NCBI GenBank assembly: GCA_019635575.1
Contig: JAHBZF010000012.1
Location: forward strand, 1 to 46,231
Origin: Pseudolabrys sp.
GTDB taxonomy: Bacteria; Pseudomonadota; Alphaproteobacteria; Rhizobiales; Xanthobacteraceae
Reading direction: 5' to 3'
DNA: 46,231 nucleotides
In this document: in pieces, positions 1 to 46,231 of the stretch
How the letters are laid out: each line of letters begins with the position of its first letter
Numbering within the stretch: the stretch's first letter is position 1
Made by a program: the position numbers and the translations under genes
Notes under the pieces: model-generated
What the model was told of the DNA's origin: nothing
The model's input: the letters and a program-made list of their open reading frames with translations, nothing else
Databases searched by the model: none

Positions 1-111
1 GTGCGTGGTATTGGCAGGCAAGCGGGCCGCCGCTGACGGCCCAAGCGTCGAACGCGCCCGCATCCGCCATCCACCGCCGTCGCGCCTGCCGCGATGTGGA
101 GATCAGGGATG

Positions 112-996
112 CTACAGCGGCGTTCGCGCCAGCAGCGCTTCCAGCGAGCGTGCGCCGGCCTCGCCCTTCTGCGCGCGGTCCCATTGTTCGACGATACTGT
201 CCTTGAACATCCGCACGGCTTCCGGCGCCGCGGTGACCATGGCGATGCCGGCCGAGATGTTCGGGTGATCGCCAAGCCGGTAAGGGCTCATGGTGACGAA
301 CGTGGCGTCGCTTTTCTCGAACACCTGAAAGGTTTGTTCCGCCGCGAAGTTCTCGACGACGCCGATCTGCACGCCGATCGGCTGCTTGCGGAAAATCTCC
401 ACCAGCCGTTCCACTTCTCGCCGTGCCAAGGCCCGGCGCTTGCGCATCACCGCGGCGCTGAGATCGTAGCGGCCAATCAGGCCGGAGCGCAGAAATCGCT
501 CGATGGTTTGCGTATTGATGACGCTGACGACGGTGGGATTGCGTTTCGGCGTCGAGCCGCGACGCTCCTTCAGCACCGACAGGACGCGCTCGACATAATC
601 GGCAAACCAGGCCCTGTCTTCATTGGCGGTGCCGTTGGATTCCAGCAGCATGGTGCGCAGATGATCGATGTAGTCATCCGACAGCAACAGGAACGAGATC
701 GGCGTGAAATTGCCGAGCACCTGAATGACGTTTTCCTCGAGCTGCCGCATGCGCTCGAAGAAGGCGACGGCATTGTTGTAATATTCGACGCCGACGCCCA
801 TCAGCGACGGCAGCGACACTTCGAGCAGCTCCGCGAGCTTCTCCAGCGTCTCGATCTTCACCAGCTCGCCCTTTTCGAGCCGGTACAGCGCTGCCCGCGA
901 GACGCCGATCTTCTCGGCCATGTCGGAGGCGGTGAAATTCTTGCCGAGACGATAGGCGCGCAGCCGGTTGCCGATTTCCTGCCATTGCTCGGACAT
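112..996 (-). CDS. XRE-family transcriptional regulator, likely regulator of the neighbouring pyr-type operon
   Basis: A 294-residue protein with an N-terminal Cro/CI helix-turn-helix (about residues 8-60; GVSRAALYRLEKGE is the recognition region) followed by a roughly 230-residue C-terminal domain I do not recognise, presumably for ligand sensing. I chose the ATG at 996 because the HTH begins a few residues after it. A longer reading to 1191 adds 65 low-complexity residues and runs over a candidate operator. It is transcribed divergently from the MFS carrier at 1292. A TCTCA-N4-TGATA motif lies 19 bases before its start and recurs before the MFS gene and pyrK, which suggests autoregulation and control of the cluster. 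Its role as the pyr-cluster regulator is inferred from position and the shared motif. No gene is seen in bases 1-111 beyond its 3' flank. Confidence 0.85.
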   Translation of the reverse strand: MSEQWQEIGNRLRAYRLGKNFTASDMAEKIGVSRAALYRLEKGELVKIETLEKLAELLEVSLPSLMGVGVEYYNNAVAFFERMRQLEENVIQVLGNFTPISFLLLSDDYIDHLRTMLLESNGTANEDRAWFADYVERVLSVLKERRGSTPKRNPTVVSVINTQTIERFLRSGLIGRYDLSAAVMRKRRALARREVERLVEIFRKQPIGVQIGVVENFAAEQTFQVFEKSDATFVTMSPYRLGDHPNISAGIAMVTAAPEAVRMFKDSIVEQWDRAQKGEAGARSLEALLARTPL

Positions 997-1014
997 GCGC
1001 TGCCTGAACCGAAG

Positions 1015-1028
1015 TCTCAAATTTGATA
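1015..1028. promoter_or_regulatory. Candidate XRE operator, copy 1 (regulator gene)
   Basis: The 17-base string GTCTCAAATTTGATACC (1014-1030) contains half-sites TCTCA and TGATA around four bases. The core TCAAATTTGA is a perfect palindrome. It lies just upstream of the regulator start. The same arrangement occurs at 1217-1230 and 3053-3066. Confidence 0.55.
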
Positions 1029-1195
1029 CCACACTGTGAAGCAGCGGAGATTGTTCTGCAAGCGTCGTATGTTGCGCCGGTAGGCGATTTTCTCGCGGGG
1101 TGATTAGCCAGCGAATGCGCTGCGCATCGCCAGGTTGCGGTTTGGACCCGGGCCGCCCCGACGCGATGATCGGGGGACGATCCCAGGCCATGCCC

Positions 1196-1226
1196 TTGAC
1201 TCCCGGAGGGCGACCGTCTCAATAAT
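1196..1226 (+). promoter_or_regulatory. Possible promoter of the MFS gene
   Basis: TTGACT (1196-1201) is followed after 19 bases by AATAAT (1221-1226). The spacing is long, so this is a weak call. The -10 would overlap operator copy 2, as expected for repression. Confidence 0.3.
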
Positions 1227-1230
1227 GATA
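1217..1230. promoter_or_regulatory. Candidate XRE operator, copy 2 (MFS gene)
   Basis: TCTCAATAATGATA within GTCTCAATAATGATACC. It differs from copy 1 only in the central bases, and the flanking G and CC are also shared. It lies 61 bases before the MFS start codon. Confidence 0.55.
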
Positions 1231-1232
1231 CC

Positions 1233-1251
1233 TTGCGACGTTTTGTCGCAA
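1233..1251. repeat. Perfect inverted repeat in the MFS leader
   Basis: TTGCGACGTTTTGTCGCAA has 7-bp perfect arms around GTTTT and starts two bases after operator copy 2. It could be a second protein-binding site or an mRNA hairpin. There is no U-run, so it is not a terminator. Confidence 0.5.
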
Positions 1252-1291
1252 ATCACGCCGTCGGGGGCGATCAAGGGAAGGGGTGGACACC

Positions 1292-2515
1292 ATGTCTGTT
1301 ACCGCTGCGGAAGCGTCCGATGCGACGCGCGAAAGTTACGCCCGCAAAGCTTTGCTCGGTTCGGCCCTCGGCTATGCGATGGACGGATTCGATCTGCTCA
1401 TTCTGGGCTTCATGCTGTCGGCGATCGCCGCCGAACTGCATTTCACGCCGGCGCAATCCGGCTCGCTGGTCACCTGGACGCTGATCGGCGCGGTCATCGG
1501 CGGCGTGGTGTTTGGCATCCTCAGCGACTATTTCGGCCGTATCCGCGTGCTGACCTGGACCATTCTGCTGTTTGCGATCTTCACCGGCCTGTGTGCCTTC
1601 GCGCAGGGCTATTGGGATCTGCTCGCGTATCGCACCATCGCTGGCCTCGGCCTCGGCGGCGAGTTCGGCATCGGCATGGCGCTGGCGGCCGAAGCCTGGC
1701 CAGCCTCGAAGCGCGCGCGGGTTTCGTCCTATGTCGGTCTCGGCTGGCAGGCGGGCGTGCTGCTCGCGGCGATCGTCACGCCGATTCTGCTGCCGATTGT
1801 CGGCTGGCGCGGCATGTTCGCCGTCGGCATCCTTCCGGCGGTCGTTGCCTTCATCGTCCGCTATACGCTTGGTGAGCCGCCGATCTTCGTCGAGAAGACC
1901 CAGAAACGCACCGGCAATCCGCTTGCGTTGCTGGTCAAGGACGCTGAGACGACCAAGATCAGTCTCGGCATGTTCATCCTCTGCTCGGTGCAGAACTTCG
2001 GCTACTACGGCGTGATGATCTGGCTGCCGTCTTATCTGTCGACGCGGTTCGGCTACACGCTCACCCGCTCGGCGGTGTGGACGGCCGTGACCATCCTCGG
2101 CATGGCGTTCGGCATCTGGCTGTTCGGTCAACTCGCTGACAAGTTCGGCCGCCGACCGATCTTCTTCCTGTATCAGGCCGGAGCGGCGATCTCGGTCGTC
2201 GTCTATTCGCAACTCGTCGATCCGATGCACCTGCTGATCGGCGGCGCGATCATGGGCCTGTTCGTCAACGGCATGCTCGGCGGCTACGGCGCGCTGATGT
2301 CGGAATTGTATCCGACCGAGGCGCGTGCAACGGCGCAGAACGTGCTGTTCAATCTCGGCCGTGGTGTCGGCGGATTCGGTCCGCTGGTGATCGGCGCGCT
2401 CGCCGCGCATTACTCGTTCGCGGTGGCGATCGCGCTGCTGTCGATCCTGTACGTGGTCGACATCATCGCCACGGCGCTGCTCATTCCCGAGCGCAAGGGC
2501 GCGCCGCTGGAATAA
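1292..2515 (+). CDS. MFS transporter, AAHS-like; candidate orotate or related acid importer
   Basis: A 407-residue, 12-helix major facilitator. The first helix carries GYAMDGFDLLILGF (about residues 27-40), with Asp31 and Asp34 resembling the DGYD/DGFD signature of the aromatic acid:H+ symporter family. The loop 2-3 signature appears as GILSDYFGRIRV, and a repeat of it (GQLADKFGRRP) precedes helix 8. The ATG at 1292 is preceded by a purine-rich ribosome site (AAGGGAAGGGG, 1276-1283 region). A GTG three codons upstream is less well placed. It diverges from the XRE regulator and carries the same operator motif as the pyrK operon, so I infer it imports the substrate of that operon, an acidic pyrimidine such as orotate. 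The family assignment is good; the substrate is a guess. Confidence 0.88.
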   Translation: MSVTAAEASDATRESYARKALLGSALGYAMDGFDLLILGFMLSAIAAELHFTPAQSGSLVTWTLIGAVIGGVVFGILSDYFGRIRVLTWTILLFAIFTGLCAFAQGYWDLLAYRTIAGLGLGGEFGIGMALAAEAWPASKRARVSSYVGLGWQAGVLLAAIVTPILLPIVGWRGMFAVGILPAVVAFIVRYTLGEPPIFVEKTQKRTGNPLALLVKDAETTKISLGMFILCSVQNFGYYGVMIWLPSYLSTRFGYTLTRSAVWTAVTILGMAFGIWLFGQLADKFGRRPIFFLYQAGAAISVVVYSQLVDPMHLLIGGAIMGLFVNGMLGGYGALMSELYPTEARATAQNVLFNLGRGVGGFGPLVIGALAAHYSFAVAIALLSILYVVDIIATALLIPERKGAPLE

Positions 2516-2541
2516 AGCGCGCCGCCGCACCGACAAAAACG

Positions 2542-2571
2542 AAAAGAGGAGCCGCGAGGCTCCTCTTTTTT
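2542..2571. terminator. Bidirectional rho-independent terminator
   Basis: Twelve-base perfect arms, AAAAGAGGAGCC and GGCTCCTCTTTT, around GCGA, with a T-run on the plus strand and A-run on the other side. It lies between the convergent MFS gene and the small gene at 2613-2918 and would serve both. Confidence 0.9.
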
Positions 2572-2612
2572 CTTTGATCGGCTGCCGTTCAAGCCGGCGG
2601 CGCGATCCGGGA

Positions 2613-2918
2613 TCAGTTGAGTTCCGACCCGGCGATCTCGTTGAGCAGCTTCAGCCGCTCGTCGGCGGACATGCGCTCGTAGCCGGCAGCCTTGTCCGCG
2701 AACGCGACCAGGCGACGGTGCGCTTCGTCGGTGACGTCGAGCGTCAGCGGATTTTCCTCGAACGAGTCGACGAAACGGCCGACCAGCATCCCGAGAAGAT
2801 AATACAGCGCATATTGGTCGCGGTGCTGCGCGCCCATCTCAAGGGCGCGCTGCTGGAACGTCTTGTACGTCCGCAAGCCCTTGTGCTGCGACTTCAGCCA
2901 TTGCGCCAATTCTTCCAC
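2613..2918 (-). CDS. Small hypothetical helical protein
   Basis: About 101 residues, mainly helical and charged, with no signal peptide and no motif I recognise. The GTG at 2918 is chosen because a strong GGAGGA (2924-2929) stands five bases before it. A GTG at 2942 would add eight residues and place that ribosome site inside the coding region. It is antiparallel to the flanking genes and shares the intergenic region 2919-3116 with pyrK. Whether it belongs functionally to the pyr-type cluster cannot be told from the sequence. Confidence 0.65.
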   Translation of the reverse strand: MEELAQWLKSQHKGLRTYKTFQQRALEMGAQHRDQYALYYLLGMLVGRFVDSFEENPLTLDVTDEAHRRLVAFADKAAGYERMSADERLKLLNEIAGSELN

Positions 2919-3043
2919 GTCCGTCCTCCGATTCTCGCTCACAGTGTCAGTAAAATGAAGAAACGACCAGTATATGACCTGGACGCGAATAAAAAAAGAG
3001 ATTTCTCGCGAAAAATGGCTGATTCTGCCCGATTACGCGTTTC

Positions 3044-3072
3044 TTGCGTGTGTCTCAAAAATGAGATAGCCT
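3044..3072 (+). promoter_or_regulatory. Possible promoter of the pyrK operon
   Basis: TTGCGT (3044-3049), 17 bases, TAGCCT (3067-3072). The candidate operator at 3053-3066 fills most of the spacer, so a bound repressor would occlude RNA polymerase. Both hexamers are far from consensus. Confidence 0.35.
3053..3066. promoter_or_regulatory. Candidate XRE operator, copy 3 (pyrK operon)
   Basis: TCTCAAAAATGAGA is a perfect inverted repeat (TCTCA/TGAGA, four-base spacer), preceded by G as in the two other copies. It lies 51 bases before the pyrK start. Confidence 0.6.
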
Positions 3073-3116
3073 CGGTTCTTTCCGCTGTTTTGGGTTTCCG
3101 AATGGGAGAGAACACC

Positions 3117-3968
3117 GTGCTCAGTCCGGCCCGTGCACCGTCGACCGCTCCACAGGCCGAAGCGGCGTTCGACGTCGCCGACACGCAGGCGCTGGTGGTG
3201 TCCAACACCGCCGTCAACAGCGACTACTTTCACATGGTGCTCGAAGCCGACGGCCTGGCTGCTCAGGCGCGCGCCGGCCAGTTCTTCAACATCGCCTGTC
3301 CGGCGACCGGCAACGACCTGCCGTATCTGCGGCGGCCGATGAGCGTCTATCGCGCCGCGCCGGCAAAAGGTCAGGTCGAGTTTCTCTACAAGGTCACGGG
3401 CGCCGGCACGCGCGGCCTCGCGACCGTGCGGGCGGGCGACAGCGTCGCCATCCTCGGCCCGCTCGGCAACGGCTTCACCCTCGATCCGCGCTGGAAGAAC
3501 ATCGTCGTGCTCGGCCGCGGCGTCGGTCTTGCGACGCTCGCGCCGCTCGCCGAACTTGCGGCGGAGCAGGGCGTCGGCGTCACGGCGATCCTCAGCGCCC
3601 GTTCGCGCGCGCTGGTGATGTCGGTTGAACGCTTCGCGAAAAGCGGCGCGGCGGTCGAGGTCGTGACCGATGAGGACGGATCGAGCGAGCCGGCGGCGGT
3701 CGAAAAACTGCTGGAGCGGCTGATCGTGCAGGGCAAGGCCGACGCGTTCTTCACCTGCGGTTCCAACCGGCTGATGCTGCTGATGAAGCGCGTCGGCGAG
3801 AAGCATGGCATTCCGGGCGAAGTGGCAATGGAGCAGCAGATGGCCTGCGGGCTCGGCATGTGCTTCTGCTGCGTGCGCTCGTTCGCGACGCCGGACGGCG
3901 ACACCGAGCAGCGTCGCGTCTGTCTCGAAGGCCCTGTGTTCGCGTTGCGGGAGGCGCTGTCATGGTAG
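3117..3968 (+). CDS. pyrK: Dihydroorotate dehydrogenase electron-transfer subunit (PyrK-like)
   Basis: A 283-residue FAD- and [2Fe-2S]-containing subunit that passes electrons between NAD(H) and the FMN of PyrD. It has the ferredoxin-reductase fold: an FAD-binding barrel with RRPMSVY (residues 72-78), a nucleotide motif LGRGVGLATLAPL (132-144), and a C-terminal cluster loop CGLGMCFCC with Cys244, Cys249 and Cys252 plus Cys269, the usual PyrK pattern. Start GTG 3117 has GGAGAG at 3105-3110. An in-frame ATG at 3102 lies upstream of that site, and open frame further upstream to 2574 shows no PyrK features. Its stop overlaps pyrD by seven bases (ATGGTAG). The 23 residues before the barrel are not typical of PyrK. 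An NAD-linked pair allows either direction of the dihydroorotate reaction. Confidence 0.93.
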   Translation: MLSPARAPSTAPQAEAAFDVADTQALVVSNTAVNSDYFHMVLEADGLAAQARAGQFFNIACPATGNDLPYLRRPMSVYRAAPAKGQVEFLYKVTGAGTRGLATVRAGDSVAILGPLGNGFTLDPRWKNIVVLGRGVGLATLAPLAELAAEQGVGVTAILSARSRALVMSVERFAKSGAAVEVVTDEDGSSEPAAVEKLLERLIVQGKADAFFTCGSNRLMLLMKRVGEKHGIPGEVAMEQQMACGLGMCFCCVRSFATPDGDTEQRRVCLEGPVFALREALSW

Positions 3969-4900
3969 ATTTGCGCGTCAAGATCGGCCGGATGACGCTG
4001 GCGAACCCGGTGATGCCGGCCTCCGGCACCTTCTCCGAAGGGCTCGCCCGCGTATTCTCGTTCGATCATCTCGGCGCGGTGGTCACCAAGACCATCACCG
4101 CGGAGCTGCGTGGCGGCAATCCGACGCCGCGTGTCTGCGAGGTCGGGCAGGGCATGCTCAATTCGATCGGTATTCCCAGCAAGGGCGTGGCGAACTTCAT
4201 CGACAAGATCATGCCGGAATACGAGCGGTTCTCCGCGCCGCTGGTGGTCAGCGTCTCGGCGCCGACCGTGGAGCTGTTCGGCGACATCGTGCGTCAGCTC
4301 GATATCCCCGGCATCGCCGCGATCGAGGCGAACATCTCGTGTCCGAACATCGAGGAAGACGGCAAAGCCTTCGCCATGCGGTCGCGCTCGACCAGCGCAG
4401 TGGTCAAGGAATTGCGTGCAGCGACCAAACTCCCGCTGTGGGTCAAGCTGACGCCGAACACCGCCGACGTGGCGGCGGTCGCGCTCGCCGCGCAGGACCA
4501 GGGCGCCGACGCGCTGGTGGTCGCCAACACCATCCTCGCCATGTCGATCGACACCGAGACGTTCAAGCCGCGGCTCGGCAACATTCTCGGCGGTTATTCC
4601 GGCCCGGCGATCAAGCCGATCGCGCTGCGCATGACCTATCAATGCGCCAAGGCTGTGAGCATTCCGGTGATCGGTTGCGGCGGCATTGCCTCGACCGAGG
4701 ACGCGGTGGAATTCCTGCTCGCCGGCGCTACCGCGGTGCAGGTCGGCACCGCGACCTTCGTCAAGCCGAACACCATGCTGGAGATTGTCGACGGCCTCGA
4801 AGCGTTCTGCGCGCGCAAGGGCATCGCCCGCGTGAGTGACCTGATCGGCGCGGTGCGCGACACCGACATGAATGTCGACAAGCTGGAGGCGCTGCCGTGA
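3962..4900 (+). CDS. pyrD: Dihydroorotate dehydrogenase class 1B, catalytic subunit
   Basis: A 312-residue FMN TIM-barrel enzyme interconverting dihydroorotate and orotate. The class 1B features are visible: N-terminal GRMTLANPVMPASGTF, a substrate loop GQGMLNSIG (63-70), NISCPN with catalytic Cys127, VKLTPN, and the C-terminal phosphate-binding stretch GCGGIASTEDAVEFLLAGATAVQVGTA in two glycine-rich loops. There is no N-terminal membrane segment, unlike quinone-linked class 2. Start ATG 3962 overlaps the pyrK stop. The GTGA overlap at its end couples it to the amidohydrolase at 4897. With PyrK and in this gene company it may act reductively on orotate, in catabolism. That direction is inferred; biosynthetic use cannot be excluded. 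Confidence 0.93.
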   Translation: MVDLRVKIGRMTLANPVMPASGTFSEGLARVFSFDHLGAVVTKTITAELRGGNPTPRVCEVGQGMLNSIGIPSKGVANFIDKIMPEYERFSAPLVVSVSAPTVELFGDIVRQLDIPGIAAIEANISCPNIEEDGKAFAMRSRSTSAVVKELRAATKLPLWVKLTPNTADVAAVALAAQDQGADALVVANTILAMSIDTETFKPRLGNILGGYSGPAIKPIALRMTYQCAKAVSIPVIGCGGIASTEDAVEFLLAGATAVQVGTATFVKPNTMLEIVDGLEAFCARKGIARVSDLIGAVRDTDMNVDKLEALP

Positions 4901-6189
4901 ACGCGCCCACCGGCCTGCGCGACGGGATCGACGCGCGGCAATGGCGCGAACTCGCCGAGCGTCTGTTCGACGAGTTGCGCACGCGTTCGACCGACGATCC
5001 GGGCGTCACCCGTGAATGCTACGCCGCGGGCGAAAACGCCGCGATAACGCTGCTGCGGGAGACCGCCGCCGAATACGGCCTCGTCTGCACCGAGGATCGC
5101 GCCGCCAATCTCACCATTTCGCTCCCGGACGACGATCTCGGTAAACCCGGCATCATCCTCGGCTCGCACGTCGATTCCGTGCCGCATGGCGGTAACTTCG
5201 ACGGCGGCGCTGGCGTCATCGCCGGGCTTCTCTGCCTGATCCGGCTGCGTGCCGAGCGCCACGCGCCGGTTCCGCCGGTGCGGTTGCTCGCGTTGCGCGG
5301 CGAGGAAAGTGCCTATTACGGCCGCGCCAATATGGGTTCGCGCGCGCTGTTCGGCCTGTTGACGCCCGCCGATCTCGACGCCAAGCGCCAATCCGGTGGC
5401 GGGACGTTGCGAGAGGCTATGGCTTCGGTGGGTGCCGACGTCGACGCCATCGCGCAGCGCGAGGTGCTGCTGTCGCCGGATTCCGTGTCGTCCTATCTGG
5501 AACTGCATATCGAGCAGGGTCCGGTGATGGTCGCGCGCGACCTGCCGACGGCGATCGTCACCGGCATTCGCGGCAATCTGCGGCATCGCCGTGTCGCCTG
5601 TCGCGGCGAGGCCGGGCATTCCGGCACGGTGCCGCGCTGGCTGCGGCGCGACGCGGTGTTCGCGGTGTCCGATCTGATCATGCGTCTCGACGAGCACTGG
5701 AACCGGTTGCTGGAGCGCGGCATCGATCTCGTGGTCACGGCCGGTGTGTTCGGCACCGACAGTTCGCAGCACGCCATCGCGCGTATCCCCGGCGAGGTCT
5801 ATTTCTCCTTCGAGGTGCGTAGCCAGAGTTACGACACGCTCGAAGGGTTCTACGAGCTGTTCCGTTCCGAATGTCGCGCGGTCGCGGATCTGCGCCGCGT
5901 CAAGTTCGAATTCGACGATCGGATCTACACCGAGCCGGCGCGGATGGATGAAGGCATTATCGCCCGCCTCAAAAAGTATTCCGAGAAGCTCGGCTATCCG
6001 ACCGAGCTTATTCCGAGCGGCGCCGGCCACGACGCGGCGGTGTTCGCCAATGCCGGCGTGCCGTCGGGCATGATTTTTGTGCGTAACCGCAACGGATCGC
6101 ACAATCCGGACGAGGCGATGGCGCTCGACGATTTCATGCGCGGCGTGGAACTGATGTATGCTTACGCATCCACAGGTACGCCAAGCTGA
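4897..6189 (+). CDS. M20-family Zn amidohydrolase; candidate N-carbamoyl-L-aspartate hydrolase (ureidosuccinase)
   Basis: A 430-residue member of the N-carbamoyl-L-amino-acid hydrolase/allantoate amidohydrolase branch of peptidase family M20. Di-zinc ligands are all present: His91 (GSHVDSV), Asp102 (GNFDGGAG), Glu137 with the catalytic Glu136 (GEES), His204 (LELHIEQG) and His402 (GSHNPDE). The dimerisation-domain motif [10 protein letters not shown] is at 237-246. Start GTG 4897 overlaps the pyrD stop as GTGA, with GGAGG at 4885-4889. Family members remove CO2 and ammonia from ureido acids. Placed between dihydroorotate dehydrogenase and dihydroorotase, the obvious substrate is N-carbamoyl-L-aspartate, yielding aspartate. 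The family is secure; the substrate is inferred from context. This gene argues most strongly that the operon is degradative. Confidence 0.9.
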
Positions 6190-7229
6190 TGACGAGCCCG
6201 ACGACACTGACGATCCGCCGTCCCGACGACTGGCATGTGCATTTTCGCGACGGCGAGGTGCTGAAATCGGTGGTGAACTTCACCGCTGCGCATTTCGGCC
6301 GCGCTATCGTCATGCCGAACCTGGTGCCGCCGGTGACGACGGCGAAGCAGGCGGCGGCCTATCGCGAGCGCATCCTTGCGGCGATCGACGGCCATCGTTT
6401 CACGCCGCTGATGACCTGCTATCTCACCGACGATACCGACAAGACTGACCTGATTGCCGGGTTTCGCGACGGCATCTTTACCGCGGTGAAGCTCTATCCG
6501 GCGCACGCCACCACCAATTCGGCCCACGGCGTCACCGATCTCGACAAGGTCCGTCCGGTGCTCGAAGCCATGGCGGAAGCGGGGATGCGGCTGTTGATCC
6601 ACGGCGAGGTGCCGAAGCCGGAGATCGACGTGTTCGACCGGGAAAAGGTGTTCATCGACACGATCCTGTTGCCGCTCCTGGACAAGGTGCCGGCGCTGAA
6701 GATCGTCATGGAGCATGTCACTACCTTGCACGGCGTGGCGGTGGTGCGGGCGCACCGCTCGCGGCTCGGCGCGACCATCACGCCGCAGCACCTGCTGTTC
6801 AACCGCAACGCGATCTTCAACGGCGGGTTGCGGCCGCATATGTATTGTCTGCCCGTGCTCAAGCGCGAGGAACACCGCCTGGCGCTGCGGGAAGCGGCGA
6901 CCAGCGGCGACCCCGGCTTCTTCCTCGGCACCGATTCCGCCCCGCATCTGCGCCATCTCAAGGAGGCGGCCTGCGGCTGCGCCGGGGTGTTCGGCGCGCC
7001 GGCGGCGCTCGCCGCCTATCTCAAGGTGTTCGAGGAGGAGGGGGCGCTGGACAAGTTCGAGGCGTTCGCCTCCCTGAACGGTCCGGCCTTCTACGGCCTG
7101 CCGGCGAACGAGGAGCGGGTGACGCTCCGGAAAAAGCCGCAGTTCGTTTGCGACGATGTTCCGGTCGAAAAAATGGGGGAAATCCATCCTCTGTTCGGTG
7201 GCGATCAGGTTGACTGGTCAATGGCTTAG
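6189..7229 (+). CDS. pyrC: Dihydroorotase, class II (E. coli PyrC type)
   Basis: A 346-residue binuclear zinc amidohydrolase interconverting dihydroorotate and N-carbamoyl-L-aspartate. Length and residues match the E. coli enzyme with an offset of one: His16 and His18 ([10 protein letters not shown]), the carbamylated Lys101 ([13 protein letters not shown]), His138 (IHGE), His176 (EHVTT) and catalytic Asp249 (GTDSAPH). The flexible substrate loop is present around residues 107-114. Its ATG shares a base with the preceding TGA, so it is translationally coupled to the amidohydrolase. In this order it would open the dihydroorotate ring and feed the ureidosuccinase-like enzyme. Equally it could serve biosynthesis with the following pyrE. 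Confidence 0.95.
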
Positions 7230-7351
7230 AGCCATAAAGATTTGATCGCTGGACAAGACAACAGTTTTTCTGCGGGCAAGGTCGGCCTAGCAGCGATCTG
7301 GCGCGCAGAGTACTCCGCCGGTTTCATCCTCCGGTTTCAGAAGGGGAACTC

Positions 7352-8080
7352 ATGAGTAATTTTTCATCCTCGCCGGCTGACAAGAAAGCCATTGCGCGCC
7401 AGACCGCAAAGATGATGCTGGAAATCAAGGCGATTCACTTCAATGCGGAATCGCCTTTTTTCTTTACCTCCGGTTGGGCCAGCCCCGTTTACGTCGACTG
7501 CCGCAAGATCATCTCCTATCCGCGCCTGCGCTCGGGCCTGATGGACTTCTCCTCGGCGGTGATCCTGTCCGAGATCGGCTACGAGTCGATCGACAACATC
7601 GCCGGCGGCGAGACCGCGGGCATCCCGTTCGCCGCCTGGATCGCCGACAAGCTGATGCTGCCGATGCAGTATATCCGCAAGAAGGCCAAGGGCTTCGGCC
7701 GGAACGCGCAGATCGAGGGCGATCTGCTCGAAGGCGCGCGCACGCTGCTGGTGGAAGACCTCGCGACCGACGGGCGCAGCAAGGTCAATTTCTGCAATGC
7801 GCTGCGCAAGGCCGGCGCGCAGGTCGATCACTGCTTCGTGCTGTTCTATTACGATATCTTCCCGGAAAGTCAGGGGCACCTTCGCGACCTGAATGTGAAG
7901 CTGCACCATCTCGCCACCTGGTGGGACGTGCTCGAAGTCGCGGAAGAGAGCGGTCATTTCGATCGCGGCATGCTGCGTGAGGTGCGTGCGTTCCTCAATC
8001 AGCCGGCTCAGTGGTCGGCGGCGCATGGCGGCATCTCCGACTTCGACGGCGGTCCGAAGCAGGAAGGCGCGGCGGCATAG
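7352..8080 (+). CDS. pyrE: Orotate phosphoribosyltransferase (long alphaproteobacterial form)
   Basis: A 242-residue type I phosphoribosyltransferase that makes OMP from orotate and PRPP. It has the substrate loop [17 protein letters not shown], a central [12 protein letters not shown], a flexible loop with [17 protein letters not shown], and the PRPP loop [13 protein letters not shown], which lacks the usual TGGS but, from memory, resembles other long alphaproteobacterial PyrE proteins. It is longer than the roughly 213 residues of E. coli PyrE. The start ATG 7352 follows AGAAGGGGAA. It lies 122 bases after pyrC and may have its own promoter. A strong terminator follows at 8107. It could be the salvage branch for imported orotate, or simply a biosynthetic gene. 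Confidence 0.92.
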
Positions 8081-8106
8081 CTTTCGTCCGCGCGATCGCG
8101 ACAAAC

Positions 8107-8136
8107 AAAACCCTCCGGCATGCCGGAGGGTTTTTT
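8107..8136. terminator. Strong bidirectional rho-independent terminator
   Basis: AAAACCCTCCGGCA and its exact reverse complement form a stem, with T-runs on both strands. It separates the convergent pyrE and FAD monooxygenase genes and abuts the stop codon of the latter. Confidence 0.95.
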
Positions 8137-9266
8137 CATTCTTGATGATGTTGCCGGTACGCCGCCATGAAGCGCGGCGCCATGCGCTCCACTTTTTCCG
8201 GCGACACGCGGCCGGAACGGGTGATGTAGGACATCGCGAAATCGTAGGGCGCGAGCGGCATCTTGTCCGGGAAGGTTTCGTACCAGGCGGCGCTGGCATT
8301 GGCGGCGTCCACCAGCAGTTCGAGGATCGGCCGGCGCTCCGCTTCGTAGCGTGTCAGCGCCGCTGGAATATCGCGCGGGGAAGCGGCAAGGGCGCGGGCT
8401 AGCGCGATCGAGTCTTCCAGCGCGAGACGCGTTCCCGAGCCGATCGAGAAATGCGCGGTGTGCAGCGCGTCGCCGAGGATCACGGTGTTGCCGCGCGACC
8501 AGCGCGTGTTGTGGATCACCGGGAATTGCCGCCAGATCGAACGGTTGGAGATCAGTGGATGGCCGTCGAGGGTGTCCGCGAACACATCTTCCAGCGCGGT
8601 TTTGAGCGCGGCTTCGTCGAGCACGGCGAGACCGCTGTTGGCGAAGGTCGCCGCGTCGGTCTCGATGATGAATGTGCTCATCCGATCGGAATAGCGATAG
8701 TGGTGCGCGTTGAAATAGCCAAGACGATGCTTCACGAAGGTCTGCGTCAGCGTCTCGAATCGCTTGGTGGTTCCGAACCAGACGAAGCGGTTGGAGAGAT
8801 AGCGAATGCTGGTGCCGAACGCCGTCTCGTCGGCGCGCCGCACCAGCGAGTTGACGCCGTCGGCGCCGACGATCACGTCCGCCCCCGCGAGTTCGTCGAG
8901 CGACTGGACGGTGTGGCCGTAGCGGATATCGACGCCGAGCCGCAGCGCCTCGCGTTGCAGGATCTGCAGGAGATGCAGCCGCCCCACGGCGGTGAAGCCA
9001 ACGCCGTCGATGGCGACGCTTTCGCCTTTGTGGGTGATGGTGATGTCCTGCCAGCGTTCGAGGTCCGGCGTGATCGCCGCGTGGATCGCCGGGTCGTCTT
9101 CTTTCAGGAATTCCAGCGCGCTGTCGGAGAATACGACGCCGAAGCCGAAGGTCGAATCCGCGGCATTCTGCTCGTAGACCGTGAGCTCTGTTGTGATGCC
9201 GCTGCGTTTGAGCAGGATCGCGAGATAAAGACCGGCCGGTCCTGCGCCGAGGATATTCACTTTCAT
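8136..9266 (-). CDS. FAD-dependent aromatic monooxygenase, anthraniloyl/salicylyl-CoA hydroxylase-like
   Basis: A 376-residue class A flavoprotein monooxygenase. Dinucleotide motif GAGPAGLY is at residues 7-14, GADGVN is mid-protein, and the second FAD motif reads GDALHTAHFSIGSGTRLALEDSIALARAL. The GFGVVFSDSALEFL stretch near residue 41 and the FSIGSGT loop are, in my recollection, typical of the monooxygenase domains of anthraniloyl-CoA monooxygenase and salicylyl-CoA 5-hydroxylase. Here that domain stands alone, without the fused reductase half. The start ATG 9266 has GAGGG about nine bases upstream. It follows the TetR gene by 17 bases on the same strand. Nearby CoA ligase and crotonase genes suggest that the substrate is an aryl-CoA thioester. 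That is inference. Confidence 0.85.
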   Translation of the reverse strand: MKVNILGAGPAGLYLAILLKRSGITTELTVYEQNAADSTFGFGVVFSDSALEFLKEDDPAIHAAITPDLERWQDITITHKGESVAIDGVGFTAVGRLHLLQILQREALRLGVDIRYGHTVQSLDELAGADVIVGADGVNSLVRRADETAFGTSIRYLSNRFVWFGTTKRFETLTQTFVKHRLGYFNAHHYRYSDRMSTFIIETDAATFANSGLAVLDEAALKTALEDVFADTLDGHPLISNRSIWRQFPVIHNTRWSRGNTVILGDALHTAHFSIGSGTRLALEDSIALARALAASPRDIPAALTRYEAERRPILELLVDAANASAAWYETFPDKMPLAPYDFAMSYITRSGRVSPEKVERMAPRFMAAYRQHHQE

Positions 9267-9283
9267 TGGTTGTTGCCCTCGGT

Positions 9284-9958
9284 TTATCGATCCTGCGGCC
9301 GTTTCGGCAGGAACAGGGTTTCGGCGATTCTGCGCCGCCGGCTGAACGCCGCCGGCCCGTCGTCGCTGAACGCCGTTCGCCCGCCGATGATGAACGCCAT
9401 TTGCGCGATCGCATAGTCCTGTGCGGTGTCGGCGTCAAAGCCGGCGTCGCGATAGAGCCGGGCGAGGAAGCGGGCGCGCGCTTCGTCCACCTCCTGCACG
9501 ACTTTGGCGACGGTGGGATCGCGCCGCGCCCAGTCGCGCAAGGTCAGTTCGAACGGGCCGCCGGGGACGTCCGGCCGTGGCGCGATGGCGATGCGCAACA
9601 GCTTGCGCAGACGCTCGATGGGATCGCCGGGCAGCGCGATGATCAGCGCCTCGATCTCCTGCGTCATGAGGGCATGCCAGTGATCAAGTACGGCCGCGAG
9701 CAGATCCTCGCGGCTCTTGAAATGCCAGTAGAAGCTGCCTTTCGTGACCTTAAGATCGTCGGCGAGCTCATCGACGCGCAGCGCGGTGACGCTGTCGCCG
9801 GCGAGCTTCTGGACCGCGCCCTCGATCCACGCCTGGCGGGTCAGTCGGCCTTGCGGGTCGTCGGTGGCGGCGGGCCGCACCGCCCGCGCGGACATGCGGG
9901 AACGGGCCTGTTTTCCGGTGGTTTTGCGTGCGCGGACCCGTGCTTTTGCCGTCATCAT
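9284..9958 (-). CDS. TetR/AcrR-family repressor
   Basis: About 224 residues. The N-terminal HTH reads AWIEGAVQKLAGDSVTALRV then DELADDLKVTKGSFYWHFKSREDLL, the classic TetR recognition helix with a GSFYWHF tip. The C-terminal part is a helical ligand-binding domain. I take the ATG at 9958; another ATG follows immediately. Upstream frame to 10042 runs into the palindrome at 10014-10045, so it is unlikely to be translated. The gene precedes the FAD monooxygenase on the same strand and diverges from the enoyl-CoA hydratase gene. The palindrome between them is the obvious operator. By analogy with other TetR repressors of aromatic pathways, the inducer may be a CoA thioester. Confidence 0.88.
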   Translation of the reverse strand: MMTAKARVRARKTTGKQARSRMSARAVRPAATDDPQGRLTRQAWIEGAVQKLAGDSVTALRVDELADDLKVTKGSFYWHFKSREDLLAAVLDHWHALMTQEIEALIIALPGDPIERLRKLLRIAIAPRPDVPGGPFELTLRDWARRDPTVAKVVQEVDEARARFLARLYRDAGFDADTAQDYAIAQMAFIIGGRTAFSDDGPAAFSRRRRIAETLFLPKRPQDR

Positions 9959-9997
9959 CGCTGCCTGTAGCCGCTTGCGATAGTCTGTGCGGTCAAT

Positions 9998-10027
9998 TTG
10001 ACAAGCGGGCGTCGTTTTGTCCATACT
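9998..10027 (+). promoter_or_regulatory. Promoter of the crotonase-AtzH-like operon
   Basis: TTGACA (9998-10003), 18 bases, CATACT (10022-10027). The -10 lies inside the left arm of the 32-bp palindrome, a repression arrangement. Confidence 0.55.
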
Positions 10028-10045
10028 TTCAAGTATGGACAAAAC
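10014..10045. promoter_or_regulatory. TetR operator: perfect 32-bp palindrome
   Basis: Arms of 15 bases, GTTTTGTCCATACTT and its exact reverse complement, separated by TC. It lies in the divergent region between the tetR-monooxygenase and crotonase operons and covers the rightward -10. The length and symmetry suit a pair of TetR dimers or one dimer with a long site. Confidence 0.8.
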
Positions 10046-10079
10046 CGCATATTCGGACGCGGGACAAGGAGACCATCAG

Positions 10080-10886
10080 GTGAGCGGAAACTGGGGCCGG
10101 CTGCAGATGACGTTGCCGGATGCTTTGCGCGCGGAGCGGCGCGATGAGATCGCCGTGCTGTGGCTGACGCGCGCGGAAAAGCGCAATGCCATCAACACCG
10201 ACATGCTGCGCGGCATCAAGCTGTTCTTCGGCAATCTCGCCGACGACATCAAGGCGGTGGTGATCGCCGGCGAGGGCGACAATTTCTCCGCCGGCCTCGA
10301 TCTCAGTGAATTGACCGAGAAGGACGCAGCCGAAGGCGCGTTCCATTCGCGCGAATGGCACGATGCCTTCCACGACGTGCAATATGCGCGGGTGCCGGTG
10401 ATCAGCGTTCTGCACGGCGCGGTGATCGGCGCCGGCCTCGAACTCGCAAGTGCGACGCATCTTCGTGTGGCCGAGCCGACGACGTTTTACGGTCTGCCGG
10501 AAGGCCAGCGCGGCATCTTCCTCGGTGGCGGCGGCGCGATGCGGTTGACACGGCTGCTCGGTGTCGCCCGCGTCACGGATCTGATGATGACCGGCCGGAC
10601 ACTCAATGCGCAGGAAGGCTATCAGTTCGGTTTCTCGCAATATCTGGTCGACGCTGGCGAGGGACTGGCGAAGGGCATCGAGATCGCGCGCCGCGCCGGG
10701 TCGAACGCGCCGCTCAGCAACTTCGCGATCATCCACGCGCTGCCGCGTATCGCCGAGATGGGGCCGGATCAGGGCCTGTTCCTGGAGTCGATGGTCACCG
10801 GCGTGGTACAGAGCTCGAAGGATGCCAAGGAGCGGCTGGTCGCGTTTCTGGAGAAGCGCGCCAACAAGGTGGAGCGGCCGCGCTGA
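10080..10886 (+). CDS. Enoyl-CoA hydratase/isomerase (crotonase family)
   Basis: A 268-residue crotonase. The oxyanion-hole segments are FSAGLDL and GAVIGAGLEL. The two catalytic glutamates of hydratases are both kept, Glu121 (GLELAS) and Glu141 (GLPEGQ), with the 20-residue spacing seen in rat enoyl-CoA hydratase (144 and 164). The start GTG 10080 is chosen because AAGGAGA (10066-10072) stands seven bases before it. In-frame ATG 10035 lies inside the operator palindrome and lacks a ribosome site. It is followed by, and overlaps by one base, the AtzH-like gene. With the FAD monooxygenase and benzoate-CoA ligase nearby, it could hydrate an unsaturated or ring-derived acyl-CoA. The substrate is unknown. 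Confidence 0.9.
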   Translation: MSGNWGRLQMTLPDALRAERRDEIAVLWLTRAEKRNAINTDMLRGIKLFFGNLADDIKAVVIAGEGDNFSAGLDLSELTEKDAAEGAFHSREWHDAFHDVQYARVPVISVLHGAVIGAGLELASATHLRVAEPTTFYGLPEGQRGIFLGGGGAMRLTRLLGVARVTDLMMTGRTLNAQEGYQFGFSQYLVDAGEGLAKGIEIARRAGSNAPLSNFAIIHALPRIAEMGPDQGLFLESMVTGVVQSSKDAKERLVAFLEKRANKVERPR

Positions 10887-11269
10887 TGAGCCTGGAGATC
10901 GACATTCCAGAGGTCGTCGCCGAGGTCCGCGCCGCGTTCGAGCGTTACGAGACGGCGCTGGTCAGCAACGACGTACCCGTGCTTGACGAATTGTTCCGCA
11001 ACGATCCGCGCACGGTGCGTTACGGTGCCGGCGAAAATCTCTACGGCTATGATGAGATCATGGCGTTCCGCGCGGCGCGCTCGCCGGTGGCGCTCGGGCG
11101 CACACTGTCGCGGACGGTGATCACGACTTACGGCCGCGATTTCGCGGTGGCGTCAACGCTCTATGAGCGTCCCTCCGCGCCGGGCCGCATCGGCCGGCAG
11201 ATGCAGACCTGGGTGCGCTTTCCCGAAGGCTGGCGTATCGTCGCCGCTCACGTCAGCTTGATGCAGTAA
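10886..11269 (+). CDS. AtzH/HpxZ-like (DUF3225) SnoaL-fold protein
   Basis: A 127-residue protein of the NTF2/SnoaL-like fold. It has the characteristic run LDELFRNDPRTVRYGAGE near residue 33, then YGYDEI, and a C-terminal WVRFPEGWRIVAAHVS. Relatives include HpxZ of oxalurate catabolism and AtzH of cyanuric-acid catabolism, where AtzH hydrolyses a carboxybiuret. A substrate here cannot be deduced. Its ATG overlaps the crotonase TGA (TGATG), so the two are co-translated. It ends one base from the convergent regulator gene with no terminator between. The link of a ureido-hydrolase-like fold with an aryl-CoA cluster is unexplained; it may be a small accessory enzyme for an acyl intermediate. Confidence 0.8.
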   Translation: MSLEIDIPEVVAEVRAAFERYETALVSNDVPVLDELFRNDPRTVRYGAGENLYGYDEIMAFRAARSPVALGRTLSRTVITTYGRDFAVASTLYERPSAPGRIGRQMQTWVRFPEGWRIVAAHVSLMQ

Positions 11270-11270
11270 T

Positions 11271-12146
11271 TTACGCCGCCGCGGCAGCGTATTGGCGCAC
11301 GGTGCGCACCAGCGTTTCGCCGGCTTGGGTCACATCGAGACCGCTGGTTTCCACCACCGCATGCGCGCGCGCATAAAGCGGCTCGCGGCTCAACAGGATC
11401 GCGCGCAATTCCTGCATCGCCGAGCGGTCCTCGGCCATCGGCCGCAGGTCGCCCTGGTCGCGCACGCGTTGCATGTGATCTTCCGGTTTCGCTTTCAGCC
11501 AGACGGTGAAGAACGACGAGAGGACGAGATCGAAGGTCAGAGGTTCGGCGACGATGCCGCCGCCGGTCGCCAGCAGCAGCGGTTCGCGCACGCCGGTGAA
11601 GCGACGCACCTGGGCTTGCTCCAGCCGCCGATACCCCTCCTGCCCGTAAAGCGCGAAGATCTCCGCCATCGACAAGCCTGCCTCGCGCTCGATCTCGCGA
11701 TCGAGTTCGACGAAGCGCCAGCCGAGCCGGTCAGCCGCGAATTGTCCGAGTGTGGATTTGCCGGCGCCACGCAGGCCGATCAGCGCCACGCGGCTCGCTT
11801 GCGCATTGCGGATCGGCGTCGCGTCGCCGGTGAGAATTGTCTTCACTCGCACGATCTGCTCGTTGCTGGCGTTACGCAGCAGATCGCGCACCACCGCCCA
11901 GTCGGCCGGCGCTTCGCCGCCGGGGATCAGATCGTCGAGCCGTGTGCCCATGGCGGCCGCGACGCGGCGCAGCAGCAGGATTGACACATTGCCCTGGCCG
12001 CTTTCGAGCTGGGCGATGTAGCGTTCCGACAGGCCCGAGGTCTGTGACAGTACCTTGCGCGACATGCCGCGCACGGCGCGCGTCTGCCGGACGTTCTGGC
12101 CGAGCTGCTGGAGAAAATCGGTTTCGCGCGGATCGGCCTCGGACAT
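11271..12146 (-). CDS. boxR: BoxR/BzdR-type regulator: HTH plus shikimate-kinase-like domain
   Basis: A 291-residue fusion of an XRE-type HTH (about residues 13-75, with SGLSERYIAQLESGQGN) and a shikimate-kinase-like domain from about 117. The P-loop GLRGAGKST lies at 124-132, followed by a DRE Asp149 region and ATGGG. In Azoarcus, BzdR and BoxR share this architecture, with the kinase-like domain binding benzoyl-CoA to release DNA. Adjacent and divergent to benzoate-CoA ligase, it most likely represses that gene until benzoyl-CoA forms. The start ATG 12146 fits the HTH. Whether the domain retains kinase activity is unknown; no aroK context is present. Confidence 0.88.
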   Translation of the reverse strand: MSEADPRETDFLQQLGQNVRQTRAVRGMSRKVLSQTSGLSERYIAQLESGQGNVSILLLRRVAAAMGTRLDDLIPGGEAPADWAVVRDLLRNASNEQIVRVKTILTGDATPIRNAQASRVALIGLRGAGKSTLGQFAADRLGWRFVELDREIEREAGLSMAEIFALYGQEGYRRLEQAQVRRFTGVREPLLLATGGGIVAEPLTFDLVLSSFFTVWLKAKPEDHMQRVRDQGDLRPMAEDRSAMQELRAILLSREPLYARAHAVVETSGLDVTQAGETLVRTVRQYAAAAA

Positions 12147-12217
12147 GACACCTCAAGCGTGTGGTACCCGGCAATGGCGCGGCGAACTGCGATCGACTCG
12201 GTTCGGGGCCACAACCA

Positions 12218-12231
12218 TGCAGGATAATGCA
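12218..12231. promoter_or_regulatory. Candidate BoxR-binding site TGCA-N6-TGCA
   Basis: TGCAGGATAATGCA lies in the boxR/benzoate-CoA ligase divergent region, nine bases before a -35 hexamer. From memory, BzdR/BoxR operators in Azoarcus contain repeated TGCA with this spacing. No second such pair is evident in the region. Confidence 0.5.
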
Positions 12232-12239
12232 AGGTATGA

Positions 12240-12270
12240 TTGACACCAAGCCCTGAATGAGCACTTTATA
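12240..12270 (+). promoter_or_regulatory. Promoter of the benzoate-CoA ligase gene
   Basis: TTGACA (12240-12245), 19 bases, TTTATA (12265-12270), about 60 bases before the start codon. The -35 is a perfect match but the spacing is long. Confidence 0.5.
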
Positions 12271-12332
12271 GGAGATATAATTACAAAAATGCCGCCCCGA
12301 CCCGGAGTAGCGGCCATTCTGGAGGGAATGCC

Positions 12333-13877
12333 GTGAGCGCGACCGCCTATAACGCTGTCACCGATCTCCTGGACCGCAATGTGGATCAGGGTCGCGGAGA
12401 CAAGCCCGCCTATATCGATCCGGCGCGGACCCTCACCTACGGCGCGTTGCAGAACGAAACCCGCCGGCTCGCCAATCTTCTCAAGCGGCTCGAGGTCCGC
12501 CGCGAGGAACGGGTCGGCATGATCATGCTCGACACCGTCGAGTTTCCGGTGGTGTTCCTCGGCGCGATCCGCGCCGGCGTTGTCCCGGTGCCGCTCAACA
12601 CGCTCCTCACCGCCGATCAATACGCCTACATGCTGGCGGATTCCCGCGCGCGCGTGCTGTTCGTCTCCGCGGCGCTGCTGCCGGTGGTCGAGCCGATCCT
12701 GGCGAGGCTGCCCGATCTGCAACATGTGCTGGTGGTCGGCGGCAACGGTCACGCGCATACGGACTTCGCGACGGCGCTGAAGGCTGAAGCTGACCGGTTC
12801 GAGACGGTGGCGGCGCATCGCGACGAGCCGGCGTTCTGGCTCTATTCGTCGGGCTCGACCGGCGCGCCGAAGGGCGTGCGCCATGTCCACGGCAGCCTGA
12901 TGGCGACAGCTGACACCTATGCGCGGCAGGTGCTCGGGATCCGCGAGGATGATGTGTGTCTCTCGGCGGCGAAATTGTTCTTTGCTTATGGTCTCGGCAA
13001 TGCGCTCACCTTCCCGATGTCGGTCGGCGCCACCACCATCCTCAATCCGGACCGGCCGACACCGGCGACCATGTTCGCGCTGATGCGCCAGCACCAGCCG
13101 ACGATCTTCTACGGCGTTCCGACCTTGTTCGCGGCGATGCTGGGCGATGCGTCGCTCGCCGGGGAGACCGGCTCGCCGAAATTGCGGATCTGCACCTCGG
13201 CCGGTGAAGCCCTGCCCGAGCAGGTTGGCCTCGCGTGGAAGAGGCGGTTTGCCGTCGACATTCTCGACGGTGTCGGCTCGACCGAGATGCTGCACATCTT
13301 TCTGTCCAACGCACCGGCCGATCTGCGCTATGGCGCGTCGGGCCGCGCGGTGCCGGGATACGACGTGCGGCTGGTCAGCGAGAAGGGCGGCGATGTGCCG
13401 GACGGCGAGATCGGCGAGATGCTGGTGCGTGGCGCGTCGGCGGCGGACGGCTACTGGAACCAGCGCGACAAGACCCGCAACACCTTCGAGGGTGCCTGGA
13501 CGCGCACCGGCGACAAGTATTTCCGCGACACCGACGGCCGCTACATTTACTGCGGCCGCGCCGATGACATGTTCAAGGTATCCGGCATCTGGGTGTCGCC
13601 GTTCGAGGTGGAAAGCGCGCTGATCAGCCATCCGGCGGTGCTGGAAGCGGCGGTGATTCCGTCGAGCGATCCCGAGGGATTATTGAAACCGAAGGCCTTC
13701 GTCGTGCTCAAAGCGAAGACCACGGAAGACCTCGCGCCCGCGCTCAAGGAACACGTGAAGCAGACCGTCGGCCCGTGGAAATATCCGCGCTGGATCGAGG
13801 TGGTGGAGGCACTGCCGAAAACCGCGACCGGCAAGATCCAGCGGTTCAAGCTGCGCGAGATGGACCACGGGTCGTAA
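12333..13877 (+). CDS. badA: Benzoate-CoA ligase
   Basis: A 514-residue acyl-adenylate-forming enzyme that activates benzoate (or a close aryl acid) to its CoA thioester with ATP, giving AMP and PPi. The A3 motif YSSGSTGAPKG is at 171-181. The middle has TSAGEALPEQV, then DGVGSTEMLHIF, and TRTGDKYFRD with the conserved Asp. The C-terminal GKIQRFKLRE contains the catalytic lysine. Length and motifs match the benzoate-CoA ligase family (BadA/BclA). Start GTG 12333 follows GGAGGG at 12321-12326. It diverges from the BoxR-like gene. No boxABC epoxidase genes are present in the window, so downstream metabolism must lie elsewhere or use the neighbouring FAD monooxygenase and crotonase. Confidence 0.92.
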   Translation: MSATAYNAVTDLLDRNVDQGRGDKPAYIDPARTLTYGALQNETRRLANLLKRLEVRREERVGMIMLDTVEFPVVFLGAIRAGVVPVPLNTLLTADQYAYMLADSRARVLFVSAALLPVVEPILARLPDLQHVLVVGGNGHAHTDFATALKAEADRFETVAAHRDEPAFWLYSSGSTGAPKGVRHVHGSLMATADTYARQVLGIREDDVCLSAAKLFFAYGLGNALTFPMSVGATTILNPDRPTPATMFALMRQHQPTIFYGVPTLFAAMLGDASLAGETGSPKLRICTSAGEALPEQVGLAWKRRFAVDILDGVGSTEMLHIFLSNAPADLRYGASGRAVPGYDVRLVSEKGGDVPDGEIGEMLVRGASAADGYWNQRDKTRNTFEGAWTRTGDKYFRDTDGRYIYCGRADDMFKVSGIWVSPFEVESALISHPAVLEAAVIPSSDPEGLLKPKAFVVLKAKTTEDLAPALKEHVKQTVGPWKYPRWIEVVEALPKTATGKIQRFKLREMDHGS

Positions 13878-13880
13878 AAG

Positions 13881-16697
13881 TCAAACCGCGCGCAGCACCG
13901 GCCGCTTCTTCGACTTGCGACCTGTATTGAAAGCTTCCGGCAGCGCGTCGACCGGCATCGGGCGGCCGAACAGATAGCCCTGCACCTCGTCGCAACCCTC
14001 GCTGCGAACCATGTCGAGCTGTTCGTCGGTCTCAACACCTTCGGCGGTCGTGACCATGCCAAGATTCTTGCTGAGGTTGATGATCGCGCGCACGATCATC
14101 TTCGAGCCTTCGGCGGCGGTCAGGTCGCGCACGAACGAGCGGTCGATCTTGATCTTGTCGAACGGGAAGCTGCGCAGATAGCTCAACGACGAATAGCCGG
14201 TGCCGAAATCGTCGAGCGCGATGCGCACGCCGAGTGCGCGCAGCTCATGCAGCGTGGCGAGCGTGGCGGTGTTGTTGGCGAGCAGCACGGATTCGGTGAT
14301 TTCCAGTTCCAGCCGCTGCGCCGGCAGACCGGATGCGGTCAGCGCGTTACGCACCGCCTGCACCAGGCCGGGGTTGCGGAATTGCATCGGCGAGACGTTG
14401 ACGGCCACCTTCATGCCGGACGGCCAGCGGCTCGCGTCCTCGCAGGCGCGGCGCAGCACCCACTCGCCGAGCCGCGTGATCTCGCCGATATCCTCGGCAA
14501 TGGTGATGAAGCTGTCGGGCGAGATCAGGCCGTTGACCGGATGCCGCCAGCGCACCAGCGCCTCGCAGCCGCTGAAGCGGTTCTTGTCGAGATCGAAGAT
14601 CGGCTGGTGGAATACTTCGAGTTCCCCGTTGTCGATCGCGTTGCGCAGGTCGAGTTCGATCGCGCGGCGCGCCTGCAACCGCGCGTCCATCTCCGCCTCG
14701 AAGAAGCGCCAGGTGCCGCGGCCTTCGCTCTTGGCGCGGTAAAGCGCGACGTCGGCGCTCTTGATCAGCTTCTCGCTCGACGCGCCATCGCTGGGGGCGA
14801 TCGAAATGCCGACGCTGCAGCCGATGGTGATCCGGTGGCCGTCGATTTCGAACGGTTCGGAGATCGCATTGATGATCCGGCGCGACAGCAGCGCCGCATC
14901 TTCCGGATAGGACACCTGGGTCTGCACGACCGCGAATTCGTCGCCGCCGAGGCGGGCGATGGTGTCGACCTCGCGGATGCAGCCGCGCAGGCGTGCCGCG
15001 ACCGCGACCAGGAGCTTGTCGCCGACCGGGTGGCCGAGCGTTTCATTGATCGCCTTGAACTTGTCGAGGCCGACGCACAGCACGGCGAAGCCGATGCCGC
15101 GGCCGGATTGCGCCAGCGCATGCTCGACGCGCTCGCGGAACAGCGACCGGTTCGGCAGATCGGTAAGGGTGTCGTGGCGCGCCATGAAGGCGATGCGGGA
15201 TTCGGCGCGGCGCTGCTCGGTGATGTCGTCGTAGGTGGCGACCCAGCCGCCGTCGCTGGTGGTCTGCTGCGCGATCGAGATCACCCGTCCGTCGGCCAGC
15301 TCCTGGAAATACGGTCCCACTTCGCCGCTGCGCAGATGCCGCTCGCGATCCTCGACGATCTGCGCGAGGGTGCGGCCGCCGTAATTACCGGCGGCGACAC
15401 TGAGCATCAGCATGTCGTCATAGCTGATGCCGGGACGGATGAGTTGCGGCGACAGATTGAAAATCTCGCAATAGCGCCGGTTGACCACTTGCAGGCGGTT
15501 GTCGCGGTCGAAGAAACACAGACCTTGCGACATGTTGTCGAGCGCCGCGTCGAGCCGCAGATTGGTGTCGCGCAGTTGCGTCTTCTGCTCTTTCAGCGTG
15601 GTGATGTCGCCGAACATGACGATGCTGCCGCCGTCATGGGTGCGGTTGTTGCTGACGCGCAGCCAGCGCCCGTCGGGCAGGCGTGCTTCGTCGGTGCCGA
15701 ACGCCGACGTGATATGGTCGAGGAGATCGCGATCTTCGCGCAGATAGTCGATCGCCTGCGAATTGGCGAGGCGAAGCTGTCCGTTCGGCCCGAGCAGGAT
15801 GATGCCTTCGCGCGAGCTTTCCAGCGATTCCGCGAGCTGCGTCTGCGCCGAACGGCGTTCGGAAATCTCGCGTTCGACCATGGCGCGGATATTGTCGCGC
15901 ATGGTGCCCATGGATTCGAGCAGCGCGCCCAATTCGTCGTGCGCGCCGACCGGGATGGTAACGTCGAGATCGCCGTCGGCGATCCGTTTCGCAACCCGTG
16001 ATGCGACGGCAACCGGACCGATGATCCGCTTGGCCAGCAGCCAGGAGACGATGGCCGCCAGCAGCAGCGCGAGCGCGGTGCCGATCATGTTGAGACGGAC
16101 GTCGCGGGCGACGGTTTCCAGAGCCTCCTGGCGATAGAGGAAGCCATCGCCGGCGGTATAGTTCACCAGCAGGTCGATCTGCTGGTTGACGGTCTCGGCA
16201 TATCGGTCGATTTCGACCCAGGCATCGGGCGGGGCAGCATTTTCGTGCAGCTTGGTCCGCAGCTTGCTCCACGTCGCCGCCGCTTCCTTGACATTGGCTG
16301 CGGCTTCCGTGGCGCGTTTGGAGTGCGAGCGCTCGGCCGCGACCGCAAGATCGTCGTTGAGCGTGTCGATCAGCTTCTCGATCTGGTCGTCGAGAATGGC
16401 GCGGGCTTTCTCGTCCTTGTTGGTCTCGCGGCGGAGAAATGCTGCCTGGATCGCAGCGAAATCCGCCGCTGCGGCGCGCGCATAGTTGATCGACATCAGC
16501 GTTTCGTCGAACGTCTTGGTAACCAGCGTGCCGGCGTTGCGGATGCCATAGATCGCGTAGGCGCCCAGCGTCGCGGTGATCATGCCGATCGCCAGGAACG
16601 CGACCAGAATCCGGCTGCGAATCGTCCCGCGGCGCCCATGCAGACGCGCGTGCAGCGATCGGGTGATCTCGGTCGACATCGGCCGCGGTTCCATCAT
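13881..16697 (-). CDS. Membrane GGDEF-EAL signalling protein with HAMP and PAS domains
   Basis: A 938-residue inner-membrane c-di-GMP enzyme. Transmembrane helices lie at about 29-51 and 204-224, enclosing a periplasmic four-helix sensor. A HAMP region (225-278) follows, then a PAS-like region (290-370), a second PAS (382-500), GGDEF (about 503-665) and EAL (about 680-930). The diguanylate cyclase motif GGDEF at 584-588 is intact, with an inhibitory RxxD site at 575-578. The EAL domain keeps CEALVRW (E712), LEITESVL, ALDDFGTGYSSLSYL and AEGVET, so both activities look competent. Start ATG 16697 is taken; ATG 16679 is possible. It ends three bases from the convergent badA gene and appears to be transcribed alone. 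The signal sensed is unknown. Confidence 0.9.
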   Translation of the reverse strand: MMEPRPMSTEITRSLHARLHGRRGTIRSRILVAFLAIGMITATLGAYAIYGIRNAGTLVTKTFDETLMSINYARAAAADFAAIQAAFLRRETNKDEKARAILDDQIEKLIDTLNDDLAVAAERSHSKRATEAAANVKEAAATWSKLRTKLHENAAPPDAWVEIDRYAETVNQQIDLLVNYTAGDGFLYRQEALETVARDVRLNMIGTALALLLAAIVSWLLAKRIIGPVAVASRVAKRIADGDLDVTIPVGAHDELGALLESMGTMRDNIRAMVEREISERRSAQTQLAESLESSREGIILLGPNGQLRLANSQAIDYLREDRDLLDHITSAFGTDEARLPDGRWLRVSNNRTHDGGSIVMFGDITTLKEQKTQLRDTNLRLDAALDNMSQGLCFFDRDNRLQVVNRRYCEIFNLSPQLIRPGISYDDMLMLSVAAGNYGGRTLAQIVEDRERHLRSGEVGPYFQELADGRVISIAQQTTSDGGWVATYDDITEQRRAESRIAFMARHDTLTDLPNRSLFRERVEHALAQSGRGIGFAVLCVGLDKFKAINETLGHPVGDKLLVAVAARLRGCIREVDTIARLGGDEFAVVQTQVSYPEDAALLSRRIINAISEPFEIDGHRITIGCSVGISIAPSDGASSEKLIKSADVALYRAKSEGRGTWRFFEAEMDARLQARRAIELDLRNAIDNGELEVFHQPIFDLDKNRFSGCEALVRWRHPVNGLISPDSFITIAEDIGEITRLGEWVLRRACEDASRWPSGMKVAVNVSPMQFRNPGLVQAVRNALTASGLPAQRLELEITESVLLANNTATLATLHELRALGVRIALDDFGTGYSSLSYLRSFPFDKIKIDRSFVRDLTAAEGSKMIVRAIINLSKNLGMVTTAEGVETDEQLDMVRSEGCDEVQGYLFGRPMPVDALPEAFNTGRKSKKRPVLRAV

Positions 16698-16825
16698 CCC
16701 ATTGCCCGTGGGATCAGGTCCGAAAATGGCCGGGAACGCCTTAAATTGGCGTGTGGAGAAAGCGCTTCTTGGTGAGATTGTTAACGCCGGCTTAACCGGC
16801 CGGTCCGACAGTGGGGATCGCCCAA

Positions 16826-17224
16826 ATGACGCGGAGGCTCTCGGGTTTGCGGTTCAAAAGCTCCAAAACCCCGATTTTAGGGCGGTTCGGATGCCGCCGC
16901 CTCGCGGTGGCAACGGTCGCTGTGGCTCTTGCCGGCGGCGCGATCACCGGTCTGGCGCTGGCCGATGTGGTCCAGTCCGTCTCGCAGAAGGGCCGGGAGT
17001 TCCGGCCCGGCGAGATTACCATCAAGCGGGGCCAGTCGATTGCCATCGTCAACGACGACGCCGATCTGCTGCATCATGCCTATCTGCGGACCACCGCCTT
17101 CAGCTTCGATTCCGGCGACCAGAAGCCGGGCGCACGTTTCGAGGTGGCGTTTACCGAGGCGGGGACCTTCACGGTCCGATGCGCCATCCATCCCAAGATG
17201 AAGCTCGTCGTCACCGTTCAGTGA
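16826..17224 (+). CDS. Periplasmic cupredoxin (plastocyanin-like)
   Basis: A 132-residue single-domain blue-copper-type protein. The N-terminus has a basic stretch, then a hydrophobic segment (about 29-47) ending ALAD, which acts as a signal peptide or anchor. The mature part is about 85 residues with a type 1 copper set: His in DLLHHAYL, then Cys in VRCAIH, His in CAIH and Met in PKMKL. ATG 16826 is chosen over GTG 16811 five codons upstream. It likely carries electrons in the periplasm, perhaps to the di-heme peroxidase encoded nearby, but no direct partner is adjacent. It is convergent with the DoxX-like gene. Confidence 0.85.
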   Translation: MTRRLSGLRFKSSKTPILGRFGCRRLAVATVAVALAGGAITGLALADVVQSVSQKGREFRPGEITIKRGQSIAIVNDDADLLHHAYLRTTAFSFDSGDQKPGARFEVAFTEAGTFTVRCAIHPKMKLVVTVQ

Positions 17225-17241
17225 CGCGCCGGATACGGCGA

Positions 17242-18297
17242 TTACAGGATCGCCGTTTTGAACAGCAGCGCGTGGCTGGCGTAGTAGATCATCAGATATG
17301 CCGCGAGCGAGGCGGCGAAAGCCGGTGGCAGCAGCCACGGCGCGCGGCGTTCCACCGTCACCACCTTGTCATCCGCGATGATCGCGAACAGCACGGCGAT
17401 GATCGCTGAGTGGCCGATCACGTCGATCTTGCCGAACTCGAAGCAAGCGCTGATGAACATGCCTGCCAGCATGATCGCGGCGCAGCGGCGTACCAGCGGC
17501 GTCCACAGGAGCGAGAACGCGAGCGCGAATTCGATGACGCCGGCGGCGCGCATATAGAACTCAGGGTCGAAGCCGAGCGCGAGCCGCGAATGTTCGTTGA
17601 ACAGCGGGAAGCTCCACTCCGGATAAGCCCATTTTTCGATCGAGGCCCACATCAGAGTGATCGCCGCGCCATAACGGATCACGTCGACCGGACGCACGCC
17701 GAACAGATCGCGGCGCAGGCCGACCAGCCCGAAGTAGAGCGCGACGCTCAGGAAGATCGGATAGTCGGCGAGATGAAACACGCCGTAATTCCATACGGCG
17801 ATGCCGAACAGGACGACGATGCCGAGCCCCGACAGCGGCAGCGTCACGCGCGACATCATGCCGGCGGCGATCGCGAGCTGCAGCAGGGGAATCCAGGTCG
17901 ATGAGGTTTTCAGCTCCGGCGTCAGGATGATGCCGCCAAGCGCCCACAGCGATACGAAGAAGAATCCGGCGACCGCGCGCATCACCAGTTCGGTGTTGTC
18001 GCGCAGAACCCGGGTGATGCGGTTGAGGCCGTTGATCATCGCCACGCCGACCGGCGTGCCTTCGAGGAAGGTGCCGGACAACAGGAACAGCATCGCTGCC
18101 GCTACCAGCAGCTCGAAATCCGCGCACAGCACGTTCTCGAGACCGCGCGGCTGACCGGCGACGTCATAGGCGCAGAACCATTTGACGTGGGCTTGCGCGG
18201 CTTCGGCGGTCACGGTCGCCAGCAACGTTCCGAGTGCAACGGTGAGAAGAGAGTGCCGCCAGCCGCGCCGAGGCGCGATGATCATATGGTTAATCAT
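17242..18297 (-). CDS. DoxX-like multi-pass membrane protein of unknown function
   Basis: A 351-residue integral membrane protein. An N-terminal signal-like helix (about 15-36) is followed by an exported AHVKWFCAYDVAGQPRG segment, then about eight hydrophobic helices. The second half contains IRYGAAITLMWASIEKWAYPEWSFPL and FYMRAAGVIEFALAFSLLW, which resemble the DoxX/DoxD core. ATG 18297 and 18285 are both possible. The gene lies between the cupredoxin and a small ORF and on the same strand as the di-heme peroxidase, 394 bases away. A role in periplasmic redox or a respiratory side chain is possible. I cannot assign a reaction. Confidence 0.75.
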   Translation of the reverse strand: MINHMIIAPRRGWRHSLLTVALGTLLATVTAEAAQAHVKWFCAYDVAGQPRGLENVLCADFELLVAAAMLFLLSGTFLEGTPVGVAMINGLNRITRVLRDNTELVMRAVAGFFFVSLWALGGIILTPELKTSSTWIPLLQLAIAAGMMSRVTLPLSGLGIVVLFGIAVWNYGVFHLADYPIFLSVALYFGLVGLRRDLFGVRPVDVIRYGAAITLMWASIEKWAYPEWSFPLFNEHSRLALGFDPEFYMRAAGVIEFALAFSLLWTPLVRRCAAIMLAGMFISACFEFGKIDVIGHSAIIAVLFAIIADDKVVTVERRAPWLLPPAFAASLAAYLMIYYASHALLFKTAIL

Positions 18298-18516
18298 CGA
18301 AAAACACGGTTACTGATTTACGATCTGTTTAGTATAGCGCGCCGCGGCCTTTAGCGTGGTTTTGATTTGCTTTGTAGTTAATTGTGAAGCGATAGCGCGA
18401 GGTGATCGCGCATAACGCTGCGCGAAGTTCCCGTGGATTACCTGCAATTTTAGCGATCGGGGAAACGGCTCCTCAGCACCCACGTTGTACAGTGAGCACA
18501 TGTGGAGGGGAGCGTG

Positions 18517-18678
18517 ATGACTGGCGTTCTTGGGATAATTGGAACTTTGATCAGCCCGGCGCTGGCCGGCGCATCGCTGCGCTGGACGGTAAGCCGTGAA
18601 GCTCTGGAAAATGCGAGCGCCGTGTGCCTCGTCGCCGGGCTTGGCCTGGTGGGTGCGGCGCTGCCCTGTCTCTGCTGA
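18517..18678 (+). CDS. Small hydrophobic ORF, 53 residues
   Basis: It encodes a 53-residue protein beginning MTGVLGIIGTLISPALAGAS, with a second hydrophobic stretch (about 36-50) ending in CLC. Both halves could insert in the membrane or form a hairpin. A strong ribosome site, GGAGGGGAG (18504-18512), stands four bases before ATG 18517, and GTG 18514 is directly in front. It ends 12 bases from the convergent peroxidase gene. No family is recognised. The ribosome site and hydrophobic pattern favour a real gene, but the length leaves chance open. Confidence 0.45.
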   Translation: MTGVLGIIGTLISPALAGASLRWTVSREALENASAVCLVAGLGLVGAALPCLC

Positions 18679-18690
18679 GCCGATGTTTGG

Positions 18691-19803
18691 CTAGCGGACC
18701 GGGGTAGTTCCGGCGGCCGGTGTGGGCTCCGGCGCCCCCGGCTTCGCGGTCAAGGTCCGCAGAAAAGCCACCAGATCGTTCTTTTCGCGCCGGGTCAGGT
18801 GTAGCGGGCGGATTTCGTCCGAGCGGCTCGGCCGGTCGATCCCGCCTTTGTCATACAGCGCGATCACGTCCTGCAATGACGCCACTGCGCCGTCGTGCAT
18901 ATACGGCGCGCGCCGATCGATCTCGCGCAAGGTCGGCACCTTGAACGCGTAGCGTAGCTTTTCCGATTGCGGGAACATGCGGCCGCGGCCGATGTCGCCG
19001 CCGCTCGCGCTGCCGATATCGTGGAATGAGCCATCGGTGAAGGACGGGCCACTGTGGCAGGCGGCGCAATTGGCCTTGCCGTTGAACAGCACAAAACCAC
19101 GCTTGGCGGAGCGGTTGATGGCGCGCTCGTCACCCTTGATCCAGCGGTCGAACGGGGCGTCGCGGAAGGTGATGGTCCGCTCGAAGGTGGCGAGCGCCAG
19201 CTCGATCTTGCGCTGGGTGATCTCGGGCGTCTCGAAAGCATCGGCGAATAGCGGGCTGTAGTCCGGGTTTTCATTGACCCGGCGCACGGCTTCCTCGGCC
19301 GACGGCATTCCCATATTGCCGGGGCTGAGGATCGGCGTGAACGCCACGGATTCCAGATCCGGAAATTTGCCGTCCCATCCAAGGACCGGCACCGACCAGA
19401 TATCGATCAGAGTTGGCGTGCGCAGCGGCAGCGTCTGGCCGTTCACCCCGAGCGCGCGGGCGCGGCCGTCGGCCCAGGCCAGCGACGGCTGATGGCAGGT
19501 GCCGCAGGAATGGGTGCGTGGGCCGGACAGCGCGGTATCGAAGAACAGCTTGCGGCCCAGCGCGGCCTTGGCGTCGCTGAACGGGTTGTCCGGCGGGAAC
19601 TCCGCCTTGGCGGGGCGCCGATAAAGCGCCTTGAGCTTGGCCAAACTGGATGAGCCGGCAGACGAGTTCGCAGCCGTGGCGGCAGTCCGTCCCTCAGGGG
19701 CGGCATCCACGCCACGATTCAACCAGATCACAGATGCGAGCGGTAATAGAACCGCGATTGCAAGGCGATAGCGCACGGCTTTCCATCGCTGCTTTGATGG
19801 CAA
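18691..19803 (-). CDS. Di-heme cytochrome c peroxidase (CcpA/MauG family)
   Basis: A 370-residue periplasmic protein with an N-terminal signal segment (about 12-29). Two c-heme sites are present: CGTCH at 100-104 and CAACH at 246-250. Family motifs FPPDNPFSDAKAALGRKLFFDTALS, ILSPGNMGMP and APYMHDGAVASLQDVIALYDKGG are visible. Classical members reduce hydrogen peroxide using cytochrome c or cupredoxin electrons; MauG-like members oxidise proteins. Substrate is unassigned. The longest frame begins at TTG 19803 with no clear ribosome site; GTG 19776 is an alternative that keeps the signal peptide. The C-terminus is a proline/alanine-rich tail. The nearby cupredoxin could be its electron donor. 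Confidence 0.9.
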   Translation of the reverse strand: MPSKQRWKAVRYRLAIAVLLPLASVIWLNRGVDAAPEGRTAATAANSSAGSSSLAKLKALYRRPAKAEFPPDNPFSDAKAALGRKLFFDTALSGPRTHSCGTCHQPSLAWADGRARALGVNGQTLPLRTPTLIDIWSVPVLGWDGKFPDLESVAFTPILSPGNMGMPSAEEAVRRVNENPDYSPLFADAFETPEITQRKIELALATFERTITFRDAPFDRWIKGDERAINRSAKRGFVLFNGKANCAACHSGPSFTDGSFHDIGSASGGDIGRGRMFPQSEKLRYAFKVPTLREIDRRAPYMHDGAVASLQDVIALYDKGGIDRPSRSDEIRPLHLTRREKNDLVAFLRTLTAKPGAPEPTPAAGTTPVR

Positions 19804-19886
19804 GATGCGGGAATGGACTTAACAAACGGTTGCTGCCGGCTTTTATCGATTGGCTGAAGAGAATGCTTCAGGAATCCGCCGGTAAC

Positions 19887-19913
19887 AAAAAGCCGCCCCG
19901 AAGGGCGGCTTTT
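19887..19913 (-). terminator. Rho-independent terminator of the hyuAB-SBP operon
   Basis: Arms AGCCGCCC and GGGCGGCT around CGAA, flanked by A-run and T-run on both sides. It lies 40 bases past the stop of the minus-strand solute-binding gene and upstream of the peroxidase start. Confidence 0.92.
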
Positions 19914-19953
19914 CGTCGTTATGGGCCATAACCCTTTTAGGGGCGTGACTGGA

Positions 19954-21165
19954 TTACTTGCCGATCGTGCAGGCCGGGTCCGGCGGGCCGAACGCGTCCT
20001 CGCCTTTGATGGTGGCCAGGATCTTGTAGTAGTCCCACGGCGCCTTGGATTCCTCCGGCGTCTTCACCTGCACCAGCACCAGATCGTGCACCATCAGACC
20101 GTCTTCGCGCAGCTTGCCGTTGCGGGAGAAGAAGTCCTCGATCGGCTTCTCGCGCATCTTGGCGGCCACCTTCAGCGGAGCGTCGGTGCCGGAGTCCTTC
20201 ACCGCTTGAAGGTAGTGCGTTACCGATGAGTAGACGCCGGCCTGCCACATTGTCGGCATCCGGTTCATCTTCTCGAAGTAGCGCTTCGACCAGGCGCGGG
20301 TCTTGTCATCCATGTCCCAGTAGAACGACGTGGTGAGGACGAGGCCCTGCGCGGTTTTGAGACCGAGCGCGTGGATGTCGGTGATCAGCACCAGCAGGCC
20401 GGCGAGCTGCTGGCCGCCCTTGATGATGTTGAACTCGGAGGCGAGTTTGATCTCGTTGGTGTTGTTGGGCGGGCCGCCGGCGATGCCGATCACCTGCGCT
20501 TTCGATGCCTGCGCCTGCAGCATGAACGACGACAGTTCAGGCGCCGCGAACGGCGGCTTCACCGAGCCGACTACCTTGCCGCCGTTGGCGTTGATCACTT
20601 CGCTCGCGTCCTTTTCCAGCGAATGGCCGAACGCGTAATTGTCGGTGATGAAGAACCAGCTCTTGCCGCCGCGCTTGGTGATTTCCTTGGCGGTGCCGAC
20701 CGCGAGCGCGCGAGTGTCGAACACCCACTGGATCGCGTAGGGCGTGCAGAATTTCCCGTGGAAGTCGGTCGAGCCGGTGGAATGGGTGATGAAGAGCTTC
20801 TGTTTTTCCTTGGCGACGTTCTGCACGGCGAGGCCAACCGACGAGACCGGCACGTCGACGATCAGGTCCACCTGATCGACGTCGTACCAGCGCCGCGCGA
20901 TGCCGGCGCCGACGTCAGGCTTGAGCTGATGGTCGGCAAAGATCAGTTCGATCGGCTTGCCGTTGACCTTGCCGCCGAAATCGTCGACGGCCATCTGCGC
21001 GGCGGTCACTGAGCCTTGTCCGGTCGGCGTCGAGGCCGGGCCGGACATGTCGGTCAACACGCCGATCTTCACTTTGTCGTCGGAGACCTGCGCTTGCGCG
21101 ACGCTTGCAAGCGACACCCCGAGCAGCAGGCCGGTCAAGCCTGCCGCGATACTTCCACTCCGCAT
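19954..21165 (-). CDS. Branched-chain-amino-acid-type ABC solute-binding protein (1)
   Basis: A 403-residue periplasmic binding protein of the LivJ/type I superfamily. The signal peptide is MRSGSIAAGLTGLLLGVSLASVAQAQ. Motifs include KIGVLTDMSGP, GKPIELIFADHQLKPDVG and an aromatic-lined second lobe with ITDNYAFGHSLEKDA. Start ATG 21165 has GGGAGGAAA upstream. The gene lies about 104 bases downstream of hyuB and is probably in the same operon. Members of this subgroup often bind aromatic acids rather than amino acids. It may feed the Liv permease encoded at 31721-35072, as no permease is adjacent. The ligand is unknown. Confidence 0.88.
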   Translation of the reverse strand: MRSGSIAAGLTGLLLGVSLASVAQAQVSDDKVKIGVLTDMSGPASTPTGQGSVTAAQMAVDDFGGKVNGKPIELIFADHQLKPDVGAGIARRWYDVDQVDLIVDVPVSSVGLAVQNVAKEKQKLFITHSTGSTDFHGKFCTPYAIQWVFDTRALAVGTAKEITKRGGKSWFFITDNYAFGHSLEKDASEVINANGGKVVGSVKPPFAAPELSSFMLQAQASKAQVIGIAGGPPNNTNEIKLASEFNIIKGGQQLAGLLVLITDIHALGLKTAQGLVLTTSFYWDMDDKTRAWSKRYFEKMNRMPTMWQAGVYSSVTHYLQAVKDSGTDAPLKVAAKMREKPIEDFFSRNGKLREDGLMVHDLVLVQVKTPEESKAPWDYYKILATIKGEDAFGPPDPACTIGK

Positions 21166-21269
21166 TGTCGTTTCCTCCCGGTCTGTTTTGTCATTGTTGA
21201 TTCAGTCTTGAGCTGATTCCGTCTTGAACGCATCGGATGCCGTCACGAGAGAGCGGTGCGGTAGATGTC

Positions 21270-22817
21270 TCAGGCTGCGCCGTATCCCCCGCCGCCCGGT
21301 GTTTCCAGGGTGACCTGGTCATCGGGCTTCATCACCATTTTGCGAGCTTCGCTCACCGGCTTGCCGTTGACAAGAAAGCGTCCGGCCGCGCCCGGTTTGC
21401 CGCCGGCCAGGCCCTCGGGGGCGAGGTCGGTGCGGCTCGCCACCGTGTTGAGCAGCCAGTCGGTGTTGGTCCGCATCGTCCACTGGATGATCTGCCCGTC
21501 GCCGCCCGGCGAGGCGCCGGCGCCGCCGGAGCCTTCGCGCAATTCCTTGCGGGTGAACAGGATCGGCATCGAGGCTTCCAGCACCTCGATCGGCACCGCG
21601 GCGACGCCGGTCGGATAGCAGGTGGCCGACGGGCCGGGTTTGGTCTGCCGTGCGCCCATGCCGCCGGAATAGTTGAACATCGACGAGGTGAAGGGGTCGC
21701 CGCGGTCGTCGCGGCCCTGGATCTGGATGGTCCAGACCGCGCCCGAGCCCTCGGCCAGAACGCGCTCCGGCATCACATGATAGAGCGCCTTGAGGATCGG
21801 CATCGGCACATACATGCCGACGACGTGGCGGGCATTCACCGGCACCGGATACTTGCAATTGACGATGCAGCCTTCCGGCGCGACCACCTTGATCGGCGCG
21901 AGGCTGCCGAAATTGTTCGGCAGTTCGGGATCGAGGCAGGAGCGGATCGCGAAGGTCGAATAAGCGTGGGTGTAGTTCATCACCACGTTGATGCCGTAGG
22001 GGCTTGGCCCCGAACTGCCGGCGAAATCGATGGTGATCTCGCCGAGCTTCGGATCGATCGTCACGGCGGTCTTGAGCGTGATCACGTCGCCGCCCGGCAC
22101 GTCGAACGAGCTTTCGCCGTGATAGGTGCCGGCCTTGAGCTTGCGGATCGATTCCCGCGTCGCCTTCTCCGAGCGCGAGATGATCTCTTCCGACAGTTCG
22201 TCGATGTCTTCGTAACCCTGCCGGTCGAGCAGCGCGGACAGCCGCTTGCCGGCGAGCTTGGCGCTCGACACCTGCGCCGCGAGGTCGCCGAACACATGAT
22301 CCGGCGTGCGCACGTTGCGGCGGATCATCTCGAACAGCGTCTTGTTCGGCTCGCCCGCATCGTAGAGCTTGAGCATCGGGATCCACAGGCCTTCCTCGTG
22401 CACGTCCCGCGCGCCCGCGCCGACGCCGTAACCGCCGATGTCGGTGTGGTGGATGGTCGAGCCGAAGAAGCCGATCAGCTTGCCCTTGTGGAACGCGGGC
22501 AGCATCACCGTGATGTCGAAGAAGTGTCCCGCCGACAGCCACGGATCGTTGGTGATGAGGACGTCGCCTTCGCGCAGCGTCTGCGTCGGGAATGCCTCGA
22601 CGAAATGCTTGCCGGCGGCGGCGAGCGAATTGATGTGGCCCGGCGTGCCGGTCACCGCCTGCGCCACCATGCGGCCGCGCTTGTCGAACAGCGCGTTGGC
22701 GAGGTCGCCCGCTTCGCGCACGATCGGCGAGAAGGCGATGCGCTGCAGCGCCTTCGCCTGCTCGCTGACGATGCTGATGATGTTGCTCCAGACGATCTCG
22801 AGTTCGATGCCGTCCAT
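21270..22817 (-). CDS. hyuB: Hydantoinase B / oxoprolinase-family subunit (HyuB)
   Basis: A 515-residue partner of HyuA. The N-terminus LEIVWSNIISIVSEQAKALQRIAFSPIVREAGD matches the HyuB family, followed by the metal-site region TNDPWLSAGHFFDITVMLPAFHKGKLIGFFGSTIHHTDIGG in its usual order and a glycine-rich end. The start ATG 22817 has AAGGA about nine bases upstream and lies five bases past the hyuA stop. HyuAB pairs hydrolyse ATP to open cyclic amides (N-methylhydantoin, caprolactam). Related acetophenone and acetone carboxylases carboxylate ketones, but these need an extra small zinc subunit that is absent here. Context with ring-cleaving dioxygenase genes leaves both readings open. Confidence 0.9.
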   Translation of the reverse strand: MDGIELEIVWSNIISIVSEQAKALQRIAFSPIVREAGDLANALFDKRGRMVAQAVTGTPGHINSLAAAGKHFVEAFPTQTLREGDVLITNDPWLSAGHFFDITVMLPAFHKGKLIGFFGSTIHHTDIGGYGVGAGARDVHEEGLWIPMLKLYDAGEPNKTLFEMIRRNVRTPDHVFGDLAAQVSSAKLAGKRLSALLDRQGYEDIDELSEEIISRSEKATRESIRKLKAGTYHGESSFDVPGGDVITLKTAVTIDPKLGEITIDFAGSSGPSPYGINVVMNYTHAYSTFAIRSCLDPELPNNFGSLAPIKVVAPEGCIVNCKYPVPVNARHVVGMYVPMPILKALYHVMPERVLAEGSGAVWTIQIQGRDDRGDPFTSSMFNYSGGMGARQTKPGPSATCYPTGVAAVPIEVLEASMPILFTRKELREGSGGAGASPGGDGQIIQWTMRTNTDWLLNTVASRTDLAPEGLAGGKPGAAGRFLVNGKPVSEARKMVMKPDDQVTLETPGGGGYGAA

Positions 22818-22822
22818 GGGGT

Positions 22823-24889
22823 TCAGTCCTTTGTCGCCATGATGCACCCGGTCTTGTCGACCTTGGCGCACCAGCCGGGGAGAATGATGATGGTGGTCTC
22901 GCGTTCCTCGATGATCGCGGGGCCGTCGATGCTCTGGCCCTGTGCCAATTCGCGGCGCGCATAGACCGGCGCCTGCACGTCGTCGCCGTTGAAGCGGGCG
23001 CTACGGGTGCGGATCGGTTTCGCCGGCTGCGCCTTCAGGTCGATCTTGCTGTCGCGCGACGCCAGCGGTCCGGTCGCGACCAGCCGCCACGACACGATCT
23101 CGATGTCCACCTCCGGCAGCCGCAGACTGTAGAGCTTCTCGTATTCCGTCTCGAACACCTCGCGCACCGCGGCGGCGTCGTGCTTCTTGCGCGGATCGGC
23201 GTCGAACCAGGCAGTGACTTCGTTCTGCTGGCCGAAATAGCGCATGTCGGCGCCGAACTTGAAGGTGATCTCGTCCGGCTTGCAGCCGGCGCTGGCGAGG
23301 CCCTTGCGGGCGTCGTCCACCAGCTTGTCGATGATGCCGTCGACGCCATGCCAATCGACCGAGGACAGTCGCGCCAGCGCACCCTGGCTCAGGTCGAGCC
23401 GGGGTGGAGTCACCAGCGTGCCGAAGGCGGACAGCACGCTCGCCAGCGGCGGATAGATCACCATCGGGCTTTCGAGCAGATCGGCGACGTAGCAGGCGTG
23501 CACCGGACCGGCACCGCCGAACGCGAACAGCGGCACGCCGCGATAATCGATGCCACGATCCACCGCATGCGCGCGCGCCGCGGCAGTCATGGATTCGCCG
23601 ACCACGCGATAGATGCCGGCGGCGACGTCGCGCGTCGCGGTGCCGAGCTTCTTGCCGAGTTCGGCCATCTGCTTTTCGGCACCTTTGAGATCGAGCTTCA
23701 TATCGCCGCCGAGGAAGTTGTCGGCGTCGAGATAACCGAGCACGAGATCGGCGTCGGTGACGGTCGGATTGGTGCCGCCGCGGCCGTAAGCGACCGGGCC
23801 GGGCGTCGAGCCGGCGCTCTGCGGGCCGACCTTGAGCAATCCGAGATTGCTGACCGAGGCGATGCTGCCGCCGCCGGCGCCGATCTCGATCATGTCCACC
23901 GAGGGAATGAGGATCGGCAGGCCGCTGCCCGACTTGAAACGATAGATGCGGTCGACCTCGAAGTTGCCGCTCACCAGCGGATGACGATCCTCGATGATGC
24001 AGGCTTTGGCGGTGGTGCCGCCCATGTCGAACGAGAGGAGCCGGTCGAGGCCGAGCACTTCAGCAAAGTAGGCGGCGGCGAGTGCGCCGGCGGCCGGGCC
24101 GGACTCGACCATGCGCACCGGGAAGATCTTCGCGATCTCGACGCCGATCACGCCGCCGTTGCTCAACATGATCAGCGGCTCGTTGCCGAAGCCGCGCTTT
24201 TTCAGGCCGGCGACCAGCGCGTCGAGATAGGGGCCGGTGATCGGTGCCGTATAGGCGTTCATCACCACCGTCGAGGTGCGCGGATATTCGCGAATCTGCG
24301 GTGCCACGTCCGACGAGATCGAGACGTAAAGATTCGGGATACGCTTCTTGAGGATGTCGCGCATCGCCCGCTCGTTGGCGGGATTGAGATAGGCATTGAG
24401 GAACGAGATCGCGACCGAGACGACGCCCTTGGCTTTCAGTTCATCGGCGACCGCTTCGGCCGCTTTGGTGTCGAGTGGCGTGAGCACGGCGCCGGTGGCG
24501 AGCACGCGCTCCTTCACGCCGAAGGTCATGTCGGAGCCGACCAGCGGTTCGGGGAATTCGATCTGCGGATCGAACATTTCGTAGCGATGTTCGTCGCGGA
24601 TCGTCAGGATGTCGCGAAAACCTTCGGTGACCAGCAGCGCGGTGCGTGGACCCTTGCGCTCGATCACCGCGTTGGTGACGACGGTGGTCGCATGCACCAC
24701 CACGTCGGTGACGGCGGCCGGTTTGATGCCGGCCTTGGCCAGCGCGGAATCGACGGCGCGGAAGAAGCCGACGTCGAGCTGTTCGGGGGTCGTCAGCGTT
24801 TTATCGACCCAGGTCTGGCCGCTGTCGCTGCGCAGAACAACGTCGGTGAATGTGCCGCCGATATCGACGGCCAGCGCGTAACTCGGCAT
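22823..24889 (-). CDS. hyuA: Hydantoinase A / oxoprolinase-family subunit (HyuA)
   Basis: A 688-residue ATP-dependent subunit of the ASKHA fold. The phosphate loops are VDIGGTFTDVVL near residue 8 and FDMGGTTAKACI near residue 290, with GGGSIA shortly after. THATTVVTNAVIERKGPRTALL and FGGAGPVHACYVADLLE are diagnostic of the family. Start ATG 24889 follows GGGAG. It is first of the leftward operon (hyuA, hyuB, solute-binding protein), driven by a near-consensus promoter at 24959-24987. Length is slightly below acetophenone carboxylase subunits, but within range for hydantoinases. The substrate is not determined by sequence. It may act on a lactam or ketone product of the divergent dioxygenase operon. 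Confidence 0.92.
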   Translation of the reverse strand: MPSYALAVDIGGTFTDVVLRSDSGQTWVDKTLTTPEQLDVGFFRAVDSALAKAGIKPAAVTDVVVHATTVVTNAVIERKGPRTALLVTEGFRDILTIRDEHRYEMFDPQIEFPEPLVGSDMTFGVKERVLATGAVLTPLDTKAAEAVADELKAKGVVSVAISFLNAYLNPANERAMRDILKKRIPNLYVSISSDVAPQIREYPRTSTVVMNAYTAPITGPYLDALVAGLKKRGFGNEPLIMLSNGGVIGVEIAKIFPVRMVESGPAAGALAAAYFAEVLGLDRLLSFDMGGTTAKACIIEDRHPLVSGNFEVDRIYRFKSGSGLPILIPSVDMIEIGAGGGSIASVSNLGLLKVGPQSAGSTPGPVAYGRGGTNPTVTDADLVLGYLDADNFLGGDMKLDLKGAEKQMAELGKKLGTATRDVAAGIYRVVGESMTAAARAHAVDRGIDYRGVPLFAFGGAGPVHACYVADLLESPMVIYPPLASVLSAFGTLVTPPRLDLSQGALARLSSVDWHGVDGIIDKLVDDARKGLASAGCKPDEITFKFGADMRYFGQQNEVTAWFDADPRKKHDAAAVREVFETEYEKLYSLRLPEVDIEIVSWRLVATGPLASRDSKIDLKAQPAKPIRTRSARFNGDDVQAPVYARRELAQGQSIDGPAIIEERETTIIILPGWCAKVDKTGCIMATKD

Positions 24890-24958
24890 TCGGCTCCCTC
24901 GGGCGTTCCGCGAAAAGCGGTTGTTGTTTCTCAGTGTGGAACAAGGTTTCTTGGTGAG

Positions 24959-24987
24959 ACTATAAAAACAGCGATTTTTCCTGTCAA
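24959..24987 (-). promoter_or_regulatory. Near-consensus promoter of the hyuAB operon
   Basis: On the minus strand TTGACA (24987-24982), 17 bases, TATAGT (24964-24959), about 70 bases before hyuA. Its -35 is 14 bases from the -35 of the rightward promoter. Confidence 0.75.
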
Positions 24988-25001
24988 TTTCGATTCCGTC
25001 A

Positions 25002-25030
25002 TTGACGTTTCCAAAATTCGTTTGTTAGCC
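25002..25030 (+). promoter_or_regulatory. Possible promoter of the ligA operon
   Basis: TTGACG (25002-25007), 17 bases, TTAGCC (25025-25030). The -10 is poor, so an activator (the IclR protein at 29593) may be needed. The bases 24988-25001 between the two -35 boxes are a plausible regulator site. Confidence 0.4.
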
Positions 25031-25130
25031 TGTTCCGTAACAAAGAAGCGTGTCTCGTAAAAATGACATGCTGACAGAGCCCCTCACGGGCCGGCAGGGA
25101 AACCTGCGGGATGGAAGCACAAGGACGGCC

Positions 25131-25511
25131 ATGATGGCAGGCGCTACGTATCGCGATACCCCCATTGCGGGCACTTCGGTCTTCACCGGGGCGCGCTCGC
25201 GGCAGGGCTACCGCATCAACAAGTTCTCCATGTCGCTGACCGATCCGGCCAACCGCGACGCCTTCAAGGCGGACGAGGCCGGCTATATGCGCCGCTTCGG
25301 CATGACCGACGCCGAGATCGATCTGGTGCGCAAGCGCGACTGGAAGGGACTCGTCGCCGCCGGCGGCAATATCTACGTGCTGATCAAGGTCGGCGGCGCG
25401 GTCGGCGAAAACCTCCTGAAGATGGGCGCGCAGATGCGCGGCCAGAGTTTCGATGAATTCATGAAGACGCGGCCGGGCCAGCAGGGCGTCGCCGTGCCGA
25501 GAGATCACTGA
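25131..25511 (+). CDS. ligA: Extradiol dioxygenase small (alpha) subunit, LigA family
   Basis: A 126-residue LigA-family protein that caps the active site of the class III dioxygenase. Its core matches Sphingobium LigA as I recall it: IAGTSVFTGARSRQGYRINKF, then MSLTDPANRDAFKADEAGYMRRFGM, and the GGNIYVL segment. The start ATG 25131 has AAGGA (25121-25125) five bases upstream and gives an N-terminus of LigA-like length. The frame is open upstream to 25050, with an alternative ATG at 25068 lacking a good ribosome site. It is the first gene of the rightward operon and lies 14 bases before ligB. The substrate of the pair is unknown. Confidence 0.9.
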   Translation: MMAGATYRDTPIAGTSVFTGARSRQGYRINKFSMSLTDPANRDAFKADEAGYMRRFGMTDAEIDLVRKRDWKGLVAAGGNIYVLIKVGGAVGENLLKMGAQMRGQSFDEFMKTRPGQQGVAVPRDH

Positions 25512-25525
25512 CGAGGATCACGGAT

Positions 25526-26362
25526 ATGGCACGCATCGTCGGCGGTATCGGCTGTTCGCACGCCCCCTCCATCGCCCATTCGTTCGATCGCGGTCTGCAG
25601 AAAGACCCGATGTGGAAGCCGCTCTATGACGGCTTCGAACCGGCGAAGGAATGGCTGGACAAGCTCAAGCCCGATCTGATCGTCGCGGTCTACAACGACC
25701 ACATGAACCGCTTCTTCTTCGACGCCTATCCGACCTTCGCGCTGGGTGTCGCGGACCGGCATCCGCAGGCCGACGAGGGCTGGGGCAAACGCGATTTCCC
25801 GGATCTGCCCGGCAATGCCGAATTCTCCTGGCATCTGGCGCAAAGCCTCGTCGAAGACGAATTCGATCCGACCATCTGTCAGGAGATGACGGTCGATCAC
25901 GGCATTCTCTCGATCCTGCCACTGCTCACCGACAATCGCTGGCCGGCGCCGCTGGTGCCGCTCGCCGCCAACGTGATCCAGCATCCGCTGCCGACGCCGA
26001 AGCGGTTTTTCCATCTCGGTCAGGCGATCCGCCACGCGGTCGAGACCTATCCGCAAGACCTGCGCGTGCTCGTGGTCGCGACCGGCGGTATGTCGCATCA
26101 ACTACATGGCGACCGCTTCGGCTTCATGAATCCGCAGTGGGACAACGAATTCCTCGACAAGCTCGAATCCGATCCGCAGGCGCTCGTCGCCTTGCGCCAT
26201 CACGACTACATGGAGCGCGGCGGCGCGGAATCGGTCGAGATGATCATGTGGCTCGCCATGCGCTCGGCGCTCGGCGAGAAAGTGCGGCGTATTCACCGCC
26301 ATTATTACGCGCCGATGCTGACCGGATACGGCCTGATCGTATTCGAAGGCGTCGACGGCTGA
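25526..26362 (+). CDS. ligB: Class III extradiol ring-cleavage dioxygenase, LigB family
   Basis: A 278-residue non-haem Fe(II) dioxygenase catalytic subunit that opens a catechol-type ring next to a hydroxyl. The iron ligands are His12 (CSHAPS), His59 (NDHMNRFFFD) and Glu235 (RGGAESVEMIMW); the catalytic base is His191 (GGMSHQL). These align with His12, His61, Glu242 and His195 of Sphingobium LigB. It is shorter than that protein (about 300). With ligA it should form an alpha2beta2 enzyme. Its product would be a semialdehyde or a nitrogen analogue. The adjacent HpaB-like hydroxylase probably generates its dihydroxy substrate. Confidence 0.93.
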   Translation: MARIVGGIGCSHAPSIAHSFDRGLQKDPMWKPLYDGFEPAKEWLDKLKPDLIVAVYNDHMNRFFFDAYPTFALGVADRHPQADEGWGKRDFPDLPGNAEFSWHLAQSLVEDEFDPTICQEMTVDHGILSILPLLTDNRWPAPLVPLAANVIQHPLPTPKRFFHLGQAIRHAVETYPQDLRVLVVATGGMSHQLHGDRFGFMNPQWDNEFLDKLESDPQALVALRHHDYMERGGAESVEMIMWLAMRSALGEKVRRIHRHYYAPMLTGYGLIVFEGVDG

Positions 26363-26384
26363 TCGCATAACATCTGCGGAGAGA

Positions 26385-27899
26385 GTGATGGGTATCCGGA
26401 CCGGCAAGCAATATCTCGAGTCCCTGCGGGACGGCCGCCAGATGTGGATCGACGGCGAACTGGTGACCGATGTCACCACAGACCGCCGCTTTGCCGGCGC
26501 GGCCTACACCATGGCCGAACTCTACGACATGCAGCACCATCAAAACTTGGTCGAGCGCATGACCTATCAGTCGCCGACCAGCGGCGCGCGTGTCGGCCTG
26601 TCGTTCATTCAGCCGAAGAGCATGAACGATCTCGAACGCCGCCGCGACATGGTGAAGACGTGGATGGATTCGACCTGCGGCATGTTCGGCCGCAGCCCGG
26701 ACTTCATGAATATCACGCTGACCGGCTTCGCCTGCGCCAAGGAGGCGTTCGGCCAGAAAGAGCAGAAATACGCCGACAATATCTGGAACTACTATCTCTA
26801 TTGTCGCGAGAACGACATCGCGATGACCCACACGCTGATCAATCCGCAGGTCGACCGCTCCAAGCCGGTCGAGAAGCAGGACAAGGATCTGGCGGCGAAA
26901 GTGGTAAAGGAGACCGATGCCGGCATCGTCGTGCATGGTGCGCGCATGGTATCGACGCTGTGTGCCTATTCCCAAGACCTGCTGGTGATGCCGTCGACCT
27001 ATCTCGCCAACAGCGAGGAGGCGAAGCCCTATGCGTTCGGGTTCGCCGTACCGGTGAATGCGCCCGGTCTGCGCTTCATCTGTCGGCCATCGGTGATCCA
27101 CGGTAATCCCGGCTCGCCGATGGATTATCCGCTGTCGTCGCGTCTCGACGAGACCGACGCCATGGTGATCTTCGACAACGTGCTGATCCCGTGGGAGAAG
27201 GTGTTCATCTATCGCGATGCGGAGATGTGCAACGGTCTGTACAACCGCACCGGCGCGATGCCGCAGATCATGCACCAGTTCAGCACCAAGAACCTGGCCA
27301 AGGCCGAGTTCATGATGGCGCTGGCTTTCTCCATCGCGCGCTCGACCAAGATCGACGCGCACCTGCATGTGCAAGGCATGCTGGCGGAGATGATCCAGTA
27401 TACCGAGTTCGTGCGTGCCTGTTTGCGCGCCAGCGAGGTCGATGCGGCGCCGAATGCCCAAGGCTTCACCACGCCGGCGGCGATGCCGCTGTGGACCGTG
27501 CGCATGATGTTCCCGAAAATGTTCATCCGCATGTGCGAGATCATCCAGATCCTCGGCGCGGGCGGTCTCGTCGCCGTGCCGTCCTACGCGGAACTGGCCG
27601 GCCCGGTCGGCAAGGACGTCGAAACCTACTTCCAGGCGGCGAACGCGGATTCGCGCTACCGCATCAAGCTGTTCCGGCTTGCCTTCGATGCGGCGGTGTC
27701 GTCGTTCTCCGGCCGGCAGCAGCTTTACGAACGCTACTATTCCGGCGATCCTGTGCGGCTTGCGGGAACGCTCTATGAAATCTACGACAAGAACCCCTAT
27801 GTGGACCGGATTTCGGAATTGCTCGATGGTCTTGAAGAACGCCGCGACGATCCGGAAAAGCCGCTGCCGTTCCGGCCGGTGCTGTCGGCGGCCGAATAG
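26385..27899 (+). CDS. FADH2-dependent phenol hydroxylase, HpaB family
   Basis: A 504-residue oxygenase component of a two-component flavin monooxygenase, 4-hydroxyphenylacetate 3-monooxygenase family. It has TGKQYLESLRDGRQMWIDGE at the N-terminus, RSPDFMN, DIAMTHTLINPQ, and a C-terminal helical domain with AGGLVAVPSYAEL. HpaB enzymes use reduced flavin and O2 to add an ortho hydroxyl. The partner reductase is encoded two genes downstream. The start ATG 26385 follows GGAGAGAG. Family members act on 4-hydroxyphenylacetate, chlorophenols, and pyridinols. I leave the substrate open. Its product would be the catecholic substrate for LigAB. Confidence 0.92.
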   Translation: MMGIRTGKQYLESLRDGRQMWIDGELVTDVTTDRRFAGAAYTMAELYDMQHHQNLVERMTYQSPTSGARVGLSFIQPKSMNDLERRRDMVKTWMDSTCGMFGRSPDFMNITLTGFACAKEAFGQKEQKYADNIWNYYLYCRENDIAMTHTLINPQVDRSKPVEKQDKDLAAKVVKETDAGIVVHGARMVSTLCAYSQDLLVMPSTYLANSEEAKPYAFGFAVPVNAPGLRFICRPSVIHGNPGSPMDYPLSSRLDETDAMVIFDNVLIPWEKVFIYRDAEMCNGLYNRTGAMPQIMHQFSTKNLAKAEFMMALAFSIARSTKIDAHLHVQGMLAEMIQYTEFVRACLRASEVDAAPNAQGFTTPAAMPLWTVRMMFPKMFIRMCEIIQILGAGGLVAVPSYAELAGPVGKDVETYFQAANADSRYRIKLFRLAFDAAVSSFSGRQQLYERYYSGDPVRLAGTLYEIYDKNPYVDRISELLDGLEERRDDPEKPLPFRPVLSAAE

Positions 27900-27929
27900 A
27901 CTGATGGCATCGTCGTTCGAGAGTGCTGC

Positions 27930-28988
27930 ATGACCGCGCGCGCCGCTGTTTCGCTCGGCGCCGTCGACCTCAAGTCGCCGCTGATCTGCGGGTCGGGCGA
28001 GCATCTGATGTATGCCCAAGGCATCCGTCAGGCGCTTGCCGCCGGCGCCGCCGCCGTCGTGTCGAAATCGGTCAACGAGAGTGAGGCGGCGCGCCGCCAA
28101 CTCGACCGCACCGATTACGCGTTGCTCGACAGCGAATGGCGCCGTCTGCCGTGGGATTTCAACCCACCCGCCGACGCGAGCCTGTTCTGCCGCTCCGGCC
28201 TCGCGCAGCAGTCGTTCGATGAATGGCTGGCGATGATCGCCCCGCTCGACCGCGAGGCGAAGGCGCAGGATGCCTATGTGATCGCCAGCCTGATCCTCGC
28301 CGATCTCGATCACTGCGTCGCCATGGCGAAGCGGATCGAGGAGGCGGGCCTGCGCATCCTCGAACTCAATATCGGCGCACCGCACGGCAACGAGGCCGCG
28401 CCCGGCGCCATCGTTTTGGAGCGCGACAGCGCCCGCGTGCGCACCATCGTCTCGCGTGTACGCGCGGCGGTGAAGATCCCGCTGTGGATCAAGCTCACCG
28501 GCCAGAGCGAGGATGTCGCCGCGCTCACACTGGCGGCCAAAGAGGCGGGTGCCGATGCGGTGACGGTGATGGGCCGCTTCATCGCTTTCCTGCCGGATAT
28601 CGAGAGCTTCGCGCCGACGCTCGGCACCAATGCCGCGTTCGGCGGCCCGTGGGCCTTGCCGCTCACCTGCCGCTGGCTGGCGCAGTCGCGCCGCGCGGTC
28701 GGTAAATCGTTTCCGCTGCTCGGCACCAATGGCGCGCGCACCGGGCTCGACATTGCCCGCTTCCTGTTGTCGGGCGCGAGCGCGGTGCAGGTCACGTCGG
28801 CGGTGTTCACCGGCGGCTTCGGCGTCATCACGCGGATGCGCGACGATTTCGCCGCCTATCTCGATCGCAAGCAGGTGTCCGCCGCCGATCTGATCGGCCG
28901 TGCCGCCGACCAGCAGGGCAGCTACGCCGAGCAGCAGAGCCGCCCCGGCTATTGGGAGCAGTTCGTGGTGCCGGAGGCGCGCGCATGA
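27930..28988 (+). CDS. Dihydroorotate/dihydropyrimidine dehydrogenase-like FMN protein, catalytic Cys replaced
   Basis: A 352-residue TIM-barrel protein of the dihydroorotate/dihydropyrimidine dehydrogenase family. It has SPLICGSGE near 16, a substrate helix, LELNIGAPHGNE (144-155), VKIPLWIKLTGQS and GASAVQVTSAVFTGGF at the phosphate-binding end. In dihydropyrimidine and class 1B dihydroorotate dehydrogenases the ELN motif is followed by xSCP. Here it is IGAP, so the catalytic cysteine position is Ala150. It may therefore use another base, reduce a different C=C bond, or not act as a redox enzyme. It lies between the HpaB-like gene and the flavin reductase, whose ATG overlaps its TGA. Its role in the pathway is unknown. 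Confidence 0.82.
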   Translation: MTARAAVSLGAVDLKSPLICGSGEHLMYAQGIRQALAAGAAAVVSKSVNESEAARRQLDRTDYALLDSEWRRLPWDFNPPADASLFCRSGLAQQSFDEWLAMIAPLDREAKAQDAYVIASLILADLDHCVAMAKRIEEAGLRILELNIGAPHGNEAAPGAIVLERDSARVRTIVSRVRAAVKIPLWIKLTGQSEDVAALTLAAKEAGADAVTVMGRFIAFLPDIESFAPTLGTNAAFGGPWALPLTCRWLAQSRRAVGKSFPLLGTNGARTGLDIARFLLSGASAVQVTSAVFTGGFGVITRMRDDFAAYLDRKQVSAADLIGRAADQQGSYAEQQSRPGYWEQFVVPEARA

Positions 28989-29593
28989 GCGCAGCCGGAC
29001 AAAAAATCGGACAAGACATCATGCAGGAGCCGGTGGTGTTCGACCGCCGCAGCTTCCGCGATGCGCTGGCGGCCTTCGCCACCGGCGTCACCGTGATCTC
29101 CACCGTGCGCGACAACGGAGAGCGTATCGGCATCACCGCCAATTCGTTCGGCTCGGTATCGCTCGATCCGCCGCTCGTCTTGTTCAGCATCGCGAAGCGG
29201 GCGCACAGTCTCGCGGGCTTTCTCCACGCGCCACGCTTTGCCGTCAGCGTATTGGCCAGCGATCAGGGCGCGGTGTCGAACCGGTTCGCGGTATCGTCCG
29301 GAGAGAAATGGGACGGCACCGACTACAGCATCGCCGAGAACGGCTGCCCGATCATCAATGGCGCGCTGGCGAGCTTCGAATGCGATCGTCACGCGCACCA
29401 CGAGGCCGGCGATCATGTCATCCTGATCGGACTGGTGCGGCGCTTCGAGCGGCTGGCGACCGGCGAGCCGCTCATGTTCTTCCGCGGCAGCTACAGGGCA
29501 CTGGCTCCCAATGCCGAGTTTCCGGATTACGCCGGCAATGAGCCGAAGGTGCTGCCGCCGCTCAACGGTTTCGATCCATGGACGTCCGGCTGA
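28985..29593 (+). CDS. Flavin reductase (HpaC-like)
   Basis: A 202-residue NAD(P)H:flavin oxidoreductase of the split-barrel HpaC/DIM6 family. It has FRDALAAFATGVTVISTV, then ITANSFGSVSLDPPLVLFSI, the flavin-binding core, and GDHVILIGLVRRFE near the C-terminus. It supplies FADH2 or FMNH2 to the HpaB-like oxygenase. ATG 28985 overlaps the previous stop as ATGA; ATG 29021 would also retain the fold. The gene overlaps the IclR gene by one base (TGATG), so the operon is tightly coupled. Confidence 0.9.
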   Translation: MSAAGQKIGQDIMQEPVVFDRRSFRDALAAFATGVTVISTVRDNGERIGITANSFGSVSLDPPLVLFSIAKRAHSLAGFLHAPRFAVSVLASDQGAVSNRFAVSSGEKWDGTDYSIAENGCPIINGALASFECDRHAHHEAGDHVILIGLVRRFERLATGEPLMFFRGSYRALAPNAEFPDYAGNEPKVLPPLNGFDPWTSG

Positions 29594-30504
29594 TGAAACA
29601 GACGGACAAGCCGCGCAAGGAAACGCAGAAGGACGCGCAGAAACCGTCGTCCAAACCGGACGCGAGCGATATCGACGCGGGCGACGAGGATCGTGCCGGC
29701 GGCTCGGGCATGATCCAGTCGGTGGTGATGACCGGGCAGATCATCGAGGCGCTGGCCGCCGCCGGCCAGCCGATGCGGCTCACCGCGCTCGCCAACCAGC
29801 TCGGCGAAGCCAAGGCGAAGATGCATCGCCACCTCTCGACCCTGAAGCATCTCGGCTTCGTCGACCAGGACGCGCAGACCGAATGCTATCGGCTCGGGCC
29901 GAAGCTGGTGCATATCGGCCAGGCGGCGATCGACCAGTTCGATCTGCGCCGGCTCGCCGAACCGTACATGGTGCGGCTGCGCGATCTCACCCATCAGACG
30001 ATCGTCCTCAGCATGCCGGCGAGTGGCGATGCCATCGTCAATGCGGTGGTCGACAGCCCCAATCTGGTGACGATTTCGGTGCGGCTCGGCTATCGCCTGC
30101 CGGCGCATGCCTCCGCGCAGGGACGGGTGACGCTCGCCTTCACGCCGTCCGCGACACAGCAGCGCATCCTTGCGCGCAAGCTCCAGTCGTTCACGCCGCA
30201 CACCATTACCGACGTACCGGCGCTGCGGCAGCGTCTCGCGCGCATTCGTGAGCAGCTTTACGATGTGTCGATGGACGAGACGCTGCTCGGCATCTCCGCC
30301 GTCGCCGCGCCGATCCTCAATTTCGACAACGAACTGGTCGGTGCCATCGCGGTGGTCGGCACCACCCAGTATGTGCACGATCCGGTCGAGCCGGAGCAGT
30401 TGCAGCTTTTGCGCGCCTGTACCAAGGCGATGTCGCTGAAGTTGAACTCGACCGGCTACGAAGGGCTCGGCATTCCGAACATGCGGGAGTTCATTTTCGA
30501 CTGA
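29593..30504 (+). CDS. IclR-family transcriptional regulator
   Basis: A 303-residue regulator with a charged N-terminal tail (about 45 residues), a winged HTH with RLTALANQLGEAKAKMHRHLSTLKHLGFVDQD, and the IclR effector domain (from about 120) with AHASAQGRVTLAF and GISAVAAPILNFDNELVGAIAVVG. The start ATG 29593 overlaps the flavin reductase TGA; ATG 29578 is a five-codon-longer option. IclR proteins commonly activate aromatic catabolic operons in response to the aromatic effector. It lies inside the operon and probably acts on the divergent promoters between hyuA and ligA. No operator is proven. Confidence 0.9.
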   Translation: MKQTDKPRKETQKDAQKPSSKPDASDIDAGDEDRAGGSGMIQSVVMTGQIIEALAAAGQPMRLTALANQLGEAKAKMHRHLSTLKHLGFVDQDAQTECYRLGPKLVHIGQAAIDQFDLRRLAEPYMVRLRDLTHQTIVLSMPASGDAIVNAVVDSPNLVTISVRLGYRLPAHASAQGRVTLAFTPSATQQRILARKLQSFTPHTITDVPALRQRLARIREQLYDVSMDETLLGISAVAAPILNFDNELVGAIAVVGTTQYVHDPVEPEQLQLLRACTKAMSLKLNSTGYEGLGIPNMREFIFD

Positions 30505-30584
30505 TCTCGACGGCCGGCCGGGGGCTTTGCAGACGCCTTCCGGTCGCTCACACTACGAATAATCAATCACAAGGGGGAAGCACC

Positions 30585-31724
30585 ATGTCCTTTAGACTGC
30601 TCACTACAACCGCGGCGCTGGCGCTGTCGGCCGCGCTCGTCGCGCCGGCCGCGGCCCAGGAGACCTACAAGGTCGGCATGGCCGCCGGCCTGACCGGCTA
30701 TGCCGCGACCGTCGATCGCGCCTGGCGTGACGGCGTCGAGGTGGCGATCGGCGTGCTCAACGCCAAGGGCGGCATCGCCGGCAAGAAGATCGAGCTGATC
30801 GTCGAGGACAACAAGTCCGAGCCGCAGGAAGCGGTGACGGTCTATCGCAAGATGATCTCGTCCGACAAAGTGAACGTGTTCGTCAGCGGCTGCGTCTCGG
30901 CCGGCAATTTCGCCGCCGCGCCGCTGATCGTGCGCGCGGAAACGCCGATGGTGCTGTGCTCGATTCTGCCGCAGCAGCCCGATCACGTGAAATGGGCGTT
31001 CACCACCATTCCGCCGCCGCGCTTCGAGGTCGAGACCCGGCTCGAATACATCCAGAAGAAAACGCAGATCAAGAAGATCGGCGTGCTGCATGATCCGTCG
31101 CCTTACGCCAACGCGCAAAAGGCCGCGGCCGAGAAGGAGGCCAAGGATTACGGCCTCGAGATCGTCGGCGTCGAGCAGTACAAGACCGACGATGCCGACC
31201 TCTCGGTGCAGATCCAGAAGATGTATGCGGCCGGCGCGCGCGCGATCCTCAAGATCGGCCTCGGCGGTACCACGCTGACGGCGGCCAAGAACATCAAGCA
31301 GCTCGGCCTCGACATGATCATGCTGACGAGCCTCGAGGACATCGCCGTGTTCCGGCCGGTGGCCGAGGTGCTCGGCGACAAGTTCTTCTTCGTCGCGTCT
31401 CCGGCGCAGGTCTATGACGCGCTGCCGGACAGCGCCCTGAAGAAGGAGATCGGCACGTTCCTCGAGCCGTGGCGCGCCAAGTACAAGGACCGTGACCCGA
31501 ACTGGGCCGGCCGTGGCTGGGACGCGATGACGCTCGTCGCCGCTGCGGTGGCCAAGGCCAAGTCGACCGACGGCGCCAAGCTGCGCGATGCGCTGGAAAC
31601 CATGGACGGCTTCCAGGGTACCACCGGCATCTACCACTTCGCGCCGAACAACCATCAGGGCATCACGGAAAATCCGCTGCTGCTCGCGACCATCGTCAAC
31701 GGCCAGGTCAAAGTGGTGAAGTGA
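30585..31724 (+). CDS. Branched-chain-type ABC solute-binding protein (2)
   Basis: A 379-residue periplasmic binding protein with signal peptide MSFRLLTTTAALALSAALVA cleaved near AAAQ. Motifs include YKVGMAAGLTGYAATVDRAW, AKGGIAGKKIELIVEDNKSEP and YVDP-type second lobe regions. It is distinct from the protein at 19954-21165 (different opening, different length). The start ATG 30585 follows AAGGGGGAAG. It is followed by a Liv permease set with overlapping codons, so it is their cognate binding protein. It likely binds the aromatic substrate of the operon. Confidence 0.9.
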   Translation: MSFRLLTTTAALALSAALVAPAAAQETYKVGMAAGLTGYAATVDRAWRDGVEVAIGVLNAKGGIAGKKIELIVEDNKSEPQEAVTVYRKMISSDKVNVFVSGCVSAGNFAAAPLIVRAETPMVLCSILPQQPDHVKWAFTTIPPPRFEVETRLEYIQKKTQIKKIGVLHDPSPYANAQKAAAEKEAKDYGLEIVGVEQYKTDDADLSVQIQKMYAAGARAILKIGLGGTTLTAAKNIKQLGLDMIMLTSLEDIAVFRPVAEVLGDKFFFVASPAQVYDALPDSALKKEIGTFLEPWRAKYKDRDPNWAGRGWDAMTLVAAAVAKAKSTDGAKLRDALETMDGFQGTTGIYHFAPNNHQGITENPLLLATIVNGQVKVVK

Positions 31725-32446
31725 CCGCAGCCGTCGAACCATCGCGGATCCTCTCGGTCGAAGGGCTCTCGGCGCGCTACGGGCACGTCGAGGCCCTTCA
31801 TCCGGTGGATTTGCACGTCGAGACGGGCGAGCTGGTTGCCGTGCTTGGTCCCAACGGCGCAGGCAAGTCGACCCTGATGCGCGCGCTGATGGGGCTGGTG
31901 CCGACGCAAGGATCGGTGGCGTTTCACGGCCATGCCGTGCCACGCCGCAGCCCGGCCAAGGCGGCGGCCATGGGCCTCGTGCTTGTGCCGGAAGGGCGCG
32001 GCATCTTCGCGCCGATGACGGTCGCCGAGAATCTTGAACTGGGCGCGTATCTGCTCAACGACAAGCAGGAATTCGCCCGCCGTCACGACCGGGTGATGAC
32101 GCTGTTTCCCCGTCTCAAGGAACGGCTGGCGCAGACGGCGGGTTCGCTCTCCGGCGGCGAGCAGCAGATGCTTGCGGTCGGGCGCGCGCTGATGTCGGAC
32201 CCGAAACTGCTGCTGCTCGACGAGCCGTCGCTCGGCCTCGCGCCGCGCGTGATCGAGGAGATTTTACAGACGCTCGGCGAGCTCAACCGCGCAGGCCTGC
32301 CGATCATCCTGGTCGAGCAGAAGGCGCCGCTGGTGCTGACGCTGGCGCGCCGCGCCTACATAATGTCGGTTGGATCGATCGCCGCGGAGATCGATCCGCG
32401 CCAGGTGAAGTCGCATGATGAACTCGCTCACTTCTATCTGGGCTGA
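31721..32446 (+). CDS. livF: ABC transporter ATP-binding protein, LivF type
   Basis: A 241-residue ATPase with Walker A LGPNGAGKST, Q-loop region, signature LSGGEQQML and Walker B LLLLDEPSLGL followed by AP. The C-terminal SIAAEIDPRQVKSHDELAHFYLG is typical of LivF. Start GTG 31721 overlaps the binding-protein TGA as GTGA. The gene overlaps livM by 32 bases. It pairs with LivG to drive import. Confidence 0.94.
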   Translation: MTAAVEPSRILSVEGLSARYGHVEALHPVDLHVETGELVAVLGPNGAGKSTLMRALMGLVPTQGSVAFHGHAVPRRSPAKAAAMGLVLVPEGRGIFAPMTVAENLELGAYLLNDKQEFARRHDRVMTLFPRLKERLAQTAGSLSGGEQQMLAVGRALMSDPKLLLLDEPSLGLAPRVIEEILQTLGELNRAGLPIILVEQKAPLVLTLARRAYIMSVGSIAAEIDPRQVKSHDELAHFYLG

Positions 32447-33434
32447 AGCGCGGAGCAATCCGCTGCTGCTGGTGCTGTGGCTCGCGGTCGCGGCGCTCGC
32501 CGCCTATGTGTTCGTCAACGGCGGCTATCTGATGGCCGTGTTGCAATTCGCCTGCATCTATGTGGTGTTCGTCGCCGGCCTCAATCTGTTCATGGGCTTC
32601 ACCGGACAGGTCTCGTTCGGCCACAACGCGTTCGCCGCGATCAGCGGCTACACCTCGGCGGTGCTGACCGCGACCTATGGATGGGATCCGGTGCCGGCGG
32701 CGGTGCTCGGCATCGGCGGCGCGCTCGTCTGCGCGCTGATCGTCGGTTATCCGGTGCTGCGGCTGCGCGGTCACTATCTCGCCATGGCGACACTGGCGAT
32801 CGGGCTGATCGCCTATGAAGTCGCGGTGCAGTGGGATTCCGTGACGCAGGGCTATATGGGCATTTCCGGCATCGCGCCGCTCGGCGTCGGTCGCTGGACG
32901 ATCACCTCCGATCGCGGCATCCTGATTTTCCTGATCGTCGTCGCGTTGCTGTCGCTGCTCATGGTGCGCGGCATCCGCCGCTCGCGGCTCGGCCGCTCGT
33001 TCGTCGCCGTCGCCGGCAGCGAGGATGCGGCGCGCGCCCTCGGCATCGACGTCGCGCGCACCAAGCTCATGGCGTTTCTGATCTCGGCCGCCTATGCGGC
33101 GGTCGCCGGCTCGCTGTTCGTGCATGCGGTCGGCTTCGTCAGTCCGGAGGTGTTCGGACTACACATGGTCGTGCTCGCCTTCACCATGCTGTATGTCGGC
33201 GGCATCGGCACCATCGTCGGGCCGGTGTTCGGCGCGGTCATCGTCGCGCTGCTGCCGGAGACGTTTCGTGGCTTCAAGGAATATCAGGATCTCGCTTACG
33301 GTGCCGCGCTGGTGCTGATCCTGATCTACACGCCGCGCGGGCTTGTCTCGCTGCCGGAACTGTGGCGGCGTCGCAAGGCTGCGCAGAAAACGGACGTGCA
33401 GCAAACGTCCGCGCAGCAGGGAGGCGCGGCATGA
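32415..33434 (+). CDS. livM: ABC transporter permease, LivM type
   Basis: A 339-residue inner-membrane permease with about nine hydrophobic helices. It has NLFMGFTGQVSFGHNAFAAISGYTSA, the LivM fingerprint, and the cytoplasmic loop RGIRRSRLGRSFVAVAGSEDAARALGIDVARTKLMAF that docks the ATPase. Start ATG 32415 lies within livF; ATG 32418 follows directly. The tail overlaps livG as ATGA. With LivH it forms the transmembrane channel. Confidence 0.93.
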   Translation: MMNSLTSIWAEARSNPLLLVLWLAVAALAAYVFVNGGYLMAVLQFACIYVVFVAGLNLFMGFTGQVSFGHNAFAAISGYTSAVLTATYGWDPVPAAVLGIGGALVCALIVGYPVLRLRGHYLAMATLAIGLIAYEVAVQWDSVTQGYMGISGIAPLGVGRWTITSDRGILIFLIVVALLSLLMVRGIRRSRLGRSFVAVAGSEDAARALGIDVARTKLMAFLISAAYAAVAGSLFVHAVGFVSPEVFGLHMVVLAFTMLYVGGIGTIVGPVFGAVIVALLPETFRGFKEYQDLAYGAALVLILIYTPRGLVSLPELWRRRKAAQKTDVQQTSAQQGGAA

Positions 33435-34207
33435 GTCTGTTGCGTCTCGATCATGTCTCGCGGCGGTTCGGCGGCCTCGTCGCCACCGACGACGTGTCGC
33501 TGGAGATTCCGGGGCAGGGCATTTCCGCCGTGATCGGCCCGAACGGCGCCGGCAAGACCACGCTGTTCAATGTGATTTCCGGCTTCCTCGCGCCGAGTGC
33601 CGGCAAGGTCATCTTTGACGGGCAGGATATCACCGGCCGTCCGCCAGAGACGATCGCGCGGCTCGGCCTCGTGCGCACGTTCCAGCTCGTGCAACTGTTC
33701 GACGACCTGACCGTGCTGGAGAACGTCAAGGTCGGCTTCCACATGCAGACGCAGGGCGGATTGCTGTCCGCGCTGCTGCCGGGTCTCGCCAGCCGTCACG
33801 AAGAGCAGATGGTCGAAGAGCGCGCCCGCGATCTGCTGCGCCAGACCGGGCTTGCCGATCAGGCCGACACGATGGCGGCGGTGTTGCCTTACGGCAAGAA
33901 GCGGCTCCTCGAAATCACCCGCGCGCTCGCGGCAAAGCCGAAGCTGCTGTTGCTCGACGAGCCGGCCGCAGGTCTCAACAAGCAGGAGACCGAGGCACTG
34001 GCGGCGCTGCTGCGCGGCATCGCCGCCGCCGGCACCGCGATCCTGCTGATCGAGCACGATATGAGCCTCGTCATGAGCGTCACCGACCAGATCGCCGTGC
34101 TCGACTTCGGCCGGTTGATCGCGCGCGGCACGCCGGACGAGGTGCGCGCCAACAAGGACGTGATCGCCGCCTATCTCGGCACGCAGAGCGAGGCCGCCCA
34201 TGCTTGA
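33431..34207 (+). CDS. livG: ABC transporter ATP-binding protein, LivG type
   Basis: A 258-residue ATPase with Walker A IGPNGAGKTT, the LivG-specific VRTFQLVQLFDDLTVLENV, a signature region reading LPYGKKRLLEI, Walker B LLLLDEPAAGLN and switch His in LIEHDM. The canonical LSGG is replaced by LPYG, which is usual in LivG. Start ATG 33431 overlaps the livM TGA. It overlaps livH by eight bases. Confidence 0.94.
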   Translation: MSLLRLDHVSRRFGGLVATDDVSLEIPGQGISAVIGPNGAGKTTLFNVISGFLAPSAGKVIFDGQDITGRPPETIARLGLVRTFQLVQLFDDLTVLENVKVGFHMQTQGGLLSALLPGLASRHEEQMVEERARDLLRQTGLADQADTMAAVLPYGKKRLLEITRALAAKPKLLLLDEPAAGLNKQETEALAALLRGIAAAGTAILLIEHDMSLVMSVTDQIAVLDFGRLIARGTPDEVRANKDVIAAYLGTQSEAAHA

Positions 34208-35072
34208 CCTCGTCGCGCAATCGATCCTCAGCGGCATCGGCGTCGGCTGTATCTATGGCCTGATCGGCATCGGCTTCTGCGTCATCTACAATGCCAGCGG
34301 CATCGTCAATTTCGCGCAGGGCGCGTTCGTGATGATGGGCGGCATGGTCACCTACACCGCGTTCGCGCGCTACGGCCTGCCGCTGCCGCTCGCGGCGGCG
34401 CTGGCGATCGTGCTGGTGGCGTTCGCCGGCGTGGTGCTGGAGCGTCTGGTGGTGCGGCCCTTGTGGAACCGCGGCTCGACCATGTTCGTGATGATCCTGG
34501 CGACGCTCGCGGCGCAGATCGTCATCGAGCGGCTCGCGTTGCTCGCGGCCGGCGATCAGCCGCGCACGCTGCCGGTGTTCACCGACCGGCCGCCGCTGCG
34601 CGTGCTCGGCCTCGCCGTCAATTTCCAGTTCCTCTGGATCGTTGCGTGTTCGCTGCTGGTGATCGTGCTGCTGGCGCTGTTCTTCTCCTCGACCAAGACC
34701 GGCAAGGCGATGCGCGCCTGTTCGATCAATCGCGACGCCGCGGCGCTGCAGGGCATCCCGGTATCGCGGATGCTGGCGCTGGCTTTTGCGCTCAGCGCGG
34801 CGCTCGGCGCGTTCGCCGGCATCCTCATCACGCCGACACAATATACTGCGTTCAATGTCGGCGTGCCGTTCGCGATCTCCGGTTTCATCGCCGCCATCGT
34901 CGGCGGATTCGGCCGCCCGCTCGGCGCGTTCACCGGCGGCATCCTGCTCGGTGTGGCGCAGGCGCTGGCGATCGTGTTCCTCGGCTCGGCGTTCAAGAAT
35001 GTCGCTGCGCTGTCGATCCTGCTGCTATTCCTGTTCGTGCGCCCGACCGGGCTGCTCGGTCCCGCTAAATAA
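34200..35072 (+). CDS. livH: ABC transporter permease, LivH type
   Basis: A 290-residue permease. The N-terminus IGVGCIYGLIGIGFCVIYNASGIVNFAQGAFVMMGGM is the LivH fingerprint. Loop TKTGKAMRACSINRDAAALQGIPVSRMLALAF docks the ATPase. Eight hydrophobic stretches are visible. Start ATG 34200 lies in the livG tail. It closes the livF-M-G-H set. The cupin gene follows after 14 bases, so the operon continues. Confidence 0.94.
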   Translation: MLDLVAQSILSGIGVGCIYGLIGIGFCVIYNASGIVNFAQGAFVMMGGMVTYTAFARYGLPLPLAAALAIVLVAFAGVVLERLVVRPLWNRGSTMFVMILATLAAQIVIERLALLAAGDQPRTLPVFTDRPPLRVLGLAVNFQFLWIVACSLLVIVLLALFFSSTKTGKAMRACSINRDAAALQGIPVSRMLALAFALSAALGAFAGILITPTQYTAFNVGVPFAISGFIAAIVGGFGRPLGAFTGGILLGVAQALAIVFLGSAFKNVAALSILLLFLFVRPTGLLGPAK

Positions 35073-35086
35073 AGAAGGAGAGTGCC

Positions 35087-35422
35087 ATGGATATTCACAA
35101 GATCGACTGGAGCCAGATTCCGTGGAAGGAAATCCGCCGCGGCGTCGAGCAGAAAGCGTTCTCGGGCAATGGCGCGACCATCGCGATGCACCGCCTGCAT
35201 CCCAAGCACGAGCCGAAGCCGCACAGCCATCCGCACGAGCAGATCGCCTATATCGTCGAGGGGCGCATGCTGTTCCACATCGGCGACGAGGCGCATGAGG
35301 TCGGGCCGGGCGGGCTGGTGGTCATTCCCGGCGGCGTCACCCACTGGGGCGAGGTGATCGGCGACGAGACCGTGATCAATATCGACGTGTTCACGCCGAA
35401 GCGTCCCGAATACGCGCCCTGA
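35087..35422 (+). CDS. Small single-domain cupin
   Basis: A 111-residue cupin. Motif 1 has HSHPHEQIAYIVEGRMLFHIG, with the His, His and Glu of the metal site. Motif 2 reads PGGLVVIPGGVTHWGEV with the last His. It may be an isomerase, decarboxylase or dioxygenase-like enzyme, or a sensor. Start ATG 35087 follows AAGAAGGAGAG. Such cupins are common in aromatic operons as accessory enzymes. The reaction is not predictable from sequence. Confidence 0.88.
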   Translation: MDIHKIDWSQIPWKEIRRGVEQKAFSGNGATIAMHRLHPKHEPKPHSHPHEQIAYIVEGRMLFHIGDEAHEVGPGGLVVIPGGVTHWGEVIGDETVINIDVFTPKRPEYAP

Positions 35423-35450
35423 TCGTCAGAACAAGCCGGGAGGTTACATC

Positions 35451-36413
35451 ATGCGCATGCGCTTTCTGGCGGCCGCTGCCGCCATGCTGCTCTCCGCTAC
35501 CGCGGCGAGCGCCCAGACCTGGCCGTCGCGGCCGGTGACGCTGGTGGTGCCGTTCACCGCCGGCACGACCTCGGACGTAATCGCCCGCGGCTTGATCGAG
35601 CATCTGACGACCACGCTCGGCCAGCCGTTCATCATCGACAATCGCGGCGGCGCCGGCGGCAATATCGGCGGCGCGGCGGCGGCGAAGGCTGCGCCCGACG
35701 GCTACACCTTCCTGTTCGCGACCACGGGTCCGGCCGCGACCAACAAGCTGATGTACAAGGATATGCCGTATGATCCGGATCGCGATTTCGCGCCGGTCGT
35801 CCTGATCGGCAAGGCGCCGGTGATCGTCGTCGCCAAGAAGGAGGCGCCGTTCTCCACCCTCAAGGAGATGATCGACTACGCCAAGGCCAATCCGGACAAG
35901 CTTACGGCCGGTTTCCCCGGCAACGGCACGCTTGGCCACATCACCGGCGAACTGCTGCAGGCCCGCGCCGGTATCAAGCTGGTCGACACGCAATATCGCG
36001 GCAGCCCGCCGATCATCACCGACCTGATCGGCGGCCACATCGATGTCGGCATGGATTCCATGGCGGCCTATGTGCCGACGGTGAAGGACGGCAAGATCAA
36101 GGCGCTGGCGATCGCCGGCGGCAAGCGCTGGTCGAAGCTCCCCGATGTGCCGACCGCGTCGGAATCCGGCCTGCAGGGCTTCGAGGCCGCGGTCTGGTAC
36201 GTGATCCTCGCGCCGACGGGCACGCCGGCGGATGTGATCGCCAAGCTCAATGCCGCGACCAACGATTACATCAAGTCGGAGAAGGCGCGGACCTTCTTCG
36301 ACAATCTCGGCGTCGAGGCGTCCGGCGGCACGCCGGCCGATGCCAAGGCGTTCATGGCGTCCGAGGTCGAGAAATGGGCGCCGATTATCAAGGCGGCGAA
36401 GATCTCGTTCTGA
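35451..36413 (+). CDS. Tripartite tricarboxylate (TctC/Bug) solute-binding protein
   Basis: A 320-residue periplasmic binding protein. The signal peptide is about 22 residues, ending ASAQ. It has WPSRPVTLVVPFTAGTTSDVIAR, DNRGGAGGNIGGAAAAKAAPDGYT, PYDPDRDFAPV and APTGTPADVIAKLNAAT, the Bug family pattern. No tctA or tctB membrane genes are present, so it is an orphan. Start ATG 35451 follows GGGAGG. Bug proteins bind carboxylates and aromatic acids. As the last gene before a terminator, it probably belongs to the same operon. Confidence 0.92.
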   Translation: MRMRFLAAAAAMLLSATAASAQTWPSRPVTLVVPFTAGTTSDVIARGLIEHLTTTLGQPFIIDNRGGAGGNIGGAAAAKAAPDGYTFLFATTGPAATNKLMYKDMPYDPDRDFAPVVLIGKAPVIVVAKKEAPFSTLKEMIDYAKANPDKLTAGFPGNGTLGHITGELLQARAGIKLVDTQYRGSPPIITDLIGGHIDVGMDSMAAYVPTVKDGKIKALAIAGGKRWSKLPDVPTASESGLQGFEAAVWYVILAPTGTPADVIAKLNAATNDYIKSEKARTFFDNLGVEASGGTPADAKAFMASEVEKWAPIIKAAKISF

Positions 36414-36476
36414 CGCCGCGTGACCGCCGCCGCGGTCTCTGCTAGGCCATCCCGGCCTGGCGGTTCTGAGACGATG

Positions 36477-36516
36477 ATCCGTTCGGGCGCAGTGTCGTCC
36501 GAACGGATTTTTGTTT
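36477..36516 (+). terminator. Rho-independent terminator ending the catabolic operon, abutting hemE
   Basis: Arms ATCCGTTCGG and CCGAACGGAT, 12-base loop, then TTTTGTTT. The U-run ends two bases before the hemE GTG, so hairpin and hemE leader overlap. Confidence 0.8.
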
Positions 36517-36517
36517 C

Positions 36518-37543
36518 GTGAGCAAACCGCTTCTTGATGTTCTCGCCGGCGAACGCCGGTCGCCGCCGCCCGTTTGGATGATGCGCCAGGCCGGCCGTTA
36601 TCTTGCTGAATATCGCGCGGTGCGCGCCAAGGCCGGCAGTTTCCTCAACCTGTGCTTCAATCCGGAACTCGCGGCCGAGGTGACGTTGCAGCCGATCCGC
36701 CGTTTCGGCTTCGACGCGGCGATCCTGTTCTCCGACATTCTGGTGATCCCCTATGCGCTCGGCCGCGACGTGCGCTTCGTCGAGGGTGAGGGACCACGGC
36801 TCGATCCGCTGACCAGTGCGGCGGAGATCGATAGCGTCAATGCCGCGCATGATGCCGCGCGCCTCGCGCCGGTCTACGAGACCGTGCGGCGAGTGAAGGC
36901 AGCATTGCCGGCGCAGACGACGCTGATCGGTTTCTGTGGCGCGCCGTGGACTGTCGCCACTTACATGATCGCCGGCCGTGGCACGCCGGATCAGGGCCCG
37001 GCCAAGGCGGCGTTCACCGCGCATCCGCGGGCATTCGCCGGCCTGATCGACAAGCTGGTGTCGGCATCCGCCGATTATCTGTGCGCGCAGATCGACGCCG
37101 GCGCCGACTGCGTGCAGATTTTCGATTCCTGGGCCGGCAGCCTCGCGCCGGAGGATTTCGAGCGCTGGAGCGTGCAGCCGACCAAGGCGCTGGTCGCCAA
37201 GGTGCGGGCGCGGCATCCGGGCGCGAAGATCATCGGTTTCCCGCGTGGCGCCGGGCAGGGCATTCCGCGCTACGTCGACGAGACGAAGGTGAATGCCGTC
37301 AGTCTCGAAACCGAGATCGATCGCGATTTCGCGCGCCGCGACATCCAGTCACGCGTGCCGGTGCAGGGTAACCTCGATCCCGAGGTGCTCCTCGCGGGCG
37401 GCGAGCCGCTCGACCGCGCGGTCGATGACGTGCTCGCCGCGTTCGCCGATAAGCCGTTCATTTTCAATCTCGGCCACGGCATCCTGCCGCAGACGCCGGT
37501 CGCGCATGTGGAGCGGATGCTCGCGCGGGTGCGCGGGCGCTGA
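36518..37543 (+). CDS. hemE: Uroporphyrinogen decarboxylase
   Basis: A 341-residue cytosolic enzyme converting uroporphyrinogen III to coproporphyrinogen III in haem and bacteriochlorophyll synthesis. The diagnostic N-terminal [18 protein letters not shown] lies at about 16-33. The second signature [14 protein letters not shown] and the aspartate region [10 protein letters not shown] are present. The GTG at 36518 is the only in-frame start upstream of the conserved core. It has only a weak GGA ten bases upstream, inside the terminator stem. The gene looks independent of the preceding operon. Confidence 0.95.
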
Positions 37544-37567
37544 TGTTGCCACCAAGATCGAGACGCA

Positions 37568-37595
37568 AAAACGCCGGGTGCAGCACCCGGCGTTT
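37568..37595. terminator. Hairpin between convergent hemE and NCS1 permease
   Basis: Arms ACGCCGGGTG and CACCCGGCGT with a small central loop, flanked by A-run on one side and TTT-CGC-TTTTT on the other. It is 25 bases past the hemE stop and 28 before the permease stop, so probably bidirectional. Confidence 0.8.
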
Positions 37596-37622
37596 CGCTT
37601 TTTCGCAAGAGAGGATGGCGTC

Positions 37623-38942
37623 TCAAGACGCCGGCTTCGACCATGCCGCCGCCATCTGGCGCCATGAGAACAGCAGATAGAGCACGAAGCCGATCACCGG
37701 CAGGGTGTGCCACAGCGCATCCTTGGCAAACAATCCGAGATACAGATTGACGGCAAGGCCGATGACGAATGCGGCGACGGCGCGCCAGTTGACGGCTTCC
37801 GCGGCGGCAACCTGATGGCTGTAACGACCGCGGCGAATGAAGAAGTAGTCCGCGATCATGATCCCTGGAATGAGCGGCATCGCATAGGCCAGATATCCGA
37901 GATAGCGCAGGAAGCTCTGCAGCAGGCCCTGCGTGAGGCCGTAATAGGCGAGCGCCGCCGCCAGCACGCCGGACGCCAGATTGACGTAGAGACGCGGCAC
38001 GTCGAGCGCGTTGCGGCCGGCCAGGCTGCCGGCGTAGAGGTTGTTCACCTCGTGCGGGAAGCCCTGCACGAAAATCGCGATGGTAGCGAGCGCGCCGACG
38101 CCGATGGTCGTGAAAGCCTCGCCCATATTGCCGGTGCCGACGGCGAGACCGAGGATGATGCCGAGCAGGTTGAAGCCGAGATTGCCGACCAGGAATTCGG
38201 CGATGGTCGTCGTGTAGACCGCGCCGGCGTTGCGGGCGAACCGCGTGATATCCGGCGAGACCGTCGCGCCTTGCATCCACTTGGCTGTGCCGAGCGCGAT
38301 CATTGTCACGATGCTCAGCTTGTCGGGCTGCGCGGGATGGCCGTTGATGATCTGGCTCCAGCCTCCGGCATGGTTGATCGCCGCGATCACGGCGACCAGC
38401 ACCGCGATGATCATCAGCGGAACGCTGATCCGTCCGACCCAGGTCAGGCCTTTGGCGAAACCGACGGAGGACAGCACCGTGTAGACGATGCTGAGCGCGA
38501 TTATATAGAGCAGCCAATATCCTTGACCGCCCGGAAGCACGTCAGCGGTGATGGCGGTGCTGTAGCCGACAAAACCGACCGAAATCGCGGCGATCACCAG
38601 CGAGGGAATGCGGCTGCCTTCGCGTCCGAAGGTCATGCGGGTGATCAGCGCGGTGGTCAGTCCCTCGCGCTGGCCGATGAGCCCGACCAGGATCGAGACG
38701 GCGCAGATCGCGATCGACGAGAGCAGGGCGACATAAAGCGCCGTCCAGAACGAAAAATAGAGGCCGAGCGACATGCCGAACAGCAGGTCCGTCGCGGAAA
38801 CGGTGTAGCCCATGCGCACCAGCGTGATGCTCAAGGTGGAATGTCGTTCGGAGGCGGGTAGTTCGCTGGCCGCGTATTCCTCGACTGCGGCGGCCGCTCC
38901 GGCCCCGCTCGTTGCGCTTCGCTGTTGGTCGGCGGATGTCAT
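37623..38942 (-). CDS. NCS1-family nucleobase permease (cytosine/purine type)
   Basis: A 439-residue, 12-helix membrane protein of the nucleobase:cation symporter-1 family. After a hydrophilic N-tail come FGMSLGLYFSFW, ITRMTFGREGSRIPSLV, TVSPDITRFARNAGAVYTTTI (the TM6 substrate region, with D-I-T-R-F) and AYAMPLIPGIMIADYFFIRRGRY, all NCS1/CodB-like. Start ATG 38942 has GGGAGAG seven bases upstream; the frame is open to 39077, but without support. Likely substrates are cytosine, hypoxanthine, thiamine-pyrimidine or allantoin. Its link to the pyr cluster in Region 1 is only thematic. Confidence 0.9.
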   Translation of the reverse strand: MTSADQQRSATSGAGAAAAVEEYAASELPASERHSTLSITLVRMGYTVSATDLLFGMSLGLYFSFWTALYVALLSSIAICAVSILVGLIGQREGLTTALITRMTFGREGSRIPSLVIAAISVGFVGYSTAITADVLPGGQGYWLLYIIALSIVYTVLSSVGFAKGLTWVGRISVPLMIIAVLVAVIAAINHAGGWSQIINGHPAQPDKLSIVTMIALGTAKWMQGATVSPDITRFARNAGAVYTTTIAEFLVGNLGFNLLGIILGLAVGTGNMGEAFTTIGVGALATIAIFVQGFPHEVNNLYAGSLAGRNALDVPRLYVNLASGVLAAALAYYGLTQGLLQSFLRYLGYLAYAMPLIPGIMIADYFFIRRGRYSHQVAAAEAVNWRAVAAFVIGLAVNLYLGLFAKDALWHTLPVIGFVLYLLFSWRQMAAAWSKPAS

Positions 38943-39146
38943 GGTTTGCTCTCCCGCAGTGTGATTGAAATGTGCAAACGTCTGTCGAGCGCCCCTCTCT
39001 GTCAGACACCGCGCTTGGCGCGGGCTTCTTTTTGTTGGTCGGCCGGATCGCTCCGCGGGAGCAGATGCGGCTTCCACTAAAAGTAAAATATTTCTTACAG
39101 CGGGTAAAGCTGCAATTCAGTTCGGGTGGAGAAGGTGGGTGTCGGA

Positions 39147-39545
39147 CTACCGCGCCGCCTTGGCGTCGAGCTTGCGGCCTATGCGCGCGACATCGACCAC
39201 CATGCGCTCGTGCGTGCCGTTGCCGATCTCTTCGGTTTCGTCACGCGCCGTCACCGTGAAGAACACGCGGCGGCCGTCGACCTTGGTGACTTCCGCTTCC
39301 GCCGTCACCTGATGTCCGACCGGCGTCGCCGCGAGATGGCGGATATCGACGGCGGTGCCGACCGCGCTTTCGCCCGGTTCGAGATACGCCTTGATGGCGT
39401 TGAGCGCGGCGTTCTCCATCGCCGTGATCATCATCGGCGTGGCGAACACCGGCGGCAGCATCGAATCCTTGAACTGGTTGGCGAGGTGCGCCGGCGTGAC
39501 CTTCAGGCTGTAGGTGCCCTTGGCGCCGACCGGGATCGTCCGCAT
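39147..39545 (-). CDS. Hotdog thioesterase, fluoroacetyl-CoA thioesterase (FlK)-like
   Basis: A 132-residue single-hotdog protein. Thr36, Glu44 and His70 occur with the exact 8- and 26-residue spacings of the FlK catalytic triad (Thr42, Glu50, His76). AYLEPGESAVGTAV, HLAATPVGHQV and IGNGTHERMVVD match FlK-type sequences. FlK itself hydrolyses fluoroacetyl-CoA; housekeeping relatives act on other short acyl-CoAs. Start ATG 39545 follows GAGG. It lies 49 bases after the MFS gene on the same strand, separated by a stem-loop. The true substrate is open. Confidence 0.85.
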   Translation of the reverse strand: MRTIPVGAKGTYSLKVTPAHLANQFKDSMLPPVFATPMMITAMENAALNAIKAYLEPGESAVGTAVDIRHLAATPVGHQVTAEAEVTKVDGRRVFFTVTARDETEEIGNGTHERMVVDVARIGRKLDAKAAR

Positions 39546-39569
39546 GGGAGCCTCATAATGTTTTGAGGA

Positions 39570-39590
39570 TGATCCCGCGTTTCGGGATCA
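39570..39590. repeat. Intercistronic stem-loop
   Basis: TGATCCCG and CGGGATCA form an 8-bp stem around CGTTT. No T-run, so it is not a canonical terminator. It resembles short palindromic units common between genes in this bacterial group. Confidence 0.5.
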
Positions 39591-39594
39591 CGCT

Positions 39595-40785
39595 CTAGGT
39601 TCGCCGCCCAACATGCGTCACCGACGGCGCCAGCACAATCAGGACCATGCACATAATTCCCATGGGGATGAACGTCGATCGCGGAATGCCGGTGAAATCC
39701 CACACCGCGCCGCAGATCACCGGGATGATGATGGCGCAGCTATAGCTGATGGTGAACATCGCCGCGCTGACGCGGTGCACGTCCTCCGGCGCCGCCAGCA
39801 GCGGCGGCAGCGCCAGTGCCAGAATCAGGATCAAGGCACAGAAGAAGCCGATCACCGAGGCCGCCGCCACGACGACGAGGCCGCGTCCGAACACGACGAA
39901 AAACAGCGCGGCGATGATGCCGAGGCCGGCAAACAGGTACGGCCACGTCGCGCGCTCCAGCCGGCTTGCCGCGCCGAGCAGCAGCAGCGACGCGGGGAGC
40001 TGGCCGACATTGAGTGCGGTCAGCGCCGGGCTGATCCATTCCACCTGTCCGGTATGGGTCAGGTAGTCCGGCAGGAACGCGTTGCAGCCGAAATAGGATG
40101 CGTTGACCGCACCCAGCATCAGGCCGAGCTTCCAGATCAGGCTGTCGTTCCAGTCCGGCCACCAGCGACGCGCGGCCGCGAGCGTGCTTGCGGGCTGCTG
40201 CACGCGCGGCGCGAACGCCCACACCAGCACGGCGATCACGGCGACCGGTGCGCTCCAGACCGCGAACGACCATTGCCAGCTTCCGACCCAAGGCAGGATC
40301 ACCGGAATGGTCAGGCTGACCGGGATGATTTCGCCGATGACGAGACCGTTGGTGTAGATGGCGGTGGCGAAGCCGATCCGCTTCGGCATCCACAATCGCA
40401 CCACGGTCGGCATCGTCACCTGCATGATCGCGACGCCGGCGCCGGTGACGATGGTCATGCCGTACAGCAGCGCGATATGCGGATAGATGCCGCGCAGCGC
40501 TCCACCGATGGCGGCGAGCACGAGGCCGACGATCAGCGCCGGCAGCACGCCGAGCCGCGCGATCAGCAGCGAGCCGGGGACCGCGGCGAGACCGAGCAGC
40601 ATCGGCGGTAATCCGGTCAGGAGGCCGACCTGCGTCGCGCTCAGATGCAGATCGTCATGAATGCTGGGCAGCGCCGGCGGCACCGCGAGAATGGTCAGCC
40701 GCAGCGCATTGCCGATGAGCCACAGCAGCGCCACCACGATCAGCATGCGCGCAAGGGACGGTTGATCGCTGCGGTCGGTCATCAT
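39595..40785 (-). CDS. MFS transporter, CynX/NimT-like
   Basis: A 396-residue 12-helix carrier. It opens LARMLIVVALLWLIGNALRLTILAVPPALPSIHDDLHLSATQVGLLTGLP, the pattern of the cyanate/2-nitroimidazole (CynX/NimT) branch. ATG 40785 is followed by another ATG. The frame is open to 41067, but that extension is arginine-rich and has no membrane character, so it is rejected. It precedes the thioesterase and may be cotranscribed. Substrate unknown, probably a small organic anion or efflux target. Confidence 0.85.
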   Translation of the reverse strand: MMTDRSDQPSLARMLIVVALLWLIGNALRLTILAVPPALPSIHDDLHLSATQVGLLTGLPPMLLGLAAVPGSLLIARLGVLPALIVGLVLAAIGGALRGIYPHIALLYGMTIVTGAGVAIMQVTMPTVVRLWMPKRIGFATAIYTNGLVIGEIIPVSLTIPVILPWVGSWQWSFAVWSAPVAVIAVLVWAFAPRVQQPASTLAAARRWWPDWNDSLIWKLGLMLGAVNASYFGCNAFLPDYLTHTGQVEWISPALTALNVGQLPASLLLLGAASRLERATWPYLFAGLGIIAALFFVVFGRGLVVVAAASVIGFFCALILILALALPPLLAAPEDVHRVSAAMFTISYSCAIIIPVICGAVWDFTGIPRSTFIPMGIMCMVLIVLAPSVTHVGRRT

Positions 40786-40945
40786 TCGATGTCGTGAGAT
40801 GAAAGGGAGCTGGCGCGCGCGCCATGATCGCCGCAACCTGCCGCAGGATTGCCGCAATGTCGATATCCGGAGGGAATGACGGCTATGCCGCGCGCACAGA
40901 TGCGTTGGCGGTTTGACGGGCTGGGATTCCGGCCCGCCGCGCGCT

Positions 40946-41689
40946 ATGGACGAGGCCGATATCGTCCGGTGCAATCGACGGCCTCTCTTGTCCCTGTTGA
41001 TCTCCCACACACGTCTGACCTCGCGGCGCACGCTCGGCCTGCTGCTGGCGCTGCTGGTGATCGGCATCGCGGCGCTCGCGTGGCTTTATCGCGATGCGCT
41101 GACGCTCGATGCGCTCGAGGATCTGACCCGTGACCTCGGTGTCTGGGCGCCGGTCGGCTTCGCCGCGATCTATGCCATTGCCACCGTCGCCATGGTGCCG
41201 GGCAGCTTCTTCGATGCGCTGGGCGGCGCGGTGTTTGGCCCGGTGCTCGGCAGCATCGTCAATTTCATCGGCGGCAGCCTCGGCGCGATGCTGGCGTTCG
41301 CGCTGGCGCGCTATTTCGCGGGGGACTGGGTCGAGCGCCGCGCGGCCGGCCGGCTCGGCGAGATCAAGCAGAGCGTCGAGGCCGAAGGCTGGCGGTTCGT
41401 CGCCTTCATCCGGCTGGTGCCGATTTTCCCCTACACCGTCTTTAACTATCTGCTCGGGCTGACCCGGATCCCGTTCTGGCAATATACCGTGGTCACCATG
41501 ATCTGCATGGCGCCGTCTACGGTGGTCTACACCTGGCTCGGCCATGCCGCCCGGCATCTGGCGTTCGGGCAGGGCGGCGAGCACCCGCTCCAGTACGGCC
41601 TCATTTTCCTCGCGGTGGCCGCTACGGCGGTGTTCCTGCCCCGGTTCATCATGCGCTGGCGGGAGCGGGCCAGAAGCGGGCACCCCTGA
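40946..41689 (+). CDS. TVP38/TMEM64-family (DedA-like) membrane protein
   Basis: A 247-residue integral membrane protein of the SNARE-associated/VTT domain family. It has GVWAPVGFAAIYAIATVAMVPGSFFDALGGAVFGPVLGSIVNFIGGSLGAMLAFALARYFAGDWVERR, in which the re-entrant PGS and G..G..FG motifs are typical, and later FIRLVPIFPYTVFNYLLGLTRIPFWQY. The ATG at 40946 is chosen; TTG 40913 and later starts are possible. Proteins of this family act as lipid or osmotic exporters/scramblases. Here the function is not specified. It diverges from the MFS gene. Confidence 0.88.
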   Translation: MDEADIVRCNRRPLLSLLISHTRLTSRRTLGLLLALLVIGIAALAWLYRDALTLDALEDLTRDLGVWAPVGFAAIYAIATVAMVPGSFFDALGGAVFGPVLGSIVNFIGGSLGAMLAFALARYFAGDWVERRAAGRLGEIKQSVEAEGWRFVAFIRLVPIFPYTVFNYLLGLTRIPFWQYTVVTMICMAPSTVVYTWLGHAARHLAFGQGGEHPLQYGLIFLAVAATAVFLPRFIMRWRERARSGHP

Positions 41690-41726
41690 GGCCGGGCGGC
41701 CCTCTGGGGAACCCTGGCCGGGCGCG

Positions 41727-41755
41727 TTGACAGGGCGGGCCTCAATCCTTAGAAC
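41727..41755 (+). promoter_or_regulatory. Promoter of rpmJ
   Basis: TTGACA (41727-41732), 17 bases, TAGAAC (41750-41755), 30 bases before the rpmJ start. The -35 and spacing are perfect. Confidence 0.7.
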
Positions 41756-41785
41756 CCGCGGCAACAGCCGAACCCGAGAAGTGTG

Positions 41786-41911
41786 ATGAAAGTCCGTAAC
41801 TCGTTGAAATCATTGCGTGCGCGCCACCGCGACAACCGCATCGTGCGCCGTAAGGGCCGGGTCTATATCATCAATAAGACCCAGAAGCGCTTCAAGGCCC
41901 GCCAGGGCTAA
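41786..41911 (+). CDS. rpmJ: 50S ribosomal protein L36, cysteine-free type
   Basis: A 41-residue, highly basic protein starting [16 protein letters not shown] and ending in KRFKARQG. It lacks the zinc-binding cysteines of E. coli RpmJ (C-minus form), which is the normal alphaproteobacterial type. GAGAAG stands before ATG 41786. It sits alone with its own promoter. Confidence 0.96.
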
Positions 41912-41973
41912 AGCGCCGGCAGCGGCTTTGACCGCGTCACGCGCCTTTGATGACCGATTGGTTTGCGTTGCTC

Positions 41974-41997
41974 CGGGGACAGACTAGTCTGTCCCCG
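41974..41997. promoter_or_regulatory. Perfect 24-bp palindrome touching a start codon
   Basis: CGGGGACAGACT and its exact reverse complement, with no spacer, end one base before ATG 41998. It contains no T-run. It could be an operator for a dimeric repressor or an RNA stem that hides the start codon of the TPR gene. Confidence 0.6.
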
Positions 41998-42651
41998 ATG
42001 CGATTCCGGCTGCCTTTTGCATGGCTTTTGGCGCTGGCCCTGTTGCCGGCCCTGGCTCCGTCATGGGCGTTTGCGCAGCGCGCCCCGGCCCCCGACGCCA
42101 AGGGGGAGTGGATTCATCCGCCCCAGACCGTTCCCAGCCCCAAGACCAGGAAGGGGAAGGCCGAGGATCCCACCCACAATCTCGATTTTCTGTTCGAGGC
42201 GCTGAAGGTTGCCCCGGACGACACCAGCGCCAAGGCGATCGAGCAGCGCATCTGGATGCTGTGGATGATTTCGCCGAGCGATACGGCCAACCTGCTGATG
42301 GGCCGGGTCCGCCGCGCGGTCGAGGCCAAGGACACAGCGCTGGCGATCAAGCTGCTCGACGCCATCGTCGCCATCCGGCCCGATTACGTGGAAGCCTGGA
42401 ACCGGCGCGCGACCGTCCATTTCATGCAAAAGAATTACGGCGCTTCACTGCAGGATCTGATCCAGGTGCTCAAGCTCGAACCGCGCCATTTCGGCGCGCT
42501 GTCCGGGCTCGGTCTGATCCTGCAGGAGATCGGCGACGAGCGGCATGCGCTCGAAGCCTATCGCCGCGCCGTCGAGGTCTATCCGCGGCTCGAGAACATT
42601 CCCGATCAGGTCAAGAAACTGCAGGAAAAGGTCGAAGGACGCGATATCTGA
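41998..42651 (+). CDS. Secreted TPR-repeat protein
   Basis: A 217-residue protein. Signal peptide MRFRLPFAWLLALALLPALAP then SWAFAQ. A linker rich in proline and lysine (about 30-55) follows. The rest is tetratricopeptide repeats: KAIEQRIWMLWMISPSDTANLL, ALAIKLLDAIVAIRPDYVEAWNRRATVHF, YGASLQDLIQVLKLEPRHFGALSGLG and ALEAYRRAVEVYP. Start ATG 41998 gives a clean signal peptide. TTG 41947 or ATG 41950 would add 16-17 residues translated across the palindrome and are less likely. Periplasmic TPR proteins act as scaffolds; no partner is known. Confidence 0.88.
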   Translation: MRFRLPFAWLLALALLPALAPSWAFAQRAPAPDAKGEWIHPPQTVPSPKTRKGKAEDPTHNLDFLFEALKVAPDDTSAKAIEQRIWMLWMISPSDTANLLMGRVRRAVEAKDTALAIKLLDAIVAIRPDYVEAWNRRATVHFMQKNYGASLQDLIQVLKLEPRHFGALSGLGLILQEIGDERHALEAYRRAVEVYPRLENIPDQVKKLQEKVEGRDI

Positions 42652-42715
42652 CGCCGGCGGCGCGTTTGTCGGGCCGCGTCTGTCTTCGCTTGCAACCTTT
42701 TCCGCCTGAGATCGT

Positions 42716-43771
42716 ATGTTAAGCGTGCCCCGCCTGCTGCAAATCCCGCTGCTGACGCTTCTGATCCTTGCGCTGATCCTCGGCGCGGGCGCGCTCTATA
42801 CCTATTTCGGTGCACGGGCGGTCGAGCGCGCGCATCCGCCGGCCGGCCGCCTCGTGATGATCAACGGTGTGCGGCTGCATGTTCTCGACGAAGGCACGGC
42901 GAAGCCCGGCGAGCCGGCGCTGGTGCTGATCCACGGCGCCAGCGACAATCTCGAGGACTGGCGCGTGGCGCTCGGCGACCGGCTGCGCGATCGCCGCGTC
43001 ATCATGATCGACCGGCCGGGCCTCGGCTGGAGCGATGGGCCGGCGGTCGACGACGGCAAGCGCCTCGCGCGCCAGGTCACGCTCATTCACGACGCGCTGA
43101 CGCGGCTCAACGCCGGCCGGGTGGTGATGGTGGCGCATTCGCTCGGCGGTGCGCTGGCGCTCAACTATGCGCTGACCTATCGCGACGGCCTCGCCGGTCT
43201 CGTCCTGCTCTCGCCGGTGACGCATCCATGGATCGGCGGCATCGCGCTTTATTACAACATCGTCGCGATGCCGGTGGTTGGCCCGCTGTTCGCCTATACG
43301 CTCGCCTATCCGCTCGCCCAGTTGTTCATTGGCCCCGGCATCGCCGCGGCGTTCACGCCGCAGCCGGTGCCGGCCGGCTATCGCGACCGCGCGGCGATCG
43401 ATCTCGGACTGCGGCCGCAGGTTTTTCTCGACAATGCGCGCGACGTCGCCGCGTTGCAGGCCTTCGTGACGGCGCAGCAGCCGCGTTACGGCGAGATTGC
43501 GGTGCCGACGGCGATCCTCGCCGGCGACAGCGATGTCGTGGTCTCGACCAACATTCACGCGCGTGCGCTGACGGCGCAACTGCCGGAGGCGACGCTGACA
43601 GTGTTCGAGAGGGTCGGCCACATGCCGCAGCATGTCTGGCCGGATCGTGTGGTGGCGGCGATCGCGGCGGTCAGCGCGGCGCGCAAACCACCCGCCGCCG
43701 ATCCGGACAAGCTGCTGGCGCCGCCGCAAGTAACGCCGCAAGCGACGCCGGCGCCGGTCACCGGTCAGTAG
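42716..43771 (+). CDS. Alpha/beta hydrolase with N-terminal membrane anchor
   Basis: A 351-residue alpha/beta hydrolase. An N-terminal hydrophobic segment (about 9-33) anchors or exports it. The fold has the oxyanion motif LIHGASDN, the nucleophile elbow AHSLGG with Ser142, a later acid in AGDSDVVV, and the catalytic His in VGHMPQHV. A proline-rich tail of about 30 residues ends the protein. Start ATG 42716. It could be an esterase, lipase or haloalkane dehalogenase-like enzyme. The gene is convergent with pyk and lies seven bases from its stop. Confidence 0.88.
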   Translation: MLSVPRLLQIPLLTLLILALILGAGALYTYFGARAVERAHPPAGRLVMINGVRLHVLDEGTAKPGEPALVLIHGASDNLEDWRVALGDRLRDRRVIMIDRPGLGWSDGPAVDDGKRLARQVTLIHDALTRLNAGRVVMVAHSLGGALALNYALTYRDGLAGLVLLSPVTHPWIGGIALYYNIVAMPVVGPLFAYTLAYPLAQLFIGPGIAAAFTPQPVPAGYRDRAAIDLGLRPQVFLDNARDVAALQAFVTAQQPRYGEIAVPTAILAGDSDVVVSTNIHARALTAQLPEATLTVFERVGHMPQHVWPDRVVAAIAAVSAARKPPAADPDKLLAPPQVTPQATPAPVTGQ

Positions 43772-43778
43772 CGTCCGC

Positions 43779-45212
43779 TCACAGGTCTTCCACGTCGTTG
43801 CCGACGAAGGCGATGCGCAGCATGTTGGTCGCGCCCGGTGTGCCGAGCGGCAGGCCGGCGACGACAATGACGCGCTGTCCCGGCTTGGCGAAGCCGTCGC
43901 GGAACGCGAGGCGGCAGGCGCGGCTCACCACGTCGCTCATATTGTGCGCGTCCTCGGTGATCACGCAGTGTACGCCCCAGGCGAGCGACAGCCGCCGTCC
44001 GGTATCGATGTTCGGCGACAGCGCGATGATCGGCGATTTCGGCCGCTCGCGCGAGACGCGCAGGCCGGTCGAGCCCGAGCCGGTCCAGCAGATGATCGCC
44101 GACAGTTCGAGCGTCTCGGCGATCTGGCGCGCCGCGTCGGCGATGGCGTCGGCGCCGGTCTGTTCCGGCGGCGTACGCTGGCCGGTGATGATGGCGCGGT
44201 AATTCGGATCGCTCTCCACTTCCTCGGCGATGCGGTTCATGCGCGCCACCGCTTCGACCGGATATTGGCCCGCGGCGGATTCCGCCGACAGCATCACCGC
44301 GTCGGCGCCCTCGAAGATCGCGGTGGCGACGTCCGACACCTCGGCGCGGGTCGGCACCGGCGATGTGATCATCGATTCCAGCATCTGCGTCGCGACCACG
44401 ACCGGCTTGCCGGCGCGCCGCGCCGCGCGCGTGATCTGCTTCTGGATGCCGGGCACCGCCTCGATCGGCATCTCGACGCCGAGGTCGCCGCGGGCCACCA
44501 TCAGCGCGTCGGACAGTTCGATGATCTCGGCCAGCCTCGTCACCGCCTGCGGCTTCTCGATCTTCGACATCAGCAGCGCGCGCCCCCGCGCGATCTTGCG
44601 CGCCTCGGCGAGATCCTCCGGCCGCTGGATGAAAGACAGCGCCACCCAGTCGACGCCGGCTTCGAGCACCGCGTCGAGATCCTTGCGATCCTTGTCGGTC
44701 AGGGCACCGACCGGCAGGTCGGTATCTGGAAGGCTGACGCCCTTCTTGTCCGAAATCCACGTGCCGGCGACGACGACGCACTGGATCGAGCGCTTATCGG
44801 TCTTCACCGCTTTCAGGGCCAGCTTGCCGTCGTCGATCAGCAGCCGGTCGCCTGCTTCGACGGCTGCGAGGATTTCAGGATGCGGGAGGTGGACGCGGGT
44901 CGCGTCGCCCAGTTCCGGATTGTCGTCCAGCGTGAAGGTCTGCCCGATCGACAGCTCTTCCTTGGTGTTCTTGAACTTGCCGACTCTGAGCTTGGGTCCC
45001 TGCAGGTCTGCAAGGATACCGATCGGCCGGCCCGCCTTTTCCTCGACCGAGCGGATGCGCGCCACCAGCGTGCGCATCAAATCGTGGTCGGTGTGGCTCA
45101 TATTGATGCGGAACACGTCGGTCCCGGCATCGAACAGTTTGGCGATCATGGCCTCGTCGGACGAGGCGGGACCGCTTGTGGCCAGGATCTTGACCTTGCG
45201 GCTTCTTCTCAT
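43779..45212 (-). CDS. pyk: Pyruvate kinase
   Basis: A 477-residue glycolytic enzyme transferring phosphate from phosphoenolpyruvate to ADP. It has KILATSGPASSDEAMI, FRINMSHTDHD, the catalytic MSKIEKPQAV, and MVARGDLGVEMPIEAVPGIQKQI. The metal and ADP sites are intact. The C-terminal regulatory domain is present but short. Start ATG 45212 overlaps the DUF1036 TGA (ATGA), so translation is coupled to it. Confidence 0.96.
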   Translation of the reverse strand: MRRSRKVKILATSGPASSDEAMIAKLFDAGTDVFRINMSHTDHDLMRTLVARIRSVEEKAGRPIGILADLQGPKLRVGKFKNTKEELSIGQTFTLDDNPELGDATRVHLPHPEILAAVEAGDRLLIDDGKLALKAVKTDKRSIQCVVVAGTWISDKKGVSLPDTDLPVGALTDKDRKDLDAVLEAGVDWVALSFIQRPEDLAEARKIARGRALLMSKIEKPQAVTRLAEIIELSDALMVARGDLGVEMPIEAVPGIQKQITRAARRAGKPVVVATQMLESMITSPVPTRAEVSDVATAIFEGADAVMLSAESAAGQYPVEAVARMNRIAEEVESDPNYRAIITGQRTPPEQTGADAIADAARQIAETLELSAIICWTGSGSTGLRVSRERPKSPIIALSPNIDTGRRLSLAWGVHCVITEDAHNMSDVVSRACRLAFRDGFAKPGQRVIVVAGLPLGTPGATNMLRIAFVGNDVEDL

Positions 45213-45697
45213 TGACCTGCTGTTCCCGTCGCGGCGGCGGTGCCGTCCGGCGCGGGGTCGTCGGTCAGTTGGACCATCCAGCTCTGCTGCTCGCCTGTGT
45301 CGTACTCCTGGAAGCCGACACGCTGGAAACCGCGCGCGAAGCAGTCAGCGACGCCCGCGATCTTGAATTCCTTTTCGGCGACGCACATGCTGATCGGACC
45401 GTCCCAACGCCCGCCTCGCTCCGCGTCTTCTGCATAAAGATAGTAATAGCGAGATGACAGCGCGCCCTCGATCAGCGTCTTGCAGGTCGATCCGTCGACA
45501 TGCCACCAGCCTTCGGTCACCCAGCCGGTCCTGGCTCGGTAGCCGATGGAGACGCCGACCAGGTTCTGGGTGGCGTTGCAGACACGGAAATCGGCCGCGG
45601 CCGGTGCTGCCGCCACGACGGCAAGACCAGGTGCGGATACGGCAAGAACGAATGCCGACGCCGCCAGGCGACCGCATTGCCTGCCGAGCAAAGCCAT
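45209..45697 (-). CDS. DUF1036 secreted protein
   Basis: A 162-residue secreted protein. Signal peptide: hydrophobic stretch with LAASAFVLAVSAPGLAVVAAAPAAA. Mature domain is DUF1036: FRVCNATQNLVGVSIGYRARTGWVTEGWWHV, YYYLYAEDAERGGRW, MCVAEKEFKI, with conserved cysteines. The ATG at 45697 has AGAGGG six bases upstream; ATG 45724 would add nine residues. It overlaps the start of pyk, a linkage common in this group. Function is unknown, possibly a copper or iron-related membrane partner. Confidence 0.88.
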   Translation of the reverse strand: MALLGRQCGRLAASAFVLAVSAPGLAVVAAAPAAADFRVCNATQNLVGVSIGYRARTGWVTEGWWHVDGSTCKTLIEGALSSRYYYLYAEDAERGGRWDGPISMCVAEKEFKIAGVADCFARGFQRVGFQEYDTGEQQSWMVQLTDDPAPDGTAAATGTAGQ

Positions 45698-45900
45698 TGC
45701 TGACCCTCTGATGCGTGATGCCATCACAATCCAGCCCCTTTTCGGAAAAGTCCGAGCGCATGTCAACGCGCCTGCCAATCGATTTAGATCGGCAGTCGAT
45801 GCAGTTTTCCGCGCCCGCGGCAGGATTTCCCGAAAACATTGGCTAAACAACGGCATTGCGCCCGCCCACGACTTCGTGAAATGACGAAGCCTCCCCCGAG

Positions 45901-46231
45901 GTGCCTGCGATCATCGAAACCATGCCCGGCGAACCGCAATTTCCGCCCTTCGACGTGATCGATGGCGACCACTCCCTCGGCCTGCTGCTCGTCGCCGACC
46001 ACGCCCGCCGCGATTTGCCGGCCGAATATGGCGACCTCGGACTGCCACCGTCGGAGTTCGACCGCCACATCGCCTATGACATCGGCGTGGAAATGGTACT
46101 CCGGGCGCTTGCGAGGCTGACCGGGGCGCCGGGTGTGATCGCGACCTTCTCGCGCCTGCTGATCGACCCCAACCGCGGCGAGGACGACCCGACGCTGATC
46201 CGCCAGCTCTATGACGGCACGGTGGTACCCG
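45901..46231 (+). CDS. N-formylglutamate amidohydrolase-like protein, 5' part only
   Basis: The first 110 codons of a gene running off the window. It has LGLLLVADHARRDLPAEYGDLGL, EFDRHIAYDIGVE and SRLLIDPNRGEDDPTLIRQLYDGTV, the N-formylglutamate amidohydrolase (FGase) family pattern. In the usual EHA motif Asp replaces Glu here (VADHA). Start GTG 45901 or in-frame ATG 45922 are both possible. It diverges from the DUF1036 gene. Family enzymes in histidine degradation release formate; many rhizobial members are of unproved substrate. Confidence 0.82.
   Translation, partial: MPAIIETMPGEPQFPPFDVIDGDHSLGLLLVADHARRDLPAEYGDLGLPPSEFDRHIAYDIGVEMVLRALARLTGAPGVIATFSRLLIDPNRGEDDPTLIRQLYDGTVVP

What the first reader, a model, noticed from the sequence alone, without database searches (positions are those of the whole stretch)
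112..7229. Complete orotate-degradation operon candidate (MFS, PyrK, PyrD-1B, amidohydrolase, PyrC)
Seen: an MFS carrier, NAD-linked dihydroorotate dehydrogenase (PyrK/PyrD), dihydroorotase, and an M20 amidohydrolase with intact zinc ligands, with pyrK to pyrC joined by overlapping codons. Known: in Clostridium oroticum orotate is reduced to dihydroorotate, opened to N-carbamoyl-aspartate, and hydrolysed to aspartate, CO2 and NH3. Inferred: this operon encodes that same route in an alphaproteobacterium under its own repressor. A ureidosuccinase makes no sense in pyrimidine synthesis, where it would waste carbamoyl-aspartate.
Basis: partly seen in the sequence, partly recalled or inferred. Interest (0 to 1): 0.8.

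Follow-up and report, generated by a model that had tools for sequence, protein, structure and literature searches.

The report
Regulated operon for eating orotate
An alphaproteobacterium carries a self-regulated gene set predicted to import the pyrimidine precursor orotate and break it down to aspartate, with a strong candidate gene for the last enzyme, a step long known from chemistry but without a gene that I could find.

Summary
The degradation reading is well supported, though no enzyme was assayed. (1) The genome has another, quinone-type pyrD and a separate pyrB-pyrC pair. (2) Of the 80 closest M20 loci kept, 61 have pyrK-pyrD, 71 a pyrE homologue, 52 the same regulator. (3) Twelve of the 80 add aspartate ammonia-lyase, two of these also malic enzyme: the expected fate of aspartate. 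(4) A palindrome GTCTCA-WWWW-TGAGAC lies before regulator, MFS and pyrK. The only further site found in the genome (one mismatch) precedes a TRAP dctPQM cluster on an adjoining contig; its binding protein best matches 4NN3, solved with orotic acid bound. So: orotate -> dihydroorotate -> N-carbamoylaspartate -> aspartate + CO2 + NH3, the M20 being a candidate ureidosuccinase (EC 3.5.1.7). Unexplained: of 52 divergent PyrE proteins in such loci 50 lost the loop lysine, and an M20-PyrE2 pair also occurs alone.

The parts
112..996 (-). REG: XRE/Cro-C1-type regulator with a long C-terminal part, probable repressor of the orotate genes (longest ORF starts at 1191, likely ATG 996)
   Evidence: Pfam HTH_3 45.7 vs 23 bits; relatives in 52 of 80 related loci; start candidates
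1014..1029 (.). Operator 1 GTCTCAAATTTGATAC, before REG ATG 996
1216..1231 (.). Operator 2 GTCTCAATAATGATAC, before the MFS gene
1283..2515 (+). MFS carrier, aromatic-acid:H+ symporter-like (GTG 1283 or ATG 1292); predicted orotate uptake
   Evidence: TIGR00895 324.1 bits, below cut-off; MFS hit in 44 of 80 loci
2613..2942 (-). Small conserved ORF, 109 aa, function unknown; divergent from pyrK across operator 3
   Evidence: no Pfam or NCBIfam match; homologues in 20 of 80 loci
3052..3067 (.). Operator 3 GTCTCAAAAATGAGAT, 34 bases before the likely pyrK ATG 3102
3102..3968 (+). PyrK-like FAD/2Fe-2S electron-transfer subunit of dihydroorotate dehydrogenase 1B
   Evidence: Pfam DHODB_Fe-S_bind; C-x4-C-x2-C-x16-C
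3962..4900 (+). PyrD class 1B, predicted to reduce orotate to dihydroorotate
   Evidence: NF005574 344.8 vs 269 bits; NISCPN motif
4897..6189 (+). M20 hydantoinase/carbamoylase-family amidohydrolase, candidate ureidosuccinase (N-carbamoyl-L-aspartate -> aspartate + CO2 + NH3)
   Evidence: TIGR01879 over cut-off; zinc-site residues 81 of 81; model closest to L-N-carbamoylase 3n5f and allantoate amidohydrolase 1z2l; neighbourhood
6189..7229 (+). PyrC, dimeric-type dihydroorotase, predicted to open dihydroorotate
   Evidence: TIGR00856 434.5 vs 292.95 bits
7352..8080 (+). PyrE, orotate phosphoribosyltransferase of the ordinary type (loop lysine kept); only copy found in the genome
   Evidence: NF001729 391.3 vs 245 bits; single match in genome

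Best explanation
An inducible orotate catabolic regulon. Orotate enters by a TRAP transporter (dctPQM, on an adjoining contig) and by the MFS carrier. PyrKD-1B runs in the reducing direction to dihydroorotate, PyrC opens it to N-carbamoyl-L-aspartate, and the M20 enzyme hydrolyses that to aspartate, CO2 and NH3, giving nitrogen and a C4 skeleton. The XRE regulator binds GTCTCA-W4-TGAGAC palindromes before its own gene, the MFS gene, pyrK and dctP and is probably relieved by orotate or a product. The ordinary pyrE at the end of the operon sends part of the orotate to UMP. Shown: genes, sites, redundancy of pyrD and pyrC, conserved neighbourhood, aspartase genes in relatives, relation of dctP to an orotate-bound protein. 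Inferred: direction of flux, M20 substrate, binding of REG to the sites, repression and inducer.
For: Second, class-2 pyrD, and pyrB-pyrC elsewhere in the same genome. 43 of 43 searched genomes that hold a pyrKD-M20 locus have two DHO_dh matches of at least 214 bits; of 7 searched with M20-PyrE only, one (G435) has a second match above 200 bits (class checked in the own genome alone). Of 80 M20 relatives, chosen by M20 similarity alone, 61 have PyrK-PyrD, 71 PyrE, 27 PyrC, 52 the regulator, 44 an MFS. Aspartate ammonia-lyase in 12 of 80 loci (one cluster; three members scanned), malic enzyme in two Cupriavidus loci. Motif at 14 or more of 16 positions in 37 of 53 regulator-bearing loci (window included) against 3 of 28 without, and 0-1 of 53 in five shuffles. 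In the own genome one further site, with one mismatch, 57 bases before dctP. dctP best hit 4NN3 at 450.7 bits, next 182.6; the L054 dctP 425.2, next 183.5; 4NN3 was bound to orotic acid (PMC11668362, passages).
Against: No activity is known to me for this M20 clade; of the M20 carbamoylase models it passes only the broad TIGR01879. 19 of the 80 loci show no PyrK-PyrD, so M20 can apparently serve without orotate reduction (some contigs are cut, e.g. L091). pyrE in the operon is a synthesis gene and could mean salvage. The motif was drawn from the same upstream regions, so its presence there is partly by construction; 16 of 53 regulator-bearing loci have no match at 14 of 16. The dctP site has one mismatch and lies on another contig; adjacency rests on collinearity with L046. 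The genome is 83.6% complete with 5.4% contamination.
Confidence: 0.88

Rival explanations
1. Orotate salvage or a duplicate synthesis operon: orotate is imported and made into UMP by PyrE; PyrKD and PyrC serve synthesis and M20 only recycles excess carbamoyl-aspartate.
For: pyrE is in the operon and is the only copy found in this genome; PyrC and PyrD reactions are reversible (recalled).
Against: pyrB, pyrC and pyrD for synthesis lie elsewhere; an M20 hydrolase, with aspartase and malic enzyme in relatives, drains the pathway; in many relatives the PyrE in the operon is a divergent form beside another pyrE in the genome.
Confidence: 0.06
2. The real nutrient is N-carbamoyl-aspartate or dihydroorotate, with PyrKD as an accessory for imported orotate.
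For: M20 and PyrE without PyrKD in 16 of 80 loci, some with amino-acid ABC or TctC proteins nearby; M20, PyrC and PyrE without PyrKD in 3.
Against: PyrKD in 61 of 80; dctP with the same operator is nearest the orotate-bound 4NN3; 12 of the 16 PyrKD-less rows are one M20 clade.
Confidence: 0.05
3. The M20 enzyme acts on another ureido acid (for example allantoate or N-carbamoyl-glutamate) and its place beside pyrKD is incidental.
For: Library names are allantoate amidohydrolase-like; ErtE (N-carbamyl-L-glutamate) 263.1 bits, AllC 191.2 bits.
Against: Both far below cut-offs (520, 597.75); adjacency to PyrKD, PyrC or PyrE is kept across alpha- and betaproteobacteria.
Confidence: 0.04

Closest known systems
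Orotate fermentation of Clostridium (Zymobacterium) oroticum, with ureidosuccinase EC 3.5.1.7
   Same: Same three steps: orotate, dihydroorotate, N-carbamoyl-aspartate, aspartate
   Different: Here in alpha- and betaproteobacteria, with named genes, own regulator and sites, TRAP and MFS carriers, in some relatives aspartase and malic enzyme
Reductive uracil/thymine catabolism (PreTA or PydA, PydB, PydC; recalled)
   Same: Same logic: reduce ring, open ring, hydrolyse carbamoyl group
   Different: PyrD passes as dihydroorotate dehydrogenase (344.8 vs 269 bits) and not as PreA (147.7 vs 335); PyrC passes as dihydroorotase; product aspartate instead of beta-alanine
M20 L-N-carbamoylase (3n5f), allantoate amidohydrolase AllC (1z2l), ErtE
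   Same: Fold and zinc site
   Different: 32 and 29% identity to 3n5f and 1z2l; family-wide R225, N227, R229, R247; below AllC and ErtE cut-offs
TRAP binding protein 4NN3 of Maridesulfovibrio salexigens, bound to orotic acid
   Same: Nearest solved relative of the dctP with the operator
   Different: From a sulphate reducer; I did not look at its own gene neighbourhood

Membership tests
Dihydroorotate dehydrogenase class 1B (PyrD+PyrK) | PyrD family score, catalytic Cys, Fe-S PyrK partner | tested here: met
   NF005574 344.8/269; NISCPN; PyrK four Cys and DHODB_Fe-S_bind 43.1/23.9. Against: PyrK misses the NCBIfam PyrK equivalog cut-offs (139 vs 270 and 314; 130 vs 219).
Dihydroorotase, dimeric PyrC | TIGR00856 equivalog score | tested here: met
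   434.5 vs 292.95
M20 hydantoinase/carbamoylase | TIGR01879 score and two-zinc site | tested here: met
   258.5 vs 204; H91 D102 E136 E137 H204 H402 each 81 of 81
Allantoate deiminase AllC | TIGR03176 equivalog score | tested here: not met
   191.2 vs 597.75
N-carbamyl-L-glutamate amidohydrolase ErtE | NF058540 equivalog score | tested here: not met
   263.1 vs 520
Ureidosuccinase EC 3.5.1.7 | Hydrolysis of N-carbamoyl-L-aspartate | not testable with these tools
   Needs an assay; context only
Orotate catabolic pathway of the C. oroticum type | All three enzymes beside each other, with synthesis copies of pyrD and pyrC elsewhere | tested here: met
Orotate catabolic pathway of the C. oroticum type | Growth on or fermentation of orotate | not testable with these tools
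   no strain data
Orotate phosphoribosyltransferase (window PyrE) | NF001729 score and loop lysine | tested here: met
   391.3 vs 245; RKKAKGFG
Orotate phosphoribosyltransferase (PyrE2 of related loci) | NF001729 score and loop lysine | tested here: not met
   228.2, 200.5, 227.9 vs 245 in the three scanned; lysine absent in 50 of 52; fold still nearest OPRTase 4ohc
Orotate TRAP binding protein | Orotate binding | tested here: inconclusive
   nearest solved relative 4NN3 holds orotic acid; binding by this protein not measured

The most novel reading that the evidence does not exclude
PyrE2, the divergent PyrE beside M20 in many of these loci, is no longer an ordinary orotate phosphoribosyltransferase. 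It keeps the fold, the PRPP motif and the SGWASPVY stretch but has lost the loop lysine, and in a betaproteobacterial group part of the loop, and has become a sensor, regulator or helper of orotate catabolism. The minimal M20-PyrE2 pair would be a module that I have not seen described.
Probability: 0.45. Interest if true: 0.78.

Novelty: new variant of a known kind. Interest (0 to 1): 0.68.

Why it matters
Orotate breakdown was worked out biochemically in the 1950s (recalled), but the listings of my nine searches in one open library, several of them capped, showed no paper that assigns genes to it. This locus gives a testable candidate for ureidosuccinase, a dedicated regulator with a defined site, two carriers and a distribution over alpha- and betaproteobacteria. 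It also warns that genes named pyrD, pyrC, pyrE or allantoate amidohydrolase may in some genomes be catabolic.

Tried and rejected
Rejected: PyrE as a sign of plain synthesis (pyrB, pyrC and pyrD lie elsewhere); allantoate or carbamoyl-glutamate specificity by family score; R247 as a mark specific to the pyr-linked M20 clade (the unlinked rows L044 and L045 have it too); chance neighbourhood. R225, N227, R229 and R296 are only suggestive: R296 is V in 12 of the 81 rows, among them most M20-PyrE rows, and no coordinates were at hand to place them.

Led nowhere: eight of nine paper searches showed no gene assignment for the pathway in their listings: 0 papers; 20 of 27 listed; 40 of 117; 1 of 1; 20 of 47; 15 of 26; 15 of 17; 25 of 116. 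(2 of 2) led to the orotate-bound TRAP protein. The regulator has no solved relative beyond HTH proteins.

Genes came from my own simple ORF chooser; codon bias failed for low-GC loci, redone by length, and some genes are missing from those maps, so presence counts come. The AspA, LysR and porin clusters rest on clustering with one to three members scanned. In one search, 7 of 30 fetched pyrE rows (L132, L133, L137-L140, L150) were mis-extracted and dropped and one short row (L100) was left out; of the 23 kept, some are operon copies of the ordinary type and repeat genes of the loci. L119 has PyrD in two pieces and was labelled without PyrD.
Full report
WHAT IS THERE. The left end of the window holds a divergent regulator (REG, 112 to about 996, minus strand), an MFS carrier (1283-2515), a small conserved ORF on the minus strand (2613-2942), and pyrK (3102-3968), pyrD (3962-4900), an M20 amidohydrolase (4897-6189), pyrC (6189-7229) and, 122 bases on, pyrE (7352-8080), all on the plus strand. 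Family scores support the names: PyrD 344.8 vs 269 bits, PyrC 434.5 vs 292.95, M20 carbamoylase family 258.5 vs 204, PyrE 391.3 vs 245. PyrK passes its Pfam iron-sulphur domain but not the NCBIfam equivalog cut-offs; the MFS is nearest the aromatic acid symporters but below that cut-off.

IS IT A SECOND SET? The genome (3.83 Mb in 209 contigs, 83.6% complete, 5.4% contaminated) has three DHO_dh matches over the cut-off: the operon copy, a weak DHO_dh-like gene at 27930-28988 of the window, and one at C13 that is a quinone-type PyrD (498.7 vs 366 and 367.6 vs 200 bits). pyrB and a multi-type pyrC lie together at C141. One pyrE was found, the one in the window. So PyrKD and PyrC are surplus to synthesis and PyrE is not. 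In other genomes, 43 of 43 searched with a pyrKD-M20 locus have two DHO_dh matches of at least 214 bits; of 7 searched with M20-PyrE only, six have one strong match and G435 has a second of 209.6 bits (the class of these copies was not checked).

THE CASSETTE ELSEWHERE. The M20 protein had a match at E up to 1e-60 in 57 of 397 genomes of the order (the own genome among them) and in none of the 18 same-family genomes listed. Of 29 non-self loci fetched there, 23 have PyrK-PyrD beside M20. A scan of named genomes with an M20 alignment kept 80 loci, nearly all proteobacterial, with one bin labelled Verrucomicrobia. Of these 80, 61 have PyrK and PyrD, 71 a PyrE homologue, 52 a REG relative, 44 an MFS hit, 27 PyrC and 20 the small ORF. 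The loci were picked by M20 alone. Sixteen show M20 and PyrE without the other Pyr proteins, three M20, PyrC and PyrE; some contigs are cut. In a tree of 83 rows, 12 of the 16 form one clade (support 100/99) and the rest are scattered.

WHAT THE PRODUCT IS. Twelve of the 80 loci hold a gene of one cluster named aspartate ammonia-lyase, beside or among the operon genes. The two members scanned scored 636.7 and 700.8 vs 510 for NF008909, both below the stricter aspA model (550.8 and 620.6 vs 681.2); L062 passes both (744.0 vs 510; 686.1 vs 681.2). The Cupriavidus loci L062 and L064 add a malic enzyme and a gene of the porin cluster. Aspartate to fumarate and malate to pyruvate is what a cell would do with the carbon of carbamoyl-aspartate. 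One M20-PyrE locus (L095) has an asparaginase nearby, which may be chance.

THE REGULON. The upstream regions share half-sites GTCTCA and TGAGAC. Scored as GTCTCA-WWWW-TGAGAC, a match of at least 14 of 16 occurs in 37 of 53 regulator-bearing loci (window included), in 3 of 28 others (L049, L051, L119), and in 0 or 1 of 53 in each of five dinucleotide shuffles. In 29 of the 37 at least one match lies within the upstream spans that I set for operon genes; in the other 8 it does not: two stand before dctP (L053, L071) and six Pandoraea or Burkholderia sites lie 508-563 bases before the MFS match. The motif came from these regions, so the sharper test is the whole genome. With a pattern fitted to the three window sites, no other perfect site was found in the 3.83 Mb, the reversed-pattern control gave none, and one site with a single mismatch remains, at C134:31878-31893. 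It stands 57 bases before a dctP gene, followed by dctQ and dctM (Q and M named by eye and by likeness to L054). Contig C134 ends there. The near relative L046 (Rhizobiales bacterium 64-17) aligns with C134's end (89.9% identity) and then with the window (93.8%), with 35 bases of L046 between and 58 and 75 bases of the two contig ends unaligned. So the TRAP genes probably lie next to REG just outside the window.

THE CARRIER POINTS TO OROTATE. That DctP matches 4NN3 at 450.7 bits, the next solved protein at 182.6. A Devosia DctP (L054) near the same kind of operon also matches 4NN3 best (425.2, next 183.5). A 2024 paper states that 4NN3, from Maridesulfovibrio salexigens, was bound to orotic acid (PMC11668362, passages), and a review lists orotic acid among TRAP ligands found by a large screen (PMC5812351, one passage). 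The dctP genes of that cluster in eight loci have an upstream best site of 12 to 14 of 16; the ten dctM genes, not expected to have their own, reach 9 to 11.

THE M20 ENZYME. Its AlphaFold model (mean pLDDT 87.5) is nearest L-N-carbamoylase 3n5f and allantoate amidohydrolase 1z2l. The zinc-site and catalytic residues are 81 of 81, as are R225, N227, R229, R247, R250 and R308. In the five alignments printed (two of them AllC) the residue opposite R247 is M. Extra arginines would suit a second carboxylate, but this is inference, and R247 is shared by two unlinked M20 rows.

PYRE2. Of 73 PyrE rows from the loci, 21 are of the ordinary type (62% or more identical to the window PyrE) and all have the loop lysine; 52 are under 50% identical, and 50 of these have another residue there (three of them Arg; L075 and L119 keep Lys). 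Of 30 further pyrE stretches fetched, 23 were usable and all have Lys; some of these are operon copies. In all 27 genomes searched whose locus has a divergent PyrE, another pyrE match of at least 55 bits is listed. A betaproteobacterial group also lacks three loop positions. That this lysine (K103 in Salmonella numbering) matters for catalysis is recalled. The L123 PyrE2 model (mean pLDDT 89.8) is nearest OPRTase 4ohc. In the window's own M20 clade the operon PyrE is of the ordinary type.

VERDICT. The reading of an orotate-degradation operon is supported by independent lines and is wider than first described: regulator, sites, TRAP carrier, and in relatives aspartase and malic enzyme. It remains a prediction until the M20 protein is assayed. 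That no gene has been published for ureidosuccinase is my recollection together with the listings of nine searches of one open library. A reaction-module paper on pyrimidine and purine pathways (PMC4016543) had no occurrence of ureidosuccin- or carbamoyl aspartate with a space and one of orotate in its text (passages).

Noticed in passing
G000:C134:28889-31820 (L160 390-3321), outside the window: dctPQM TRAP cluster on the contig that adjoins the window's left end, with an operator-like site before dctP.
   Followed up: yes
window 2613-2942 (-): Small 109-aa ORF with homologues in 20 of 80 related loci, divergent from pyrK across operator 3; no family match.
   Followed up: partly
window 1233-1251: Perfect palindrome TTGCGAC-GTTTT-GTCGCAA one base after operator 2; Bosea loci have GTCGCA as the first operator half-site.
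   Followed up: no
window 25526-30504: Class III extradiol dioxygenase, HpaB-type monooxygenase (TIGR02309 512.6 vs 480.2), a DHO_dh-like gene (27930-28988, below all cut-offs), a flavin reductase-like gene and an IclR-like gene (by eye): looks like another ring-degradation operon with an odd DHO_dh relative.
   Followed up: partly
window 8136-9266 (-): FAD monooxygenase related to salicylyl-CoA 5-hydroxylase (376.5 bits, below cut-off), beside a TetR-type gene and an enoyl-CoA hydratase-like ORF (by eye).
   Followed up: no
L073, L111, L113, L117, L120, L123, L124: M20-PyrE2 pairs without PyrKD, behind a divergent gene of one LysR cluster (L123 member scanned); amino-acid ABC genes or a TctC protein nearby in several.
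   Followed up: partly
L059, L060, L066, L067, L074, L080 (e.g. L059 10306-11766 -): A second, different M20-family gene follows the operon in six Pandoraea loci (L059 member scanned).
   Followed up: no
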